From contig CAMWSK010000006.1 in the NCBI GenBank assembly GCA_947176895.1, positions 1-64,000 of the forward strand: a stretch of 64,000 bases of DNA, given 5' to 3'. The DNA is from an uncultured Prevotellaceae bacterium. GTDB lineage: Bacteria; Bacteroidota; Bacteroidia; Bacteroidales; Bacteroidaceae. The notes below the pieces were generated by a model. That model had not been told where the DNA came from. It searched no databases and worked only from the letters and a program-made list of their open reading frames with translations. Shown piece by piece: positions 1 through 64,000 of the stretch (its first letter is position 1; each line of letters starts with the position of its first letter). The translations under genes were made by a program, and so were the position numbers.

Positions 1-34
1 GGACGTAAGGGGAAGGCGGGTGGGCGGACGGATG

Positions 35-42
35 TACCTTTG
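35..42 (+). promoter_or_regulatory. Bacteroidota -7 promoter box for the HU-like gene
   Basis: TACCTTTG matches the TAnnTTTG -7 consensus of the Bacteroidota primary sigma factor. It lies 83 nt before the HU-like start codon and is followed by an A-rich leader. Confidence 0.6.
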
Positions 43-125
43 TACCCGGAAATCGATTTCTGAGTGATACCAACAAAAAACAAAACAACCAAAAAAACAT
101 TAACCAACAAAAAATCTAAACAACT

Positions 126-608
126 ATGGCAATCAACTACAGTCTGACCGTACGCTCGGTCAATCAGAACAATGAGAGAGTGAAGAAAGTGTATGCGACC
201 GCCCAGTCGCAGGGAGTGATGACCCTGAAGGAGTTCAGCGACCACATCTCGCAACACAATTCCGTGTTCGACCGCAGCGTGGTGGAGGGCGTGCTCATCA
301 AGGCCGTGGCCTGCCTGCGCGAGCAGCTTCTCCTGGGCCGCATCGTGCAGCTGGGCGACCTGGGCAGCTTCCGTGCCGGCCTGAAGAGCGATCCCACCGT
401 GCTGGCCACCGACTTCACGGCGCAGAACATCCGCAAGGTGAAGGTCGTGTGGCGCCCCGGCACCCCGTTCGGCAGCCTGACCGACGACGCCACCTTCCAG
501 TACGTCACCAGCCGCGCCGCCCAGGCCGAGAGCAAGAAGGCCGTGAAGGACGAGCTGGACAACAGGGCGCAGGCCGGCGGCAGCGGAGACGGACCCTCGG
601 GTGAGTAA
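126..608 (+). CDS. HU-family DNA-binding protein (HU-HIG type)
   Basis: 160 aa. Residues 1 to about 125 match the Bacteroidota variant of HU/IHF: an N-terminal strand, a two-helix segment (ATAQSQGVMTLKEFSDHIS), a long helix ending in VACLREQLLLG, and a basic beta arm around FRAGLKSDPTVLATDF and RKVKVVWRPG. The last 35 residues are charged, then Gly/Ser-rich, and probably disordered. It should be a nucleoid-associated architectural protein. It has its own TACCTTTG promoter, and a smalltalk microprotein follows 99 nt downstream. In other Bacteroidales, as I recall, this pair is often followed by an N-acetylmuramoyl-alanine amidase, which is absent here. ATG at 126 is preceded by an A-rich leader with no clear Shine-Dalgarno site, as is normal for the phylum. 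Confidence 0.9.
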   Translation: MAINYSLTVRSVNQNNERVKKVYATAQSQGVMTLKEFSDHISQHNSVFDRSVVEGVLIKAVACLREQLLLGRIVQLGDLGSFRAGLKSDPTVLATDFTAQNIRKVKVVWRPGTPFGSLTDDATFQYVTSRAAQAESKKAVKDELDNRAQAGGSGDGPSGE

Positions 609-707
609 GGCTTGGGGGGCGGCTGCAAAGGCGCCTGTGGCCGTGCCCCCTCGGCTTCCGTATGAGAAAAGAAACCAATCGTAAATCCATCCTTAAAGAA
701 AAGAACC

Positions 708-821
708 ATGAAAAAAGAAATGAAGAAGAATCTCTGGCAGTTTTTGCTGCAGGTGCTCTCGGCCTTGGTGGCTGCCCTCGGAGGCACCGCGATGGCCATG
801 ACCGTGGGCATGGTGCTCTGA
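708..821 (+). CDS. smalltalk protein (microprotein, 37 aa)
   Basis: A 37-codon reading frame begins MKKEMKKNLWQFLLQVLSAL and ends at TGA 819-821. It has a basic N-terminus and then one long hydrophobic, Gly/Ala-rich helix, so it is probably membrane-associated. Size, sequence style and position right after an HU-HIG gene fit the smalltalk family of Bacteroidales, whose function is unknown. A strong rho-independent terminator starts 33 nt after the stop, so the HU-like gene and this frame form one transcription unit. Confidence 0.75.
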   Translation: MKKEMKKNLWQFLLQVLSALVAALGGTAMAMTVGMVL

Positions 822-853
822 CCCCGGGTGTGTGCTGAAAAAACGCCCGTTTG

Positions 854-888
854 TGCCCGTTTCGCCGATGAAACGGGCATTTTTTTTG
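854..888 (+). terminator. rho-independent terminator after smalltalk
   Basis: A 9-bp stem (TGCCCGTTT at 854-862 with AAACGGGCA at 871-879) closes an 8-nt loop and is followed by eight T residues. An outer copy of GCCCGTTT just upstream could compete for pairing. Confidence 0.85.
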
Positions 889-975
889 TTTTCCATACCG
901 CATTGTCGGGTGCTTTTTCTACCGTTATCCGGCGACAAACTACCAAAACATCGTATGAGGACGGTTTTTTTAACG

Positions 976-983
976 TACCTTTG
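976..983 (+). promoter_or_regulatory. -7 promoter box of the DUF4493/PCMD operon
   Basis: TACCTTTG lies 42 nt before the first lipoprotein start. It is the only good TAnnTTTG box seen before the whole seven-gene cluster, so the cluster is probably one long transcript. No convincing -33 TTTG was found. Confidence 0.6.
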
Positions 984-1025
984 CAACCGAAAATTTTTAA
1001 TGGAAAACCAAAAAAAATGAGACAA

Positions 1026-1808
1026 ATGAAAAAAACAATCTTCCTGCCTGCCCTGCTGGTTGCCGGTGCCCTGTTCTCCGGCTGCTCACAGGATGAAGAG
1101 GCTAACCCCGGCAAGGGAACGTTGAAGGTGGACTTGCGTGCCGAGACCGCTTTCAACAAGACCCGCGCCATCGACCAGGCTGCTTACGAGGACATCAAGA
1201 ACTACACCGTGAAGCTCGTCGAGACCCAGACGGGCAAGGTGGTGGACGAGGCCCTGTATGGCAACTGGGACCTGGCCTACCAGGTGGAGAGCAACAAGCA
1301 ATACACCCTGAGCGCCAGCTATGGCGAGGAGGTGGCCGCCAGCTACGACAAGCTGCTGTGCTATGGCGAGGAGACCTTCACCGTGCTGCCCGGCACCACC
1401 AAGACGGTGGCCTTCGCCGCCACGCCCCGGGCCGCCAAGGTGAGCGTGAACTATAGTGATGACTTTACCACGTATTGCAACGATTGCGAGGTGAGCGTCA
1501 AGACACAATATATGTCCGCGCCCGAAGTGATAAACATCGACAAGGTCGGCCGGGAGCTGTACCTGAAGGCCGGCGAGAACGAGACCGTGACGCTCGGCTT
1601 CAAGGTGATCGGCAAGGACGGCAACGAGGTGGCCGACAAGAGCGCCACCAAGACCGTGACCGTCAGCCCCCGCACCTGGCTGAAGGTGACCGTGAAGCCC
1701 AACGTGACCCAGATCGAGGGCGGCAAGTTCGGCATCAACGTGATTGTGGATGACGGCGTGACCGAGGAGAACATCGACTTCAACGTGCCCAACGATGTGT
1801 TCAACTAA
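1026..1808 (+). CDS. DUF4493-family surface lipoprotein
   Basis: 260 aa from the ATG at 1026; an ATG at 1017 (MRQ extension) is possible. The signal peptide ends in a lipobox, LFSGC, with the lipidated Cys at residue 20. The mature part has the DUF4493 pattern: a beta strand (GTLKVDL), an NKTRA site about 30 residues after the Cys, then beta-rich subdomains with YTLSASYGEEVAAS, CYGEETFTV and KVSVNYSDDF. No catalytic motif is visible. It is probably exported to the cell surface. It is the first gene of a cluster of seven DUF4493/PCMD/barrel genes, 30 nt before the next. DUF4493 has no established function; structural or adhesive use is inferred. Confidence 0.75.
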   Translation: MKKTIFLPALLVAGALFSGCSQDEEANPGKGTLKVDLRAETAFNKTRAIDQAAYEDIKNYTVKLVETQTGKVVDEALYGNWDLAYQVESNKQYTLSASYGEEVAASYDKLLCYGEETFTVLPGTTKTVAFAATPRAAKVSVNYSDDFTTYCNDCEVSVKTQYMSAPEVINIDKVGRELYLKAGENETVTLGFKVIGKDGNEVADKSATKTVTVSPRTWLKVTVKPNVTQIEGGKFGINVIVDDGVTEENIDFNVPNDVFN

Positions 1809-1838
1809 ACAGACTAACGACTAACGACAACGAAGACA

Positions 1839-3215
1839 ATGAAAAAGATATATCTGATGGCTACGGCCCTGACGGCCCTGACGGCGCTCACGGGCTGTGA
1901 CAACAACGCCGACCTCTATGGCGACGACCAGGTGGGCGGCAACAACGGACAGATCAGCCTGACGCTGAAGAACGATGCCAAGGTGCGCGAGAGCGAGGCA
2001 ACCCGCGCCGACAACGAGGCTGCCGACAACGGCGAGAAGCCCGGCGTGTTCGACCCCGCCGAGGTGAACGTGCAGAACTATGAGCTGACGGCCACCGACA
2101 ACAAGACCAACAAGGCCCTGTTCAGCGGCAAGATTGCCGACCTGGGCGGCAACAACGGCGTGCTCACCCGCACCATGCCCGAGGGCACCTACATCCTGGC
2201 CGCACAGAACTATGACGGCAGCGGCGTGACCGTGAGCGAGCGTCCCTGGTTCCGCGGCGAGGCCGTGGGCACCATCCTGCCCGGCAAGACCACCCGGATG
2301 ACGGTGAGCTGCAAGTTGCAGAACATACAGATGAAGGTGTCGCTGGGCGAGAGCTTCAAGAATGACTTCCTGGACGACTACACCATCACCGTGGACAACG
2401 GCGACGGTGCCGTGAACATCTTCACCAAGGACAACGTGAGCAAGGTGTTCTACTTCCAGGTGCCCGACAACAAGAGTGCCGTCACCGTGAGCGTGAAGGC
2501 CACGGTGAAGAGCACCAACACGGTGATCATGCGCACCTATACGGTGACGAAGCCCGCCGATGCCGAGGGCGACCGCACGCTGAAGGCCGGTGATGCCTTC
2601 GTCCTCAACATCACCAGCGACGACTCCATGCTCTCTCACATCGACTTCGGCATGACCGTCGACTTCAGCTTCGCCGAGCAGGAGTTCACCTTCGAGATTG
2701 ACGAAAGCGAAATCACCTACGACGACAACGGCGGCGAGGAGCCCGGCCCCGGTCCCGACGATCCCGGCAACAACCCCGGCAACATCGAGAGCATAGGCCT
2801 GCCCGCCGAGTACACCGACCCCCATGTTTCCGGCCAGTCCGTGACGGTGGACTTTACCGTGCCCAACGGCTTCAAGAACCTCTTCGTGACCATCCGTTGC
2901 GGCAGTGAAAGCTTTGAGAACATCATTGCCGGCATGGATATGCTTGAGACCTTTGACATCTGCAACCCTGCCGCCAACAAGCAGGACGGTTCGGCACGTG
3001 ACCTGACTCAGAGCCTGACCACTCTGAAACTGTTGCCCGAAGACGGCGATTTGAAGGGTGACACCAGCTTCACGTTCGACGTGAGCTCCTTCATGGAGTT
3101 GCTGCCCTTCTATGGTGTGGCCGACCACTACTTCGACATCAAGGTGGTGGATGCCAACGACAACGTGAAGGAAGGCACACTGACTGTGCATATCAAGACG
3201 CCTGCAGAAGAATAA
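1839..3215 (+). CDS. DUF4493-family lipoprotein with C-terminal beta domain
   Basis: 458 aa. Signal peptide with lipobox ALTGC (Cys 20), then a Gly/Asn spacer, an ISLTLKN strand and an EATRADN site. Residues about 75-290 form the DUF4493-like part (YELTATDNKT, GTYILAAQNYDG, MKVSLGESFKNDFL). A Gly/Pro/Asp linker (GGEEPGPGPDDPGNNPGN) at about residues 297-314 leads to a C-terminal beta domain of about 140 residues that I do not recognise. No enzyme motif is seen. It sits 30 nt after the preceding paralogue and 39 nt before a DUF4493-PCMD gene. The linker suggests a stalk-and-head layout on the surface; this is inference. Confidence 0.7.
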   Translation: MKKIYLMATALTALTALTGCDNNADLYGDDQVGGNNGQISLTLKNDAKVRESEATRADNEAADNGEKPGVFDPAEVNVQNYELTATDNKTNKALFSGKIADLGGNNGVLTRTMPEGTYILAAQNYDGSGVTVSERPWFRGEAVGTILPGKTTRMTVSCKLQNIQMKVSLGESFKNDFLDDYTITVDNGDGAVNIFTKDNVSKVFYFQVPDNKSAVTVSVKATVKSTNTVIMRTYTVTKPADAEGDRTLKAGDAFVLNITSDDSMLSHIDFGMTVDFSFAEQEFTFEIDESEITYDDNGGEEPGPGPDDPGNNPGNIESIGLPAEYTDPHVSGQSVTVDFTVPNGFKNLFVTIRCGSESFENIIAGMDMLETFDICNPAANKQDGSARDLTQSLTTLKLLPEDGDLKGDTSFTFDVSSFMELLPFYGVADHYFDIKVVDANDNVKEGTLTVHIKTPAEE

Positions 3216-3254
3216 CATCGCGCGGACATTAACTAATAAAGAGGAAACAGAAAG

Positions 3255-4964
3255 ATGAAAAATCTGAAGATATATGCAATGCTCCTGGCGGGTGTTGCCA
3301 CATTGAGCAGCTGCTCCGACGACTTGTTGGGCAGCAAGGGTGAGGGCTGGATCCAACTCTCCGGCGTGAGCACCGACAAAGGCCTGAGCACCGAGACGCG
3401 TGCCGGGGAGCCCGTGATGGCCGTGGACATCGTGGATGGCGATGGCAACACCTTCGTTCATGCCGACGACTGGACCACCATCCAGGGCGAGAGCTATCTG
3501 GTGAAGGCCGGAAACACCTACACCGTGAAGGCCTACACGGCCGGAGGCGATGCCGAGGCCGAGGGCTTCGACGTGGCTCCCTACTACGAGGGCAGCAGCG
3601 ATGTGACCGTGAAGGCCAACCAGGCACAGACGGTGGATGTCACCTGCCGACTGGCCCAGGCCAAGCTGAGCGTGAATTATTGCGCCGACTGGAAACGCTT
3701 CGTGCAGGAAGGGTTCTTCGCCGAAGTGGTAGGCACAGACGTGAGGTTCGAGGGCGAGGAAAGCCGCGCCGCCTATCTGAAGGCCGGTCGCGAGCTGAAA
3801 CTGAGGCTCATCTTCACTCCCGTGGGCAAGACTTATGCCAACACCTTGGAGAAGACCATCGTGGCCGACACCAAGGCCGCCACGCACTATAAGGTGAACG
3901 TGAACCTGAACACCGACGGCAACGGCAATATCACTGTGGACGTGGACGAAACCATTCACGAATACGAGGTGACCCTGGGCGTGCCCGTGGAGAACAACGG
4001 CATCATCACCGCTCCCATCAACGGCGACTACAGCCGCGTGTGGGGTACCAGCGCCACGCTGAGCGGCTTCGTGAACGAGGAGACCGGAGACCCCGTCCAA
4101 TTCATGTATGCCCCCAGCGGAACCGAGAACTGGACCACCGTGGATGCCGGCAAGGTGGGCGAGACCGCCGAGTTCGCAGCCGAGATTACCGGCCTGCAGA
4201 TGGGCACTGCCTACGACTATAAGATTGTGAGCGGCGAGATGGCAGGTGACGTGCTCACCTTCACCACCGAGAAGTACGAGGAGATTCCCAACCTGGACTT
4301 CGAGAACTGGGCGCAGAAGGGCAAGACCTGGTATCCCAACGCCGTGGCCGCAGGCAACACGGAAGCCGGTGCCTACTGGTCAACGGGTAACGAAGGTGTG
4401 ACCAGCACTTTGGCCGGTGGCAATGACCCCATCACCACCCCGGTCGAGGATTCCCGTCCCGGTTCTGCGGGCACCAAGTGCGCCGAGATGCACACCATAA
4501 CGGGTGTGATGCTTGTCGGCTCGGCTTCCGGCAACCTGTTCATCGGCAAGTACAAGACCAATTTCAGTAAGCCCGCGGCCTCTGTCACTTTCGGTCGCCC
4601 CTACTCCGGAGCCCGTCCCCGCAAGCTGAGCGGATGGTATAAGTACTCGCCAAAGCCCATCAACAACGGCTCTTACGACGAGGGCAGAGGCATCACCACC
4701 GACGAGGCCAACATCTACCTGAAGGTGTGGGCTGCCGACGGCAGCGAGATCGGCTATGGCGAGATGGTGGATGGCGAGAATGTGACCGAATGGAAGCAGT
4801 TCAGCTTTGATGTCACCTATACCGACACAACCAAGCCTGCCGCCACCATCACCATCGTGGCCACCAGCAGCCACTACGGCGGCGTGTTCGAGGGCAGTTC
4901 GGTGATTGGCAAGGTGGGTGCCGGCAGCCAGTTGTGGGTTGACGACTTTGAAATCGGATACTAA
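3255..4964 (+). CDS. DUF4493 plus PCMD-domain lipoprotein
   Basis: 569 aa. Lipobox TLSSC (Cys 20); TETRAGE site about 30 residues later; DUF4493 region to about residue 235; a short Fn3/Ig-like segment about 240-335 (ATLSGFVNEETGDPVQF, AYDYKIVSG); then a PCMD domain (putative carbohydrate metabolism domain) from about residue 340, starting IPNLDFENW, with YWSTGNEGVTS, ASGNLFIGKYK, GWYKYSP and the terminal SQLWVDDFEIGY. The PCMD fold is thought to resemble carbohydrate-binding jelly rolls, but its role is unproven. The C-terminal half is clearly paralogous to the gene at 5758, which suggests duplication within the cluster. Likely surface-exposed. Confidence 0.75.
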   Translation: MKNLKIYAMLLAGVATLSSCSDDLLGSKGEGWIQLSGVSTDKGLSTETRAGEPVMAVDIVDGDGNTFVHADDWTTIQGESYLVKAGNTYTVKAYTAGGDAEAEGFDVAPYYEGSSDVTVKANQAQTVDVTCRLAQAKLSVNYCADWKRFVQEGFFAEVVGTDVRFEGEESRAAYLKAGRELKLRLIFTPVGKTYANTLEKTIVADTKAATHYKVNVNLNTDGNGNITVDVDETIHEYEVTLGVPVENNGIITAPINGDYSRVWGTSATLSGFVNEETGDPVQFMYAPSGTENWTTVDAGKVGETAEFAAEITGLQMGTAYDYKIVSGEMAGDVLTFTTEKYEEIPNLDFENWAQKGKTWYPNAVAAGNTEAGAYWSTGNEGVTSTLAGGNDPITTPVEDSRPGSAGTKCAEMHTITGVMLVGSASGNLFIGKYKTNFSKPAASVTFGRPYSGARPRKLSGWYKYSPKPINNGSYDEGRGITTDEANIYLKVWAADGSEIGYGEMVDGENVTEWKQFSFDVTYTDTTKPAATITIVATSSHYGGVFEGSSVIGKVGAGSQLWVDDFEIGY

Positions 4965-4998
4965 ACGCATACACCATATATAATATAAAGAAACGTTT

Positions 4999-5736
4999 GT
5001 GAAAAAACTGTGCATAACCCTCGTAGGTCTTATGTTCCTGGCCACCGCTTCGGAGGCCAAGGGGCGTAAGACCTACGACCGTGGAATAAAAACCTCGACG
5101 TTCATGCCCAAGGGCAGCAAGGTGGGAGGCATCTCGTTCAACTATTTCAAGATAGACGCCGACGACTATGACTTCCTCATCCTCGACGGCATCGATGCCA
5201 AGGGCTACACCTTCTCCGTGTCGCCCCATTTCGCCTACACGTTCAAGGACGATGTCGCCATCGGAGCCAAGGGCTCGTTCCGCCGCAGCTATGCCAACAT
5301 CCAGGGCATGGACGTGTCGCTGGGCGACGACCTCAGCTTCGAGATGGACCACTGGCGCACGATGAGCAACAGCTTTCGCGGAGCCGTGTTCCTGCGTACC
5401 TACATGAGCCTGTTCGGCTCCAAGGTGGTGGGCTTCTACAACGACCTGGAGCTGAGCTACGCCTATGGCCGCACGAAGACGCTCAACCACACGGGCGACG
5501 ACCTGGACGGCAGCTTCCAGGTGAACCACGGCATACGTATCGGCGCCCGCCCCGGCCTGGCCGTGTTCGTGCGCAACAACATGGCCGTGGATGTCAACCT
5601 GGACGTGGCCGGATTGAGCTTCAACTGGAAAGAGCAGACACGCAACCAGGTGGAGAAAGGGACCTATTTCAAGAGCAGCGCCAACTTCCAGCTCAACATC
5701 CTGAGCGTGGGCATCGGCGTCACCACCTACTTCTAA
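4999..5736 (+). CDS. outer-membrane beta-barrel protein
   Basis: 245 aa with a signal peptide (cleavage near TASEAKG) and no lipobox. Alternating hydrophobic strands rich in Phe/Tyr/Gly (GGISFNYFKI, YTFSVSPHFAYTF, FYNDLELSYAYGR) and a last strand ending in Phe (LSVGIGVTTYF) fit a small beta-barrel of roughly 8-10 strands. The start is GTG at 4999; no ATG in frame lies nearby, and the residues after it form a normal signal peptide. It sits 34 nt after a DUF4493-PCMD gene and 21 nt before a PCMD lipoprotein, so it may anchor or export the cluster's lipoproteins. That role is inferred from position only. Confidence 0.7.
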   Translation: MKKLCITLVGLMFLATASEAKGRKTYDRGIKTSTFMPKGSKVGGISFNYFKIDADDYDFLILDGIDAKGYTFSVSPHFAYTFKDDVAIGAKGSFRRSYANIQGMDVSLGDDLSFEMDHWRTMSNSFRGAVFLRTYMSLFGSKVVGFYNDLELSYAYGRTKTLNHTGDDLDGSFQVNHGIRIGARPGLAVFVRNNMAVDVNLDVAGLSFNWKEQTRNQVEKGTYFKSSANFQLNILSVGIGVTTYF

Positions 5737-5757
5737 TCACAACCAACCGCATCATCT

Positions 5758-7389
5758 ATGCTTAGCATCAAGCGCACCCTATACCTCTTGCTGCCCGTGG
5801 CCGCCGCAGGGCTGCTGCAGGGCTGCATCGAAAACGACATACCCTATCCCCACATCGAGGGAATCATCACCCGCATCAGTGTGGAGGACATGGAGGGCGA
5901 GGCTGTGATCAACCGCCAGAGCCGCACCGTGGAGATTAGCGTGGGCGAGGAGGCCGACCTCAGCCGCCTGCAGATCACCGCGCTCACGGTGAACCCGGAG
6001 GCCACCTTCCTGGTGGACACCACCGCCTGCATCAACCATCGTCAGATGCCCACCGCCAGCTTCGAGTCGCTGGCCTCGCTGCCCGCCAACGCCAACACGC
6101 GGGTGGACGCCACACGCCCCTTCAACATCCATGTGAACACCTATCAGCACTATTTGTGGAGCGTGACGGTGAACCAGACCATCGAACGCTATATCGAGGT
6201 GGACAACCAGATGGGCGAGGTGGTGTTCGACGTGCCCAGCCGTCGCGCCATCGTGTATATCGAGAAGGGCAACGACATGACGCAGGTCAACATACGCCGC
6301 ATGAAGCTGGAGGGAGGCGAGTGCACCTTCTCTCCCGACCCCGCCACCGTGCACGACTTCTCCCGTCCCCGCGATTTCCAGGTCTTCAGAGAGGGAAAGC
6401 TTCTGGGAACCTGGACGGTGGACGTGCAGTTCAGCGAGCAGGTGTCGTCTACCGGGGCCGTTACCGTTAGGCCCCGCCGCGCCACCCTCAGCGGAGGCGT
6501 GAAGAGCGGTGTCACCCCCGTGGTGGAGTATCGCAAGCAAGGCGCCGGGGAGTGGACCACGTTGCCCGCCGAGAACGTCACCATGAAATCCAGCGTCAGC
6601 TTCACCGCATCGGTGGACGGGCTGCAGGAGAGCACCACCTATGAGTGGCGCATCGTGGTGGACGGCGTGCCCGGTTCCGCAGCCACCTTCACCACCGAGA
6701 CCATCTTCCCCGTGCCCAACCTGAACTTCGACACGTGGACACAAAGCGCGAACGGCAAGAACTGGTACGCCGGCCCCGTGGCCGACAACTACGACGACCC
6801 TCAGGCCTTCTGGGCCAGCGGCAACGAGGGCGTGACCATGAGCGTGGCCGGAGGCAACGAGGCCACCACACGTCCCGTGGAGGGCAAGGATGCCGTGAAG
6901 GGCAAGGCCGCCTACATGACCAGCATCTCGCCCGTCATGCTGGTGGGTGCCGCCGCAGGCAACCTGTTCATCGGCACCTACAAGACCAATCTGGGCAGTC
7001 CCAAGGACAGCCCCCAGTTCGGCCGCACCTTCACGGGTTGCCACCCCGACGGCCTGCGCGGCTACTATAAGTATCTGTCCACGCCTATCGTGCACGGCTA
7101 CTATCCCGGCGACCTGACCATGGACGAGGGCCACATCTACATGCGCATCTGGGATGCCGCAGGCAATGAGATAGCCTACGGAGAGCATGTGGTCAGCGAA
7201 AGCGTCGGCACCTACACCCCCTTCGAGTTCCGCCTGAAATGGACGAACGCCAACGCCGAGCCGGCCACGATGACCATCGTGGCCACCAGCAGCCGATACG
7301 GAGGTGAGTTCGAGGGCGTGAAGGTGAAGGGACAGGTGGGAGCCGGCAGTGCGCTTTGGATTGACGAATTTGAAATCATTTACGACTAA
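5758..7389 (+). CDS. PCMD-domain surface lipoprotein
   Basis: 543 aa. Lipobox LLQGC (Cys 23), then NDIPYPHIEGIITRI, a start typical of PCMD lipoproteins in Bacteroides. The N-terminal half contains Ig-like repeats (residues about 30-225), one Fn3-like segment about 230-315, and a PCMD domain from about 319 (VPNLNFDTW, FWASGNEGVTM, AAGNLFIGTYK, GYYKYLS, SALWIDEFEIIYD). It lacks the DUF4493 module of its paralogue at 3255, although the two PCMD domains align closely along their length. No catalytic residues can be assigned. Five nt separate its stop from the next start. Confidence 0.75.
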   Translation: MLSIKRTLYLLLPVAAAGLLQGCIENDIPYPHIEGIITRISVEDMEGEAVINRQSRTVEISVGEEADLSRLQITALTVNPEATFLVDTTACINHRQMPTASFESLASLPANANTRVDATRPFNIHVNTYQHYLWSVTVNQTIERYIEVDNQMGEVVFDVPSRRAIVYIEKGNDMTQVNIRRMKLEGGECTFSPDPATVHDFSRPRDFQVFREGKLLGTWTVDVQFSEQVSSTGAVTVRPRRATLSGGVKSGVTPVVEYRKQGAGEWTTLPAENVTMKSSVSFTASVDGLQESTTYEWRIVVDGVPGSAATFTTETIFPVPNLNFDTWTQSANGKNWYAGPVADNYDDPQAFWASGNEGVTMSVAGGNEATTRPVEGKDAVKGKAAYMTSISPVMLVGAAAGNLFIGTYKTNLGSPKDSPQFGRTFTGCHPDGLRGYYKYLSTPIVHGYYPGDLTMDEGHIYMRIWDAAGNEIAYGEHVVSESVGTYTPFEFRLKWTNANAEPATMTIVATSSRYGGEFEGVKVKGQVGAGSALWIDEFEIIYD

Positions 7390-7394
7390 CTCTC

Positions 7395-9539
7395 ATGCTT
7401 AGAAAGGTTTGTTCCTATATTCTTGCGGCCTCTTGTGTGCTGGCCATCGCAGGTTGTGCCGATGATGTGGCCGTGGATCCCGAGGGCGTGATGCTCAACC
7501 TGGAGATTGCCGATGTCAGGGCCGGCGTTGCCACGCGTGCCGTGCCCGCCGAGCTGCCGAAGCCCGTGCAGGAGGCTTTCCGCCTGGCCATCGTCAACGA
7601 ACAGGGCCGCACCGTCTACGATGATGCCTTCGCCCCCAGCGTGGGACCCTTCGCTCCCGGCCGTTTCACGCTGAGCGTGGGCTATGGCGAGGAGGTGCTT
7701 GCCCTGGATGCTCCCTGCTATGCAGGCGAGACCTCCGCTTCCATATATAAAGGATTGGAAAACGTTATCCGCATCGATGCCCGTGTGGCCAACGCGCTGA
7801 TGAGCATCGCGTATGCCGATGCCGGGGAACTTGAAGAATATTTCGAGAGTTTCGGTGTCAGCTTCACGCTTGACGGTCGGACGGTGTCGCTCGACGGCCC
7901 CTCACCCGCGCAGAGTGCTTACTTCCCCGCCGGCAGCGTGCCCGAAATCACTTTCCATGCCGAGCGCAAGGACGGTCGCACGGTGGCCATCTCGCTTGAC
8001 CGCTCGCTGGCCTCGCGCCTGCCTCTCGAGGCCGGACGGCACGCCAAGGTGACCATCGGCGTCAGTGCCGACAAGGTGGAGATTACCAAGGTGGACGTGG
8101 AGGAGGTGACCATCGCCGAGACCATCCCGCCCTCATGGCTGCCCCGACCCCGGACCCAAGTGGTGGGCTTCGACGAAAACGGTGTGCTGCACAATGTGGA
8201 GACCCTGAAGGTGGACCAGGCGAAGATTGACTTCACCACCAGCAGCACCCTGCAGGATGTGGAACTGACCCTCGACATCCAAGACCCCGCCTACAGCCAC
8301 CTTACAGGTACGCATCTGCTCAGCGCGATGACCTCCGCGCAGCTGGAGAGCCTGCGCCTGGCAGGCATCGACCTGCCCGCCGCAGGCACCGAGGGCGGCA
8401 CCATCAACCTCACACGCTTTGCCACCAATCTGCAGACCAACGAGGGAAACACGACCACCAACACCCTCTCGCTGCGCGTGAAGGCCAACGACCGGTGGGA
8501 CACGGAATCGCCCCAAACCTACTCGATTGTGGTGGAGAAACCCGTGTTCGGTGCCCGCGTATTGCCCGGCAACATCTGGACGCGCGAGTTCACCATCAGC
8601 CCCCTTCGTGCCGAGGACGTCACGAAGGGCGACTTCGATGTGCTCAGCAAGAACATCACCTATCAAGTGCAACAAAACGGGGTGTGGATGACCCTCAGCG
8701 ATCGCACCGTGAGGAGTCTCACTCCCTCCACTGCCTACACCATCCGTGCCTGCTATCGCGGCTGCGTGTACTCCGACCCGATGACGGTGAACACCTTCCC
8801 TGTCACGCCGTTGCGGAACGGTAACTTCGATGATGAGCAATGGACCGAGGACGGTCGGGACTTCAGTGCAGGTGCCGGGCATGGACGCCGTTTCTATTTC
8901 CCAGGTTGGGCCACGTTGAATGAACTCACTGCAGATGATTGCGGTGTCACGACTTATGCTTACAACTCACGTTCCGGAACCCGTCCCACTGGAACCCACG
9001 ATAGCAGATACCTTAAGCTCAGTGATGATGCTGTCAGTGGAACGGCTCTGTGGTTGGGTACGGTCTCATGGGGTCAGGGTGGAACTACTTACAATCCCAA
9101 GCACATTACTCCGGCCGAACTCTTCCTTGGTACGCTGGATAATGTGAACCGTGATAATGACACCGCTGATAAGAATTATGGAATCACCTTCAATTCACAT
9201 CCTACGGCCATCACTTTCTTCTATAAGTATACGGCATACGGTAGTGATGGGGCTGTGGCAGAGATTGCGCTTTACAACGATGATACCCTGTTGGGCGAAG
9301 GGAAGGCCAAGTATGGCAACCAAGGCAACTGGGCGCAGCAAACGCTGGAGTTGACTTATGATCAAGATGAAAAAAAACTCGAACTCATGCCCAATAAACT
9401 GGTGGTTAAGTTCGCCTCCGGCGAGAGTACAGAAGCAGAGAGAGTGACCATTTCCACATTCCTTGGTGCGATTACTAATTGTTTCTATACCGGCTCCCAG
9501 CTTTGGCTTGATGAGATAGCCTTGGTCTACGACAAATAA
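7395..9539 (+). CDS. DUF4493 plus PCMD-domain lipoprotein (long form)
   Basis: 714 aa. Lipobox AIAGC (Cys 21); VATRAVP site about 27 residues later; DUF4493 region with FTLSVGYGEEVLALDAP and CYAGET to about residue 240. A central part (about 245-470) contains DUF4493-partner sequence (VVGFDENGVLHNVETLKVD, LTLDIQDP) and an Fn3-like stretch. A divergent PCMD domain starts near 472 (NGNFDDEQW, TAITFFYKYT, SQLWLDEIALVYDK). Base composition becomes clearly more AT-rich from about 8880 to the stop, covering the PCMD part. The next gene is 207 nt away, across an inserted inverted-repeat element. Confidence 0.7.
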   Translation: MLRKVCSYILAASCVLAIAGCADDVAVDPEGVMLNLEIADVRAGVATRAVPAELPKPVQEAFRLAIVNEQGRTVYDDAFAPSVGPFAPGRFTLSVGYGEEVLALDAPCYAGETSASIYKGLENVIRIDARVANALMSIAYADAGELEEYFESFGVSFTLDGRTVSLDGPSPAQSAYFPAGSVPEITFHAERKDGRTVAISLDRSLASRLPLEAGRHAKVTIGVSADKVEITKVDVEEVTIAETIPPSWLPRPRTQVVGFDENGVLHNVETLKVDQAKIDFTTSSTLQDVELTLDIQDPAYSHLTGTHLLSAMTSAQLESLRLAGIDLPAAGTEGGTINLTRFATNLQTNEGNTTTNTLSLRVKANDRWDTESPQTYSIVVEKPVFGARVLPGNIWTREFTISPLRAEDVTKGDFDVLSKNITYQVQQNGVWMTLSDRTVRSLTPSTAYTIRACYRGCVYSDPMTVNTFPVTPLRNGNFDDEQWTEDGRDFSAGAGHGRRFYFPGWATLNELTADDCGVTTYAYNSRSGTRPTGTHDSRYLKLSDDAVSGTALWLGTVSWGQGGTTYNPKHITPAELFLGTLDNVNRDNDTADKNYGITFNSHPTAITFFYKYTAYGSDGAVAEIALYNDDTLLGEGKAKYGNQGNWAQQTLELTYDQDEKKLELMPNKLVVKFASGESTEAERVTISTFLGAITNCFYTGSQLWLDEIALVYDK

Positions 9540-9582
9540 TGATGGAAAGAAGAGGTTGTTGCAATGCCCGTTTCACCCACAA

Positions 9583-9672
9583 TGCAGGGACGTGTCTGCG
9601 ACACGTTGAAGCCGGTAGGCCGGAATGCCGTTCATATGCAGCGGAGAACGTGTCAAAGACACTTCCCTACAT
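9583..9672. repeat. MITE-like inverted-repeat element, copy 1
   Basis: Left arm reads GCAGGGACGTGTCTGCGACA and continues CGTTGAA; the right arm (AACGTGTCAAAGACACTTCC) is its inverse with a few mismatches. Each arm also holds a small CGTGTC/GACACG hairpin. A second copy lies at 62301-62396. The element separates the sixth and seventh genes of the surface cluster. It carries no coding capacity. Confidence 0.7.
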
Positions 9673-9746
9673 CGTGGCAGCGTTCTGAATTTAAAGCTTT
9701 GAACGACCTCGTAGTAACGATAAAACATGAATATCTTTTGAAAAAC

Positions 9747-10418
9747 ATGAACAAGTTTTTTTCCATACCTCTTATCGCTTTGGCCTTTGTTTCCTGTGCG
9801 CAGACCGAAGACGTGCGGCCCGCCATGGGCACCGTGTCGGTGGCGCTGAGCAAGCAGGCGGAGAGTCCCGAGCTTATCACGCGCACCGTGGACGATGACC
9901 TGCAGGTGGACATTCTGAACAGCGAGGGCACCCTCGTGAGGCACTTCGCCGAGGGCGAGGCGCATAGCGGTATCCAAGCGTTGGAACTGGAGGCCGGCAC
10001 CTACAGCCTCGAGGCCTATACCGCCAACCACCGGACCACTTTTCCCGACACCGAGCGCGGCGAGGCCAAATACTTCGGGCGCACCGACTTCCACGTGGTG
10101 GCCGGCAGAGAGACCCGTCTGGGTCTCCGCGTCCCCATGACCAACATGGCCGTCAGCCTGCAACTGCCCGCCGACATCGCCGACCGCTTCACCGGCATCC
10201 GCTTCGCCCTTACCCGCGGCGACCGCACTCAGGAACTTTCCTCCGGTGAGACTGCCTATTTCGACCTCACCCCGGCGGCCGATCTCACCTACAGCCTCAC
10301 GATGACCAACGCCGACGGTGAAACCGGCAGCAAATCGGCAGTCCTGCCCGTCGAAAGGCAGAAGGCCGGCACGCACTATACCATCACCTACGCCATGGGG
10401 CAGCTCGGTCTGCGATAG
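9747..10418 (+). CDS. short DUF4493-family lipoprotein
   Basis: 223 aa from the ATG at 9747, where a typical lipoprotein signal peptide begins (MNKFFSIPLIALAFVSC, Cys 17); the open frame extends upstream through the repeat element but that part is not plausible. The mature part begins GTVSVALSK and has LITRTVDD, a variant of the TRA site of its neighbours, then LEAGTYSLEAYTANHRTTF, the DUF4493 second-subdomain signature and TNMAVSLQLPADIADRF. No PCMD module is present. A terminator 25 nt downstream closes the cluster. Role unknown. Confidence 0.7.
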   Translation: MNKFFSIPLIALAFVSCAQTEDVRPAMGTVSVALSKQAESPELITRTVDDDLQVDILNSEGTLVRHFAEGEAHSGIQALELEAGTYSLEAYTANHRTTFPDTERGEAKYFGRTDFHVVAGRETRLGLRVPMTNMAVSLQLPADIADRFTGIRFALTRGDRTQELSSGETAYFDLTPAADLTYSLTMTNADGETGSKSAVLPVERQKAGTHYTITYAMGQLGLR

Positions 10419-10442
10419 GCCCGTTTTACAAGTCACATTGAG

Positions 10443-10483
10443 AGGATGCGCATCTTTCCCCCGAAGGATGGCATCCTTTTTTC
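10443..10483 (+). terminator. terminator closing the DUF4493/PCMD operon
   Basis: AGGATGC at 10443-10449 pairs with GCATCCT at 10471-10477, followed by a T-run to 10482. The 21-nt interior can form a second small stem. Confidence 0.6.
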
Positions 10484-10606
10484 TTTCATCCACGGTTCCG
10501 CGCCTACATCGTGGCAGACATTCTCCTCGTCCAATAGCCCGTATATACAGATTATTCATATACCATCGCTATAAATAATATATCCGAATACTTGCAATTC
10601 ACGCTG

Positions 10607-10649
10607 AAATGGCTTATTTTTGCAGCATAAACGCAAAAACAAGCCATTT
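10607..10649. promoter_or_regulatory. parA promoter with overlapping inverted-repeat operator
   Basis: A TATTTTTG -7 box (10615-10622) with a TTG 20 nt upstream lies inside a near-perfect inverted repeat. Arms 10607-10623 (AAATGGCTTATTTTTGC) and 10633-10649 (GCAAAAACAAGCCATTT) have one mismatch in 17 and flank a 9-nt centre. The repeat spans the -7 box and the transcript start and ends 2 nt before the parA ATG. This is the layout of an autoregulated partition operon. Confidence 0.65.
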
Positions 10650-10651
10650 TT

Positions 10652-11497
10652 ATGTGCAAAATCATAGCCATCATCAACGATAAGGGAGGGGTGAGCAAGA
10701 CCACCACCACCATGAACCTGGGCACGGCCCTCTGGCTTCTGGGCTATCGCGTGCTGTTGGTGGACAGCGATAAGCAGTGCAACCTCACCGTCACCATGGA
10801 CAAGAGCAGCTATGCGCCCGGCGTCACCACGCTCTATGACTGGATGCTCGACGAGCAGATGGCTCCCCCCGTCTATGAGCGCTATCCCGGCCTCGACTAT
10901 ATCCCCTCGGGCGTGCGCATCGACGACCTCAACACCTGGCTGGCCGACAAGGTCTATCGCGAGAACTATCTGGCCATGCGGCTCGACATGCTCCGCCCCG
11001 AGTACGATTTCATCCTCATCGACTGTGCTCCCGGCTGCACCAGCATCATCAACAAGAACGCCATCGCCGCCGCCGACGGGGTCATCATTCCCGTGAGGGC
11101 CGACCTCTACAGCGTGCAGGGCAAGGATGCCGTGATCAACATCATCGAGCAAATCAACAAGATGATGGGCAAGCGCGTGGAGATGATGGGCTACCTGCTC
11201 ACCCAGTTCGAGAAGACCCGCATGGGACTTGAGGTCAAGGACTTCTTCCAGGGCGGCTCCGCACCCGTCTTCCCCGTGCCCATACGCAAGTGTGCCAAGT
11301 GCAACGAGGCTCCCAAAGACCAGATGTCGCTCTACGAGTTTGCCGCCGACAGCACTGCCGCCGACGACTATATGCGCCTGGCCGAGTATCTGACCAACCG
11401 TCTGCCGCGCAGCAAGAAATGGCTTCCCCGCGAGTGGGGCCGCAAGGCCGCGCAGGCTCATGAGGAGTTTCTGAAAAACCAGGAAGGAAACAATTAA
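10652..11497 (+). CDS. parA: ParA-family partition ATPase
   Basis: 281 aa. The deviant Walker A box is NDKGGVSKTTTT near the N-terminus (the Lys of KGG is present; the usual second Gly is Ser). Walker A' is LLVDSDKQCNL and Walker B is FILIDCAPG. It should be a dimerising ATPase that moves DNA or positions a cargo together with a DNA-binding partner. The start ATG lies just after an inverted repeat that covers the promoter. The next gene, 20 nt downstream, encodes a small likely DNA-binding partner. In Bacteroidota such pairs occur on plasmids and integrative elements as well as on chromosomes. The context here (phage-type pseudogene, repeats) favours a mobile origin, but codon use looks native. 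Confidence 0.85.
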   Translation: MCKIIAIINDKGGVSKTTTTMNLGTALWLLGYRVLLVDSDKQCNLTVTMDKSSYAPGVTTLYDWMLDEQMAPPVYERYPGLDYIPSGVRIDDLNTWLADKVYRENYLAMRLDMLRPEYDFILIDCAPGCTSIINKNAIAAADGVIIPVRADLYSVQGKDAVINIIEQINKMMGKRVEMMGYLLTQFEKTRMGLEVKDFFQGGSAPVFPVPIRKCAKCNEAPKDQMSLYEFAADSTAADDYMRLAEYLTNRLPRSKKWLPREWGRKAAQAHEEFLKNQEGNN

Positions 11498-11517
11498 CCC
11501 CCTAACACCACGCTACC

Positions 11518-11895
11518 ATGCCCAAACCCAAGAATTTCAATTCCATCGGAGACATAGAGAGAGAGATTGGCGACCGCACCCGCGGCCTCTATCAGCAGGC
11601 ATCCCAACAGATGCCCCCCATGGTCAACCCCACACCCCAGATGATGATGACGCGTGTGGTGCGCCGCAAGCCCCAGAGCATCATCCCCCGCGTCAACGGC
11701 AAGCTCCTCTTCCTGGAGGACGCGCACAACGAGGCCATCGAGAAGATACACTGGACCAGCCGCGTCGACCGTCAGGACGTTATCCGTGCGGCCATCCAGG
11801 ACTTCATCGACCGTTACTTCGACGGCGAGCGCGTCACCCCCGAGGCCGAGCAGAAAATCAAGGATTATTATGCCCGCACGCACCCCGAGTATTGA
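11518..11895 (+). CDS. ParA partner, small likely DNA-binding protein
   Basis: 125 aa. The N-terminal half is Met/Gln/Pro-rich and probably disordered. The C-terminal half, from about residue 58 (GKLLFLEDAHNEAIEKIHW) through RVDRQDVIRAAIQDFIDRYF, looks like one strand and two helices, as in ribbon-helix-helix proteins. Position 20 nt after parA and the operator-like repeat before parA fit a ParB/ParG-type centromere-binding and repressor role. It may also be related to the DUF3408 partners found after ParA in Bacteroides conjugative elements; I could not decide. A strong terminator follows. Confidence 0.55.
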   Translation: MPKPKNFNSIGDIEREIGDRTRGLYQQASQQMPPMVNPTPQMMMTRVVRRKPQSIIPRVNGKLLFLEDAHNEAIEKIHWTSRVDRQDVIRAAIQDFIDRYFDGERVTPEAEQKIKDYYARTHPEY

Positions 11896-11931
11896 GGAAA
11901 AGTTGATTAATTATATTTGTTTCTAAGTCGG

Positions 11932-11971
11932 ACGCACGCCGGCCTTGATTCCCAAGGCGGCGTGCGTTTTT
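11932..11971 (+). terminator. terminator after the parA operon
   Basis: ACGCACGCCG...CTTG (11932-11947) pairs with CAAGGCGGCGTGCGT (11953-11967) with one bulged G, followed by TTTTTC. A TATATTTG box at 11912-11919 just before it could in principle drive a very short RNA, but lacks a -33 element. Confidence 0.8.
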
Positions 11972-12147
11972 CTCGTCCATTCGTTGGGAAAAGTGTAATT
12001 TTGCCATTGGACGAACAGAATCATGTAAGGAGGCAAGAACGGACTTGAACCGGATTTCTTGGTGAGGCCTCACGGGTGAATAAGCTCTCCTCCGATTCCG
12101 AAAAAGAGCAACATAACGTATAAAAAAACACACTGCGGTGAACCTGA

Positions 12148-12208
12148 TAAAACGTGTTCATGTTTTTCAAAAAGATGAACATGTTTTGCCCGAAACATCC
12201 ACATGCTG
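12148..12208. repeat. CATG-type palindromic repeat array (3 units)
   Basis: Three imperfect units of about 20 bp, built on AACATG-N-CATGTTTTT palindromes. Related arrays are at 18571, 47281 and 55803. Confidence 0.65.
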
Positions 12209-12233
12209 TAGATTGTGATTCCGCTTTTCTTGT

Positions 12234-12241
12234 TATCTTTG
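12234..12241 (+). promoter_or_regulatory. promoter of the BRO-type pseudogene
   Basis: TATCTTTG -7 box with a TTG at 12213-12215, 18 nt upstream. The start codon of the broken gene follows 33 nt later. Confidence 0.55.
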
Positions 12242-12274
12242 TTCACGTCTTAGTAAACACGAGAGAGACATATC

Positions 12275-12477
12275 ATGGCCCAACACGATGCAATCAAACT
12301 ATTTGAAGAGAAAAAGGTGCGAACCCTGTGGGACGACAAGGAAGAAAAGGAAGAAAAGTGGTATCCACTCCATAGTGGACGTGGTGGGTGTGTTGACGGA
12401 CAGCGTTGATGGATTACAAGCGCTTGGGCTATTCGGATAATTGGATAAAACGTGACCCCACGGGCACCGCTCGGTAG
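12275..12477 (+). pseudogene. BRO-N / phage antirepressor-type gene, frameshifted remnant
   Basis: ATG at 12275 opens MAQHDAIKLFEEKKVRTLWD, the usual start of Bacteroides proteins annotated as BRO family or prophage antirepressor. After an apparent duplication (KEEKEEKWY) the frame shifts: IVDVVGVLTDSVD continues in a second frame, and YKRLGYSDNWIKRDPTG follows in a third before the stop at 12475-12477. At least two frameshifts have occurred and the rest of the protein is missing. The promoter is intact. It marks decayed mobile or phage DNA between parA and queF. Confidence 0.7.
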
Positions 12478-12506
12478 TTGCTGTCTGATGGCCTGTCGGG
12501 GTAAAA

Positions 12507-12598
12507 GAAAACGCCGCGGTGTCTTGCTTGGTTCGCCGCGGCGTTTCGTCTCATTCGCCGCGGCGTTTTCTTTAACGTGCCGCGGTGTTTTTCTTTAC
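12507..12598. repeat. CGCGG-type palindromic repeat array (4 units)
   Basis: Four units of about 22 bp, each with the core CGCCGCGGCGTTT or a one- to two-base variant. The array runs up to the queF stop codon. A second array of the same kind lies at 42071-42156, and some units mix with the CATG type (AACATCGCGGCGTTTC). Confidence 0.75.
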
Positions 12599-13059
12599 AG
12601 GTTGTGGCTGAGCATGCGGTGTTCGGCCATGGCCTCGTATTTCGTGCCGGGGCGGCCGTAGTTGGCATAGGGATAGATGCTGATGCCGCCGCGGGGGGTG
12701 AAGATGCCGGTGACCTCGATATATTTGGGATTCATCAGGCGGATGAGGTCTTTCATGATGACGTTCACGCAGTCCTCGTGGAAGTCGCCGTGGTTGCGGA
12801 AGGAGAAGAGGTAGAGCTTGAGGCTCTTGCTCTCCACCATGCGTTCGCCCGGCAGGTATTGGATGCGGATTTCCGCGAAGTCGGGCTGGCCGGTGATGGG
12901 GCAGAGGCTGGTAAATTCGGGGCAGTTGAATTGCACCCAGTAGTCGTTTTCGGGATGTTTGTTGAGGAAGGTCTCAAGCATTTCGGGGGCGTAGTCCGTG
13001 GGGTAGTTGGTGGTACGTCCCAGCTGTTGCAGCCCTTCCTGTTCGCGTGTCTGATTCAT
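12595..13059 (-). CDS. queF: NADPH-dependent 7-cyano-7-deazaguanine reductase
   Basis: 154 aa, the length of unimodular QueF. It reduces preQ0 to preQ1 in queuosine synthesis. The catalytic Cys is Cys53 in [13 protein letters not shown] with Asp60, and the substrate-binding HE pair is His94-Glu95 in GDFHEDC. The QueF NADPH motif region [15 protein letters not shown] is present. No other queuosine gene is in the window. A membrane-DUF4369 gene lies 15 nt upstream in the same direction, so the two may be co-transcribed. The 3' end runs into a CGCGG repeat array. Confidence 0.95.
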
Positions 13060-13074
13060 GATGTTATGATGCTG

Positions 13075-14199
13075 TTACTTGTTTTCTCGTGCTTTCCGGA
13101 TGGTTTCATCGTTGGAGCGTGCCCGCTTCAGGTACCAGTTGACGTAGGAGTTGGAGAGGAATTTCTCGGGCGCACCGTTGACCACCTCTTCCACCCGCGG
13201 GTGCAGCAGGGTGGGGTAGGGCAGTGCGGAGGTCATGATCATAAAGATGCCGGGACCCAGCGGGTTGGTGTGGTTTCGGCGTATGAAGTTGACCACCAGG
13301 TGGTCGTGTTCTTCTTGCAGGGCTCTGGCCTCTTGGGTGAGCATGCGTGCCACCTCGTCGGCGTTGTTGCCCTCGAGGATGAGCCGTGTGCCGTGGTCGG
13401 GCAGCTCGAAGAGTTGGTTGTCGAGTTGCGTCTTGCGGTGGATGAAATGGTCGAGCGAGTCGTTGAGGGGTGTCCCGCCCACCTCTTGGTCGGCCTCGTA
13501 GAGCTTGATGGTGAGCAGTCCTTCCTCGATGACGATGGGTATGATGCTGACGTCTCCCACAAACAGGTTGGCCATGACGGCGGAGTCTGCCGTGCCGCGG
13601 AAGGTGAATTTGCCGTGGGTGACGCGTGCGGAGTCGATGTCCACCAGCATGCTGTCTTCAAACACTTTCAGGGTGAGCACGCGGTCCTCCATGCCGATGA
13701 AGCTGGTGCGCCCCCTCAGCTCATAGTTCTGCACAAGGCTCTGTTCAGAGCACGATGTGGCGAGGCCCAGGGAGAGCAGGACGGCCACGAGGGGCGTGTG
13801 GCGGCGTATGTGGTCGAGGCGGAGGTTGGCATAGAGCAGGACAACGGCCCCGATGAGGCAGAAGACGAGCCACGCGTTGTGGTGGGCCCAGGGGAACCGG
13901 TATGTGGCGTGGGTCATGTCCCAGGTCATCAGCCCCATGAGCACGGCGCTTGCGGCCAGGGCCAGGGTGGCCAGCGATACTTGTGCCCTGAGGCGTTTCA
14001 CCTGCACCCTCACGTGGGAGGGCAGGGTGGTGAGGGGCCGTTCGGTGGCCTGCTGCAAAAGGGACAGCATCACCACGCCCGCGGCATAGAGGGCCGTGCC
14101 CGTCCAAGGGAGGCCTGCCAGGAACACCGCCGGTCCGGCGGGCAACAGACAGGTGCCTGCCTGCAGCAGCCTGATATGAAAGGTTCGGTTGGTCTTCAT
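13075..14199 (-). CDS. membrane domain fused to a DUF4369 domain
   Basis: 374 aa. Residues 1-130 hold about four hydrophobic segments (AGPAVFLAGLPW, ALYAAGVVMLSLL, LATLALAASAVLMGL, LVFCLIGAVVLLYA). A further hydrophobic stretch follows, LVAVLLSLGLATSC, which looks like a lipoprotein signal peptide with its Cys near residue 150. The remainder resembles DUF4369 proteins (YELRGRTSFIGMEDRVLTL, GKFTFRGTADSA), normally a free lipoprotein domain at the N-terminus of thioredoxin-like proteins. The fusion is odd; no ATG is present at the internal signal, though a GTG is. Domain roles unknown. It is followed by queF and preceded by divIC, 9 nt away. Confidence 0.6.
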   Translation of the reverse strand: MKTNRTFHIRLLQAGTCLLPAGPAVFLAGLPWTGTALYAAGVVMLSLLQQATERPLTTLPSHVRVQVKRLRAQVSLATLALAASAVLMGLMTWDMTHATYRFPWAHHNAWLVFCLIGAVVLLYANLRLDHIRRHTPLVAVLLSLGLATSCSEQSLVQNYELRGRTSFIGMEDRVLTLKVFEDSMLVDIDSARVTHGKFTFRGTADSAVMANLFVGDVSIIPIVIEEGLLTIKLYEADQEVGGTPLNDSLDHFIHRKTQLDNQLFELPDHGTRLILEGNNADEVARMLTQEARALQEEHDHLVVNFIRRNHTNPLGPGIFMIMTSALPYPTLLHPRVEEVVNGAPEKFLSNSYVNWYLKRARSNDETIRKARENK

Positions 14200-14208
14200 G
14201 GTGTGCGG

Positions 14209-14520
14209 TTAACGGTCGGGAAGTGTGTCGGCAAAGACGAAGATGTCTTCGTCGGGCCGTTTCATTTTATGTTGTTCCCGTGCTATTCTCACGGTCAGTT
14301 CGGGCAGGCTGTCCAGCTCTTCCAATGCGCGGGTGTCCGCGGCCAGCTGGCTTTTCAGTCCGGCCAGTTCGGCTTCCAGCTGCTCTATCTTCTCGGCTTT
14401 TATGCGTTGCACCAGATAGGCGTTCTCGTCCAGTGCCAGCAGATAGACGGCCATGAAGACGATGATGATGATGGTCTTGTGGCGCCAGAGAATCGAGCCG
14501 ATGCTTTTGATGATGTTCAT
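14209..14520 (-). CDS. DivIC/FtsB-type septum formation initiator
   Basis: 103 aa: a short cytoplasmic N-terminus, one membrane helix (residues about 15-32, TIIIIVFMAVYLLAL), then a periplasmic coiled coil (KAEKIEQLEAELAGLKSQL). The REQHKMKRPDEDIFVF segment after the coil is typical of Bacteroidota DivIC proteins. It should act in the divisome as the FtsB-like partner of FtsL and FtsQ. The gene is transcribed divergently from dnaX from a box at 14578-14585. Confidence 0.85.
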   Translation of the reverse strand: MNIIKSIGSILWRHKTIIIIVFMAVYLLALDENAYLVQRIKAEKIEQLEAELAGLKSQLAADTRALEELDSLPELTVRIAREQHKMKRPDEDIFVFADTLPDR

Positions 14521-14577
14521 ACGTTCTTGTCGTGCGGCTTAGGTGGGAAACTTCCCTTTATTGCATGTAGATACAGA

Positions 14578-14585
14578 CAAAGATA
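14578..14585 (-). promoter_or_regulatory. -7 box for the divIC operon
   Basis: TATCTTTG on the minus strand, 57 nt before the divIC start. It is divergent from the dnaX promoter. Confidence 0.55.
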
Positions 14586-14630
14586 GGAAAAGAAACATAG
14601 CGATACCTTGCCCGCGAACTTATTTTTTGT

Positions 14631-14638
14631 TAATTTTG
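14631..14638 (+). promoter_or_regulatory. -7 box for dnaX
   Basis: TAATTTTG on the plus strand, 31 nt before the dnaX ATG. Confidence 0.5.
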
Positions 14639-14669
14639 TGGTGCATTACCATACAACATATAAGATTTT

Positions 14670-18507
<3,838 letters not shown>

Positions 18508-18570
18508 CCCCCTTATAGCCAACACCTTATAAGACTTTTGCGCAGCCCATAAGCCAATACGGCGATAAGA

Positions 18571-18675
18571 ACCTTCATGTTTTAGTCAATACATGTTGAT
18601 GTTTCGGTGAAAACATGCTCATGTTTTTGAAAAACGTGTTGATGTTTTGATGAGAACATGCGGATGTTTTTTATG
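18571..18675. repeat. CATG-type palindromic repeat array (5 units)
   Basis: Five units of 20-22 bp in tandem. The clearest are AACATGCTCATGTTTTTG and AACGTGTTGATGTTTTG. The array begins 64 nt after the ligA stop. The gap between ligA and nanA otherwise holds only the small minus-strand frame at 18705-18890 and the nan promoter. Confidence 0.75.
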
Positions 18676-18704
18676 CCGCTTTCTTAGGACTCGTGTTCAG
18701 TGAG

Positions 18705-18890
18705 TTATCGGATTGCCATCTTTTTGGTTATGCAGTGATGGCCGGTCTGAATCTTCAGGATATGGATGCCCTTGTTTAAGCCGGTTTCTGCACCATCGTC
18801 CAGGCTGTCACACTTGATTTGGGCGGTGCTTGCATACCCCGTGCCATTTAATCCTGACAGGATAAGGATAAGGAATAATAGTCTTGTCAT
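18705..18890 (-). pseudogene. truncated secreted protein: signal peptide joined to a T9SS-like tail
   Basis: A 61-codon frame. Residues 1-21 form a signal peptide (MTRLLFLILILSGLNGTGYA). After about 15 residues comes KGIHILKIQTGHHCITKKMA, which resembles the C-terminal strand pair of type A T9SS sorting domains (the usual form is KGIYIV...GKKVVVK). The expected cargo domain between them is absent, so this is probably an internally deleted remnant; a genuine tiny secreted protein is possible. Confidence 0.45.
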
Positions 18891-18987
18891 GTTTTTCCGT
18901 TTGTTACTATGACGGAAAAGTTAACGTTTTTATGGATATTCTGCAATTGCTTTCGTTTTTTTGCACCGATTATTAAATTATTTCACT

Positions 18988-18995
18988 TATATTTG
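18988..18995 (+). promoter_or_regulatory. -7 box for the nan operon
   Basis: TATATTTG, 54 nt before the nanA start, with a TTTG at 18960-18963. No regulator gene is adjacent, and no operator repeat was recognised. Confidence 0.55.
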
Positions 18996-19049
18996 TTTCG
19001 GATTTATTAAAAACAGCCGATAAAATAACTATAAAATACACAGCAAACC

Positions 19050-19967
19050 ATGGAAAAGATTAAAGGTCTGATCGATGCTCCTTTTACTCCGTTTTATGAA
19101 AATGGAGAAGTGAATTACGAACCCATCGAGGCTTATGCCCGGTTGTTGGCCGCCAACGGCCTGAAGGGTGTCTTCATCAACGGCTCGTCGGGCGAGGGCT
19201 ATATGCTCACGGAGGAAGAGCGTATCAAGCTGGCCGAGAGATGGGTGGAAGTGGTGCCCGAAGGGTTCAAGGTGATTGTGCATGTGGGCAGCACGTGTGT
19301 GAAGAGCAGCCGCCGCCTGGCCGCCCACGCGCAAGAGATAGGAGCCTGGGGCATAGGCGCCATGGCCTCCCCCTTCCCCAAGGTGGGCCGCGTGGAGGAG
19401 CTGGTGAAATATTGCGAGGAGATTGCCTGCGGGGCACCCGGGCTGCCTTTCTATTATTATCATATCCCGGCTTTCAACGGCGCATACCTGCCGATGGTGG
19501 ACTTCCTGAAGGCCGTGGACGGGCGCATCCCCAACTTCGCGGGCATCAAATATACCTATGAGAGCCTTTACGAATACAACCAGTGCCGCCTGTATAAGGA
19601 TGGCAAGTTCGACATGCTCCACGGACAGGACGAGACCATCCTGCCTTGCCTGGCCATGGGCGGTGCGCAGGGCGGCATCGGAGGAACCACCAACTACAAC
19701 GGACGGGAGCTGGTGGGCATCATCAAGGCCTGGGAGGCCGGCGACCTGGAGACCGCACGCGAGAAGCAGAACTTCTCGCAAGAGGTGATCAACGTCATCT
19801 GCCACTACCGCGGCAACATCGTGGGCGGCAAGCGCATCATGAAGCTCATCGGCCTGGACCTGGGCAAGAACCGCACCCCGTTCCGGAACATGACCGACGA
19901 CGAGGAGGCTGCCATGAAGGCCGAACTGGAGGCCATCCACTTCTTTGACCGCTGCAACAAATTCTGA
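19050..19967 (+). CDS. nanA: N-acetylneuraminate lyase
   Basis: 305 aa class I aldolase of the DapA/NanA family. It splits sialic acid into pyruvate and ManNAc. The carboxylate-binding motif is GSSGEG (residues 45-50), the proton-shuttling Tyr is Tyr137 in FYYYHIP, and the Schiff-base Lys is Lys167 in FAGIKYTY; the last two match the known NanA positions closely. First gene of a five-gene catabolic operon; the epimerase gene starts 6 nt after its stop. Cytoplasmic. Confidence 0.95.
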   Translation: MEKIKGLIDAPFTPFYENGEVNYEPIEAYARLLAANGLKGVFINGSSGEGYMLTEEERIKLAERWVEVVPEGFKVIVHVGSTCVKSSRRLAAHAQEIGAWGIGAMASPFPKVGRVEELVKYCEEIACGAPGLPFYYYHIPAFNGAYLPMVDFLKAVDGRIPNFAGIKYTYESLYEYNQCRLYKDGKFDMLHGQDETILPCLAMGGAQGGIGGTTNYNGRELVGIIKAWEAGDLETAREKQNFSQEVINVICHYRGNIVGGKRIMKLIGLDLGKNRTPFRNMTDDEEAAMKAELEAIHFFDRCNKF

Positions 19968-19973
19968 CCGACC

Positions 19974-21185
19974 ATGGAAGCCAAGACCAACATTGCCCGG
20001 CCGGCGGAGTATCTGGCCTATTGGGCGGAGACGTACAGAAGCGATTTGCTGAACGATGTCATGCCTTTCTGGCTGAAGCATGGGCTTGACAAGGAGAACG
20101 GAGGCTATTTCACCTGTCTCGACCGCGACGGCTCGCTGATGGATTCGAACAAGTCGGTGTGGTTCCAGGGGCGTTTCGCCTTCATCCTGGCCTATGCCTA
20201 CAACCACATAGAGAAGCGCGAGGAGTGGCTGCAGGCCTGCAAGAGCGGCATCGACTTCATCGAGAAACATTGTTTCGATGCGGATGGCCGCATGTTTTAT
20301 GAGGTGACGGCCACCGGTGTTCCGGTGCGCAAGAGGCGGTACGTCTTCTCCGAAACCTTTGCCGCCATCGCCATGGCGCAGTATGCCCTGGCGTCGGGAG
20401 ACAGGAGCTATGCCGAAAAGGCCGTCGGCCTGTTCAAGCAGATCGTGCGTTATAAAGAGCATCCCGAACTGCTCGAGCCCAAATTCCGCGAGGGCTTCGT
20501 GGCCAAGGGACATTCCTTCTGCATGATATTGATCGATACGGCTGCCCGCATCCGCGAGGCTGTCGACGACGAGGTGCTGACCCGGCAGATAGACGAGTCC
20601 ATTGCCGAGCTTCGCCGCGACTTCATGAAGCCGGAGTTCAAGACCATCCTGGAGACCGTGGGCCCGAACGGCGAGTTCCTCGACTCCATCCCCGGCCGCA
20701 CCATCAACCCCGGCCACTCCATCGAGACCGCGTGGTTCATCCTGGAGGAGGCCAAGCACCGCGACTGGGACCCTGAGCTGAAGGAGATGGGACTGACCAT
20801 CCTTGACTGGGCCTGGGAATGGGGCTGGGACAAGACCTACGGCGGCATCACCTATTTCCGTGACTGCAAGAACCTTCCCCAACAGGAATACTGGCACGAC
20901 ATGAAGTTCTGGTGGCCGCAATGCGAGGCCATCATCGCCACCCTTTATGCCTACGAGGCCACCGGAGACAAGAAATATCTCGAGATGCACCGGATGATCA
21001 ATGAATATACCTACGCCCGCTTCCCTGACCGGGAGTACGGCGAGTGGTTCGGCTATTTCCACTACGACGGCACCCTGTCGCAACCCGCCAAAGGCAATAT
21101 GTATAAGGGTCCGTTCCACATCCCCCGCATGTTGATGAAGTGTACGCTGCTTTGCAACGAAATCCTCTCAAAAGAAACGGTATGA
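19974..21185 (+). CDS. nanE: N-acylglucosamine 2-epimerase (AGE family, ManNAc to GlcNAc)
   Basis: 403 aa (alpha/alpha)6-barrel enzyme. Family signatures include GGYFTCLDRDGS, WFQGRFAFILAYAYN, YVFSETFAAIAMAQYA, NPGHSIETAWFILEEA and GGITYFRDC, with catalytic His residues expected in GHSIE and the later WWPQCEAI region. It converts the ManNAc made by NanA to GlcNAc, the Bacteroides route that avoids ManNAc kinase and ManNAc-6-phosphate epimerase. Its TGA overlaps the ATG of the transporter gene (ATGA). Confidence 0.9.
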   Translation: MEAKTNIARPAEYLAYWAETYRSDLLNDVMPFWLKHGLDKENGGYFTCLDRDGSLMDSNKSVWFQGRFAFILAYAYNHIEKREEWLQACKSGIDFIEKHCFDADGRMFYEVTATGVPVRKRRYVFSETFAAIAMAQYALASGDRSYAEKAVGLFKQIVRYKEHPELLEPKFREGFVAKGHSFCMILIDTAARIREAVDDEVLTRQIDESIAELRRDFMKPEFKTILETVGPNGEFLDSIPGRTINPGHSIETAWFILEEAKHRDWDPELKEMGLTILDWAWEWGWDKTYGGITYFRDCKNLPQQEYWHDMKFWWPQCEAIIATLYAYEATGDKKYLEMHRMINEYTYARFPDREYGEWFGYFHYDGTLSQPAKGNMYKGPFHIPRMLMKCTLLCNEILSKETV

Positions 21186-22432
21186 GCGAGAAGAACAAGA
21201 AAATCTATCCCTGGGTGGTCGTGGCCCTGCTGTGGGGCGTGGCCCTGCTGAACTATATGGACCGGCAGATGCTCTCCACCATGAAGGGCGCGATGATGGT
21301 GGACATCGCCGAACTGGAGTCGGCGGCCAACTTCGGCCGGCTGATGGCCGTGTTCCTGTGGATCTACGGGTTTATGAGTCCCGTGGCGGGAATGGTGGCC
21401 GACAGGGTGAACCGCAAGTGGCTGATTGTCGGCAGCCTGTTCGTGTGGTCGTTCGTCACCATGATGATGGGTTACTGCACCTCTTTCAGCCAGATTTATT
21501 TCCTGCGTGCCCTCATGGGGGTAAGCGAAGCCTTGTATATCCCCGCGGGCTTGTCGCTCATCGCCGACTACCACCAGGGACGGACCCGCTCGCTGGCCGT
21601 GGGCATCCACATGACCGGCCTCTATACCGGGCAGGCCCTGGGCGGCTTCGGTGCCACGGCGGCCGGTGCGTTTACGTGGGAGACCACGTTCCACTGGTTC
21701 GGCTTCGTGGGCATCGCATACAGTGTGGTCCTCATCCTGCTCCTGAAAGACAAGAAAGACCATACCGTTCCCGGGGCTAAAGAGGCCGGAGCCGGCGCCG
21801 AGAATCCCGTGAAGGGTGCCCTCAAGGGAATGGGCATGCTGTTTGCCAACATCTATTTCTGGATTATCCTGCTTTATTTCGCCACCCCGAGCCTGCCGGG
21901 CTGGGCCACAAAGAACTGGTTGCCCACCTTGTTCGCCGAGAACCTGTCGATAGACATGTCAGAGGCCGGCCCGCTGTCCACCATCACCATCGCCCTGTCT
22001 TCGTTCATCGGCGTGATTGCAGGCGGCATCCTGTCCGACAAGTGGGTGCAGACCAATGTGCGCGGCCGTGTCTATACCGGCGCCATCGGACTGGCGTTGA
22101 CCATTCCGTCGCTCTTGTTGCTCGGCTTCGGCCACAACCTGCTGACGATTGTGGGCGGAGGCTTGTGCTTCGGCATCGGCTTCGGCATCTTCGATGCCAA
22201 CAACATGCCCATCCTCTGCCAGTTCATCTCTCCCCGCTACCGGGCCACGGCCTACGGCATCATGAACATGACCGGCGTGTTTGCCGGAGCGGCCATCACC
22301 GACCTGCTGGGCCGCTCGACGGATGCCGGCAATCTGGGCCACGACTTCGCCATGCTGGCGGGGCTGGTGGCCGTCGCCCTGCTTATCCAGATTTGTTTCC
22401 TCCGCCCCAAAGTGGCGAACATGACGGATTAG
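21182..22432 (+). CDS. nanT: sialic acid MFS transporter
   Basis: 416 aa from the ATG at 21182, which overlaps the epimerase stop. About 12 membrane helices; MFS signatures include LLNYMDRQMLSTM at the end of helix 1, ADRVNRKWLIVGS in the loop between helices 2 and 3, and a longer central loop (GAKEAGAGAENPVKGALKG). ACS/NanT-like permease of the inner membrane. Placement between the epimerase and the esterase supports N-acetylneuraminate as substrate. The open frame extends upstream of 21182, but only this start gives a normal N-terminus (MSEKNKKIYPWVVV). Confidence 0.88.
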   Translation: MSEKNKKIYPWVVVALLWGVALLNYMDRQMLSTMKGAMMVDIAELESAANFGRLMAVFLWIYGFMSPVAGMVADRVNRKWLIVGSLFVWSFVTMMMGYCTSFSQIYFLRALMGVSEALYIPAGLSLIADYHQGRTRSLAVGIHMTGLYTGQALGGFGATAAGAFTWETTFHWFGFVGIAYSVVLILLLKDKKDHTVPGAKEAGAGAENPVKGALKGMGMLFANIYFWIILLYFATPSLPGWATKNWLPTLFAENLSIDMSEAGPLSTITIALSSFIGVIAGGILSDKWVQTNVRGRVYTGAIGLALTIPSLLLLGFGHNLLTIVGGGLCFGIGFGIFDANNMPILCQFISPRYRATAYGIMNMTGVFAGAAITDLLGRSTDAGNLGHDFAMLAGLVAVALLIQICFLRPKVANMTD

Positions 22433-22472
22433 CGTTTCCCGGCTTTCGCACCAACAGACCCGATTAAATACG

Positions 22473-24578
22473 ATGAAAAACAAAATCTTATTGTTTTGCC
22501 TTCTGCTATGCACGGCTGCCTATGGCCAAAAGAAGACCCGGGTGGCTTGTGTGGGCAATAGCGTGACCTTCGGCCACGGCATAGAGAACCGCGAGGCCAA
22601 CTCCTATCCGGCCCAACTGCAGCGCATGTTGGGGGACGGTTATGAAGTGATGAACTTCGGCAAGAGCGGAGCCACGTTGCTCAACAAGGGCCATCGCCCC
22701 TATTGCGAGCAGCAGGAATACAAGGCGGCGCTTGACTTTGCGGGCGACAGGGTGGTCATCCACCTTGGGCTGAACGATACCGATCCGCGCAACTGGCCCA
22801 ACCATCGCGACAGCTTTGTGAAGGACTATCTTGACCTGATCGGGTCGTTCCGCAAGGCCAATCCGGATTGCCGGATATGGATCTGCCGGATGACCCCCAT
22901 CTCCCACCGGCACCCGCGTTTCAAGTCCGGCACCCGCGACTGGTATTGGATGGAGCAGGAGGCCATCGAGGAGGTGGCCCGGCTGGCCAACACCGGGTTG
23001 ATTGATTTGCAGGAGGGCCTGTACAACCGCCCGGACCTGTTGCCCGATGCCCTTCATCCGAACGCCGAGGGGGCCGCCATCCTTGCCCGAACGGTGTATG
23101 GAGCGTTGACCGGCGACTACGGGGGCCTTCGTATGCCTTCCACCTATTCCGATAATATGGTCTTGCAACGGGAGAAGCCCTTGCTCGTCTCCGGCACGGC
23201 CAATGCCGGCGACAGGGTGGCCGTGCGCATTGCCGGACAAGAGAAAGAGGCCGTGACCGCCCCCAACGGCAAGTGGAGCGTCACGCTCGCCCCCCTGCAG
23301 GCCGGCGGACCTTATGAGCTGACCGTCGAAGCCACGCCTGTCTTGGAAAAGAAGGGCAGGAGGAAAAGGCCTGCTTCTGCGAAGCTTGTCTATAAAGAGG
23401 TGCTGGTGGGCGAGGTCTGGCTTTGTTCCGGGCAGTCCAACATGGCTTTCCGTGTGGACGAACTGACGGCCGACCAACGTGGGAAACTGCTGTCCTATGC
23501 CGACGGACAACCCCGGATACGCCTCTTCAACATGCAGCCCCGCTGGTACACGAATGCGGTGGAGTGGGACGTTTCCGTCATGGACTCCCTTAACCGTCTG
23601 CAATATTACCACGACACGCAGTGGACACCGTGCAACCGGCAGACCGCCGACCGGTTCTCTGCCGTGGCTTTTGCTTTCGGGCGGATGTTGGCAGACAGCC
23701 TGCAAGTGCCCGTCGGCCTTATCCTGAATGCCGTCGGGGGCTCGGGCGCCGAGGCCTGGATCGACCGGAAGACATTGGAATTTGAGTTTGCCGACATCCT
23801 GTATGACTGGACGCGGAACGACTTCATCCAGGACTGGGTGCGCGGACGGGCTGTTCTCAACACGAAGAAATCATCCGGCAAACTGCAGCGCCATCCCTAT
23901 GAACCGTGTTATTTATATGAGGCGGGCATCCAACCCTTGCAACAATATCCGATAAGGGGAGCCATCTGGTATCAAGGCGAGTCGAATGCCCATAATATCG
24001 AGACACACGAACGTTTGTTCCCGTTGCTGGTGGAAAGCTGGCGCAGGAACTGGGCAGAGGAACTTCCTTTCTATTATGTCCAGCTCTCAAGTCTCAACCG
24101 TCCGAGCTGGACCTGGTTCCGCAACAGCCAGCGCGAGCTGATGGAGAAGGTCCCGAACTGCGGCATGGCCGTCAGCAGCGACCGCGGAGATTCGTTGGAC
24201 GTGCACCCGAAGCGCAAGCGCGAAATAGGGGAGCGCCTGGCCCGTTGGGCGCTCAACAAGACCTACGGCCATGCACTCACCCCCTCGGGCCCGCTGTTCC
24301 GCTCCGTTGAGTTTAAGGATGGCGCCGCCTATGTCAGCTTCGATTATGCCGATGGCCTGCACACCTCCGACGGACAGCCCGTACGCACCTTCGAGCTGGC
24401 CGGGCACGAAGGCCTCTTTTACCCCGCCAAGGCTGAAATCATCGATGGAAAGGTGAGGGTCTGCAGCGGGAAGGTTGCGAATCCCAGGCTGGTGCGCTAC
24501 GGTTGGCAACCCTTCACCCGGGCCAATCTGGTCAACGGCGACGGGCTTCCGGCTTCAACTTTCAGAACAAAACCTTAA
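22473..24578 (+). CDS. nanS: two-domain sialate O-acetylesterase
   Basis: 701 aa with a signal peptide (cleavage after TAAYG), probably periplasmic. Two SGNH hydrolase units: an N-terminal GDSL-type domain (VACVGNSVTFGHG, Ser30; GLNDTDPRNW; DALHPNAEG near residue 190) and a C-terminal domain with CSGQSNMAF (Ser near 319), AVGGSGAEAW, WYQGESNAHN and DVHPKRKREIG (His near 577). This matches the Tannerella/Bacteroides esterases that remove O-acetyl groups from sialic acid so that it can be released and used. Forty nt after nanT and 4 nt before nanM. Confidence 0.88.
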   Translation: MKNKILLFCLLLCTAAYGQKKTRVACVGNSVTFGHGIENREANSYPAQLQRMLGDGYEVMNFGKSGATLLNKGHRPYCEQQEYKAALDFAGDRVVIHLGLNDTDPRNWPNHRDSFVKDYLDLIGSFRKANPDCRIWICRMTPISHRHPRFKSGTRDWYWMEQEAIEEVARLANTGLIDLQEGLYNRPDLLPDALHPNAEGAAILARTVYGALTGDYGGLRMPSTYSDNMVLQREKPLLVSGTANAGDRVAVRIAGQEKEAVTAPNGKWSVTLAPLQAGGPYELTVEATPVLEKKGRRKRPASAKLVYKEVLVGEVWLCSGQSNMAFRVDELTADQRGKLLSYADGQPRIRLFNMQPRWYTNAVEWDVSVMDSLNRLQYYHDTQWTPCNRQTADRFSAVAFAFGRMLADSLQVPVGLILNAVGGSGAEAWIDRKTLEFEFADILYDWTRNDFIQDWVRGRAVLNTKKSSGKLQRHPYEPCYLYEAGIQPLQQYPIRGAIWYQGESNAHNIETHERLFPLLVESWRRNWAEELPFYYVQLSSLNRPSWTWFRNSQRELMEKVPNCGMAVSSDRGDSLDVHPKRKREIGERLARWALNKTYGHALTPSGPLFRSVEFKDGAAYVSFDYADGLHTSDGQPVRTFELAGHEGLFYPAKAEIIDGKVRVCSGKVANPRLVRYGWQPFTRANLVNGDGLPASTFRTKP

Positions 24579-24582
24579 TAAC

Positions 24583-25824
24583 ATGACGCACGTCAGATTC
24601 ATACCGGCCGGATGTCTGCTGTTGCTGGCCGTTTTCTTCAGCGGTTGCCGTTGGCAACGGCCAACAACCGGCGAACCGTCCGCCCTGACGGTGACCTGGA
24701 ACCGGTTGCCGCCTTTGCCGGACTCGTCCTCGTTAGGGGTGTCGGCACCCTTTGTCGGCCTCACCCGTGGCCGGTTGCTGGTGGCCGGAGGTTGCAATTT
24801 CCCGGATGTGCCGGCTGCCAAGGGGGGAGTCAAACGATATTACAGTGAGATTTTCACCCTGGACCTTTCCGACCCCGACGCCCGTTGGCAGCCGGGCGGG
24901 CGGTTGCCCCTGCCTGTTGCCTACGGAGCCTCCGTCACCACGCCCGAGGGGGTCGTCTGCATAGGAGGCAATGACGGCGACGGCTCTTTCACGGATGTAT
25001 GGCTGCTGACCCTGCCGGATTCCGCTGAAACGGTGCAAATCCGCGCATTATCCCCTCTTCCATCGGCGATGGACAACCTGGCCGCCACGTATGCCGACCA
25101 CACGGTTTATGTGGCCGGCGGAAACGAGAACGGCGCTCCCGGCCATGGCTTCTATGCCATGAAGCTGGACAAGAACCTGGATGGAACCTGGGAGAAGCTG
25201 CCGGACGTTCCCGGTCTGGCTCGCCTTCAGCCGGTCATGGCTGCCCTGCCGTCTGCCGACGGGTTGCGCGTCTACCTGTCGAGCGGCTACCAACCCGTGA
25301 CTTGGGGGAGGTTGTTTGGGAATGGAGATGATGCCGAGGTTTCCTCGGATGTGCTCTCGTATCATCCGGCCACGCGGAAGTGGCGTGAGGAGGCCGTGCT
25401 GCCCGTATCCGAAGACGGGTCGCCCCGCACCTTCACCGGGGGCTGTGCCGTGGCCTGCGGCGACAGCACCCTCCTGTTCATGGGCGGTGTAAACTACGAC
25501 CGTTTCCGGAATGCCATCAACCGTCGCCTCCGGATGAGGCGGGCGGAAAGAAGCGCCGAATATGAAGCGCTTGGGAGGCTGATGGAGGAAGGGGACCAAT
25601 ACATGTATCATCCGGTGGAATGGTACAAATTCAACACCATCCTCCTGCAATACAACACGTTCACCAAGGAATGGAAAGACCTGGGGAGTCATGGGCAGCT
25701 GGCCCGTGCCGGCGCCGGTGCCGTGCTGAGGGGAGACAGCCTGATTATCGTCAACGGCGAGTTGAAGCCCGGCATCCGCACGCCGCAGGTGAACTGCGCC
25801 GTGCTTCGCCGGGGCAGCCGGTGA
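24583..25824 (+). CDS. nanM: N-acetylneuraminate epimerase-type kelch lipoprotein
   Basis: 413 aa from the ATG at 24583. Signal peptide with lipobox VFFSGC. The rest is a kelch-type beta-propeller: LLVAGGCNFPDVPA, GVVCIGGNDGDGSF, TVYVAGGNENGAPGHGF, FTGGCAVACGDSTLLFMGG. Family members in sialic acid operons convert the alpha anomer of Neu5Ac to the beta anomer. A lipid anchor suggests action in the periplasm. It ends the nan operon; no terminator hairpin was recognised before the GH95 promoter. Confidence 0.8.
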   Translation: MTHVRFIPAGCLLLLAVFFSGCRWQRPTTGEPSALTVTWNRLPPLPDSSSLGVSAPFVGLTRGRLLVAGGCNFPDVPAAKGGVKRYYSEIFTLDLSDPDARWQPGGRLPLPVAYGASVTTPEGVVCIGGNDGDGSFTDVWLLTLPDSAETVQIRALSPLPSAMDNLAATYADHTVYVAGGNENGAPGHGFYAMKLDKNLDGTWEKLPDVPGLARLQPVMAALPSADGLRVYLSSGYQPVTWGRLFGNGDDAEVSSDVLSYHPATRKWREEAVLPVSEDGSPRTFTGGCAVACGDSTLLFMGGVNYDRFRNAINRRLRMRRAERSAEYEALGRLMEEGDQYMYHPVEWYKFNTILLQYNTFTKEWKDLGSHGQLARAGAGAVLRGDSLIIVNGELKPGIRTPQVNCAVLRRGSR

Positions 25825-25915
25825 CATCTCACATGTTTTCCCGAACACCGAACTCGCATTAGATTAAGTGGTAATAAATTAACGGGGAGAGCTTGGCTCT
25901 TTTGTTTTTTTCTTT

Positions 25916-25923
25916 TACATTTG
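25916..25923 (+). promoter_or_regulatory. promoter of the GH95 gene
   Basis: TACATTTG -7 box with TTG at 25893-25895, 20 nt upstream, in a T-rich region. The start codon follows 51 nt later. Confidence 0.6.
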
Positions 25924-25974
25924 CAACATATAATATATATTATTTTTTTATTTCTTTTTTAACAATCAACAACC

Positions 25975-28900
25975 ATGAAGAAATTATCTCTTCTTCTAAG
26001 TCTCGCGCTCAGCATCACCGTACTGGCGTGGGCCGGCAATGCAGTGACCAAGGCGTATCAGCAAAAGGCGCCCGAGACTCCTGTTGCCGAAGGAGTAACA
26101 CGGGCCGACTTCACGCCCGGCGCACTGGTGACCAGTGAGGCCGGGATTACCGAAGGTATGGCCTATGTGCTGCGCACCGAGCGCGGCTATCTGCTCTCCA
26201 GCACCGCCATCTCCGGCAAGCTGTGTGGCAGCCAGGGCAGCGGCGTCACCGACAAGGGCACCGAGTCCTATGACGTGGAGGCCCAGCAGTTCCAGTTCAA
26301 GGAGAAGGACGGCAACCGCTACCTCTACAGCTTGGGTGCCGGCAAGTACGTGAAGAGCGACGGCACCTTCGAGGACACCCCCTCCTCCGCCGTTACCTTC
26401 ATCGCCACGGGCAATGCCGACCGCCCTTGGCAGATTAAGCTGGGCAACAACTACATCAACGTGAATACCGGCGTGTCCAACGGTGTGCTGGTGGACAGCT
26501 GGAGCGCTCAGGATGCCGGCAACCGCGTCGCCATCATCGAGGCCGCCGCCCTGGATGAGACTGCCGCTCTGCGCGGAACCTACAACAACCTGGTGAAGCA
26601 GATTCAGGACGCCGGTGCCTTTGAGTTCTTCCACCTGGACAACACCGAGGCCCTGAAGTCCGTTCCCGCCACCACTCCCGCCGATGTTGCCGGCATGCAG
26701 GCCGCCATCGAGGCCATGAAGGCTGCCATCGAGGCCATGAACGAGGCCGGCATCAAGGACATCGACATCGACGGCAAACCCTTGTTCATCGGCAACAAAC
26801 AGCACGGCACCCGCTTCGTGAGCGTGTATCAGGGCAATGCCATGGGCAGCGCCGAGAGCCGTTACCTCACCGACCGCGTGTGGACCTTCGAGAAGGTGGA
26901 CGGTACGGAGGACACCTATAACCTGAAGAGCGAGAGCACAGGCCTCTACGCCGCCGCCCTGCCCGCCACCAACAACACACGCGTGAGCCTGGTGGAGAAG
27001 GCACAGGCCGGCGCCTACACCGTGGAGTACACGGGCGAGAACGGCTATGTGAACATCTACATGAAGGAGGGTGCCGAGGCCGGCCGCGAAGCCATGCACA
27101 TGGTGGACTGGGACGGCGTGGTGCGCTGGACCAAGACGGCCGACGCCTCGAAGTTCACCCTGCGCAGCGCAGAGACCTTCCTGGCCTCTCTCGACAAATT
27201 CTATACGATGCAGAACTGGAGCAACGGCTACGTAAGCGTTGAGAGCGGCTACATCGATGGCGACGGCAACCTGCTGGTGACCAACAACACCGCGCCCAAG
27301 AGCATGAACGGCCTGTGGCACATCATCACCGAGAAGGACGGCAGCCTGCGCTTCATCAACGCCGGCGAGGACAAGGCCGGACTGATTATGAGCACCACCG
27401 GCAGTGAGGGCAACGCCCGCACCAAGATGGTGATTCCCACCGCTGCCGGCGAGGGTTCTTATTACAAGACCTCCGACGGCGAGCTGCACACCGACGGCAC
27501 TACGCCCAATTACATCAAACTCGCCTCTTCGGCCAACAACTACTGGAACAAGCGCGGCGACTACCTGGCCCTGTGGAACTCCGGTTCCGCCATCGGCGAC
27601 AACGGCTCCACTTTCTATATCGAGGAAACCGTTCCAAGCGATGAACTGCTCTATGCCGAGTTCAACACCGTTGAGGCCGGCGACCGCCCCGAGGACATCA
27701 ACGACTTCTCCCTTTGGTACAACGTGCCCGTGGTACACACCGGCGTGAGCGACACCTGGATGGAGTACGCCCTGCCCATCGGCAACGGCCAGATTGGCGC
27801 CACCATCCGCGGCGGCCTGTTCCAGGACGAAATCCAGTTCAACGAGAAGACCCTGTGGGAGGGATCTACCGCCAACAGCAACCAGGGATGGTACCAGAAC
27901 TTCGGCAGCATCATGGTGGTGGACAAGAGCGGCAGCTTCTCGCTGGCCGACGACAGCAAGCCTGTGAAGGCCTATAACCGCTACCTCGACATCATCGACG
28001 GCGTGGCCGGCGTGAACTATAAGAGCAGCGACGAGCAGACCGGCTACAAGCGCCGCTACTTCGTGTCTGCCACCGACCGCGCCCTGGTGGCGCATTACGA
28101 GGCTGAGGGCACCGACAAGCTCACCCTCAACTTCACTTACCGGCCCGACAAGCAAATCAACGCAAGCGCCGTGACCTATGCCGACGGCACCGCCACCTTC
28201 AGCGGCAAGCTGAGCGTGGTGAGCTACAACACCCAATTCAAGGTGCTGGCCGATGAGGGTGCCACCATCACCACCTCTGAGGACGGCATCCGCGTGGAGA
28301 ACGCCGAGTGGGCCAATCTGGTGATGGCTGCCGCCACCGACTACGATGCCACCAAGAGCGGATGCGTGAGCGGAGAGACTGCACAGCAGATTGCCCAAAA
28401 GGTGGCCGACCGCGTAAGCGCTGCCGCCGCACAGCCCTTCGAGACGCTGCTGGCCAGCCACACCGCCAAGCACAGCGGGCTGATGAACCGCACCACCTTC
28501 ACCATCGGCGAGAAGAGCGACAAGACCACCGAGGACCTCATCAAGTTCTACAACGCCGCTGCCGCGAACAAGACCACTCCCGAAGGACTCTACCTCGAGA
28601 GCCTCTACTTCCAGTATGGCCGCTACTTCACCATCGGTGCCAACCTGGACACTGAGATTCATGCGCCCAGCAACCTGCAAGGCATCTGGAACGACCGTTC
28701 CAACACCCCCTTCTGGCATTGCGACATCCACGCCGACATCAACGTGCAGATGAACTACTGGCCCGCCGACCCCACCAACCTCAGCGAGCTTCACCGTCCC
28801 TTCCTCGACCACATCATCGACCTGGCTTCTGCCCCCAACTCACCTTGGGCTGCCCTGGCCACGAAGAATGCAGGCAAGGCCGGCGGTTGGGCCGTGGCCG

Positions 28901-30087
28901 TGGAGAACAACATTTTCGGCGGCAGCTCCACCTGGTGCAACGGAAGCATCAAGACCTGCGGCGCCTGGTATGTGAGCCACCTGTGGCGCTACTACCAATA
29001 CACGCTGGACCGCGAGTTCCTGAAGAAAGCCCTGCCCGTGATGTATGACTACTGCCTCTACACCAAGAACATCTCCACCAAGGACAGCAACGGCCTGTGG
29101 GAGATCAAGGACGAGTGGAGCCCCGAGCACGGACCCGGCGATGTCACCGCCTTCGCACAGCAGACCAGCTACGAGGCCCTGGACGAGGTGTTCAAGGCAC
29201 ATGCCGAGCTGGGCGATGAGTCTCCCCTCACCGAGGAGCAGCTGGCAGTCATCCAAGACCTGTATGACAACTTCGACAAGGGCTTGTGGACCGAGACCTC
29301 CGATGGCAAGATCATGATCAGCGAGTGGAAGAACAATGCCCTGCAGGACCAGGGCCACCGCCACCTCTCTCACCTCATGTGCCTCTATCCCTTCGAGCAG
29401 GTAAGCCCCTACGACGAGACCGAGGAAGGCAAGAAGCTGTTCCGGGCCGCCTACAACGGCATGATTGCCCGCAACGGCGATGTGACCGGATGGTCCATGG
29501 GTTGGCAGACCAACACCTACGCCCGTCTGCTCGACGGCGACCGGGCCCGCAAGAACCTGACCCTGGCCCTGCGCCACTCCACCAGCTACGTTATCGCCAT
29601 GGGCGGCCAGGGCGGTTGCTACTACAACCTGTTCGATGCTCACTCTCCCTTCCAGATTGACGGTAACTATGGTTGCACCAGCGGTATCGCCGAGATGCTC
29701 GTGCAGGGCTACGACGGCGTTGTCACCCTCCTGCCCGCACTGCCCTCGGCTTGGCAGAACGGCACTGTGACCGGTCTGAAAGCCCAGGGCAACTACCTGG
29801 TGGACATCACCTGGACCGACGGCAAGGCTGCCGAGGCCAAGATTACCAACGGCCTGAACGAGAAGCGTGTGGTGAAGGTGCGCTACGACGGCCAGGTGGA
29901 TGCCTATGAGATTGAGGCCAACGGCACCCTTACGCTCAGTCTTACGGATGGTCTTCCCACCGCCATCGCCGCTCCCGAAGCCCCTTTTCGTGAAACCGGC
30001 AAGGCCGTGTATGACCTGAGCGGCCGTCGCGTGAAGAAAGCCGCTAAAGGCGTGTACATCGTAGACGGACGCAAGGTAATCCGCTGA
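25975..30087 (+). CDS. secreted GH95 alpha-L-fucosidase/galactosidase with long N-terminal extension
   Basis: 1370 aa; GH95 enzymes are usually about 800. A signal peptide (cleavage near VLAWAGN) is followed by about 550 residues of beta-trefoil-like repeats (YLLSSTAISGKLCGS, YLYSLGAGKYVKSDG, TRFVSVYQGNA) that may bind sugar. GH95 begins near residue 580 (LWYNVPVVHTG, ALPIGNGQIGATIRGG). Catalytic-domain motifs are LQGIWNDRSNTPFWHC, DINVQMNYWP, EWSPEHGPGD (acid Glu near 1050) and DQGHRHLSHL (base region). The first Asn of the usual NxNxQMNYW is Asp here. The C-terminus (AVYDLSGRRVKKAAKGVYIV) looks like a type A T9SS sorting tail. Likely trims terminal fucose or L-galactose from host glycans. 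Confidence 0.88.
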   Translation: MKKLSLLLSLALSITVLAWAGNAVTKAYQQKAPETPVAEGVTRADFTPGALVTSEAGITEGMAYVLRTERGYLLSSTAISGKLCGSQGSGVTDKGTESYDVEAQQFQFKEKDGNRYLYSLGAGKYVKSDGTFEDTPSSAVTFIATGNADRPWQIKLGNNYINVNTGVSNGVLVDSWSAQDAGNRVAIIEAAALDETAALRGTYNNLVKQIQDAGAFEFFHLDNTEALKSVPATTPADVAGMQAAIEAMKAAIEAMNEAGIKDIDIDGKPLFIGNKQHGTRFVSVYQGNAMGSAESRYLTDRVWTFEKVDGTEDTYNLKSESTGLYAAALPATNNTRVSLVEKAQAGAYTVEYTGENGYVNIYMKEGAEAGREAMHMVDWDGVVRWTKTADASKFTLRSAETFLASLDKFYTMQNWSNGYVSVESGYIDGDGNLLVTNNTAPKSMNGLWHIITEKDGSLRFINAGEDKAGLIMSTTGSEGNARTKMVIPTAAGEGSYYKTSDGELHTDGTTPNYIKLASSANNYWNKRGDYLALWNSGSAIGDNGSTFYIEETVPSDELLYAEFNTVEAGDRPEDINDFSLWYNVPVVHTGVSDTWMEYALPIGNGQIGATIRGGLFQDEIQFNEKTLWEGSTANSNQGWYQNFGSIMVVDKSGSFSLADDSKPVKAYNRYLDIIDGVAGVNYKSSDEQTGYKRRYFVSATDRALVAHYEAEGTDKLTLNFTYRPDKQINASAVTYADGTATFSGKLSVVSYNTQFKVLADEGATITTSEDGIRVENAEWANLVMAAATDYDATKSGCVSGETAQQIAQKVADRVSAAAAQPFETLLASHTAKHSGLMNRTTFTIGEKSDKTTEDLIKFYNAAAANKTTPEGLYLESLYFQYGRYFTIGANLDTEIHAPSNLQGIWNDRSNTPFWHCDIHADINVQMNYWPADPTNLSELHRPFLDHIIDLASAPNSPWAALATKNAGKAGGWAVAVENNIFGGSSTWCNGSIKTCGAWYVSHLWRYYQYTLDREFLKKALPVMYDYCLYTKNISTKDSNGLWEIKDEWSPEHGPGDVTAFAQQTSYEALDEVFKAHAELGDESPLTEEQLAVIQDLYDNFDKGLWTETSDGKIMISEWKNNALQDQGHRHLSHLMCLYPFEQVSPYDETEEGKKLFRAAYNGMIARNGDVTGWSMGWQTNTYARLLDGDRARKNLTLALRHSTSYVIAMGGQGGCYYNLFDAHSPFQIDGNYGCTSGIAEMLVQGYDGVVTLLPALPSAWQNGTVTGLKAQGNYLVDITWTDGKAAEAKITNGLNEKRVVKVRYDGQVDAYEIEANGTLTLSLTDGLPTAIAAPEAPFRETGKAVYDLSGRRVKKAAKGVYIVDGRKVIR

Positions 30088-30117
30088 TTGCAGCGAGGGA
30101 TTCCTTACTGATTATAT

Positions 30118-30184
30118 AGCCCCCGACGTGTGGCGGTCCTCTCTGAGGAGCCGGCCGCCCGTCGGGGGCTTTTCGCTTGTTTTG
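30118..30184 (+). terminator. terminator after GH95
   Basis: GCCCCCGACG (30119-30128) pairs with CGTCGGGGGC (30170-30179), followed by TTTTCG. The 41-nt interior contains further complementary GC-rich bases. The 30184-30335 gap holds no convincing gene; a 36-codon stretch (VFDSAYITRIVKEVG...) ending at 30321 may be a gene remnant. Confidence 0.8.
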
Positions 30185-30334
30185 TTCTCTCCTCGAATTG
30201 CGCGGAACGGGTGTTTGACTCGGCCTACATCACCCGCATCGTTAAAGAGGTGGGTGTAGCAGTACCCCGCGATTTTCTCGTCATGCGTACGGAAAAAGAT
30301 AGGGGATATGCGGTTCAATAAGAATAAATTTCAT

Positions 30335-30342
30335 TATTTTTG
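30335..30342 (+). promoter_or_regulatory. -7 box before the structured RNA
   Basis: TATTTTTG. Transcription is expected to begin near 30349. Confidence 0.55.
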
Positions 30343-30348
30343 CAAGGT

Positions 30349-30605
30349 GATAGGGGAAACTCTGTCCGCATCTTATCGAAAAATTGACGAAGCGTTATGC
30401 TGTCTCCAAGTCGGGAACGTAGGAAATTCAAGACTTATCTGAGAGAAGGCATAGTGGTTCTCACGCGTATAGCGTGGGCTGCTATTTCACACCCTCAGAA
30501 TAAAGGTACTTCCTACGACCTCCGACTTCGAGCGTGGCATATCGGCACCACGCTTCTTGCATGTATATAACTGTCCTTCGTGGTGCCGTGGAAGGACGCG
30601 GATTT
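30349..30605 (+). ncRNA. structured non-coding RNA or long 5' leader (6S-like possible)
   Basis: This 257-nt stretch has no good reading frame but is full of nested complementary segments. GTCCGCATC (30364-30372) pairs with GACGCGGAT (30595-30603) with one mismatch; AAGTCGG (30408-30414) with CCGACTT (30522-30528); GTAGGAA (30419-30425) with TTCCTAC (30510-30516); CACGC (30462) with GCGTG (30472); AGCGTGG (30531) with CCACGCT (30548). It starts behind a good promoter box and ends 23 nt before the DUF4468 start. It could be a free RNA, for example 6S-like, or a leader. The family was not identified. Confidence 0.5.
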
Positions 30606-30628
30606 TACAAAGTTATGAGTAGATTACT

Positions 30629-31309
30629 ATGAAAAAGCTTTTTGCAGGTGTCCTCTTGAGCCTGTTTGCTGTAAGCGCAAGTGCCCAACTTATGCGTAGT
30701 GAGGAGTTGGAGACGTATGCAAAGGAGAAGTATGGTGAGAAGTGGGCGGATGCGGCAGCCGCGCTGGGTGAGGAACTGAAGTTGGACAAGAACAACTCAC
30801 TCACCTATCAGCAGGTCATTGATTGTGGGGCCTCCACGAAAGCCCAACTTTATGTGGTTTTGAACTATTGGTTTACGGCATCTTTCAACGATGCAAATTC
30901 CGTAATCAAACTGAATGACAAGGAGAGCGGAACGATTATTGCGAGCGGTTATGTTTCTGAAATTGCGGGTCACGTGGGAGGCATGAACGCTTATGACGTG
31001 AGCATCAAACCCATAATTAAAGTTGATATCAAGGATGGTAAGGTTAGAGTTACCTATACGGTTCAATGCTACGAGGTGGAAAAGGCCGCCGGTGGTGGCA
31101 TAATGGGAGCGATGAGCGGAGCAAAAGCTGTGCAGGTGTCCGAGAAGTGGCCCTTGGAGAAATGTTATCCCTTTGTGGAAAAGGATAAGCATAAGAAGAC
31201 TTCTTCCAAGGCTCTTGTGATGGCACACGCTTATTCCAATGTGATTATGGATAAGATTGAGGAGGCCGTGAAGAATGGTCTTGTGGGTAATGAGGACAGT
31301 GATTGGTGA
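30629..31309 (+). CDS. secreted DUF4468 protein
   Basis: 226 aa with a signal peptide (cleavage near SASAQL). The segment KAQLYVVLNYWFTASFNDAN, then VIKLNDKESGTIIASGYV and IKPIIKVDIKDGKVRVTYT, is the DUF4468 (TBP-like fold) signature of Bacteroidota. The region before it (ELETYAKEKYGEKWADAAAAL) is a charged helix. Function unknown. Base composition is more AT-rich than the neighbouring GH95 and ilv genes. It is either expressed through the structured leader or from an unseen promoter. A second DUF4468 protein is at 52216. Confidence 0.8.
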   Translation: MKKLFAGVLLSLFAVSASAQLMRSEELETYAKEKYGEKWADAAAALGEELKLDKNNSLTYQQVIDCGASTKAQLYVVLNYWFTASFNDANSVIKLNDKESGTIIASGYVSEIAGHVGGMNAYDVSIKPIIKVDIKDGKVRVTYTVQCYEVEKAAGGGIMGAMSGAKAVQVSEKWPLEKCYPFVEKDKHKKTSSKALVMAHAYSNVIMDKIEEAVKNGLVGNEDSDW

Positions 31310-31324
31310 TACCCGCCCTTTAGG

Positions 31325-31430
31325 TTAACGTGAGTCCGATGAATTGTGGTTCACGACCCCCTGAACATTACTTATATTCGTGGCCTAATGAACGTTTCGG
31401 GTTTATTCCGATTTCATCGAACTCGCGTAA
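31325..31430. repeat. inverted-repeat element with TTAACGTGAGTCCGATGAA ends
   Basis: TTAACGTGAGTCCGATGAA at 31325-31343 faces its imperfect inverse TTTCATCGAACTCGCGTAA at 31412-31430. The 68-nt centre has no coding capacity. One lone end (ACGTGAGTCCGA on the minus strand) occurs at 55341-55354, just after the putative porin gene. Confidence 0.6.
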
Positions 31431-31440
31431 AACAAACAAG

Positions 31441-31482
31441 CAATCCCCTCGTCCGCATACACGGGCGAGGGGATTGTTATCT
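31441..31482 (-). terminator. terminator of the ilv operon
   Basis: CAATCCCCTCGTCCG (31441-31455) pairs with CGGGCGAGGGGATTG (31464-31478) with little mismatch and a short loop. A-rich sequence on the plus strand before it provides the T-run for minus-strand transcripts, and it may act in both directions. Confidence 0.8.
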
Positions 31483-31499
31483 ACGTTGGGTGTAGAGGC

Positions 31500-32543
31500 T
31501 TAGTTGTTCTCGGGGCGGAGCTGGCGTACAACCTCGGCGGTGCGCCACATCTCACTCTCGTGCAGGGCGGCCAACTCCTTCTCCAAGCCTACGCGGTAGT
31601 CGGGCTTCGAGTTGGCGTCGATGCTGATCTGGGCCTCGTTGCCGGTCTTCACACTATAGTAGAGCTTCTCCACCACGGGCTTGATGGCATCGTGGAAGGG
31701 ACCCATCCAGTCGAGAGCACCACGCTGGGCGGTGGTGGAACAGTTGGCATACATCCAGTCCATACCCTTCTGTGCGAACAGGGGCATCAAGCTTTGGGTC
31801 AGCTCTTCCACGGTCTCGTTGAAGGCCTCGGAGGGAGTATGTCCGTTCTCGCGCAGCACTTCATACTGGGCCAGCAGCAGGCCTTGGATGGCACCCATCA
31901 GGCTGCCGCGCTCGCCGGTGAGGTCGGAAGTGGCCTCGCGCTGGAAGGTGGTCTCGAAGAGGTAGCCGGAACCGATGCCGATGCCCAGAGCCAGGGTGCG
32001 CTCCAGGGCGCGGCCCGTGTAGTCCTGATACACGGCGTAGGAACTGTTCAGGCCGCGGCCTTCGAGGAACATGGTGCGCAGGCTGGTGCCGCTGCCCTTG
32101 GGGGCCACCATAATCACGTCGATGTCTTTCTGGGGCACACAGCCTGTGCGGTCGTTCCAGGTGATGGCAAAGCCGTGGGAGAAGTAGAGGGCGTCACCGG
32201 GGTTGAGGCACTCCTTCAGGGTGGGCCACACGCTCATTACGGCGGCGTCGGAGAGCAGACACATCACGATGGTTGCCTTTTTGGCGGCCTCCTCGATGCT
32301 GAAGAGGGTCTGTCCGGGCACCCATCCGTCGGCGATGGCCTTCTCATAGGTCTTTCCCTGGCGCTGGCCCACGATCACGTTGAAGCCGTTGTCGCGCAGG
32401 TTGCAGGCCTGGCCGGGACCCTGCACGCCATAGCCGATGACGGCGATGGTCTCGTCTTTGAGCACTTCACGGGCTTTGTCGAGGGGGAACTCTTCGCGGG
32501 TCATCACCTCTTCGATGACTCCGCCGAAATTCATTTTTGCCAT
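31500..32543 (-). CDS. ilvC: ketol-acid reductoisomerase
   Basis: 347 aa. Second step of valine/isoleucine synthesis. The Rossmann motif is VIGYGVQGPGQACNLRDNG and the cofactor loop follows as GQRQGKTYEKA. The knotted C-terminal domain carries the metal-binding acidic residues (ATSDLTGERGSLMG, SLMPLFAQKGMDWMYANCS). It is the last gene of the minus-strand operon ilvD-ilvB-ilvN-thioesterase-ilvC, 44 nt after the thioesterase gene. Confidence 0.96.
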   Translation of the reverse strand: MAKMNFGGVIEEVMTREEFPLDKAREVLKDETIAVIGYGVQGPGQACNLRDNGFNVIVGQRQGKTYEKAIADGWVPGQTLFSIEEAAKKATIVMCLLSDAAVMSVWPTLKECLNPGDALYFSHGFAITWNDRTGCVPQKDIDVIMVAPKGSGTSLRTMFLEGRGLNSSYAVYQDYTGRALERTLALGIGIGSGYLFETTFQREATSDLTGERGSLMGAIQGLLLAQYEVLRENGHTPSEAFNETVEELTQSLMPLFAQKGMDWMYANCSTTAQRGALDWMGPFHDAIKPVVEKLYYSVKTGNEAQISIDANSKPDYRVGLEKELAALHESEMWRTAEVVRQLRPENN

Positions 32544-32587
32544 AGTTGTTTTGTTTTGATGGTTTATTTTGTTGTTGCTTGTTATCG

Positions 32588-33364
32588 TCAGTCGCGGGGG
32601 AAGAGGGTGAGGCGTGCCTGCACGGCCGTCTCGCCGTCGGGCTTCTTGACATCCACCAGCAGAACCTCATCGTCCTGTTCCCATTCGGTGCAGAGGCTGA
32701 GCACGTCGCCCTGGTAGCTCTCGCTCTTGTAGGCGATGTCCAGCCGGCGGATGCCCCGGGTGTGTTGTTCGTGGTTGAGCAGGTTGACGATGTGCTCCAC
32801 GTATTTCATGCTGTTGATGTGGCCGTTGATGTCCACGTCGCTGTAGTAGGTCTGCACTTGGCGTGCCGGTGTGGCGTTGCGGATGCGCAGGGTGCGCATG
32901 TCGCTGATGGGGCAGGGCTTCTCCTCTTCGCTGACAATCCAGTTGAGCAGTTCGCCGCCTCGGAACGTGAGCAGGTCGGCCGGCTTGCGTGTTTGCGTGT
33001 TGATCATCGCCCAGATGCTCCGTCCGTAGCCCAAGGGTGTGCCGTCGGGCAGGGTGAGGCTGAAGAAACGGGTGGTGAAGAGGCGGATGGCACCGGCCAC
33101 CCATGTGGAGATGTCGATGGTTTCACCCAGTTGGGGGATGCGGTTGAGTTCGACACTGAAGCGCGAGAGTACCCACGTGTGTTGCTCCTTCATCAGGTCG
33201 GGGATGCCCCATCCGCGCTGACCGGAGTGCTTGCCTGCGGCGTTGAGCATGTCGTTGCAGAGCACGCCCGGGAACACTCGGTTGTTGAAGTCGACGTGGA
33301 AAGGCTCGATGAAATCGGGATAGGTGCTTATCTTGTCTTGTATGTTTGCCATGGTGTGTGTCAT
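32588..33364 (-). CDS. acyl-ACP thioesterase (FatA-like, double hotdog)
   Basis: 258 aa; the start may be the Met at 33352 (MANIQDK), and the ATG at 33364 overlaps the ilvN stop. Two hotdog domains: the first with FHVDFNNRVFPGVLCNDMLN and SRFSVELNRIP, the second with QTYYSDVDINGHINSMKYVE, which carries the Asn/His pair (INGHIN) of bacterial acyl-ACP thioesterases. It releases fatty acids from acyl-ACP. Its place inside the branched-chain amino-acid operon is common in Bacteroidales and may link branched precursors to branched fatty acids; that link is inference. Confidence 0.88.
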   Translation of the reverse strand: MTHTMANIQDKISTYPDFIEPFHVDFNNRVFPGVLCNDMLNAAGKHSGQRGWGIPDLMKEQHTWVLSRFSVELNRIPQLGETIDISTWVAGAIRLFTTRFFSLTLPDGTPLGYGRSIWAMINTQTRKPADLLTFRGGELLNWIVSEEEKPCPISDMRTLRIRNATPARQVQTYYSDVDINGHINSMKYVEHIVNLLNHEQHTRGIRRLDIAYKSESYQGDVLSLCTEWEQDDEVLLVDVKKPDGETAVQARLTLFPRD

Positions 33365-33969
33365 CTGTTTTGTTGCCGGCGCTCCAGATAGCGGTCGAGC
33401 TGTTCCACAGTGCTTTTGGTGACGGCGATATGGCCCGAGCGTACGAACTGGAGCACGGCACCCACGGCGTTGAGCCGTTCGTAGAGTTGCAGGATTTCCT
33501 CTGTGCGCCCTTTCTTCTCCACGATGGCATAGGTGGGGTTGACCTCCACGATGCGTGCGCCCAGGTCGCGTATGATGAGGTTGACCCTCTGGTCCTGCAG
33601 CATCACGGGCGTGGAGATTTTCACCAGGGCCACCTCGATGGTGAAGATCTGGTCGGTGGTGTAGTAGCGTGCCTGCAGCACGTCAATCTTCTTTTCAATC
33701 TGTTTGGTGAGCATCTTGGCCATCTCTTCCTGACAGAAGCAGGTGATGGTGTATTTGTGCACTCCGGGTGTGGAGCTGGCACACACGTTGAGGCTTTCGA
33801 TGTTCACCTGGCGGCGTGTGAACACGGCAGTTATCTGGTTGAGGATGCCGGCCTGGTTCTCGCTATATATAAGTATGGTGTAGAGCGTGCCGTCCTGCAC
33901 TTTGTTGAAGCATTTGCCACAGGTGTTGCAGTCGCCGCACTCCACGGCCTGGTATTTCGTGTTCTCCAT
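33361..33969 (-). CDS. ilvN: acetolactate synthase regulatory subunit with Cys-rich N-terminus
   Basis: 202 aa. Two ACT-type domains: residues about 29-105 (LYTILIYSENQAGILNQITA, FTRRQVNIESLNV, HKYTITC) and about 110-185 (FTIEVALVKIS, IVEKKGRTEEILQLYERLNA). It binds valine and sets feedback inhibition of IlvB. The odd feature is an N-terminal extension of about 28 residues containing ECGDCNTCGKC, a CxxCxxCxxC motif (Cys 11, 14, 17, 20) that could bind a metal or an Fe-S cluster. Ordinary IlvN begins near LYTILIYS. A GTG within the extension (Val24) is an alternative start. It begins 5 nt after the ilvB stop. Confidence 0.9.
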   Translation of the reverse strand: MENTKYQAVECGDCNTCGKCFNKVQDGTLYTILIYSENQAGILNQITAVFTRRQVNIESLNVCASSTPGVHKYTITCFCQEEMAKMLTKQIEKKIDVLQARYYTTDQIFTIEVALVKISTPVMLQDQRVNLIIRDLGARIVEVNPTYAIVEKKGRTEEILQLYERLNAVGAVLQFVRSGHIAVTKSTVEQLDRYLERRQQNR

Positions 33970-33974
33970 AATGG

Positions 33975-35672
33975 TCAGTTTATTTCAAGCAACATCTCGT
34001 CTACGTTCGAGCCCGGCGGTGTCATGGGCAGCACGTTGTCCTCCTCCATCACGCCGCATTGCAGCAGGAAGGCACCGGGTGTGGCAATCATCTCTCGGAT
34101 GGCCTCGTCCAGCTCTTCGCGGCGTGTGACGGTGCGGCTGGGGATGCCGTAGGCCGAGGCCACCTGGCAGAAGTCGGGGTTGGTCATGGGGGTGAAGGAG
34201 TATCGCCGGTTGAAGAACATGTATTGCCACTGGCGCACGTTGCCCAGGAAGTTGTTGTTGAGCAGAATCATCTTCACGGGAACGCCGTATTCCATGATGG
34301 TCCCGAACTCCTGCAGGGTCATCTGCAGTCCGCCGTCGCCGGCAAACATACACACCGTGCGGTCGGGGGCGCCGAAGCAGGCGCCGATGGCGGCGGGAAT
34401 GCCGAAGCCCATGGTGCCGCAACCGCCGCTGGTGATAACACTATGAGGCAACGTATATTGAAAGTATTTGCAGCCGAACATCTGGTTCTGCCCCACATCG
34501 GTCACCAAGACGGCCTTGTTTTCGGTCAGTTCGCTTACGCGGCGCACCACCTCGCCCATTCTCAGGTCTCCCTCCTTGGGATGAATGGCGGGTTCCACCA
34601 CTTTGTGGTTTTCCTTTTCCTTATAGGGTGCGAAGCCGTCTATCCAGGCTTTGTGGGTGGCGGCGTCCACCAGTTCGGTCACGCGCCGCAGGGTGTCCTT
34701 GCAGTCGCCCACCACGCTCAGCGTGCACTTCACGTTCTTGTTGATTTCGCTGGGGTCGATGTCGAAGTGGATGATCTTGGCCTGGCGTGCATAGGTGTCG
34801 ATGTTTCCCGTCACGCGGTCGTCAAAGCGCATGCCGATGGCGATGAGCAGGTCGCACTGGTTGGTCATCACGTTGGGCGCAAGGTTGCCGTGCATGCCCA
34901 GCATGCCCATGTTCAGGGGGTGGTCCGTGGGCAGTGCGCTCAGTCCGAGCAACGTGCATCCGGCGGGCATCTGTGCTTTCTCCAGCAGAGCCTTCAACTC
35001 CTCGTGTGCTCCTGCCAACTCCACGCCCTGGCCCACCAGCACCAGGGGCTTCACGCTCTGGTTGATCATCATGGCGGCGCGGCGGATGGTGTCGTCAGTG
35101 GGCACGGGCACCGGGTCGTAGGAGCGGATGAAGTCCACCCGGGCCGGCTGATAGTCCACCATGCCCGTCTGTGCGTTTTTGGTGAAGTCCAGCACCACGG
35201 GGCCGGGTCGTCCGCTTCGCGCGATGAAGAAAGCGCGGCTCACGGCCCAGGCGATGTCCTCGGGTCGGCGTATCTGGTAGGCCCATTTGGTGATAGGTTG
35301 GGTGACGCCGATGACGTCCACCTCCTGAAAGGCGTCGGTGCCCAGCATGGCGGCACCCACTTGTCCGCAGATGACCACCACGGGTGTGGAGTCCATCATG
35401 GCGTCTGCGATGCCCGTGATGGTGTTCATGGCGCCCGGTCCGCTGGTCACGATGGCCGTTCCCACGCGTCCGCTGACGCGTGCATAGCCTTGTGCGGCGT
35501 GCACGGCACCTTGCTCGTGGCGCACCAGGATATGGTGCAGAGTGTCTTTATGGTCGTATAGTGCGTCGTAGGTGGGCATGATGGCGCCTCCGGGATAGCC
35601 GAACAGCGTGTCCACGCCCTCGTGCTCCAGGCTGCGCATCAGCGCTTCCGCTCCGGTAATCGTGTTGCTCAT
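33975..35672 (-). CDS. ilvB: acetolactate synthase catalytic subunit
   Basis: 565 aa ThDP enzyme making acetolactate or acetohydroxybutyrate. The N-terminal domain has the catalytic Glu in LVRHEQGAVHAAQGYAR and FGYPGGAIMPTYDAL; the central FAD region holds GMHGNLAPNVM and FDDRVTGN; the C-terminal ThDP motif runs GDGGLQMTLQEFGT to LLNNNFLG. First committed step of valine/leucine/isoleucine synthesis. It lies 27 nt after ilvD and 5 nt before ilvN. Confidence 0.97.
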   Translation of the reverse strand: MSNTITGAEALMRSLEHEGVDTLFGYPGGAIMPTYDALYDHKDTLHHILVRHEQGAVHAAQGYARVSGRVGTAIVTSGPGAMNTITGIADAMMDSTPVVVICGQVGAAMLGTDAFQEVDVIGVTQPITKWAYQIRRPEDIAWAVSRAFFIARSGRPGPVVLDFTKNAQTGMVDYQPARVDFIRSYDPVPVPTDDTIRRAAMMINQSVKPLVLVGQGVELAGAHEELKALLEKAQMPAGCTLLGLSALPTDHPLNMGMLGMHGNLAPNVMTNQCDLLIAIGMRFDDRVTGNIDTYARQAKIIHFDIDPSEINKNVKCTLSVVGDCKDTLRRVTELVDAATHKAWIDGFAPYKEKENHKVVEPAIHPKEGDLRMGEVVRRVSELTENKAVLVTDVGQNQMFGCKYFQYTLPHSVITSGGCGTMGFGIPAAIGACFGAPDRTVCMFAGDGGLQMTLQEFGTIMEYGVPVKMILLNNNFLGNVRQWQYMFFNRRYSFTPMTNPDFCQVASAYGIPSRTVTRREELDEAIREMIATPGAFLLQCGVMEEDNVLPMTPPGSNVDEMLLEIN

Positions 35673-35699
35673 ACAGATATATGTCTCCTGTTCTCGTTC

Positions 35700-37502
35700 T
35701 TAGTCAATGATTCTCACGCCACCCTTGTCGGCCGAGCTCACGCTTTGGGCATAGGCTCTGAGGGCCTTGCTCACCATGCGCCTGCGCTTGAGGGGCTGCA
35801 TGGGGCGTGCGTTGAGCTCTTCATCGCTCAGGCGCACGTTGATGCTGCGGTTGGGAATGTCGATGTCAATGATGTCGCCGTCCTTGATTTTGCCTATGTT
35901 GCCTCCGGCGGCCGCCTCGGGACTGATGTGCCCGATGGAGAGGCCGCTGGTGCCTCCGCTGAAACGTCCGTCGGTGATGAGTGCGCACTCCTTGCCCATG
36001 TGCATGCTCTTGATGTAGCTGGTGGGGTAGAGCATCTCCTGCATGCCCGGCCCGCCCTTGGGCCCTTCGTGTGTGATGACCACCACGTCGCCCTTCTTCA
36101 CGCGTCCGCCCAGGATGCCCTCGCAGGCATCCTCCTGGCTGTCGAACACCACGGCGGGTCCCGAGAATTTCCAGATGCTCTCGTCCACGCCTGCGGTCTT
36201 CACCACGCAACCGTTCTGTGCGATGTTGCCGAAGAGGACGGCCATGCCGCCGTCTTTCGTGTAGGCATGTTCGATATCGCGTATGCAACCCTCGGCGCGG
36301 TCGGTGTCCAAGCTCTCGTAGCGTGTGCTTTGTGCGCCCAGCTCGTTGCAGAACACGCCTGCGGGGGCGCAGCTGTAGATGGTCTTGGCCTCTTCGCTCG
36401 GTTCGGCCTTGCAGATGTCATAGTGCTCGATGTCCTCTCCTAAGGTGTGGCCGTTGACGCGCTTCACGGACGTGTCGATGAGGCCTCCCTTGACCAACTC
36501 GCCCAGCAGGCCCATCATGCCGCCGGCGCGTCCGCACTCCTGCACACTGTATTTCTGGCTATTGGGTGCCAGTTTGCACAGGAAGGGGGTCTTGCGGCTC
36601 AGCGCGTCGATGTCCTTCATCGTGAAGTCCACTTCGGCCTCCTGGGCCACGGCCAGCAGGTGGAGCACCGTGTTGGTGCTGGCGCCCATGGCGATGTCCA
36701 GCGTCATGGCGTTGAGGAAGGCCGTGCGGGTGGCGATGGAGCGGGGCAGCACGCTGTCGTCCCCGTCCTCGTAATAGGCCAGCGCGTTCTTCACGATCTG
36801 CCTTGCGGCCCGCTTCATCAGCTCGATGCGCTCGCTGTGCGTGGCCAGGATGGTGCCGTTGCCGGGCAGCGAAAGGCCGATGGCCTCGGTCAGGTTGTTC
36901 ATGGAGTTGGCCGTGAACATGCCCGAGCAGCAGCCGCAGCCGGGGCAGGCACGGTTCTCCACCTCGGCCAGCTCCTCGTCGCTCACGGTGGGGTCGGCGC
37001 CCTTGATCATGGCTGCGATGAGGTCGAGGTTCTCGCCTTTGTATTTGCCGGCCTCCATGGGGCCTCCGCTCACGAACACGGCGGGGATGTTCAGCCGCAT
37101 GGCGGCCATCAGCATGCCGGGGGTGATCTTGTCGCAGTTGGAGATGCAGATCATGGCATCGGCCTTGTGCGCATTCACCATATATTCCACCGAGTCGGCG
37201 ATGATGTCGCGCGAGGGCAGCGAATAGAGCATGCCGTCGTGGCCCATGGCGATGCCGTCGTCGATGGCGATGGTGTTGAACTCGGCGGCATAGCATCCGA
37301 GGCTTTCAATCTCCTGTTTTATGATTTGTCCGGCGCGGTGCAGATGGGTGTGGCCGGGGACGAATTGCGTAAAGCTGTTGACGATAGCAATGATGGGCTT
37401 GCCAAACTGTTCGCGTTTCATGCCGTTGGCCACCCACAGGGCGCGTGCCCCGGCCATTCGCCGGCCTTGCGTGTTTACGGCGCTTCTCAGTGTATGTTTC
37501 AT
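35700..37502 (-). CDS. ilvD: dihydroxy-acid dehydratase
   Basis: 600 aa Fe-S dehydratase. Cluster-binding Cys lie in [14 protein letters not shown] and [17 protein letters not shown]. Other family motifs are [28 protein letters not shown] and [20 protein letters not shown]. It forms the 2-keto acids of the branched-chain pathway. First gene of the operon, with a minus-strand promoter box at 37560-37567. Confidence 0.97.
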
Positions 37503-37559
37503 CTTCGCTATATATTATAATAATGTATAGTTGCGCATTGGTTTCGCATGATTGAATGA

Positions 37560-37567
37560 CAAAAATA
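37560..37567 (-). promoter_or_regulatory. -7 box of the ilv operon
   Basis: TATTTTTG on the minus strand, 57 nt before ilvD. No leader peptide rich in branched-chain codons was recognised in the short leader. Confidence 0.5.
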
Positions 37568-37720
37568 CAACATTCTGCCGTTACGGGCAAACAAAAGCAA
37601 GTAAAAATGAAGGATTTTGAAATTTCTGTGCCGTGAAGCGTGGAAACGGTTCACAAAAGTAAGGCGTGGCTTTTCCGCTTTTTTCGCAGGTTATGGCAAG
37701 TCGGTTCGAAGCTTTTTCCC

Positions 37721-37728
37721 TACCTTTG
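37721..37728 (+). promoter_or_regulatory. -7 box of the secreted hydrolase gene
   Basis: TACCTTTG, 78 nt before the ATG at 37807. The gap between ilvD and this gene holds only the two divergent promoters. Confidence 0.55.
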
Positions 37729-37806
37729 CATCAGGCGGCCGTCACACCTGTGATGGTTGGGCACGCATGTCTCCGCCGGTCTTTGTTCACTTTAATATCT
37801 GAAGAA

Positions 37807-39150
37807 ATGCTCAAACGAATCTTCCCCTTGCTTCTTTGTGGCCTTATGGCCTCTCCCTCTCCGGCTCAGGAGGGCTATTTCCGCGAGGCTGTCCGCACCG
37901 ATGGCGTACCCTCGGCCGAGGGTTATGCGCGGCGATTGAAAGTCTCGCGTCTGCAGGCCGAGCGCGACCGCCTGTGGGCTGCCTGGTGCCGCGCCGTTTC
38001 CGCCGAGGAAAGCCAGACGTTGCCGCCCTTCGACTCGCTCGCCGCCAAACAGAGCGGCGTGCTCCTGCTGCCCGACAGCCTGGACAGGGCCAACGAGATG
38101 CCCTACTACTGGGGTTTCAAGGGCGATGTCTCTGTTCTCAAGGGCGACCTTTCCCGCAGAGACAGCGTGGCCAACCTGCTCTGTCTGCACGGCTCGGGCG
38201 AGCGCGAAGCGGAATGGGCGGCCAACTACAGCTGGTCGATGGTCTACGATGATGCGCCGGCCCGCTACATCATTCCGCAGACTCCCCTCGGCGGACCCTG
38301 CCGCTGGTATTTCCGCTCGCGGCAATGGGCGTGGCGCTGGATGTGGCTGCAGCTGACGGCCCTGCACGGTGCCGATGCCCGCCGCATGTATGTGTTCGGC
38401 ATCTCCGAGGGCGGCTACGGCAGCCAGCGCATGGCCGCGTTCTATGCCGACTATCTGGCCGGGGCAGGTCCCATGGCCGGAGGCGAACCGCTGGAGAACT
38501 GTCCGGCCGAGAACCTGCGCCACACGGCCTTCTCGCTGCTCTCGGGCGAGAACGACTATATGTATTGCCGAAACAAGCTGGTGGAGATTGCCGCCCGGCA
38601 GTTGGACAGCCTGCGGCGCCTCTGCCCGGATGATTATGTGCATCGCGTGGAACTGGTGCCCGGGCAGGGGCATGGCTTCGACTACCGCCCCACAACACCC
38701 TGGCTCAGGAAGCATGTGCGCCGCACCCGGCCCCGCCATGTGACGTGGGAGGACTTCGCCATGGACGGCGTGCGCCGCCGCGGCTTCTATAACATCCGCG
38801 TGACCGAGAGACCGAAGGACATTGACCGCCTGCGCTGGGACATGGACATCGAGGGCGACACCGTGAGGCTCGACATCCGCCGCGTGACCTATGCGCCCGT
38901 GCGGGTTGACAGCGTCTTCGGCATGACCATCGAGAACAAAAAGACCTATCGTCCCGCCGTCGGCGGCCGTTTCACGCTGTATTTAGATGAAGGATTAGTG
39001 GACCTGCATCGCCCCGTGACCGTGCTGGTCAACGGTCGTGTTGCCTGGCAGGGCCGTCTGCGTCCCGACCGCCGTCGCATGATGGAGTGTCTGGCCACGT
39101 GGCTCGACCCCGAGCGCATCTATGCCTGCGGCATCGACCTGCGTTTTTAG
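37807..39150 (+). CDS. secreted alpha/beta hydrolase
   Basis: 447 aa from the ATG at 37807, where a signal peptide begins (MLKRIFPLLLCGLMASPSPA). The alpha/beta hydrolase core has LLCLHGSGERE (oxyanion strand), the nucleophile elbow FGISEGGYGSQ (Ser), an acidic region GENDYMYC, and a His in PGQGHGFDY. The C-terminal 130 residues (DIEGDTVRLDIRRVTYAPV, HRPVTVLVNGRVAWQGR) look like a beta-sandwich. It is probably a periplasmic or secreted esterase or peptidase; the substrate is not clear. It converges on the methyltransferase gene with only one base between the two stop codons. Confidence 0.7.
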   Translation: MLKRIFPLLLCGLMASPSPAQEGYFREAVRTDGVPSAEGYARRLKVSRLQAERDRLWAAWCRAVSAEESQTLPPFDSLAAKQSGVLLLPDSLDRANEMPYYWGFKGDVSVLKGDLSRRDSVANLLCLHGSGEREAEWAANYSWSMVYDDAPARYIIPQTPLGGPCRWYFRSRQWAWRWMWLQLTALHGADARRMYVFGISEGGYGSQRMAAFYADYLAGAGPMAGGEPLENCPAENLRHTAFSLLSGENDYMYCRNKLVEIAARQLDSLRRLCPDDYVHRVELVPGQGHGFDYRPTTPWLRKHVRRTRPRHVTWEDFAMDGVRRRGFYNIRVTERPKDIDRLRWDMDIEGDTVRLDIRRVTYAPVRVDSVFGMTIENKKTYRPAVGGRFTLYLDEGLVDLHRPVTVLVNGRVAWQGRLRPDRRRMMECLATWLDPERIYACGIDLRF

Positions 39151-39151
39151 T

Positions 39152-40522
39152 TTAAATGTTTTTCTCCAGTACCAGAGCGATTCTTTCCACGATACCCGTT
39201 ACCAGGGCGTTCCCCATGAGGAACGCCCTTCGCATATCCGTGACACCCGCAGTGTGATGGTCGGGGAACATGTTCAGCCGCTCCAATTCCAAGGGAACGA
39301 GACGGCGGTAACGCCCTCCTGGAGTTTTGATTACGTGCTTGAAACGTGAGGGGCCTGTACCACCTTCACCTGTGATGATGGTGCGTGAGGCGCGGTCTAA
39401 ATAATCGGGGAATGCCATTGCTCCCTCGCTGTAGTTATATTCGATACCGGTTTCTTTGTTGACCCTTTTCAGTGACTTGTGCCCCTTGAGGTATTCCCAT
39501 TTTGGCAAATCTTCCTCCGGAATGAAGAAGCATTCCGGAACATCCTTCTCGTCAATGAGTATTTGTCCCAAGGTAATCATCGGGCCTGAGTAGGCTGGCT
39601 CTGTGTCGATGGAGCAGACGTTGCGGCCAATCATGATGCCTGTATTCAGGAACGGGCTGCTTTTCTGCCCCTTGTTGAAGTCTGCGGAAACAGAGGACAG
39701 GTCTCCTTCAATTTTAAACTCGGAGATCGTTTCTTTCTTCACTTGGCAGGGAAACGCCTTTGCCATTGTCCCGTTCTCGGTCAGCCACTTGCGCCTGTCG
39801 CTTTGGCCGGCGGCATTGGCAATTTTGTTGCCTTGTTTGTAGGCTACAATGTATGTTCGCCTTCTGCGTTGCGGCATGCCGTAGTCGGCGGCATTGATGA
39901 TGCGCCATTCCACAACGTAGCCCAGGTCGGCCAGTGATGCCAGGATGATGGCAAAATCACGGCCGCGCTGATTGGCGGGCGAGACCAATAGACGGTCAAC
40001 ATTCTCGAGCATGAGAAATTGAGGAGCGTCCTTCCCCATTTCTCTCAGGATGCGGTGGATTTGCCACCACAGCACTCCTTTCTTCCCTTCTATCCCGCCG
40101 GAATGGCGGAGCGTGGTTGCCACGGAATAGTCCTGACAGGGAAACCCGCCGCACAGCAGGTCGCAGTTGGGGATTGCCGATGTTGGCACTGTGGCGATGT
40201 CCTCGTTCGAGTGTCCCTCCGCGCCGAAGCGTTTGGCATATATGATGCTTGCGTCTTGTTTTTTTGTGGATGGCTCCCATTGGTTGTTCCAGATGGTGAC
40301 AAACCGTCTGGATGCCCGTTCCAGTCCGATGCGGAATCCTCCGACTCCGGCAAACAATTCCACAACCTTGATATCGCTGTCTTTTGTTGTGCGGTACGAT
40401 GGTTCCGTTGGGAACAGGCTTAGCTGTTGCGCCATCCTGTGGGTTGTGTTGGAGTATTCCGCTACAGATTCACAGAAAGTCCACCGGTTTTCTTCCTCGT
40501 TTGTGGGTGTATAGGGTGTCAT
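39152..40522 (-). CDS. DNA cytosine-5 methyltransferase of a type II R-M system
   Basis: 456 aa. C5-MTase motifs in order: I VVELFAGVGGFRIGLE, IV LLCGGFPCQDYS with the catalytic Cys, VI MLENVDRLL, VIII MPQRRRRTYIV, a variable target-recognition region, and X FLMGNALVTGIVERI. The N-terminus carries an extra 50 residues (MTPYTPTNEEEN...). Its ATG overlaps the stop of the upstream endonuclease gene by 4 nt. A Sau3AI-like partner suggests GATC as target with methylation at C, but this is inferred. The pair is more AT-rich than its neighbours. Confidence 0.93.
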   Translation of the reverse strand: MTPYTPTNEEENRWTFCESVAEYSNTTHRMAQQLSLFPTEPSYRTTKDSDIKVVELFAGVGGFRIGLERASRRFVTIWNNQWEPSTKKQDASIIYAKRFGAEGHSNEDIATVPTSAIPNCDLLCGGFPCQDYSVATTLRHSGGIEGKKGVLWWQIHRILREMGKDAPQFLMLENVDRLLVSPANQRGRDFAIILASLADLGYVVEWRIINAADYGMPQRRRRTYIVAYKQGNKIANAAGQSDRRKWLTENGTMAKAFPCQVKKETISEFKIEGDLSSVSADFNKGQKSSPFLNTGIMIGRNVCSIDTEPAYSGPMITLGQILIDEKDVPECFFIPEEDLPKWEYLKGHKSLKRVNKETGIEYNYSEGAMAFPDYLDRASRTIITGEGGTGPSRFKHVIKTPGGRYRRLVPLELERLNMFPDHHTAGVTDMRRAFLMGNALVTGIVERIALVLEKNI

Positions 40523-41937
40523 TTGTGTTCGTTTATCAGATTTGTTACGTATTCCGAATTAAACCAATAGCAATATTTCCTGACTCTTCCGCCATGGGGA
40601 TTCGTTGTCAGGTCCGCAGCGTTCCTGCCTTTGGGGCGCACGTGAAAGAGCTTCTTGTCGCTGATTTTCCAGAAACATTCGGGGGCTGTCGTGTTACGGG
40701 TAACGCATTGCCGGATGTTTTCCCAATAGTCTTTTGCCACATCCAGGTCTGCCTGGGGCATTGTCCAAAAGAACACATCGTCCAGCACATAACGCTTTTC
40801 TTCGCGTCCTCCGGCCAAGGTTATCTTGCCATCTGTCTCTTTGAAGACAACAAACAGGAAACGGGCGGAAAAAAGTTCATACAGGCGTGAATCATACCAG
40901 TCTTCGCAGTCGCAGACCTCCTGATAGTCGATGTTTTCAAAGGACATGCTTTCCTTTATTTTCCCGTTCTTTTGCACGCGGATGGTTTTCATGGTCAGTC
41001 CGGCCTTGAGAAACTCTTCAGAGAGGTTCACATTGCCCACTTCTTGGTTGCCGGCGATGGCGTTGGCCATGGTGAAATAAAGTTGCTTGGAGTAGGTCGC
41101 CTCACGACAGGTCATCCGGCAAAACTCTTCGTAGTCCTTGTGTAAAAAAGGATAGAAGCGTTTGAGTATGATGCCGTCAAAGGAATCTTTGCGCAAATCA
41201 TCGGTTCTGACCACTTGTTCCGCCTTCTCCTTTTCCGGCTCCGTCACAATATTTGTGTATGCCCCTTCCCGGTGCTTCCTCTTTGTTTCCTCCAAGACGG
41301 TGCGCATATAAGCCATTTTCAGGCACCAGGCTCTTCTTGGCGCACCGATGTCAGAGCCATGTTGCGGTATCAGGCTGTCACCTTTTTGCCCTTTCCTGCA
41401 GGCGGCGAGATACATGGTATCGCCTTCGGACAAGGTGTGTGCCAAGCCGTTCCTGATTTTGTCGCTGATAATCTCGTAATCATGCCGCATGATCAGCAAG
41501 TCTTTCTCCGGCAGTTGCCAAAGAACGGTGAACAGGAACTTTAAGTCCAATCGGGGAACGCTTCCCCGATGAAGATAAAACAGGATGAGCATCACCAGGC
41601 ATTTCTTGTAAAAGTGTGACTCTTCAAAAGATTTGTCCCAGTCTTCCCGATAGTTTATCATGCCACAGACAAGCCGTTCCTTGATGGCAAGTTCGTCTTG
41701 TCTGTTAAGCTTCAGCGGGGTACATTTCAGTTCTACGCCGGCAGCGGCAAAATCGGCTTCAGCCTTGGAGTTTACGTCATAGCCAAAGAACAGTTCTTCC
41801 ACCAGCTGGCCCAAGCCGCCTTTTCCGTTGTGCTCGGCGGCATCGACGGTGAAGTCGCGAAGGCTGTGGTTAACCAATAGTTTGCTATAGCTGAAGATGG
41901 AAGTCCTGTCGTTCCTGTCATATTGCCCTATCAACAT
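40519..41937 (-). CDS. Sau3AI/MutH-like type II restriction endonuclease
   Basis: 472 aa, similar in length to Sau3AI. The N-terminal domain has GKGGLGQLVEELFFGYDVNS, then Asp62 and VELKC (Glu69, Lys71), the Glu / Asp / Glu-x-Lys metal site of MutH-type nucleases. The C-terminal half (about 250-472, for example FLFVVFKETDGKITL, DDVFFWTMPQADL) corresponds to the second, non-catalytic MutH-like domain used for site binding in Sau3AI. With the adjacent C5 methyltransferase it forms a complete system that cuts unmodified foreign DNA. It is the first gene of the pair. Confidence 0.88.
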   Translation of the reverse strand: MLIGQYDRNDRTSIFSYSKLLVNHSLRDFTVDAAEHNGKGGLGQLVEELFFGYDVNSKAEADFAAAGVELKCTPLKLNRQDELAIKERLVCGMINYREDWDKSFEESHFYKKCLVMLILFYLHRGSVPRLDLKFLFTVLWQLPEKDLLIMRHDYEIISDKIRNGLAHTLSEGDTMYLAACRKGQKGDSLIPQHGSDIGAPRRAWCLKMAYMRTVLEETKRKHREGAYTNIVTEPEKEKAEQVVRTDDLRKDSFDGIILKRFYPFLHKDYEEFCRMTCREATYSKQLYFTMANAIAGNQEVGNVNLSEEFLKAGLTMKTIRVQKNGKIKESMSFENIDYQEVCDCEDWYDSRLYELFSARFLFVVFKETDGKITLAGGREEKRYVLDDVFFWTMPQADLDVAKDYWENIRQCVTRNTTAPECFWKISDKKLFHVRPKGRNAADLTTNPHGGRVRKYCYWFNSEYVTNLINEHK

Positions 41938-41990
41938 TTCCTGTAACCGGTTAAACCTTCAATTCTGCCCTTTCTGTTATGTGGCAATCT

Positions 41991-41998
41991 CAAAGGTA
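41991..41998 (-). promoter_or_regulatory. -7 box of the restriction-modification operon
   Basis: TACCTTTG on the minus strand, 53 nt before the endonuclease start. No separate promoter for the methyltransferase was recognised. Confidence 0.5.
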
Positions 41999-42070
41999 TG
42001 GGGTTTTTATCTCCCGCGAATTTACACATTTTGTTCGGATTATGGGGAAAGGACAAAGGGATTTTTTGGA

Positions 42071-42156
42071 GACCGCCGCAGCGTTTTAAAAAAACATCGC
42101 GGCGTTTCAAGTGATTCGCCGCGGCGTTTTGTCTCGTTTGCCGCGATGTTTTCTTT
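42071..42156. repeat. CGCGG-type palindromic repeat array (4 units)
   Basis: Four units of about 21 bp: ACCGCCGCAGCGTTTT, ACATCGCGGCGTTTC, ATTCGCCGCGGCGTTTT and GTTTGCCGCGATGTTTT. The array ends at the patatin stop codon, as the matching array ends at the queF stop. Confidence 0.75.
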
Positions 42157-43019
42157 TACTCTTCCCGGGACAGGAACTGACGGATGCGGGGCAGCATGGT
42201 TTGGGCCAGGGTGCGGCCCTCGTCATACACCCGGCGTAGCTGGACGGGGTCGGTGGCCAGCCGGCTGATGGACAGGGGACGGGAGGGGCATAGGATGAGG
42301 GTGTCGCCCAGGGCTTCCTGTTCGGACAGGTAGTCCAGCTGGGCGTTGTACATGGCGGGGCGGCGCATCATCAGGCGTGCCACGCCCGGACGGTGGATCT
42401 GGAGCAGGCGCCACAGCCGGCCTGCCCGGCCCAGGCGTTTGCGATAGCCGCGGGGCTGGGTGAGCACCACCAGGTTGCGCCCGTAGCCTTGCTGCCGGAA
42501 ATAACGCAGGGGGATGCTGTCGCTCAGGCCACCGTCCATCAGCCTGCGGCCGTCGATGTCCACGGGTTGGGCGGCCAGAGGCAGGCTGGCCGTGGCACGT
42601 ATCCACTGCATGGCACGCTGCGGGTCGCGGTCGTCGAGCACGTGATACACGGGCCGGAGGGTGTCAATGTCGGTGCACACCAGATGAAAGGCGAGGGGAT
42701 TGGCGTGGTAGGCCGCCCAGTCGAAGGGGTCGAGCAGGTGGGGCACGGTGTCGTAGACGAAGTCGTTGTGGAAGAGGCTGCCCGTATGCAGCCAGTGGGC
42801 GAAGCTCATGTAGCGCGGGTCGCCCATGTACTTGCAGTTGTAGCGGATGGCGCGTCCCGCCTGTCTGCTCTTGATGTTGCAGCCGAAAGCCGCGCCTGCG
42901 CTCACCCCCACAACGCCTTTGAAGGCGGAGATGAGTCCCTCCTCCATCAGCACGTCGGTGATGCCGCAGGTGAACATGCCGCGCATGCCCCCGCCCTCAA
43001 GCACCAGGCCTGTCTGCAT
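42156..43019 (-). CDS. patatin-like phospholipase
   Basis: 287 aa. The oxyanion loop is LVLEGGGMRGMF, the nucleophile is Ser40 in GVSAGA, and the dyad Asp is Asp162 in LMDGGLSDSIP. It resembles the YjjU-type patatins of bacteria and lacks extra sensor or membrane domains. It should hydrolyse acyl esters of lipids in the cytoplasm. It starts only 6 nt after the TIR-like gene and belongs to the peroxidase-TIR-patatin operon. Patatins also serve as membrane-damaging effectors in some antiphage systems, so a defensive role is possible but unproven. Confidence 0.9.
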   Translation of the reverse strand: MQTGLVLEGGGMRGMFTCGITDVLMEEGLISAFKGVVGVSAGAAFGCNIKSRQAGRAIRYNCKYMGDPRYMSFAHWLHTGSLFHNDFVYDTVPHLLDPFDWAAYHANPLAFHLVCTDIDTLRPVYHVLDDRDPQRAMQWIRATASLPLAAQPVDIDGRRLMDGGLSDSIPLRYFRQQGYGRNLVVLTQPRGYRKRLGRAGRLWRLLQIHRPGVARLMMRRPAMYNAQLDYLSEQEALGDTLILCPSRPLSISRLATDPVQLRRVYDEGRTLAQTMLPRIRQFLSREE

Positions 43020-43025
43020 GGCTGT

Positions 43026-43565
43026 TCAGAAGATGGTGGTTCCGTCCCAGGGATAGACCTGCTTCCCGGCCGAGTAGGTGGCCAGGGCACGCTGCACCTT
43101 GTCGCGCACGAGGGGGACGTGGGCCATCCGTGCCCAGGGATATTGGGTAAGGTATTTGCGGAACTTGGCGGGCAGCCATTCCCAATAGGTCTGGATGGTG
43201 TGGTCGTCGATGCGGTCGAGCCCGGCATAGGCGATGACGATGGGCAGGTGGAAGTGGTTGACTCCGCGGCTGATCTGCCAGTTGAGTATGGGGCTGTCGG
43301 GGTTGAGCACGGGGCTGACCACCACCAGCATGTTGTCGGCTTTGGCCATCTGACGCTCCAGATGGTGCTTCAGCGTGGTGGTTGTTTCCTGCAGGATTTC
43401 GTTGCTGGAGGAGAGGTGGATGTCCTCGATGTTGATAAAGTTGAAGCGTCCGGGATTCATGCGCTGCCAGTCTTCCAGCATTTTGTGGTTGTGCAGGTTG
43501 CTGTTCACGTGATCCTTCACGCCGTTGGCATCGTATGCGATATAGGTTCCTTGTCTGTTGTCCAT
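43026..43565 (-). CDS. TIR-like (DUF1863/ThsB-type) protein
   Basis: 179 aa from the ATG whose complement is 43563-43565. The sequence has a flavodoxin-like TIR pattern: GTYIAYDAN (strand A), FNFINIEDIH (strand B), LKHHLERQMAKADNMLVVVS (helix B/strand C), SPILNWQISRGV (helix C) and LPIVIAYAGL (strand D). In active TIR NADases the helix C motif has a catalytic Glu after Trp; here it reads WQ (Gln97), so NAD cleavage is doubtful. The gene is squeezed between peroxidase (5 nt) and patatin (6 nt). Assignment to the MTH538/DUF1863 family is by pattern. Confidence 0.65.
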   Translation of the reverse strand: MDNRQGTYIAYDANGVKDHVNSNLHNHKMLEDWQRMNPGRFNFINIEDIHLSSSNEILQETTTTLKHHLERQMAKADNMLVVVSPVLNPDSPILNWQISRGVNHFHLPIVIAYAGLDRIDDHTIQTYWEWLPAKFRKYLTQYPWARMAHVPLVRDKVQRALATYSAGKQVYPWDGTTIF

Positions 43566-43570
43566 GATGG

Positions 43571-44965
43571 TTATTTGGTGTTGTCGTTGGTCAGCTTGAC
43601 GCCCTTGTATTCGCCCGTGAGGGTGTTGAGGAAGCGGGTGATGAGGTCGGTCTGCTCGGGAGTGATGGTTCTGCCCACCTGGTAGTTGGCCATCTTCTCC
43701 ACGGCTTCCTCCAGGGTGCTCACGCTGCCGTCGTGGTAATAGGGCCAGGTGAGGGCTATGTTGCGCAGGCCCGGCGTGCGGAAGCGGTAGCGGTCGCGCT
43801 CCACCTTGGTCTGTGCCCAGCGTCCGTTGTCGGAGTCTGTCAGCCCGGATGCGGTGTTCATCTCGCGGTCGGCGAAGTAGTTTTGCCGCTGCCCCATCAG
43901 TTCGTAGGAGAGTCCGCCCATGTTCACGCCCGCGTGGCAGGTGGCGCACTTCATGTCCTTGAACAGCTCATAGCCGCTGATTTCCTCGGCGGTGAGGGCG
44001 TTTTCCTCGCCCTTGAGGTAGCGGTCGAAGGCCGAGTTGGGGGTGAGCAGGGTGCTCTCGTATTGGGCGATGGCATCGGTGATGGTGGCCTGGCTCAGCC
44101 CCTCGGGGTAGGCCTCGCGGAAGCGTTTGGCGAAATCCTCGTCGGCGCCCAGCCGTTCCACGATTTCGTCGAACGACGAGCAACCCATCTCCACGGGGTT
44201 GAGCGGAGGCCCTGCGGCCTGGTCGGCCAAGGTTTTGGCACGTCCGTCCCAGAATTGCGCGAAGTTGAACACGGCGTTGTAGGTGGTGGGGGCGTTGATG
44301 CCGCCCATCTGTGCGCCGATGCCCTCGGAAAATTTCAGGTTGTCCACGCCGCCCGTGTTGATGCCATGGCAGGTGGCGCATGAAACGGTGCCGTCGGCGG
44401 AGAGGCGCGTGTCGTGGTAGAGCGCTTCGCCCAGTGCGGCTTTGGCGGCATCGTGGGGTACGGAGTCGGGTATGGGGCGGATGGCCTCGTTCTTAAATTC
44501 GGCAGCGGCCAAGGGGTTGGGATAGAACTGCTCGCGGTTCTCGCGGATGAAGTTCAGCGCCATCTTCTTCTTGGCGGATGTGATTTGCGAGCCCCAGTGC
44601 ACCAGATAGTATTTGGCCGGGGACATGCTGCCGTCCTGCAAGGTCTTCTCCACCTTGGCCAGGTCCACTTCGCTCACGGCCTGCCGGTTGGCGATGGCGG
44701 AGAGCATGGGCTCCACGTCGAAGTGACGGTATCCTTTGTCCACATCGTTTTTGATGAGGGTCTTGGCTCCCGGCCAGTTGGCGTAGAAAGGCAGTTTGGG
44801 GTTGGCGCTGTGGCAATCGGCACAGCCGCCGTCGGTCATGATGGCCATCATCTGTTGTCCGGCATCCAGGTCGGCATCGGGGGCAACATTCACGGCCCGG
44901 TAAACCACCGCTCCCAGGGCCACCAGACCCGCTGCGGCGAGAATGAGTTTAGAGCTTTTCTTCAT
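43571..44965 (-). CDS. tri-haem cytochrome c peroxidase
   Basis: 464 aa. An N-terminal anchor (LILAAAGLVALGAVV) is followed by three CxxCH haem sites: GGCADCHSANP (Cys48), SCATCHGINTGG (about residue 200) and KCATCHAGVNMGG (about 355). The first lies in an extra haem-binding domain (about 35-150, with EPMLSAI and YLVHWGSQI) as in E. coli YhjA; the rest is the MauG/CcpA-type di-haem domain (FWDGRAKTLADQA, RFRTPGLRNIALTWPYYHDG). It should reduce hydrogen peroxide in the periplasm with electrons from the quinone pool. First gene of the operon with the TIR-like protein and patatin. Confidence 0.92.
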   Translation of the reverse strand: MKKSSKLILAAAGLVALGAVVYRAVNVAPDADLDAGQQMMAIMTDGGCADCHSANPKLPFYANWPGAKTLIKNDVDKGYRHFDVEPMLSAIANRQAVSEVDLAKVEKTLQDGSMSPAKYYLVHWGSQITSAKKKMALNFIRENREQFYPNPLAAAEFKNEAIRPIPDSVPHDAAKAALGEALYHDTRLSADGTVSCATCHGINTGGVDNLKFSEGIGAQMGGINAPTTYNAVFNFAQFWDGRAKTLADQAAGPPLNPVEMGCSSFDEIVERLGADEDFAKRFREAYPEGLSQATITDAIAQYESTLLTPNSAFDRYLKGEENALTAEEISGYELFKDMKCATCHAGVNMGGLSYELMGQRQNYFADREMNTASGLTDSDNGRWAQTKVERDRYRFRTPGLRNIALTWPYYHDGSVSTLEEAVEKMANYQVGRTITPEQTDLITRFLNTLTGEYKGVKLTNDNTK

Positions 44966-45008
44966 AATGCTCCGGTATTTTATGGGGTTTAATGTTCAAC
45001 CATATACA

Positions 45009-45016
45009 CAAAGATA
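45009..45016 (-). promoter_or_regulatory. -7 box of the peroxidase-TIR-patatin operon
   Basis: TATCTTTG on the minus strand, 43 nt before the peroxidase start; divergent from the GH92 promoter. Confidence 0.55.
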
Positions 45017-45061
45017 CATATTTTGATGTTGAAAAAGCAAGGCGGAGAGCGAAAAAATATG

Positions 45062-45069
45062 TATTTTTG
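45062..45069 (+). promoter_or_regulatory. -7 box of the GH92 gene
   Basis: TATTTTTG, 32 nt before the GH92 ATG. Confidence 0.5.
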
Positions 45070-45101
45070 CGGGAAAACGAACTCAAAAAAACATCTAATC
45101 C

Positions 45102-47279
45102 ATGAACAAGATATGCTTATCCCTTGCTTTGGCGGCACTGGTCGGCACAGCCGCCGCACAAACGGAAACGAAGGCGGACACCTCGCTGCTGCAATACGTT
45201 GACCCGCTTATCGGCTCGGGCGGCCACGGACATGTGGGCGTGGGTGCCAACGTGCCGGGCGGCATGGTGATGGCCGGGCCCACGGTGGCCGGCACGGGAT
45301 GGGACCGGACATCGGGATACCATTATTCGGACGACAGGATTGTGGGCTTCGCACAGACGCACCTCTCGGGCACGGGATGCGCCGACCTGGGCGACATCGC
45401 CCTCATGCCCGCGATGCAGCCTGTGGAGCTGTCGCGCGAGGGGCTGGCCGGCACCTTCTCCCACGCCACCGAGGTGGCCCGCCCCGGCTACTATGCCGTC
45501 ACCCTCGAGCGCGACCAGGTGAGGGTGGAAGCCACGGCCACCGACCGTGTGGCCCTTTATCGTTTCACCTTTCCCAAGGGCAGCAACAACGCCCGCGTGG
45601 TCATCGACCTGAAGAATGCCGTGGGCGACCGGCTGGCCGCTTCGCGTATCTTCCAGATTGACGAGTACTCGCTGGCCGGCTTCCGCCACAGCCACGGGTG
45701 GGCCGCCGACCAGCAGCTGTGGTTCTACATTCGGTTCGACAAGCCCATCCACCGCTTCCTCAGCGAGCGTCCCTCCTCGCCCTATGCCCAGGCCACCTTC
45801 GAGGTGGAGGCCGGAGACCGGGTGATGGCCAAGGTGGCGCTCTCGCCCACGGGCGAGATGGGTGCCATGCTCAACATGAGGGCCGAGCTGCCCGGCTGGG
45901 ATTTCCAACAGGTGAGAGACATGGCCGCCGGGCGATGGAACGCCGAGCTGGCCCGCATCCGGGCCGAGCTGCCCACACGCGAGCAGATGCGCACCTTCTA
46001 CACGGCGCTCTATCACACACTCTTCGCGCCCCAGTTGTGGAACGACGTGACGGGTGACTATCGCGGGGCTGACAAGAAGGTGCACTACGGGGCCATGTGG
46101 AACAACCTGACCACCTGGAGCCTGTGGGACACCTACCGCGCCCTGCACCCGCTCTACACGCTCATCATGCCCCACCGTATGCCCGACCTCATCAACACGC
46201 TTCTCTCCATCACCCAAGAGCAGGGCGAGCTGCCCGTGTGGCACCTGGCGGGCAACGAGACCTATTGCATGGTGGGATGCCCCGCCGTGCCCGTGCTGGC
46301 CGACCTGATTGTCAAGGGAGTGGTGCCCCGGGGACAGCGGCAGAACGCCTTCGCCGCCATCGTGAAGAGCCTGACGAGGGACAGCCGCGGCCTGCCCTGG
46401 ATGTGGAGCCACGGCTATGTGCCCGACGATGTAGGTGAGGGCGAGAGCGTGTCCAAGTCACTGGAATACAGCCTGGCCTTCGGTGCCGCGCAGCAGGCCG
46501 CCTCTGCCCTGGGCCTGAAGGAGGACAGCGCCGCGCTGGAAGCGGGCGCACAAGGCTACCGGAAACTCTTCGATGCCGGCCGCCGCTATATGATGCCCCG
46601 GCTGCGCGACGGCTCGTTCAAGCCCATGCCCGGCTTCAACCCTTGCCACCAGACCGCGGAGTACACCGAGGGGACGCCCTGGCAATATGCCTGGCTCGTG
46701 CCCCACGACGTGCCCGGACTGGTGAGCCTCTACCCCTCGCCCCGGGATTTCGCCCTTCACCTGGACAGCCTGTTTCTGGCCTCCGGCGCGTTGAACGCGG
46801 ATGCCAACCCCGACATCACCGGTCTCATCGGCCAATATGCCCACGGCAACGAACCCGGCCATCACATTCCCTACCTATATAATTATGTGGGCCGGCCCTG
46901 GAAAACCGCTGAAATCGTCAACCAAATCAAGACCACCCTCTACAGCGACCGCCCCGACGGCCTTTGCGGCAACGAGGATGTGGGGCAGATGTCTGCCTGG
47001 TACGTCCTCTCGGCTCTCGGCCTCTATCAGGTGGAGCCCGCCTCCGACCGCTTCCAGATAGGCACGCCCTCCGTGAACCGCGCCACCCTGGATGTGGGTG
47101 GTGGCCGCACGTTCACCATCACGGCCCGCAAGACCGGTCCCGCGAACATCTATGTGCAGGACATCAAGCTCAACGGCAAGCCTTGGCCGCATACCTATAT
47201 CCTCTACAAGGACATCGTGGCCGGCGGCACCCTCGAGTTCACCATGAGTGCAAAACCCGGGAAAGGGAAGTGGGGATAA
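45102..47279 (+). CDS. GH92 exo-alpha-mannosidase
   Basis: 725 aa with a signal peptide (cleavage after TAAAQ). GH92 signatures: YVDPLIGSGGHGHVGVGANVP, GYHYSDDRIVGFAQTHLSGTG, LWDTYRALHPLYTLIMP, GYVPDDVGEGESVSKSLEYS, YAHGNEPGHHIPYLYNYVG and GLCGNEDVGQMSAWYVLSALG, the last containing the catalytic acid region. These calcium-dependent inverting enzymes remove alpha-mannose from N-glycans or phosphomannose from yeast mannan. It stands alone with its own promoter and is followed at once by a CATG repeat array. Confidence 0.95.
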   Translation: MNKICLSLALAALVGTAAAQTETKADTSLLQYVDPLIGSGGHGHVGVGANVPGGMVMAGPTVAGTGWDRTSGYHYSDDRIVGFAQTHLSGTGCADLGDIALMPAMQPVELSREGLAGTFSHATEVARPGYYAVTLERDQVRVEATATDRVALYRFTFPKGSNNARVVIDLKNAVGDRLAASRIFQIDEYSLAGFRHSHGWAADQQLWFYIRFDKPIHRFLSERPSSPYAQATFEVEAGDRVMAKVALSPTGEMGAMLNMRAELPGWDFQQVRDMAAGRWNAELARIRAELPTREQMRTFYTALYHTLFAPQLWNDVTGDYRGADKKVHYGAMWNNLTTWSLWDTYRALHPLYTLIMPHRMPDLINTLLSITQEQGELPVWHLAGNETYCMVGCPAVPVLADLIVKGVVPRGQRQNAFAAIVKSLTRDSRGLPWMWSHGYVPDDVGEGESVSKSLEYSLAFGAAQQAASALGLKEDSAALEAGAQGYRKLFDAGRRYMMPRLRDGSFKPMPGFNPCHQTAEYTEGTPWQYAWLVPHDVPGLVSLYPSPRDFALHLDSLFLASGALNADANPDITGLIGQYAHGNEPGHHIPYLYNYVGRPWKTAEIVNQIKTTLYSDRPDGLCGNEDVGQMSAWYVLSALGLYQVEPASDRFQIGTPSVNRATLDVGGGRTFTITARKTGPANIYVQDIKLNGKPWPHTYILYKDIVAGGTLEFTMSAKPGKGKWG

Positions 47280-47280
47280 T

Positions 47281-47367
47281 TGACATGTGCATGTTTGGGG
47301 AAATACATGTTCATCTTTTTCAGAAACATGTTCATGTTTTTCAAAAACGTGTTGATGTTTTTCCCGA
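47281..47367. repeat. CATG-type palindromic repeat array (4 units)
   Basis: Four 21-22 bp units beginning directly after the GH92 stop: ACATGTGCATGTTT, ACATGTTCATCTTT, AACATGTTCATGTTTTTC and AACGTGTTGATGTTTTTC. About 35 nt after the array the sequence GGGGATTTTTTACAGACGGA and then AATTCATC resembles the flank of the minus-strand array at 55803-55889. Confidence 0.8.
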
Positions 47368-47514
47368 AGGTCTCGAGGCGGGGATTTTTTTACAGACGGA
47401 TGAAATTCATCGGGCTCGCCTTAATTACTTGACTTTCTTGTAAAGAAAAGTTTAAAATCACAAAAAAGGACAAGAAAACGAAAGAAAGTGGCCTTGGGTT
47501 GGGCAGAAAGTTTG

Positions 47515-47522
47515 TACATTTG
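47515..47522 (+). promoter_or_regulatory. promoter of the efflux operon
   Basis: TACATTTG -7 box with a TTG at 47494-47496, 18 nt upstream. The tolC-family start is 28 nt downstream. Confidence 0.6.
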
Positions 47523-47550
47523 TGCCGGAAAAACATAGGAATACAGGAAT

Positions 47551-48891
47551 ATGAGACTGAGAAAATGGATGATGGCGGTCGTGGTTCTGCTGATGGCGGG
47601 AGCAAAAGGTGCGGCGCAGCAGTGGACATTGGAGCAGTGCATCAACCACGCGCTGGAGCATAACATCCAAATCCGGCAGGCACGCGTGCAGCAGCAACAG
47701 GGCGATGTCAGCCTGTGGCAGGCACGCGGACAGCTGTTCCCCAACCTCAACTTCAGCACGTCCCACTCCCTGGGCTACCGGCCCTTTGAACAGAGCACCC
47801 AGATGGTGCACGACGGCCAGGTAACCACTTCCGACAACAAAACCACATACTCCGGCTCCTATGGCCTGAGCACCAACGTGACGCTGTGGAACGGCGGGGT
47901 GAACTACAAAAACATCGAGGCACAGAAGTTGCAGAACCGCCTCACGGAACTCAGCACCGAACAGAACGAACTATCGATACAGGAGCAGATAGCCACGCTC
48001 TATGTGCAGATCCTCTACAGCCGCGAGGCCGTGGAGGTGAACCGCCGGATGGAGCAGACCGCCCGCAGCCAGTATGAGCGGGCCCGTGTGATGCAGGAGC
48101 AAGGGCAGATGTCCCCTGCCGACGTGAAGCAGATGGAGGCGCAATGGCGCTCGGCCGAATACGACATCGTGAACGGAGAGACCGCCCTGGCCGACTACAA
48201 GCGCCAGCTCAAGAGCCTGCTGCAGCTGCCCATGGAGCAGGACTTCGACGTGGCGCCCCGTGTGCCTTCGGACGAACAGGTGATGGCTCCCCTGCCCTCG
48301 AAAGAGGGCACGCTGGCCGCCGCCCTGCAGTCGCGCCCCGAGATACGCAGCGCAGAGCTGGGCATCGATGTGGCCGACCTGCAGCTGGATATCGCACGCC
48401 GGGGCTTCCTGCCCACGGTTTCCGTGGGCGCCTCGCTCGGCGACAACCACTTCAGTGCAAGCGCCAACCCCTATGGCGAGCAGCTCAAGCGCAACCTGAA
48501 CCTCAGTGCAGGCGTCACCGTCAGCGTGCCCATCTTCGATAATCGCCACAACCGTGCGGCTGTGAGGAAGGCGCGTCTGGGCAGGCTTGACTCGCGGCTC
48601 GACCTGCAGGACCGCCGCCTTGCGCTGAGCAGCACCATCGAGCGGTTGTGGCTCGATGCCAACAGCAATCTGCAGAAGTTCGTGGCGGCACGCACACAGA
48701 CCGAGAGCCGGCAGGAGAGCTACGCCTTGCTCGACGAGCAGTTCGCCGCCGGACTGAAGAACGTGGTGGAGGTGCAGGAGGGGCGCGACCAGTTGTTGCA
48801 AGCCAAGCAGAACGAGCTGCAGAGCAAATACAACGCGCTGCTCAACCGCCAGTTGCTGGCCTTCTATACGGGGCAGCCGATGACGCTTTAG
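47551..48891 (+). CDS. TolC-family outer-membrane efflux protein
   Basis: 446 aa with a signal peptide (cleavage near AKGAAQ). It opens WTLEQCINHALEHNIQIRQA, the typical start of TolC-family channels, and contains two long helical repeats (RMEQTARSQYERARVMQEQG; ARRGFLPTVSVGASLGDN; FAAGLKNVVEVQEGRDQLLQ) for the alpha-barrel. It should be the outer-membrane exit duct for the adaptor and ABC transporter encoded next. First gene of a unit of seven genes running to the putative porin. Confidence 0.92.
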   Translation: MRLRKWMMAVVVLLMAGAKGAAQQWTLEQCINHALEHNIQIRQARVQQQQGDVSLWQARGQLFPNLNFSTSHSLGYRPFEQSTQMVHDGQVTTSDNKTTYSGSYGLSTNVTLWNGGVNYKNIEAQKLQNRLTELSTEQNELSIQEQIATLYVQILYSREAVEVNRRMEQTARSQYERARVMQEQGQMSPADVKQMEAQWRSAEYDIVNGETALADYKRQLKSLLQLPMEQDFDVAPRVPSDEQVMAPLPSKEGTLAAALQSRPEIRSAELGIDVADLQLDIARRGFLPTVSVGASLGDNHFSASANPYGEQLKRNLNLSAGVTVSVPIFDNRHNRAAVRKARLGRLDSRLDLQDRRLALSSTIERLWLDANSNLQKFVAARTQTESRQESYALLDEQFAAGLKNVVEVQEGRDQLLQAKQNELQSKYNALLNRQLLAFYTGQPMTL

Positions 48892-48945
48892 ACCGTGTGC
48901 GGCCATCCCGAAAAAACAAACAGAAACAAGCATAGCAAGACAGAT

Positions 48946-50142
48946 ATGAAAAGAGTTTTTCTTCCAGGTCTCCTCTTGGCACTGACCCTTATGGGCTGTG
49001 GCAAGAAAATCCGGATGGAGTGCGTGACGGCGAAGGTGGGCCACGCGGATATCCAGAACAGCGTGACGGCCACGGGAACCATAGAACCGGTGACCTCGGT
49101 GGATGTGGGCACACAGGTGAGCGGCATCGTGAGCCATATCTTCGTGGACTATAACTCGCCCGTGAAGAAGGGGCAGGTGATTGCCCAGCTGGACATGGTG
49201 AACCTGCAGAGCGAACTGTCGGGCGCACAGGCCAACCTGCGCAGCGCACGGGCCAACCTCAAAAGCCTGCAGAGCGCACTCGACTATCAGACGGCGAACT
49301 ATGAGCGTTACACCCGTCTGTATGAAAAAGGCCTGATCAGTGCCAACGACTATGAACAGGCACGGCTGAGCCACGAACAGGCCGTGCGCAGCCACGAACA
49401 GGCAGCCCAGGCCGTGTCGCAGCAGGTGGAGAACGTGAAGCGGGCGCAGACCAATCTGGACTACGCCACCATCACCAGTCCCATCGACGGCGTGGTGCTG
49501 AGCAAAGAGGTGGAGGAGGGCCAGACCGTGGCATCCTCCTTCAACACCCCCACGCTCTTCAAGATAGCGCAGGACCTCACCGACATGCGCGTCATCGCGG
49601 ACGTCGACGAGGCCGACATAGGCCAGGTGAAGGAGGGGCTGCCCGTCACCTTCACCGTGGACGCCTATCCCGACGACCTGTTCCGCGGCCGGGTGACGCA
49701 GGTGCGCCAGCAGGCCACCACGGAGAGCAATGTGGTGACCTACGAGGTGGTCATCTCCGCGCCCAATGCCGACCTGAAACTTAAACCGGGCCTCACGGCC
49801 AGCGTCAACATCCTCACGCTTGACGTGCCCGATGCCCTGGCCGTTCCTTCCCGGGCCCTGAAGTTCACCCCCTCGCCCGACATGCTGGCCGAGGGCGAGA
49901 GCATAGAGGACAAGCCCGAGGCACCGCATAAGGTGTGGGTGAAGGAGGGCGCCGTGTATCGCGCCGTTCCCGTGACGGTGGGCGAGTCGAGCGCCACACA
50001 CACACAAATCCTGAGCGGCGTGGCCGAGGGACGCGAGGTGGTGGTGGACATCCGTGCCAAGAGCGACGCGCCCGAGGAAGAGCTGGAGAACCCCTTCATG
50101 CCCAAACGTCCCGCTTCGAAGAAGGACGGAAAAAAGAAATAA
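48946..50142 (+). CDS. MacA-like periplasmic adaptor lipoprotein
   Basis: 398 aa from the ATG at 48946; signal peptide with lipobox TLMGC. The lipoyl/barrel-sandwich half-motifs are GTIEPVTSVDVGTQVSGIVS and LDYATITSPIDGVVLSKEV, with a helical hairpin between (NLRSARANLKSLQSALDYQT, EQAVRSHEQAAQAVSQQ), then a beta-barrel domain (MRVIADVDEADIGQVKEGLP) and a membrane-proximal part. The C-terminus is Lys-rich. It links the inner-membrane ABC transporter to the TolC-like channel. The ATPase gene starts 6 nt later. Confidence 0.9.
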   Translation: MKRVFLPGLLLALTLMGCGKKIRMECVTAKVGHADIQNSVTATGTIEPVTSVDVGTQVSGIVSHIFVDYNSPVKKGQVIAQLDMVNLQSELSGAQANLRSARANLKSLQSALDYQTANYERYTRLYEKGLISANDYEQARLSHEQAVRSHEQAAQAVSQQVENVKRAQTNLDYATITSPIDGVVLSKEVEEGQTVASSFNTPTLFKIAQDLTDMRVIADVDEADIGQVKEGLPVTFTVDAYPDDLFRGRVTQVRQQATTESNVVTYEVVISAPNADLKLKPGLTASVNILTLDVPDALAVPSRALKFTPSPDMLAEGESIEDKPEAPHKVWVKEGAVYRAVPVTVGESSATHTQILSGVAEGREVVVDIRAKSDAPEEELENPFMPKRPASKKDGKKK

Positions 50143-50148
50143 GGCGGC

Positions 50149-50910
50149 ATGGACGAGAGCAAAGACAGAAAGGTGGTCATCGAGCTGCGCGACGTGAGGC
50201 GTGAGTTCCGTGTGGGCGACGAGGTGGTGAAAGCATTGCGGGGCGTCAGCTTCAAGATCTGCGAGGGCGAGTTCGTGACCATCATGGGCACCTCGGGCAG
50301 CGGCAAGAGCACGTTGCTCAACCAGCTCGGCTGCCTGGACACACCCTCCTCGGGCGAATACATCCTGGACGGAGTGCCCGTGCGCCGCATGAAACGCTCG
50401 CAGCGGGCCGTGCTGCGCAACCGCAAGATAGGCTTCATCTTCCAGAACTATAACCTGCTGCCCAAGACCACAGCCGTGGAGAACGTGGAGCTGCCCCTGC
50501 TCTACAACAACGCCTACAACGCCAAACAGCGGCGTGAGGCCGCCATAGCGGCCCTGCAAAGCGTGGGACTGGGCAACCGGCTGGAGCACAAGAGTAACCA
50601 GATGTCCGGAGGACAGATGCAGCGTGTGGCCATCGCCCGCGCACTGGTGAACAGTCCTGCCGTGATTCTGGCCGACGAGGCCACGGGCAACCTGGACACA
50701 CGCACCAGCTTCGAGATTCTTGTGCTCTTCCAGCAACTGCACCGCCAGGGGCGCACCATCATCTTCGTGACCCACAATCCCGAGATAGCCCAGTACAGCA
50801 GCCGAAACATCGTGCTGCGCGACGGGCACATCTGCGAGGACCTGCAGAACGGCAACATCCGGGATGCCGCAGCCGCGCTGGCCGCCCTGCCCAAGAATGC
50901 CGACGACTGA
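50149..50910 (+). CDS. ABC transporter ATPase (MacB/LolD type)
   Basis: 253 aa. Walker A GTSGSGKST, Q-loop GFIFQNYNLLPKTTA, signature MSGGQMQRVAIARAL, Walker B VILADEATGNLD, switch His FVTHNPE. This is the LolD/MacB subfamily that powers mechanotransmission rather than membrane transport of substrate. In E. coli MacB the ATPase and permease are one chain; here they are separate, as is usual in Bacteroidota. Confidence 0.93.
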   Translation: MDESKDRKVVIELRDVRREFRVGDEVVKALRGVSFKICEGEFVTIMGTSGSGKSTLLNQLGCLDTPSSGEYILDGVPVRRMKRSQRAVLRNRKIGFIFQNYNLLPKTTAVENVELPLLYNNAYNAKQRREAAIAALQSVGLGNRLEHKSNQMSGGQMQRVAIARALVNSPAVILADEATGNLDTRTSFEILVLFQQLHRQGRTIIFVTHNPEIAQYSSRNIVLRDGHICEDLQNGNIRDAAAALAALPKNADD

Positions 50911-50963
50911 TATCGCGTTGTGGTTCTCCTTATATTATAATATGGTATAACAACACAAGAGGA

Positions 50964-52184
50964 ATGAATTTTACCAACCTCATGAAAGTGGCCGTCACGG
51001 CCATCCTGAGCAACAAATCGCGCACACTGCTCTCCACGCTCGGCATCATCATCGGTGTGGCGGCCGTGATAGCCATGATGGCCATAGGCGAAGGCTCGAA
51101 GAAAAGCATCCGCACCGAGCTGTCGAAGATGGGCACCAACCTCATCACCATACGCCCCGGGGCCGACATGCGCGGCGGCGTGAGGCTGGACGCATCGGCC
51201 ATGCAGACACTCAAGCCCTCGGACTATGAGGCCATTCTTTCCCGGGCATCGCTTGTGAAGCTCGTCAGCCCCGAGGTGACAGCCAGCGGCCAGGTGATAC
51301 ACGGATCCAAAAACACACAGAGCACCATCTACGGCGAGATGCCCGAGTTCCTGGACATCCGCCTGTGGGAAATCAAAGACGGCGACAGCTTTACCGAGGA
51401 CGATGTGAAGCGCAGCGCCAAGGTGTGTCTGGTGGGAACCACCGTGGTGGAGGAGCTTTTCGGAGACAAGAACTACAACGCCGTGGGGCAATATATCCGC
51501 TTCCGCAACATCCCCTTCCAAATCATCGGGGTGCTGAGGAGCAAGGGTGCCAACTCCTGGGGCATGGACCAGGACAACCTGGTCGTGGCGCCCTATACCA
51601 CCGTGATGAAGCGCATAGCGGCGCAGACCTACCTCAACAGCATCACGGCCAGTGCAATCAGTGAGGAGCAGAGCGAGGCCGCCATCAGCCAGATAACATC
51701 CATCCTTCGCGAGACCCATAAGCTCGGCGAGGGCACCCCCGACAACTTCACCATTCATTCACAGCAGGAGATGATGTCCACCATGGACACCACGCTCACC
51801 ACCGTGCAGACCGTGCTGGTGGTGGCCGCGGCCTTCTCGCTCCTGGTGGCCGGCATCGGCATCATGAACATCATGCTTGTGAGCGTCACCGAGAGGACCA
51901 GGGAAATAGGTCTGCGCATGAGCGTGGGGGCCAGAGGGCGTGACATCTCGCGCCAGTTCCTGCTTGAGAGCGTGATGATCAGCCTCTGCGGAGGATTCAT
52001 CGGCGTGCTCCTGGGCTATGGCATGTCCTGGGCGGCGCAACACATGGGCTTTCCCGCCGTGGTGCCGTTGTGGAGCGTGGTGGTCAGCTTCGGCGTATGC
52101 GCTTTCATCGGCCTGGTGTTCGGGTATATTCCCGCACGGAAGGCCGCACGTCTCGACCCCATCGAGGCTATCCGATACGAATAA
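50964..52184 (+). CDS. MacB-type ABC transporter permease
   Basis: 406 aa. First membrane helix near the N-terminus (LLSTLGIIIGVAAVIAMMAIG), a large periplasmic domain of about 230 residues, then three helices (LVVAAAFSLLVAGIGIMNIML, SVMISLCGGFIGVLLGYGM, VVSFGVCAFIGLVFGYIPA) and the FtsX-family ending ARKAARLDPIEAIRYE. With the preceding genes it forms a tripartite MacAB-TolC-like pump for lipids, peptides or macrolides; the substrate cannot be told from sequence. Confidence 0.92.
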   Translation: MNFTNLMKVAVTAILSNKSRTLLSTLGIIIGVAAVIAMMAIGEGSKKSIRTELSKMGTNLITIRPGADMRGGVRLDASAMQTLKPSDYEAILSRASLVKLVSPEVTASGQVIHGSKNTQSTIYGEMPEFLDIRLWEIKDGDSFTEDDVKRSAKVCLVGTTVVEELFGDKNYNAVGQYIRFRNIPFQIIGVLRSKGANSWGMDQDNLVVAPYTTVMKRIAAQTYLNSITASAISEEQSEAAISQITSILRETHKLGEGTPDNFTIHSQQEMMSTMDTTLTTVQTVLVVAAAFSLLVAGIGIMNIMLVSVTERTREIGLRMSVGARGRDISRQFLLESVMISLCGGFIGVLLGYGMSWAAQHMGFPAVVPLWSVVVSFGVCAFIGLVFGYIPARKAARLDPIEAIRYE

Positions 52185-52215
52185 ACAGGTGTAACAAACA
52201 ATAAAACGATAAGAT

Positions 52216-52845
52216 ATGAAAAAGCTTATTCTGATGATTCTCGCCCTCATCCCCGTGATGGTCATGGCCAAAGGCGACGACAGCAAGTATCTGACGGGCG
52301 CAGTGCCCGAGGAGAACGGACAGGTGGTGTTCCGGAAAACCTTCACGGTGAAAGGTAAGACCGATGCCGAGATTCTGAAGGTGCTCATGGCTTGGACACA
52401 GAATCTGGTGGATGAAAGCATCCCTGCCCCCGGGCAATATGCCCGCGTGATGGGAACCGATGAGCGGAGCACCACGGTACGCGTGTGCCAGTGGCTGGTG
52501 TTCAAGAACAAGCCGCTCTACCTCGACCGTGCCCGCATGCGCTATCAGCTCAACGCACAGGTGGACGGCGGACGCGTCACCCTGAGCCTTTCGCAGATAC
52601 GTTACTATTATGGCGAGCATGAGGACCTGGACAGAAACGCCGACATACGGGCAGAGGAATGGATTACCGACGCCGAGGCCCTGAACAAGCAAGGCACCAA
52701 GCTCTATCCCAAGAGCGGCAAGTTCCGCCGCAAGACCGTGGACTATGTGCAGCAGCTCTTCGCCGGTGCCATGGACAGTTTTGAGCAGGACAGCGAGCCC
52801 GTGAAGGCCTCGGCGCCCGTTCGCCGTAATGTGGTGGAGGGATAA
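52216..52845 (+). CDS. secreted DUF4468 protein in the efflux operon
   Basis: 209 aa, signal peptide with cleavage near MVMAKG. DUF4468 pattern: VVFRKTFTVKGKTDAEILKV, an edge strand CQWLVFKNKP, and MRYQLNAQVDGGRVTLSLSQ, followed by charged residues EEWITDAEALNK. Periplasmic or outer-membrane associated; function unknown. Position 31 nt after the permease and 3 nt before a small membrane protein suggests involvement in the exported substrate or in envelope maintenance. It is related in family to the protein at 30629. Confidence 0.75.
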   Translation: MKKLILMILALIPVMVMAKGDDSKYLTGAVPEENGQVVFRKTFTVKGKTDAEILKVLMAWTQNLVDESIPAPGQYARVMGTDERSTTVRVCQWLVFKNKPLYLDRARMRYQLNAQVDGGRVTLSLSQIRYYYGEHEDLDRNADIRAEEWITDAEALNKQGTKLYPKSGKFRRKTVDYVQQLFAGAMDSFEQDSEPVKASAPVRRNVVEG

Positions 52846-52848
52846 TCC

Positions 52849-53100
52849 ATGGCACAGGACGTCAACGAGATGCTGCGCAGGCAGCAGGAAGAGGTGGAGC
52901 GCATACGTGCCCGCCGGAGCAAGGGCTCCGGTGCGGTGAAGCGCACGCTGAGAACCGTGCTCAATGTGCTTTTCCTGGCCGCAGCCGTGGTGGGTTTCAT
53001 CTTCTATTTCCAGGATGAATACCACGACACGGGTCTGCTCATCATCATTGCCGGCATGGTTCTGAAGGTGTTGGAATTTTTAATCCGCCTGTTGGGATGA
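52849..53100 (+). CDS. small two-helix membrane protein
   Basis: 83 aa. A charged, basic N-terminal helix (LRRQQEEVERIRARRSKGSG) is followed by two membrane helices (LNVLFLAAAVVGFIFYF and LLIIIAGMVLKVLEFLIRLL). No family recognised. Its stop overlaps the putative porin ATG by 4 nt (ATGA), so the two are translationally coupled. Confidence 0.65.
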   Translation: MAQDVNEMLRRQQEEVERIRARRSKGSGAVKRTLRTVLNVLFLAAAVVGFIFYFQDEYHDTGLLIIIAGMVLKVLEFLIRLLG

Positions 53101-55331
53101 GGCTCAGGCTCGGCATATTGCTTTTTCTTCTGGCGCTGACGCTCGCAGCCCGGTCGCAGTCCCTCAAGGCGCTCCCGGGCTCGACTGTATTCCGCGGTGA
53201 CGTTGATACGGGCATCCCGTCTGACACCGCCGCCACCCGGGACAATAAGGTCTGGGGCCGCCGCGAGGCAAAGAAAGAGGCCCCTACGCCCATCGGTGTC
53301 AGCCAGTGGCGGGTGGACGAACTGACCGGCGACAGCCTGGCCGCCGGGAATATGGATACGGTGGTCCACAACTTCCAGTTCTGGAACATGACCGAGGGAG
53401 CCAACGGCGAATACACCATCCTGGGCAACCTGGGTTCGCCCCGCCTCTCGCGCCTCTTCCTCCACCGCAAGGCCGAGGACCCCTTCATCTTCATCCGCCA
53501 ATACGACTACTTCCTCAACGGACAGGACGGGTTCCGCTTCAGCAACACCAAGAGCCCGCTGACCAACCTGGCCTACCACAAGATGGGCAACCGCACGAAC
53601 GGCAGCGAACGTTTCCGTGCCTATTTCGCCTCGAATATCAACAAGCGCAGCGGCATCGGCTTCAAGGTGGACTACCTCTACGGCCGCGGCATGTTCAATT
53701 CCCAGGCCAACTCCATGTTCGGTTCCACATTCTTCGGCTACCACATGGGCGAGCGCTACCAGATACATGCCTACATCGACGCCAACCACAACAAGATGGG
53801 CGAGAACGGAGGACTGGAGAGCGACATCTACATCACCGACCCTCAAAGCCTGCCCCAGCGCTACGGTTCGCGCGACATCCCCACGGCGCTCACCGAAACA
53901 TGGAACCGGAACGACGGCGAGACCTACTTCCTCACCCACCGCTATCGCATGGGCTTCTACCGCGAGGTGGAGGTGCCCGACTCGCTCAAGCCGCAGATGC
54001 CGCCCGACTATGAGCTGCTCGACGAGCTGCCCGACAGCCTGCTGCAGGCCATCGACACGGACACGCTCCTGCGCCGCCAACTGGTGGACAGCCTCCGCCT
54101 GCAGTGGCAGAACGCCCAGGTACCGCCCCGCGAGTTCGTGCCCGTGAGCCTGGTCAACCACTCGTTCCGTGCCCGCACCATGCGCCATCGCTACTACAGC
54201 TATGCCGACGACCAGATGGACTATCACACCAGCCTCTACTATGGCGATCCTGCCGATGTGAGAAACCGCGTCGACGGACTGGAAATCGAAAACACCCTGT
54301 CGCTCGGCATGATCGAGGGCTTCAACAAGTGGGCGGCCATGGGCATCACCCTCTTTGCCACCCATCATCTGGAGACCTATCGCCAGCCCGAGACGGTGGG
54401 CGACACGGTGGCCATGAAGCGCAACACCCTGCAAAAGGTGTATGTGGGCGGCCGCATCACCCGCCGCCGGGGCTCCTTGCTCCACTACGATGCCATGGGA
54501 CGCTTCGTGGCTGCGGGAAAAGACATGGGAGAGTTTGACGTCGACGCCACCGTCGACCTCAATTTCCGCCTCGGGCGTAAGGACACCGTGGCGCTCATCG
54601 CCCGCGGTTACGTGAAGAATCAGAAGCCCGCCTGGCTGCTGAGGCATTACCACAGCCAGTTCGCCTGGTGGGACAACGACTTGGACAAGGAGTTCCGCAC
54701 ACGCATCGAGGGCACGCTCGGCAACCGCCGCACAAAAACCAGCCTCACCGTGGGCGTGGAGAACATCAAGAACGCGGCCTATCTGGCCATCGAGAGCACG
54801 CTCACCGGCGACAATCCCGCCAGCACCCTCACGGCTGACTACACCCGCGAGGTGCGTTCGCGCCAATACAGCGGCAGCGTGCAGCTGCTGGCCGTGGGAC
54901 TCAAACAGGACTTCCACATAGGCAAACCTCTGCATTGGGACAACGAGGTGTGGTTCCAGACCACCTCCAAGCCCGACATCCTGCCTCTGCCCTCGTGGAA
55001 CCTCTACAGCAACCTCTACCTGAAGTTCCGCATAGCCAAGACGCTCAACGTGCAGCTGGGCGGCGACATCCGCTATTTCACCGCCTATTATGCCCCCGAC
55101 TACAGTCCCGTGGCCAACAGTTTCGCCGTGCAGGATGCCTCTCATCCCCGCGTGAAGCTGGGCAACTATCCCATCGTCAACGCCTATGCCAACCTCCATC
55201 TCAAGCGTTGCCGCCTGTATGTCTGTGCCCGCCATGTGAACTCCGGCAACGGCCGCCGCTTCTGGGCGCCCCACTATGCCATGGACCCGCTCACCATCAA
55301 CTTCGGTCTCAGCTGGAACTTCTTCGACTGA
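53097..55331 (+). CDS. putative porin (Bacteroidota family)
   Basis: 744 aa with a signal peptide (MRLRLGILLFLLALTLAARS). After a 90-residue N-terminal region comes a large beta-barrel pattern: FNSQANSMFGSTFFGYHMGE, RMGFYREVEVPDSL, TLYKVYVGG-like strands, KFRIAKTLNVQLGGDIRYFT, and a terminal Phe strand TINFGLSWNFFD. This layout fits the Bacteroidota putative porin family. It probably sits in the outer membrane. As the last gene of the efflux unit it may serve envelope lipid transport; that is inference. One end of a TTAACGTGAGTCC-type repeat lies 10 nt after its stop. Confidence 0.8.
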   Translation: MRLRLGILLFLLALTLAARSQSLKALPGSTVFRGDVDTGIPSDTAATRDNKVWGRREAKKEAPTPIGVSQWRVDELTGDSLAAGNMDTVVHNFQFWNMTEGANGEYTILGNLGSPRLSRLFLHRKAEDPFIFIRQYDYFLNGQDGFRFSNTKSPLTNLAYHKMGNRTNGSERFRAYFASNINKRSGIGFKVDYLYGRGMFNSQANSMFGSTFFGYHMGERYQIHAYIDANHNKMGENGGLESDIYITDPQSLPQRYGSRDIPTALTETWNRNDGETYFLTHRYRMGFYREVEVPDSLKPQMPPDYELLDELPDSLLQAIDTDTLLRRQLVDSLRLQWQNAQVPPREFVPVSLVNHSFRARTMRHRYYSYADDQMDYHTSLYYGDPADVRNRVDGLEIENTLSLGMIEGFNKWAAMGITLFATHHLETYRQPETVGDTVAMKRNTLQKVYVGGRITRRRGSLLHYDAMGRFVAAGKDMGEFDVDATVDLNFRLGRKDTVALIARGYVKNQKPAWLLRHYHSQFAWWDNDLDKEFRTRIEGTLGNRRTKTSLTVGVENIKNAAYLAIESTLTGDNPASTLTADYTREVRSRQYSGSVQLLAVGLKQDFHIGKPLHWDNEVWFQTTSKPDILPLPSWNLYSNLYLKFRIAKTLNVQLGGDIRYFTAYYAPDYSPVANSFAVQDASHPRVKLGNYPIVNAYANLHLKRCRLYVCARHVNSGNGRRFWAPHYAMDPLTINFGLSWNFFD

Positions 55332-55408
55332 TTCCGGTTCCGTCGGACTCACGTAATGGATGGCATCTTGTCCGGGTATTGTATGTTATCAAAAAACAAG
55401 CAGAACGC

Positions 55409-55760
55409 CTATTCCCGTCTGATTTGAATCAGCTTTATGCCATTGCTCATTATCCATAACTTGAAGATGTTGCCCGAATGGTCCGCCTCCATGGCAATCC
55501 GGCAGTTCCGGGTGTCCGATTGCAAACACAGATAATCTTTTTCCAACGTATAGGTATAGACCGAGTCGGCAAAGAAGCCCGCCAAATCTCCGTTTTCCTC
55601 GCTCGTCCGGAGCGAAGGGCATTTTTATACCCGTTATTATGGCAATGTAACCTTCGTATAGAAGATATAATTCCCAATAACAATCTGTAATTCGTATGTT
55701 CCGTGTGTTGTGTCGGGGATAGTGAGTGTTTCATCATCTATTTCTGTGCTATATTTGATG
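55409..55760 (-). pseudogene. degraded secreted-protein gene (DUF3244-like end and further fragment)
   Basis: Two coding-like pieces sit in different frames on the minus strand. The upstream piece ends DDETLTIPDTTHGTYELQIV and IYFTKVTLP-like residues at the stop near 55637, resembling the C-terminus of DUF3244-type small lipoproteins. The downstream piece, 55624 to 55409, reads SEENGDLAGFFADSVYTYTL, then LQSDTRNCRIAMEADHSGN and ends LIQIRRE; it has no start codon. Both lack intact N-termini, so this is gene debris between the putative porin and the repeat array. Family calls are tentative. Confidence 0.4.
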
Positions 55761-55802
55761 AATGTTGTCTGTCTGTAAAATCCCCGACCCGGAACCTTTG
55801 GA

Positions 55803-55889
55803 AAAAACATCAAGACGTTTTTCAAAAACATGAACATGTTTCTGAAAAAGATGAACATGTTTCAGGCAAAACGTCCTCATGTTTTTCCG
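55803..55889. repeat. CATG-type palindromic repeat array (4 units)
   Basis: Four units of about 21 bp (AACATCAAGACGTTTTTC, AACATGAACATGTTTCTG, AAGATGAACATGTTTCAG, AACGTCCTCATGTTTTTC). In minus orientation, this array and its flank match the array at 47281-47367 closely. It ends 23 nt before the IspD stop codon. Confidence 0.8.
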
Positions 55890-55912
55890 AAGTCTTGCAG
55901 GTATGTTTCTGC

Positions 55913-56662
55913 CTACCCCTCGCGGGACAATAGTTTTTCCAGTGTGTGCAGGTCCTCGGCTGTGGTGAGCTTGAAGTTCAGCGGGCTGCCGGGAGCGATG
56001 AACAGGGGCATCGAGGGACAGAGAAGACGCACCAGCGTGTAGAGGCTTTGCGAGGGGGGCAGCGTGCCTTCGCGCCACGGACGCAGCAGGGTGCGCTGCA
56101 GGAAGCCTAAGGTGAAGGTCATGGGGGTCTGGGCACGCCACAGCACTTCGCGCTCCACCAGCTCGCGGCTCTGTATGCCGTCGGCCGACAACATGTAGGC
56201 CTCCGGACTCTGTATGGCGGTGATGGCGTTGCCGCTCCGGCGCATCACGTCCAGGTTGGCACGGATGAGGGCGGGGGTGAGCAGCGGGCGCACGCTGTCG
56301 TGCGTCATCACCCACACGTGTTCGGGCTCCTCGCCGGCATAGAAGTCGGACAGGACCTGCAGCCCGTTCAGCAGGCTGTGGATGCCCGTGTCTCCTGCCT
56401 CGGGCAGCGTCCGCAGTTTGTCCACGCCCGCCCCGCCGGCCGCGCGGCGCACGAACGTCTGCCACGCGGGCGCACACACCACATGGATGTGGCTCACCGT
56501 CGGCTCTGACTGGAAAACGGCCATCGTGTGCGCCACCACGGGACGCCCGCCCACGTCGACAAACTGCTTGGGCACGGTGCCGCCCACCCTCATGCCTTGG
56601 CCTCCGGCCAGCACCAGGGCGCACACCAGCGGTTCTACGCCTGCGGTTGGCTGTCTATCCAT
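55913..56662 (-). CDS. IspD-family cytidylyltransferase
   Basis: 249 aa from the ATG at 56662, inside the end of the preceding gene (28-nt overlap). IspD/TarI features: LVLAGGQGMRVGGTVPKQF with the CTP-binding loop and Lys, VMTHDSVRPLLTP, and a late Lys/Thr segment LNFKLTTAEDLHTLEKLL. It makes a CDP-alcohol from an alcohol phosphate. IspD itself gives CDP-methylerythritol for isoprenoids; the fused-by-overlap CDP-alcohol phosphotransferase upstream suggests it may instead supply an activated polyol or inositol to that enzyme. Which substrate it uses cannot be decided here. Confidence 0.85.
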   Translation of the reverse strand: MDRQPTAGVEPLVCALVLAGGQGMRVGGTVPKQFVDVGGRPVVAHTMAVFQSEPTVSHIHVVCAPAWQTFVRRAAGGAGVDKLRTLPEAGDTGIHSLLNGLQVLSDFYAGEEPEHVWVMTHDSVRPLLTPALIRANLDVMRRSGNAITAIQSPEAYMLSADGIQSRELVEREVLWRAQTPMTFTLGFLQRTLLRPWREGTLPPSQSLYTLVRLLCPSMPLFIAPGSPLNFKLTTAEDLHTLEKLLSREG

Positions 56663-57591
56663 CGGATGGTCTCTTTGCAAAGGGCCTCGTGGCGGGCTAT
56701 CATATAATAAAGGAGGGGCTGCAGCACCACGGCCTCGAACAGCACGTAGACCCACGGCTCGCCCGCCAGGAGCGAGACGAAGAGCACGATGACGCGCGTG
56801 TCAAAGGTAAGGATATTGGTCAGCGGCATCAGCGGCAGGCTGCCTTGGCGGAAGCGGCGGCGCAGCTCATCGGGCATGTCGCCCTCAGGCCAGCGTTGGC
56901 GGATGCGGGCAAAGAGGGTCTGGAACTGAGGTGAGCGGCGCTCCTGGGCGCGGGTGTAGCTGACATAAAAGAAGAGGTAGAGCTTGGAGAACCAGTCTCC
57001 GCTGAGCCATCTCAGCGACTCGTATTGCTTGCGCACGCGGATGCTCCGGTCCAGCTCCGCCCGCGCGCCCGGCAGGAAGTAGAGGTGCACGTTGCGGTAG
57101 TAGTCGGCCATCTGGCACTGCACGGCGTGGCAGAACACGCCCACCAGGGTGCAGAAGATATAAATCCACGGCCCCCATGTGTATTGCGGGAAGAAAGGCA
57201 TGGGAGCGTCGTGCAGGCGGATGCTCAGGAACAGATAGATGAAGAAGAACCATACATCGCCGGCAAAGCCGTCGAGTATGCGGCCCAGGAGCGTCTTCTT
57301 GCCCGTCATGCGTGCCAGCTGGCCGTCGGCGCAGTCAAACCAGTTGGCCCACACCAGCAGGCCCATGCCTGTGAGGTTCATCCCCATCGTGTCGCGGCCC
57401 ATAAACCAGGCCGCCGCCACCCCCAGGACGATGCTGGCCAGGGTGACGGCGATGGGGTGTACACCCAGGCGGCGGAAGAAAAGTGCCCACAGATAGCCGG
57501 GTGTGCGGGTGACGTATAGTTCGAAGGCCCCTTCGGTGTCGGGGCTTTTCATTGTGCTTTGCACACGTTGTGTCAATGATATTTTAGCCAT
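56635..57591 (-). CDS. CDP-alcohol phosphatidyltransferase family membrane enzyme
   Basis: 318 aa from the Met of MAKISLTQR (complement at 57589-57591); longer starts read through repeat-like sequence and are less likely. About six membrane helices. The family motif is present as DCADGQLARMTGKKTLLGRI followed by LDGFAGD; the usual spacing of the last two Asp (DxxxD) is lengthened by one residue (DGFAGD). It joins a CDP-activated alcohol to another alcohol with release of CMP. The overlapping IspD-type gene downstream probably makes the CDP substrate. Product unknown; inositol- or polyol-phosphate lipids are candidates. Confidence 0.85.
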   Translation of the reverse strand: MAKISLTQRVQSTMKSPDTEGAFELYVTRTPGYLWALFFRRLGVHPIAVTLASIVLGVAAAWFMGRDTMGMNLTGMGLLVWANWFDCADGQLARMTGKKTLLGRILDGFAGDVWFFFIYLFLSIRLHDAPMPFFPQYTWGPWIYIFCTLVGVFCHAVQCQMADYYRNVHLYFLPGARAELDRSIRVRKQYESLRWLSGDWFSKLYLFFYVSYTRAQERRSPQFQTLFARIRQRWPEGDMPDELRRRFRQGSLPLMPLTNILTFDTRVIVLFVSLLAGEPWVYVLFEAVVLQPLLYYMIARHEALCKETIRWIDSQPQA

Positions 57592-57599
57592 AGCAGATA

Positions 57600-57607
57600 C
57601 AAATGTA
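57600..57607 (-). promoter_or_regulatory. -7 box close to the CDP-alcohol transferase start
   Basis: TACATTTG on the minus strand ends only 8 nt before the chosen ATG, so the transcript would have almost no leader. Confidence 0.4.
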
Positions 57608-57641
57608 CGGAAAAAAACATGCACGTGTGATAAAAAAAACA

Positions 57642-57649
57642 TATCTTTG
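57642..57649 (+). promoter_or_regulatory. -7 box of mscL
   Basis: TATCTTTG, 30 nt before the mscL ATG. Confidence 0.55.
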
Positions 57650-57679
57650 CGAACGATTCATCATTAATTACCAAAGAAA

Positions 57680-58105
57680 ATGTCAATCATTCAAGAATTT
57701 AAGGAATTTGCCGTGAAGGGCAACGCCATCGACATGGCCGTCGGTGTCATCGTGGGTCAGGCCTTTGGCAAGATTGTGACCAGTATCGTCAACGACATCA
57801 TCATGCCCCCCATCGGCGTTCTGCTGGGCGGTATGGACTTCAGCGACTTGTCCGTCACGCTGAAAAAAGCCACCGAGGTGGACGGTGTGGTGACGGAGGC
57901 CGTGACGCTGAACTACGGCGCTTTTGTGCAGACGTGCATCGATTTCCTCATCGTGGCCTGGTGTGTGTTCATGATGGTGAAGCTCATCAACCGCTTCAAC
58001 CGCAAGAAAGCCGAAACACCTGCCGCTCCTGCTCCCGCCCCCGAACCCACGACCGAGGAAAAGCTTTTGAGCGAAATCCGTGACCTGTTGAAAGACAAGA
58101 AATAA
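57680..58105 (+). CDS. mscL: large-conductance mechanosensitive channel
   Basis: 141 aa. N-terminal amphipathic helix ([20 protein letters not shown]) runs into TM1 with the pore constriction, then [16 protein letters not shown] and a periplasmic loop, TM2 ([19 protein letters not shown]), an Ala/Pro linker ([10 protein letters not shown]) and a C-terminal helix ([15 protein letters not shown]). It releases solutes on hypo-osmotic shock. Single-gene unit. Confidence 0.97.
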
Positions 58106-58222
58106 GGCCATCCGTGTTATATATATAATGGTACGCGCGAGGAGAAAGGGATAAATCGAAAAAATTATAGAAAAATTTTTTAAAAAAGCGCGAAAACATT
58201 TTGCGCGTATGAAAAAACAGCG

Positions 58223-58230
58223 TACCTTTG
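58223..58230 (+). promoter_or_regulatory. consensus promoter of the Cys-rich lipoprotein
   Basis: TACCTTTG with a TTTG at 58200-58203, exactly 19 nt apart: a full match to the Bacteroidota promoter, with an A/T-rich stretch upstream (58150-58195). High expression is likely. Confidence 0.75.
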
Positions 58231-58279
58231 CACCCGGATTTAGAAAACAAAAATAATTAATCAATTAAAAAAGAAGATT

Positions 58280-58624
58280 ATGAAGAAGATTTTCGCACTT
58301 GTAGCCGTTGCCATGGTTTCTGCTACTGCTTTCGTTAGCTGCACCAAGGGTGCTTCTGTTGAGGCTTTGAAGGAGCTGGCTGCTGCCGACAGCGCTGACA
58401 CCGCCGCCATCCTGGATATGGTTGAGACCCTGAAGGCCGACACCACCATCTGCGCTGACGCTGCTGCTGTGGCTACCATCGACAGCATCGCTGCTCTGTT
58501 CACCGTTGTTGAGGAGGATGTTATCGAGGAGACCGAGTGCTGCGCTGACACCACCGCTTGCGACAGCACCTGCGCTGACACCATCGGGGCTGTTGAGGTT
58601 GTTGAGGCTGAGCCCGCCATCTAA
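58280..58624 (+). CDS. small acidic Cys-rich lipoprotein
   Basis: 114 aa. Signal peptide with lipobox AFVSC (Cys 21). The mature part is Ala/Asp/Glu-rich with almost no basic residues, and the C-terminal third has clustered Cys (ECCADTTACDSTCADTIG). Codons are strongly uniform (GCT, GTT, GAG), unlike the GCC-heavy neighbours, which with the consensus promoter suggests high expression. No family recognised; a structural or metal-binding envelope role is conceivable. Confidence 0.7.
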   Translation: MKKIFALVAVAMVSATAFVSCTKGASVEALKELAAADSADTAAILDMVETLKADTTICADAAAVATIDSIAALFTVVEEDVIEETECCADTTACDSTCADTIGAVEVVEAEPAI

Positions 58625-58650
58625 TCAGTTGCTGCAAGAGTAAAAGAGAA

Positions 58651-58689
58651 TAAAAAAGAGGGACGGATGAAAATCCGTCTCTCTTTTTG
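58651..58689 (+). terminator. terminator after the Cys-rich lipoprotein
   Basis: AGAGGGACGGAT pairs with ATCCGTCTCTCT around a GAAA loop, followed by TTTTTG. Confidence 0.85.
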
Positions 58690-58708
58690 TTTTCTCGCCT
58701 TTCTTCGC

Positions 58709-58716
58709 TATCTTTG
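58709..58716 (+). promoter_or_regulatory. -7 box of the second small lipoprotein
   Basis: TATCTTTG, 31 nt before the ATG at 58748. Confidence 0.55.
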
Positions 58717-58747
58717 CATCGCATCCATATTATACATGTTAAGCAAA

Positions 58748-58984
58748 ATGATGAAGAAAAGAACGATTGCCGCCGTTGTCCTGGCCGGGTCGATGGCCTT
58801 TGCCCTGTCCTCTTGTGGCCGTGGCAACAAGAATGTTGAGGCTCCCGTGAGCGACTCGCCCGCCCAGGTGGAGGACGAGGCCGGACTTTCCGGAGAAGAG
58901 AACAACCTTCCTGCCGGGAACGCCGGTGAGGAAACCACCGCCCGGCCCGATTCTTTGGCTGCCGCTCAGGTAAGCGGGGAATAG
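58748..58984 (+). CDS. small hypothetical lipoprotein
   Basis: 78 aa from MMKKRT (ATG 58748; 58751 is equally possible). Lipobox ALSSC at about residue 23. The mature part is short, acidic and low in complexity (DSPAQVEDEAGLSGEENN). No domain recognised. A strong hairpin terminator follows 38 nt later. Confidence 0.6.
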   Translation: MMKKRTIAAVVLAGSMAFALSSCGRGNKNVEAPVSDSPAQVEDEAGLSGEENNLPAGNAGEETTARPDSLAAAQVSGE

Positions 58985-59022
58985 GAAGCCGAATAATCGC
59001 CCGTTTTTCGCGGGGCAAGGAA

Positions 59023-59072
59023 CATCAAGGCATCGCGGTGTTGACCGACGTCAACACCGCGATGCCTTGATG
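59023..59072. terminator. perfect 23-bp hairpin, bidirectional terminator
   Basis: The segment 59023-59045 is the exact inverse of 59050-59072, with the 4-nt loop CGAC. On the plus side it is followed by CTTTTGTTTTT. It lies between the convergent small lipoprotein and malQ genes and can serve both. Confidence 0.85.
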
Positions 59073-59103
59073 CTTTTGTTTTTCCGATTGCTTCCTCTTC
59101 GCT

Positions 59104-61794
59104 CTACTGCCTCTTGTTACACAGCTCGCGCACCTGGAGCGTGAAGGCATGGTTGGCGATGAGGTGCTCGATGGTGGTGTGCATGCGATAGCGCCAATAG
59201 TGATGCGGGTCGGCGGGGATGTTGATGCGCTCGGCATTGGCGTCGGGCAGGCGCAGGCACTCGTCAATGGCCATCCAGTCCTGCAGGGAGAGGACGCAAA
59301 GCATGGAGGGGGATGCCAACTGGTTTTGTATGATGTCCCGGGCCAGCCAGGCGGGCAGGGGGTGGGGGGCCGTGCCGTCGCGCCGCATGGAGGCGTTGTA
59401 ATAGTGCTGCGTGCGTGTCTCGTCCTCGTCCCACCACTGGCGCAGGGTGGGCATGTCGTGGGTGAAGAGCGTGCATACCGAACGGTAGGGGTTGCGGTCG
59501 AGCAGGCCGAAGGGCACGTGGGGAGCCTTGGGCATCGACTGGATCTCGAGCGAGAGGATGCGCAGCTCGTTCATCACCCATGCCACACATTCGGGCACCA
59601 TGCCCAGGTCTTCGGCGCAGACGAGCATACGTGTGGCCTCCACCAGGCGGGGCAGCTTCTTCATGGCTTCGTTGTACCAGAAGTTGTTGTTGCGCTGGTA
59701 GTAATAGTCGTGGTAGAGGCGGTCGAAGGCCTGCTTGTCCTTGTCCCACAACGCTTCGTAGACGGTGGTCTGCCAGGCTGTGATGCGGGGATGGTAGAGG
59801 CCCTGTTGCTTGTGGTCTTTCACGAAGAGCACGTTGGTGACGAGCGTCATCAGCCCCTGCTTCAGCTTCTTGTTCGGTTCCTCGGGCAGCGCGTGGAAAT
59901 AGGCTTCGATTTTGCGTTCGGTGTCGAACTCGGGTTTGAGTTGCAGGATGTCGTCGTGGAGGGGTTGCAGGAAACGCTCGGTCACCTGCATGGCCAGCGG
60001 ACCGAAGAGCCGCTCCACCACCCATTGGCTGATGAAGGGGCGTGTGAGGTGCTCCTCGTTGAAGGTCAGCCCGTAGCCCTCGATTTCCTCGGCGGTGAGC
60101 CCCAAGGATGGGGAGAACTGCCCCAGCAGTCCGTGGACGCACTCGATGGGAATCTCCCAGATGCGGAAGAAGCCCAGCACGTGGTCGATGCGGTAGGCGT
60201 CGAAGTACCGGGCCATGTTCCGGAAGCGCCGCACCCACCAGCGGCATCCGTCGGCCAGCATGGCCGGCCAGTTGTAGGTGGGGAAGCCCCAGTTCTGTCC
60301 GTTGGCCGAGAAGTCGTCGGGTGGCGCACCGGCCTGTCCGTTCATGTTGAAATAGTCGGGTTCCATCCACACGTCACATCCGTTGCGGCAGACGCCGATG
60401 GGTATGTCGCCCTTCAGCACCACGCTCTGCCGGCGGGCATGGGCGTGTGCGTCGGCCAACTGGCGGGAGAGCACGAACTGCACGAAGTAGTAGTAGGCCA
60501 CTTCGGCATAGGCTTCGGTGCCGGGTGTCGAGAGCTGTTCGCGGTCGGATTCGTTCCACCGGCTGTGGCCCGTCCATTGGGTGAAGTCCGTTGTGCCGAG
60601 CGTGTCGCGCAGATGGCAATATTGTGCGTAGGGTACGAGCCATGACTGGCTTTCGTTCCAGAAGGTCTTGTAGTCGTTGCTCCGCATCATGGTTTCTCCC
60701 TCCTGTGCGAAGATTTCGCGCAGGTAGGCTTCCTTGGCGCGTATCACCTGCTCATAGTCCACTTGGGGCAGGGCGTTGAGCGTCTGTCTCAGGGTTTCGT
60801 AGTGCCGGCGGCGTGCCTTGTCGCGCAGGGGCGGCAGTTGGCGCAGGTCGGCATAGAGGGGGTGGAGCGCGAAGATGCTGATGCAGCTGTAGGGATAGGA
60901 GTCGCTGTAGGAGTGGGTGGAGGTGGTGTCGTTCACGGGAAGTATCTGCAGCACGCGCTGTCCGGACCGGCTCACCCAGTCGGCCATGAGGCGCAGGTCG
61001 CCGAAGTCGCCCACGCCGAAACTGCCCTCGCTGCGCAGCGAGAACACGGGGATGAGCGTGCCCGCCATGCGCTGGTCGGGCAGGGCGAAGAAGGCTTGGT
61101 CCAGTTCGTAGACCACCATCTCGCCTTGATGCACGTCCACCACGCTGACGGTCCGGTTCAGACCCTCCTCCCAAAGGAAAAAGCCGGGGTCGTCATCGCG
61201 GCAGATGGCGAACTTGAGTTCGATGGTTTCTCCGCTCAACGTCTTGGCATCAAGGTCTACGGCCCACTCGTTATAGTTCTGTTGTGTCATGGGCACGGCA
61301 CGGTGTGGGTCCCAGGCACCCAGTGTCTCGTTGTCTCCGATGACGGCCAGCCGCTGCCCTTCCACCAGTTGGGGTGCCCTGACCACCAGTCTCACAGCCC
61401 GTCCCATGGTGCTTTTGGGCAGGGGGCGGGGGTGCTGATGGTTGAGCGTGTCGGTGAAGGCCACGCTGTATCGGTAGCTGTCTTGCGGCATCTCCTGCCA
61501 ACGGCAGTAGACGTTGAGCATCTTCCGTTCGGGGTTGTCGGTCACCAGACGGTGGCAGATGGTGGTCCATTCGTGCCGCTTCGTGTCGTGCCCGTCGCCC
61601 ATCGAGAAGAAGTAGTCCAGTGCCTGCTGTTTCTCGGGCACCTGTATGGTGCAGGTCCACAGCCCGTCCTGCCGGCATTCCATTTTGAATTTCCGTTCCT
61701 TCAGTGTCCCGTCGCTTTGTGGGGCGCGGGTGTGTATGTACAGTTCTTCGCCGAAGTGAGTGGGGTAGTGGATATGGAAATGGATGGTTTTCAT
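59104..61794 (-). CDS. malQ: 4-alpha-glucanotransferase with N-terminal starch-binding domains
   Basis: 896 aa, the length of plant DPE2-type enzymes. Two CBM20-like domains come first (residues about 1-120 and 130-240; IHTRAPQ, RLAVIGDNETLGAWDPHRAV). The GH77 core starts near 260 (PVFSLRSEGSFGVGDFGDL), with ILPVNDTT, the nucleophile region YRIDHVLGFFRIWEIP (Asp), the acid Glu in VCAEDLGMVPECV, and the third Asp in FTHDMPTLRQWWD. It moves glucan segments between maltose and glycogen-like acceptors in the cytoplasm. A small membrane-protein gene lies 52 nt upstream. Confidence 0.93.
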   Translation of the reverse strand: MKTIHFHIHYPTHFGEELYIHTRAPQSDGTLKERKFKMECRQDGLWTCTIQVPEKQQALDYFFSMGDGHDTKRHEWTTICHRLVTDNPERKMLNVYCRWQEMPQDSYRYSVAFTDTLNHQHPRPLPKSTMGRAVRLVVRAPQLVEGQRLAVIGDNETLGAWDPHRAVPMTQQNYNEWAVDLDAKTLSGETIELKFAICRDDDPGFFLWEEGLNRTVSVVDVHQGEMVVYELDQAFFALPDQRMAGTLIPVFSLRSEGSFGVGDFGDLRLMADWVSRSGQRVLQILPVNDTTSTHSYSDSYPYSCISIFALHPLYADLRQLPPLRDKARRRHYETLRQTLNALPQVDYEQVIRAKEAYLREIFAQEGETMMRSNDYKTFWNESQSWLVPYAQYCHLRDTLGTTDFTQWTGHSRWNESDREQLSTPGTEAYAEVAYYYFVQFVLSRQLADAHAHARRQSVVLKGDIPIGVCRNGCDVWMEPDYFNMNGQAGAPPDDFSANGQNWGFPTYNWPAMLADGCRWWVRRFRNMARYFDAYRIDHVLGFFRIWEIPIECVHGLLGQFSPSLGLTAEEIEGYGLTFNEEHLTRPFISQWVVERLFGPLAMQVTERFLQPLHDDILQLKPEFDTERKIEAYFHALPEEPNKKLKQGLMTLVTNVLFVKDHKQQGLYHPRITAWQTTVYEALWDKDKQAFDRLYHDYYYQRNNNFWYNEAMKKLPRLVEATRMLVCAEDLGMVPECVAWVMNELRILSLEIQSMPKAPHVPFGLLDRNPYRSVCTLFTHDMPTLRQWWDEDETRTQHYYNASMRRDGTAPHPLPAWLARDIIQNQLASPSMLCVLSLQDWMAIDECLRLPDANAERINIPADPHHYWRYRMHTTIEHLIANHAFTLQVRELCNKRQ

Positions 61795-61846
61795 GGTCGG
61801 GGTTGTTGTTTGGTTAAGCGTTTTCTCTCATACGTCGCGATGTGTG

Positions 61847-62281
61847 TCAAAGTTCGCTTATCAGCGTGGTGACCAGCAGGCTCCCGATCAGCAGGATGGC
61901 CAGCAGGATGATGAGGGTGATGGCGATGATGCCGAAGAAGATGAGCAGTTTGCGAAAACTGTCGATGGCCAACTCCAGGGCTTCCGGATTGCCGTCCTGC
62001 AGTGCCGGGCGTGCGCACTTCAGCATCCTGCGCATCTTGCTCAGGGGGTAGGCCGCCAGGATGGCGGCGATGAGGAGCAGGAAGGCGTGGAACAGGTAGG
62101 GGATGCTGAGGTCGTCCGGTTCGTTCTCGGGGGGCGCGATGCCGTTGACGAGATTGCAGAAAGCGAGCAGCAGGCAGAACACTTCGGCCACGCTGCCCAC
62201 GATGAACAGGAAGTTCACCCATCGCAGGGTGGATTCCAGTGCCAGACGGGCAGTTTCGGTGAGATGCAGGTCTTCGGTCAT
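61847..62281 (-). CDS. small multi-helix membrane protein
   Basis: 144 aa with about four membrane helices (LRWVNFLFIVGSVAEVFCLLL, YLFHAFLLLIAAILAAYPL, LLIFFGIIAITLIILLAILLI, the last merging with a fourth segment) and a cytoplasmic stretch MRRMLKCARPALQDGNPEAL. It resembles small DUF5362-like membrane proteins of Bacteroidota, but I am not sure of the family. Probably co-transcribed with malQ. Its upstream region is the MITE-like element. Confidence 0.6.
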   Translation of the reverse strand: MTEDLHLTETARLALESTLRWVNFLFIVGSVAEVFCLLLAFCNLVNGIAPPENEPDDLSIPYLFHAFLLLIAAILAAYPLSKMRRMLKCARPALQDGNPEALELAIDSFRKLLIFFGIIAITLIILLAILLIGSLLVTTLISEL

Positions 62282-62300
62282 CTTCTGAGGGTTAGGTTTA

Positions 62301-62396
62301 CATCCGCAAAGCAGGGGCGTGTCTTTGACACGTTCTCGCCGGAGGATTGCCTTCGTGGGTTCAACGTGTCGAAGACAGGTCCCTGCTTTGCGGATG
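62301..62396. repeat. MITE-like inverted-repeat element, copy 2
   Basis: Arms 62301-62334 (begins CATCCGCAAAGCAGGGGCGT) and 62363-62396 (ends TCCCTGCTTTGCGGATG) are inverse over 34 nt with a few mismatches around a 28-nt centre. Shared with the copy at 9583: GCAGGG, CGTGTC and GACACGTT. Confidence 0.8.
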
Positions 62397-62423
62397 TTTC
62401 TTCATCAAAGATGTAGCGTATGC

Positions 62424-64000
62424 TTATTCTTTGTAGCTGACGCGCAGGTTGGTGACAGTGCTCTTGAATTTGCCGGCCTGTTCCAGGGGGAACACCAGTG
62501 TGCGCACTTGCTTCATCTTGTCCTTGCCCTCGTTGAAGCCGATGGTGCGTATGTTCAGCTCCTCTACCAGCTTGCCGTCGACGAACAGGCGGGTGGCCTT
62601 GTTGTCGCCTTCGATGGCCACATGCACCTTGCCGGCCTTCACGCGGTAGGGGAAGGTGTTGAGATAGCCGTCGCGTGCGAAGCCCATCAGGCCGCTGACA
62701 GGGTCGGCCAGGTAGAAGACGGCCAGGGGCGAGCGGAACAGCTCGGTGCCTGCGGCCTCTTCCGTGCCGTCCAGGTCAAACTCCACGCGATAGCCGTAGC
62801 CGGCCTCGCGCACGGGCAGTGTGCTGCCGGGCTTCACCTTGGCCATTTCAAACACCACGCCCTTGCCGGTGCCTATGCGCCCGCCCTGGTTCACGCCGGG
62901 AGCCTCGCTCAGGCTGTGGCGCTGTTTGTCGAAATCCTCGAAGGCCACGGTGGGCTTGGCGCCCGTCCACATCTTCACGCTCAGCGTCTGCAGGGCGGGG
63001 TAGATGCGGTCGTGGATGTCCTTGGTGGAGATGCCGTTGCCGCAATGGTCGTTCCATACGGCGAACATGCCGCCCATGATGGCGGGGTCCTTCTCGTCGA
63101 ACTGCTCGCCGCCTACGCGTGCGGGCGTCCATTCTTTATAAAGGAAGGGTGTGTTGAGGTAGTCGTAGTAGTAGCCGGCTGCGGGCACGATGTAGAGGAA
63201 GCCGTCGGGCATGGAGATGAGCTTGTAGCCCAGCTTCACCATGTCGCGGGGCTGTGCGTAGCCGTTGTACCACAGGTTCATGATCACATTGTCCACCTTC
63301 ACGGGTGTCACGCCCTTGGCGTGGGTCAGGGCTCCCCACATGGCGGCCTGCTTGCCGTATTTCTCCACTTCGCGGATGCAGTGGTCGGTGAAATGGCGGA
63401 ACTGCTCTACGACGACAGAGTCGCGGTTCGAGTACTCATCCGTGCCCACGTTCACCTGAGGACCGCGGAATACAGGCTCGTCGCCCTCCAGGTATTCCTT
63501 ATACAGGCCGTCCATGAAGGGGTAGATGTCGGGGTTGGACAGGTCCAGATGGTCCATGCCATAGTCCTTGCTGCCCAGTTCGGGCATGTAGTGGGCGAAG
63601 GCGAGCGCGTGGGCGGGTGCGTCGATTTCGGGGATGATGTTCACGTGCTTGCTTTCGGCCAGCTTCTGCAGGTCGATGAACTCTTGCTTGGTGTAGAAGC
63701 CGTCTTCGGCAGTCAGGCCGGGATAGGTGTCACACTCCAGGCGGAAGGCCGCGTAGGTCTTGTTCCAGTCGTGGTCGAAATATTGTTTGAAGCCGTTGTC
63801 GTTCAGGTGAATCTGGAAGGTGTTCATCTTATAATACGACATGATTTGCACCAGGTCCTGCAGATAGCTGAGGGGGATGAACTTGCGTGCCACGTCCAGC
63901 ATGAAGCCGCGCACGGGATAGTCGGGCCAGTCGTTGATGGTGCCGCAGGGCAGGCTCTGTCCCTTCGTCGGCTCCATCATCTGCAGCAGGGTGCGGGTGC
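62424..64000 (-). CDS. GH20 beta-N-acetylhexosaminidase (5' end outside the window)
   Basis: At least 525 codons; the N-terminus lies beyond the window edge. GH20 features: RGFMLDVARKFIPLSYLQDL, YYKMNTFQIHLNDNG, IIPEIDAPAHALAFA, and the catalytic Asp-Glu in NVGTDEYSNRDS. A KDIHDRIYPALQTLSVKMW segment closes the barrel. The last 150 residues (GKGVVFEMAKVKPGS, FYLADPVSGLMGFARDGYLN, KATRLFVDGKLVEELN) form a LamG/concanavalin-like domain. It removes terminal GlcNAc or GalNAc from glycans and is probably secreted. The stop is followed by the MITE-like element. Confidence 0.9.
   Translation of the reverse strand, partial: TRTLLQMMEPTKGQSLPCGTINDWPDYPVRGFMLDVARKFIPLSYLQDLVQIMSYYKMNTFQIHLNDNGFKQYFDHDWNKTYAAFRLECDTYPGLTAEDGFYTKQEFIDLQKLAESKHVNIIPEIDAPAHALAFAHYMPELGSKDYGMDHLDLSNPDIYPFMDGLYKEYLEGDEPVFRGPQVNVGTDEYSNRDSVVVEQFRHFTDHCIREVEKYGKQAAMWGALTHAKGVTPVKVDNVIMNLWYNGYAQPRDMVKLGYKLISMPDGFLYIVPAAGYYYDYLNTPFLYKEWTPARVGGEQFDEKDPAIMGGMFAVWNDHCGNGISTKDIHDRIYPALQTLSVKMWTGAKPTVAFEDFDKQRHSLSEAPGVNQGGRIGTGKGVVFEMAKVKPGSTLPVREAGYGYRVEFDLDGTEEAAGTELFRSPLAVFYLADPVSGLMGFARDGYLNTFPYRVKAGKVHVAIEGDNKATRLFVDGKLVEELNIRTIGFNEGKDKMKQVRTLVFPLEQAGKFKSTVTNLRVSYKE

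Follow-up and report, generated by a model that had tools for sequence, protein, structure and literature searches.

In type V fimbriae cleavage of the shaft and tip proteins falls in the loop between strands 1 and 2, the anchor remains uncut, three or four hydrophobic side chains secure strand 1 of the Mfa proteins, and the fimbrillins of Bacteroides and Parabacteroides carry an Arg or Lys in the strand 1-2 loop (PMC5789003). In the levan utilisome the N-terminal Ig-like part of the surface glycan-binding protein (SGBP-lev) rests on the barrel lip (PMC7618045), and in the PCMD protein BT2081 a conserved pocket is proposed to bind carbohydrate, with Asp259 as the candidate catalyst in a role that is unproven (PMC2954218). 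Here we compare these systems with an operon of DUF4493 and PCMD proteins which probably forms an uncharacterised surface structure, and which we read, at a probability of roughly 55%, as a protease-activated, mixed-subunit surface assembly working like the shaft and tip part of a type V fimbria.

A seven-gene DUF4493 operon and its relatives

The window, by which we mean the whole 64,000-nucleotide stretch of DNA analysed, carries at 1026-10418 a seven-gene operon on the + strand in the order D1-D2-D3-B-P-D4-D5, with the following features.

976..983, + strand: Bacteroidetes-type -7 box, TACCTTTG, read from the sequence, ~40 bp upstream of D1
1026..1808, + strand: D1, DUF4493 lipoprotein (Pfam 122 bits; predicted fimbrillin fold, AlphaFold2)
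1083-1085 and 1164-1166, + strand: D1 Cys codon and Arg codon, the latter a candidate cut between R and A of T-R-A
1839..3215, + strand: D2, DUF4493 lipoprotein with an additional C-terminal domain (Pfam 105 bits)
1896-1898 and 2004-2006, + strand: D2 Cys codon and Arg codon
3255..4964, + strand: D3, lipoprotein with DUF4493, Fn3-like and PCMD domains (Pfam PCMD 119.5, DUF4493 116.5 bits)
3312-3314 and 3399-3401, + strand: D3 Cys codon and Arg codon
4999..5736, + strand: B, small protein with a signal peptide, outer-membrane-barrel-like by its sequence
5758..7389, + strand: P, PCMD lipoprotein with neither DUF4493 nor the site (Pfam 103 bits; AlphaFold2)
5824-5826, + strand: P Cys codon; predicted domains two Ig-like, Fn3, PCMD
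7395..9539, + strand: D4, DUF4493, middle domains and a divergent PCMD (Pfam 78 and 38 bits)
7455-7457 and 7536-7538, + strand: D4 Cys codon and Arg codon
9747..10418, + strand: D5, short DUF4493 lipoprotein (Pfam 67 bits, profile positions 6-197 of 226)
9795-9797 and 9882-9884, + strand: D5 Cys codon and Arg codon
10443..10483, + strand: intrinsic terminator, AGGATGC ... GCATCCT (stem 10443-10477), then a T run

All five DUF4493 (PF14900) scores exceed the Pfam cut-off of 27 bits, the C-terminal PCMD (PF13201) domains of D3, P and D4 exceed theirs of 28 bits, and a whole-genome search found D1-D5 to be the genome's only DUF4493 genes. None of the seven proteins reaches any named NCBIfam family, and B (~245 aa) matched no Pfam family either. 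D5 is homologous to D1 (hhalign 99.3%); the copy in the window lacks the last ~28 positions of the DUF4493 profile and ends before the last two strands. We matched TACCTTTG to TAnnTTTG, which we take to be the Bacteroidetes -7 consensus. The intergenic gaps span 5-39 bp, with the exception of the 207 bp upstream of D5, and no + strand terminator-like site was found between the -7 box and the terminator at 10443; an earlier note on this DNA had proposed one promoter and one terminator. The three PCMD-ending proteins of that note are D3, P and D4, and its motifs NKTRAI, EATRAD, TETRAG, VATRAV and LITRTV are all present and were correctly placed; its row of five DUF4493 lipoproteins holds in number but not in contiguity, since B and P intervene between the third and the fourth.

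We found DUF4493 in 41 of 301 genomes sampled from the same family and, across many families, in 44 of 393 sampled Bacteroidales genomes. The order D1-D2-D3-B-P-D4-D5 is kept in 31 of the 38 loci retrieved besides the window, some of which are ended by contig edges; of the remaining seven, one is incomplete and six depart from this order around a similar core. Querying 84,980 species genomes with P, a choice that biases the order-wide set towards P-bearing loci, returned hundreds of relatives, and two operon layouts appear among the best 79 loci. Layout I, the order of the window, was found in Bacteroides, Phocaeicola, Paraprevotella, Mediterranea and many Parabacteroides, and layout II, a large DUF4493 and PCMD-like protein followed by D2-D3-B(-B2)-P, in Rikenellaceae, Muribaculaceae, Barnesiella and some Parabacteroides. 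In these 79 loci D2-D3-B-P is the core wherever DUF4493 genes occur, and no D1-like, DUF4493-only subunit was present in the layout II loci examined. B is placed between D3 and P in every canonical relative. Carriers of the operon in animal guts are Bacteroides, Phocaeicola, Parabacteroides, Rikenellaceae and Muribaculaceae.

Predicted fold of D1 and the Arg/Lys site

Mature D1, the one member of D1-D5 whose fold was predicted with AlphaFold2, was modelled from 31 orthologs as a two-domain beta-sandwich (pLDDT 88.5, pTM 0.81), in which the strand at residues 11-20 has a pLDDT of ~95, the T27-R28-A29 loop one of ~66 (block mean), and the C-terminal strands 216-223 and 228-235 are of declining confidence. 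In Foldseek the top five PDB matches of this model (E 1.9e-6 to 1.5e-5) all belong to putative Bacteroidales adhesins from the fimbrillin group, and most matches at E<=0.001 are Bacteroidales fimbrillins. VIA alignment to Mfa3 (5nf4) gave Z 8.8 over 188 residues at 3.6 A, with 3r4r at 8.8, 3sy6 at 8.6, FimA (4q98) at 7.5, Mfa2 (5nfi) at 7.4 and Mfa1 (5nf3) at 7.0. Such model-based Z values of 7-8.8 are middling and would be weak if taken alone; among the matches listed, nearly all that cover both D1 domains are fimbrillins and the others cover one domain, and it is this coverage of both domains, together with the agreement of independent features, that makes the predicted fimbrillin fold of D1 persuasive. 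The pilin-like fold that the earlier note expected of DUF4493 is thus the fold predicted for D1, whose two-domain matches are mostly to Mfa3, FimA, Mfa1, Mfa2 and their relatives.

Profile comparison gave no such kinship. None of the seven operon proteins matches the named fimbrillin profiles P_gingi_FimA, Mfa_like_1, Mfa2 or Fimbrillin_C, hhalign of D1 yielded 4.6% against Mfa_like_1 and 2.1% against FimA-like with small fimbrillin alignments, and a PDB sequence search with D1 and the D1 profile returned no fimbrillin, just chance titin-type matches. The kinship of DUF4493 to fimbrillins therefore rests on the predicted fold, and we class DUF4493 as fimbrillin-like by fold, outside the named fimbrillin families.

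Each of D1-D5 in the window has an Arg 27-36 residues past its lipidated Cys. In alignments of 29-32 orthologs per gene, mostly 20-50% identical to the window protein, this residue aligns in a column of K or R, within the loop that follows strand 1 (31/31 D1, 30/32 D2, 30/31 D4 and 27/29 D5 orthologs), and in D3, which was scored by motif because the aligner slips there, the site is found in 31/32. The ortholog site reads [T/S]-[R/K]-[A/S/T], its neighbours mostly but not always so, and lies 25-36 residues past the Cys in a loop of varying length; strand 1 of the D1 orthologs has L/V/I at three alternating positions. The R-or-K pattern holds in the order-wide loci, with Lys in the three DUF4493 subunits of the Rikenella and Millionella operons. 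A strict [ST][RK][AST] at 23-42 residues past the Cys is present in 309 of 414 DUF4493 proteins, compared with 10 of 52 other lipoproteins and 6 of 51 P proteins, counts that overstate the number of independent events because related sequences are not independent. The site is nonetheless seen repeatedly, in five paralog families and in several bacterial families, and, judged from these sequences, is far from chance. The Arg singled out in the earlier note proves to be kept, as Arg or Lys, across the DUF4493 family. Several of the ten other lipoproteins with the strict motif look fimbrillin-like themselves.

Two canonical type V loci in the same genome served as a control. One (G000:C19) encodes a DUF3575 barrel, a DUF3868 protein, a FimA-like shaft protein (GTRAAQ), an Mfa2 anchor, a further FimA-like protein (QTRTST) and a DUF4906 protein (LTRTRSAG); the other (G000:C2) has similarly placed genes, including a fimbrillin with GTRSTN and an Mfa2 anchor. 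Neither Mfa2 anchor has a [T/S]-[R/K]-[A/S/T]-type site, in agreement with the published rule that shaft and tip proteins are cleaved there and anchors are not (PMC5789003). Among 20 classical fimbrillins from relatives and the same genome, T/S precedes the basic residue in 19 and A/S/T follows it in 19, and the site lies 27-43 residues past the Cys, compared with 25-36 in DUF4493, whose P2 and P1' residues are the same as in these fimbrillins.

Candidate maturases in the genome are a C11 lipoprotein and a C25 peptidase in a 1246-codon frame, the latter possibly, on our assumption, PorU. C11 (clostripain-type) was rejected as a marker of DUF4493 genomes, being present in 57 of 59 genomes with or without DUF4493, and neither peptidase is tied to the DUF4493 operon. 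The operon has no linked dedicated protease and cleavage is a step that we infer, which favours an alternative in which D1-D5 are uncleaved fimbrillin-fold lipoproteins acting as static adhesins, their Arg/Lys retained on other grounds, for instance to form a salt bridge; Mfa2-type anchors show that the fold can remain uncut (PMC5789003). A residue retained for such a reason fits poorly with its location in a low-confidence loop of variable length, with the exchange of R for K, with the preserved T/S and A/S/T neighbours of classical cut sites and with the lack of the site in the same-genome anchors, and we consider this alternative unlikely.

P, its PCMD domain and glycan capture

The AlphaFold2 model of P (pLDDT 85.5) comprises an N-terminal part (residues 2-205) that matches, at Z 12.0, the Ig-like pair of the levan surface glycan-binding protein (8aa2_G; rmsd 8.7 A when both are aligned, and 2.5 A when just the first is, in 8aa0_G), an Fn3 domain (207-294) and a PCMD jelly roll (295-521) that matches BT2081 (3hbz, Z 21.3) and three other PCMD structures. 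We rejected P as a fimbrillin-fold fimbrial anchor, as its listed structure matches are Ig, Ig, Fn3 and PCMD with no fimbrillins; as modelled, P resembles a surface glycan-binding protein and not a fimbrial anchor. At the position aligned to BT2081 Asp259, P has H in 18 and Q in 5 of 31 sequences, and D3 has S/N/A, with D in 3 of 32. This replacement makes binding by the PCMD domains likelier than hydrolysis, and of the carbohydrate-binding heads ascribed to them in the earlier note, the binding-type jelly roll is upheld (3hbz match; PMC2954218) whereas the proposed catalytic residue of BT2081 is mostly lost.

These features also suit a different reading, in which the locus captures glycans in the style of polysaccharide utilisation, P is an SGBP on barrel B, the DUF4493 proteins are binding arms and any cleavage merely releases those arms. 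It is by its N-terminal Ig-like part that SGBP-lev is seated on its barrel (PMC7618045), and the N terminus of P, CIENDIPYP, is highly conserved among orthologs. We nevertheless regard this reading as distinctly unlikely: no SusC/SusD pair lies in the operon or adjoins it, the operon has no glycoside hydrolase gene, B is much smaller than SusC, and known utilisation systems do not have five fimbrillin-fold subunits.

Proposed assembly and comparison with known systems

From the computed fold of D1, the conservation of the site and of the operon, and the architecture of P, we infer the following course for the protease-activated, mixed-subunit assembly, with putative subunit order, partner strands and ligand. 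Each DUF4493 protein would be exported as a surface lipoprotein, and most have acidic residues directly past the Cys, as does the known surface export signal (PMC5080379). Its own first strand, before the site, would fill the groove of the DUF4493 N-terminal domain until the flexible loop is cleaved behind the Arg/Lys by a trypsin-like protease at the surface; the cut would remove the lipid together with the first strand, and a partner subunit could then place one of its strands in the freed groove. Strand exchange would in this way link DUF4493 subunits into a short assembly of mixed composition, the PCMD domains of D3 and D4 would be outward, probably glycan-binding heads, and P, which lacks the site, would stay lipid-anchored and may form a base with B.

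The C termini bear on the form that such an assembly could take. D1 has two lower-confidence C-terminal strands, D2-D4 end in other domains, and the window D5 stops short of these strands. Extra C-terminal domains on three of the five subunits and the truncation of D5 make a short fibre or tip-like complex built from different subunits likelier than a long homopolymer, and D1, with its two free C-terminal strands in the model, is the strongest candidate for a subunit that links or repeats. A long homopolymer is disfavoured by the absence of a free C-terminal strand from D2-D4 and of a DUF4493-only subunit from the layout II loci examined. A classical type V fimbria with D1 as a long homopolymeric shaft and the others as tip or accessory proteins would account for a DUF4493-only D1 with two C-terminal strands and for five pilin-like genes (cf. 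mfa1-5), but is very unlikely given layout II loci without a D1-like subunit and an operon with no Mfa2-type anchor, the genome's two anchors being in other loci. For the surface-assembled fibre or adhesin of DUF4493 subunits put forward in the earlier note, the fimbrillin fold and the conserved Arg/Lys speak in favour, and the missing anchor, the lack of a free C-terminal donor strand in most subunits and the lack of sequence kinship speak against. More specifically, and as a tentative proposal that we would not favour over its negation, the operon may encode a distinct kind of structure widespread among Bacteroidales, a short fixed mixed-subunit fibre of pilin-like proteins armed by a trypsin-like cut, several of them with glycan-binding heads, standing on an SGBP-like lipoprotein and a small barrel; fimbrial assembly would then be joined to glycan capture.

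The name DUF4493 was found in none of the 5.39 million open-access papers searched, and as far as that search goes an operon joining type V-like subunits to sugar-binding heads and to a partner like an SGBP has not been described. DUF4493 gains a function hypothesis; if the assembly exists, a surface structure common to these gut bacteria and bearing sugar-binding heads would matter for adhesion in the gut and for nutrient capture. The question of type V pilin assembly is also widened: any use of subunits whose C termini are not free would require a different donor-strand rule.

Compared with type V fimbriae (FimA-E, Mfa1-5), the operon likewise encodes several subunits that are lipoprotein precursors with a predicted two-domain beta-sandwich and a first strand followed by a flexible loop with Arg/Lys, here 25-36 residues past the Cys. 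It also has a small barrel gene, although B differs from the DUF3575 barrel of the genome's canonical type V locus, and its D5 ends early, as does the short tip protein Mfa4 (PMC5789003). Unlike type V fimbriae, it has no FimA/Mfa sequence match and no Mfa2-type anchor, and it adds PCMD heads, an SGBP-like P and a layout without a simple shaft subunit. With the PCMD family (BT2081 3hbz, 4jrl, 3s30, 4het) it shares the C-terminal jelly roll of P (Z 20-21) and the fit of D3 and D4 to the Pfam model; it departs from BT2081 in its fusions of PCMD with DUF4493 or SGBP-like arms, in the absence of SusC from the operon, and in the residues that mostly stand in for the proposed catalytic Asp259 (H/Q in P; S/N/A in D3). 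Finally, P differs from the levan utilisome SGBP (BT1761, 8aa2_G) in having no SusCD partner in its operon and a C-terminal PCMD in place of the ThuA-like levan domain, and resembles it in a lipidated N terminus followed by two Ig-like domains.

Subunit composition and cleavage site in related loci

Several additional DUF4493 genes lie downstream of D5, the last DUF4493 lipoprotein gene of the operon, in the related loci L037, L127, L131, L134, L146 and L147, which suggests that the set of accessory subunits is variable. At the candidate protease site after the first β-strand, L117 and L123 (Rikenella, Millionella) and L073 have Lys in place of Arg, simultaneously in most or all of the operon's subunits, as though the maturation protease had changed its specificity.

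Repeat element between D4 and D5

The sole long gap within the operon separates the lipoprotein genes D4 and D5 and holds the following element:

9560-9725, between D4 and D5: palindrome-rich extragenic element with repeat matches in the genome

Some 12 further partial matches to this REP-like element are found elsewhere in the genome, on both strands; one of these lies at window positions 62313-62396, and a 15-mer from the element is seen again at 10503-10517.

Flanking and distant genes

708-821, between an HU-like gene and the operon: 37-aa ORF
10652-11895, directly after the operon: ParA-type ATPase and small unnamed protein
40519-41937, minus strand: protein of 472 aa that matches a MutH-type nuclease domain at 122 bits

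The 37-aa ORF weakly matched the NCBIfam 'smalltalk protein' model at 17.5 bits, below its cut-off of 24.7. Matches of the ATPase to NCBIfam ParA models all fell under the model cut-offs, and the ATPase and its small neighbor are possibly a mobile-element or partition pair.

Type V fimbrial loci of the same genome

The genome that carries the window also has two canonical type V fimbrial loci:

G000:C19:33000-45000: L201, which includes a DUF3575 barrel together with a DUF3868 protein
G000:C2:94000-105000: L202, with genes placed similarly to those of L201, a likeness by position
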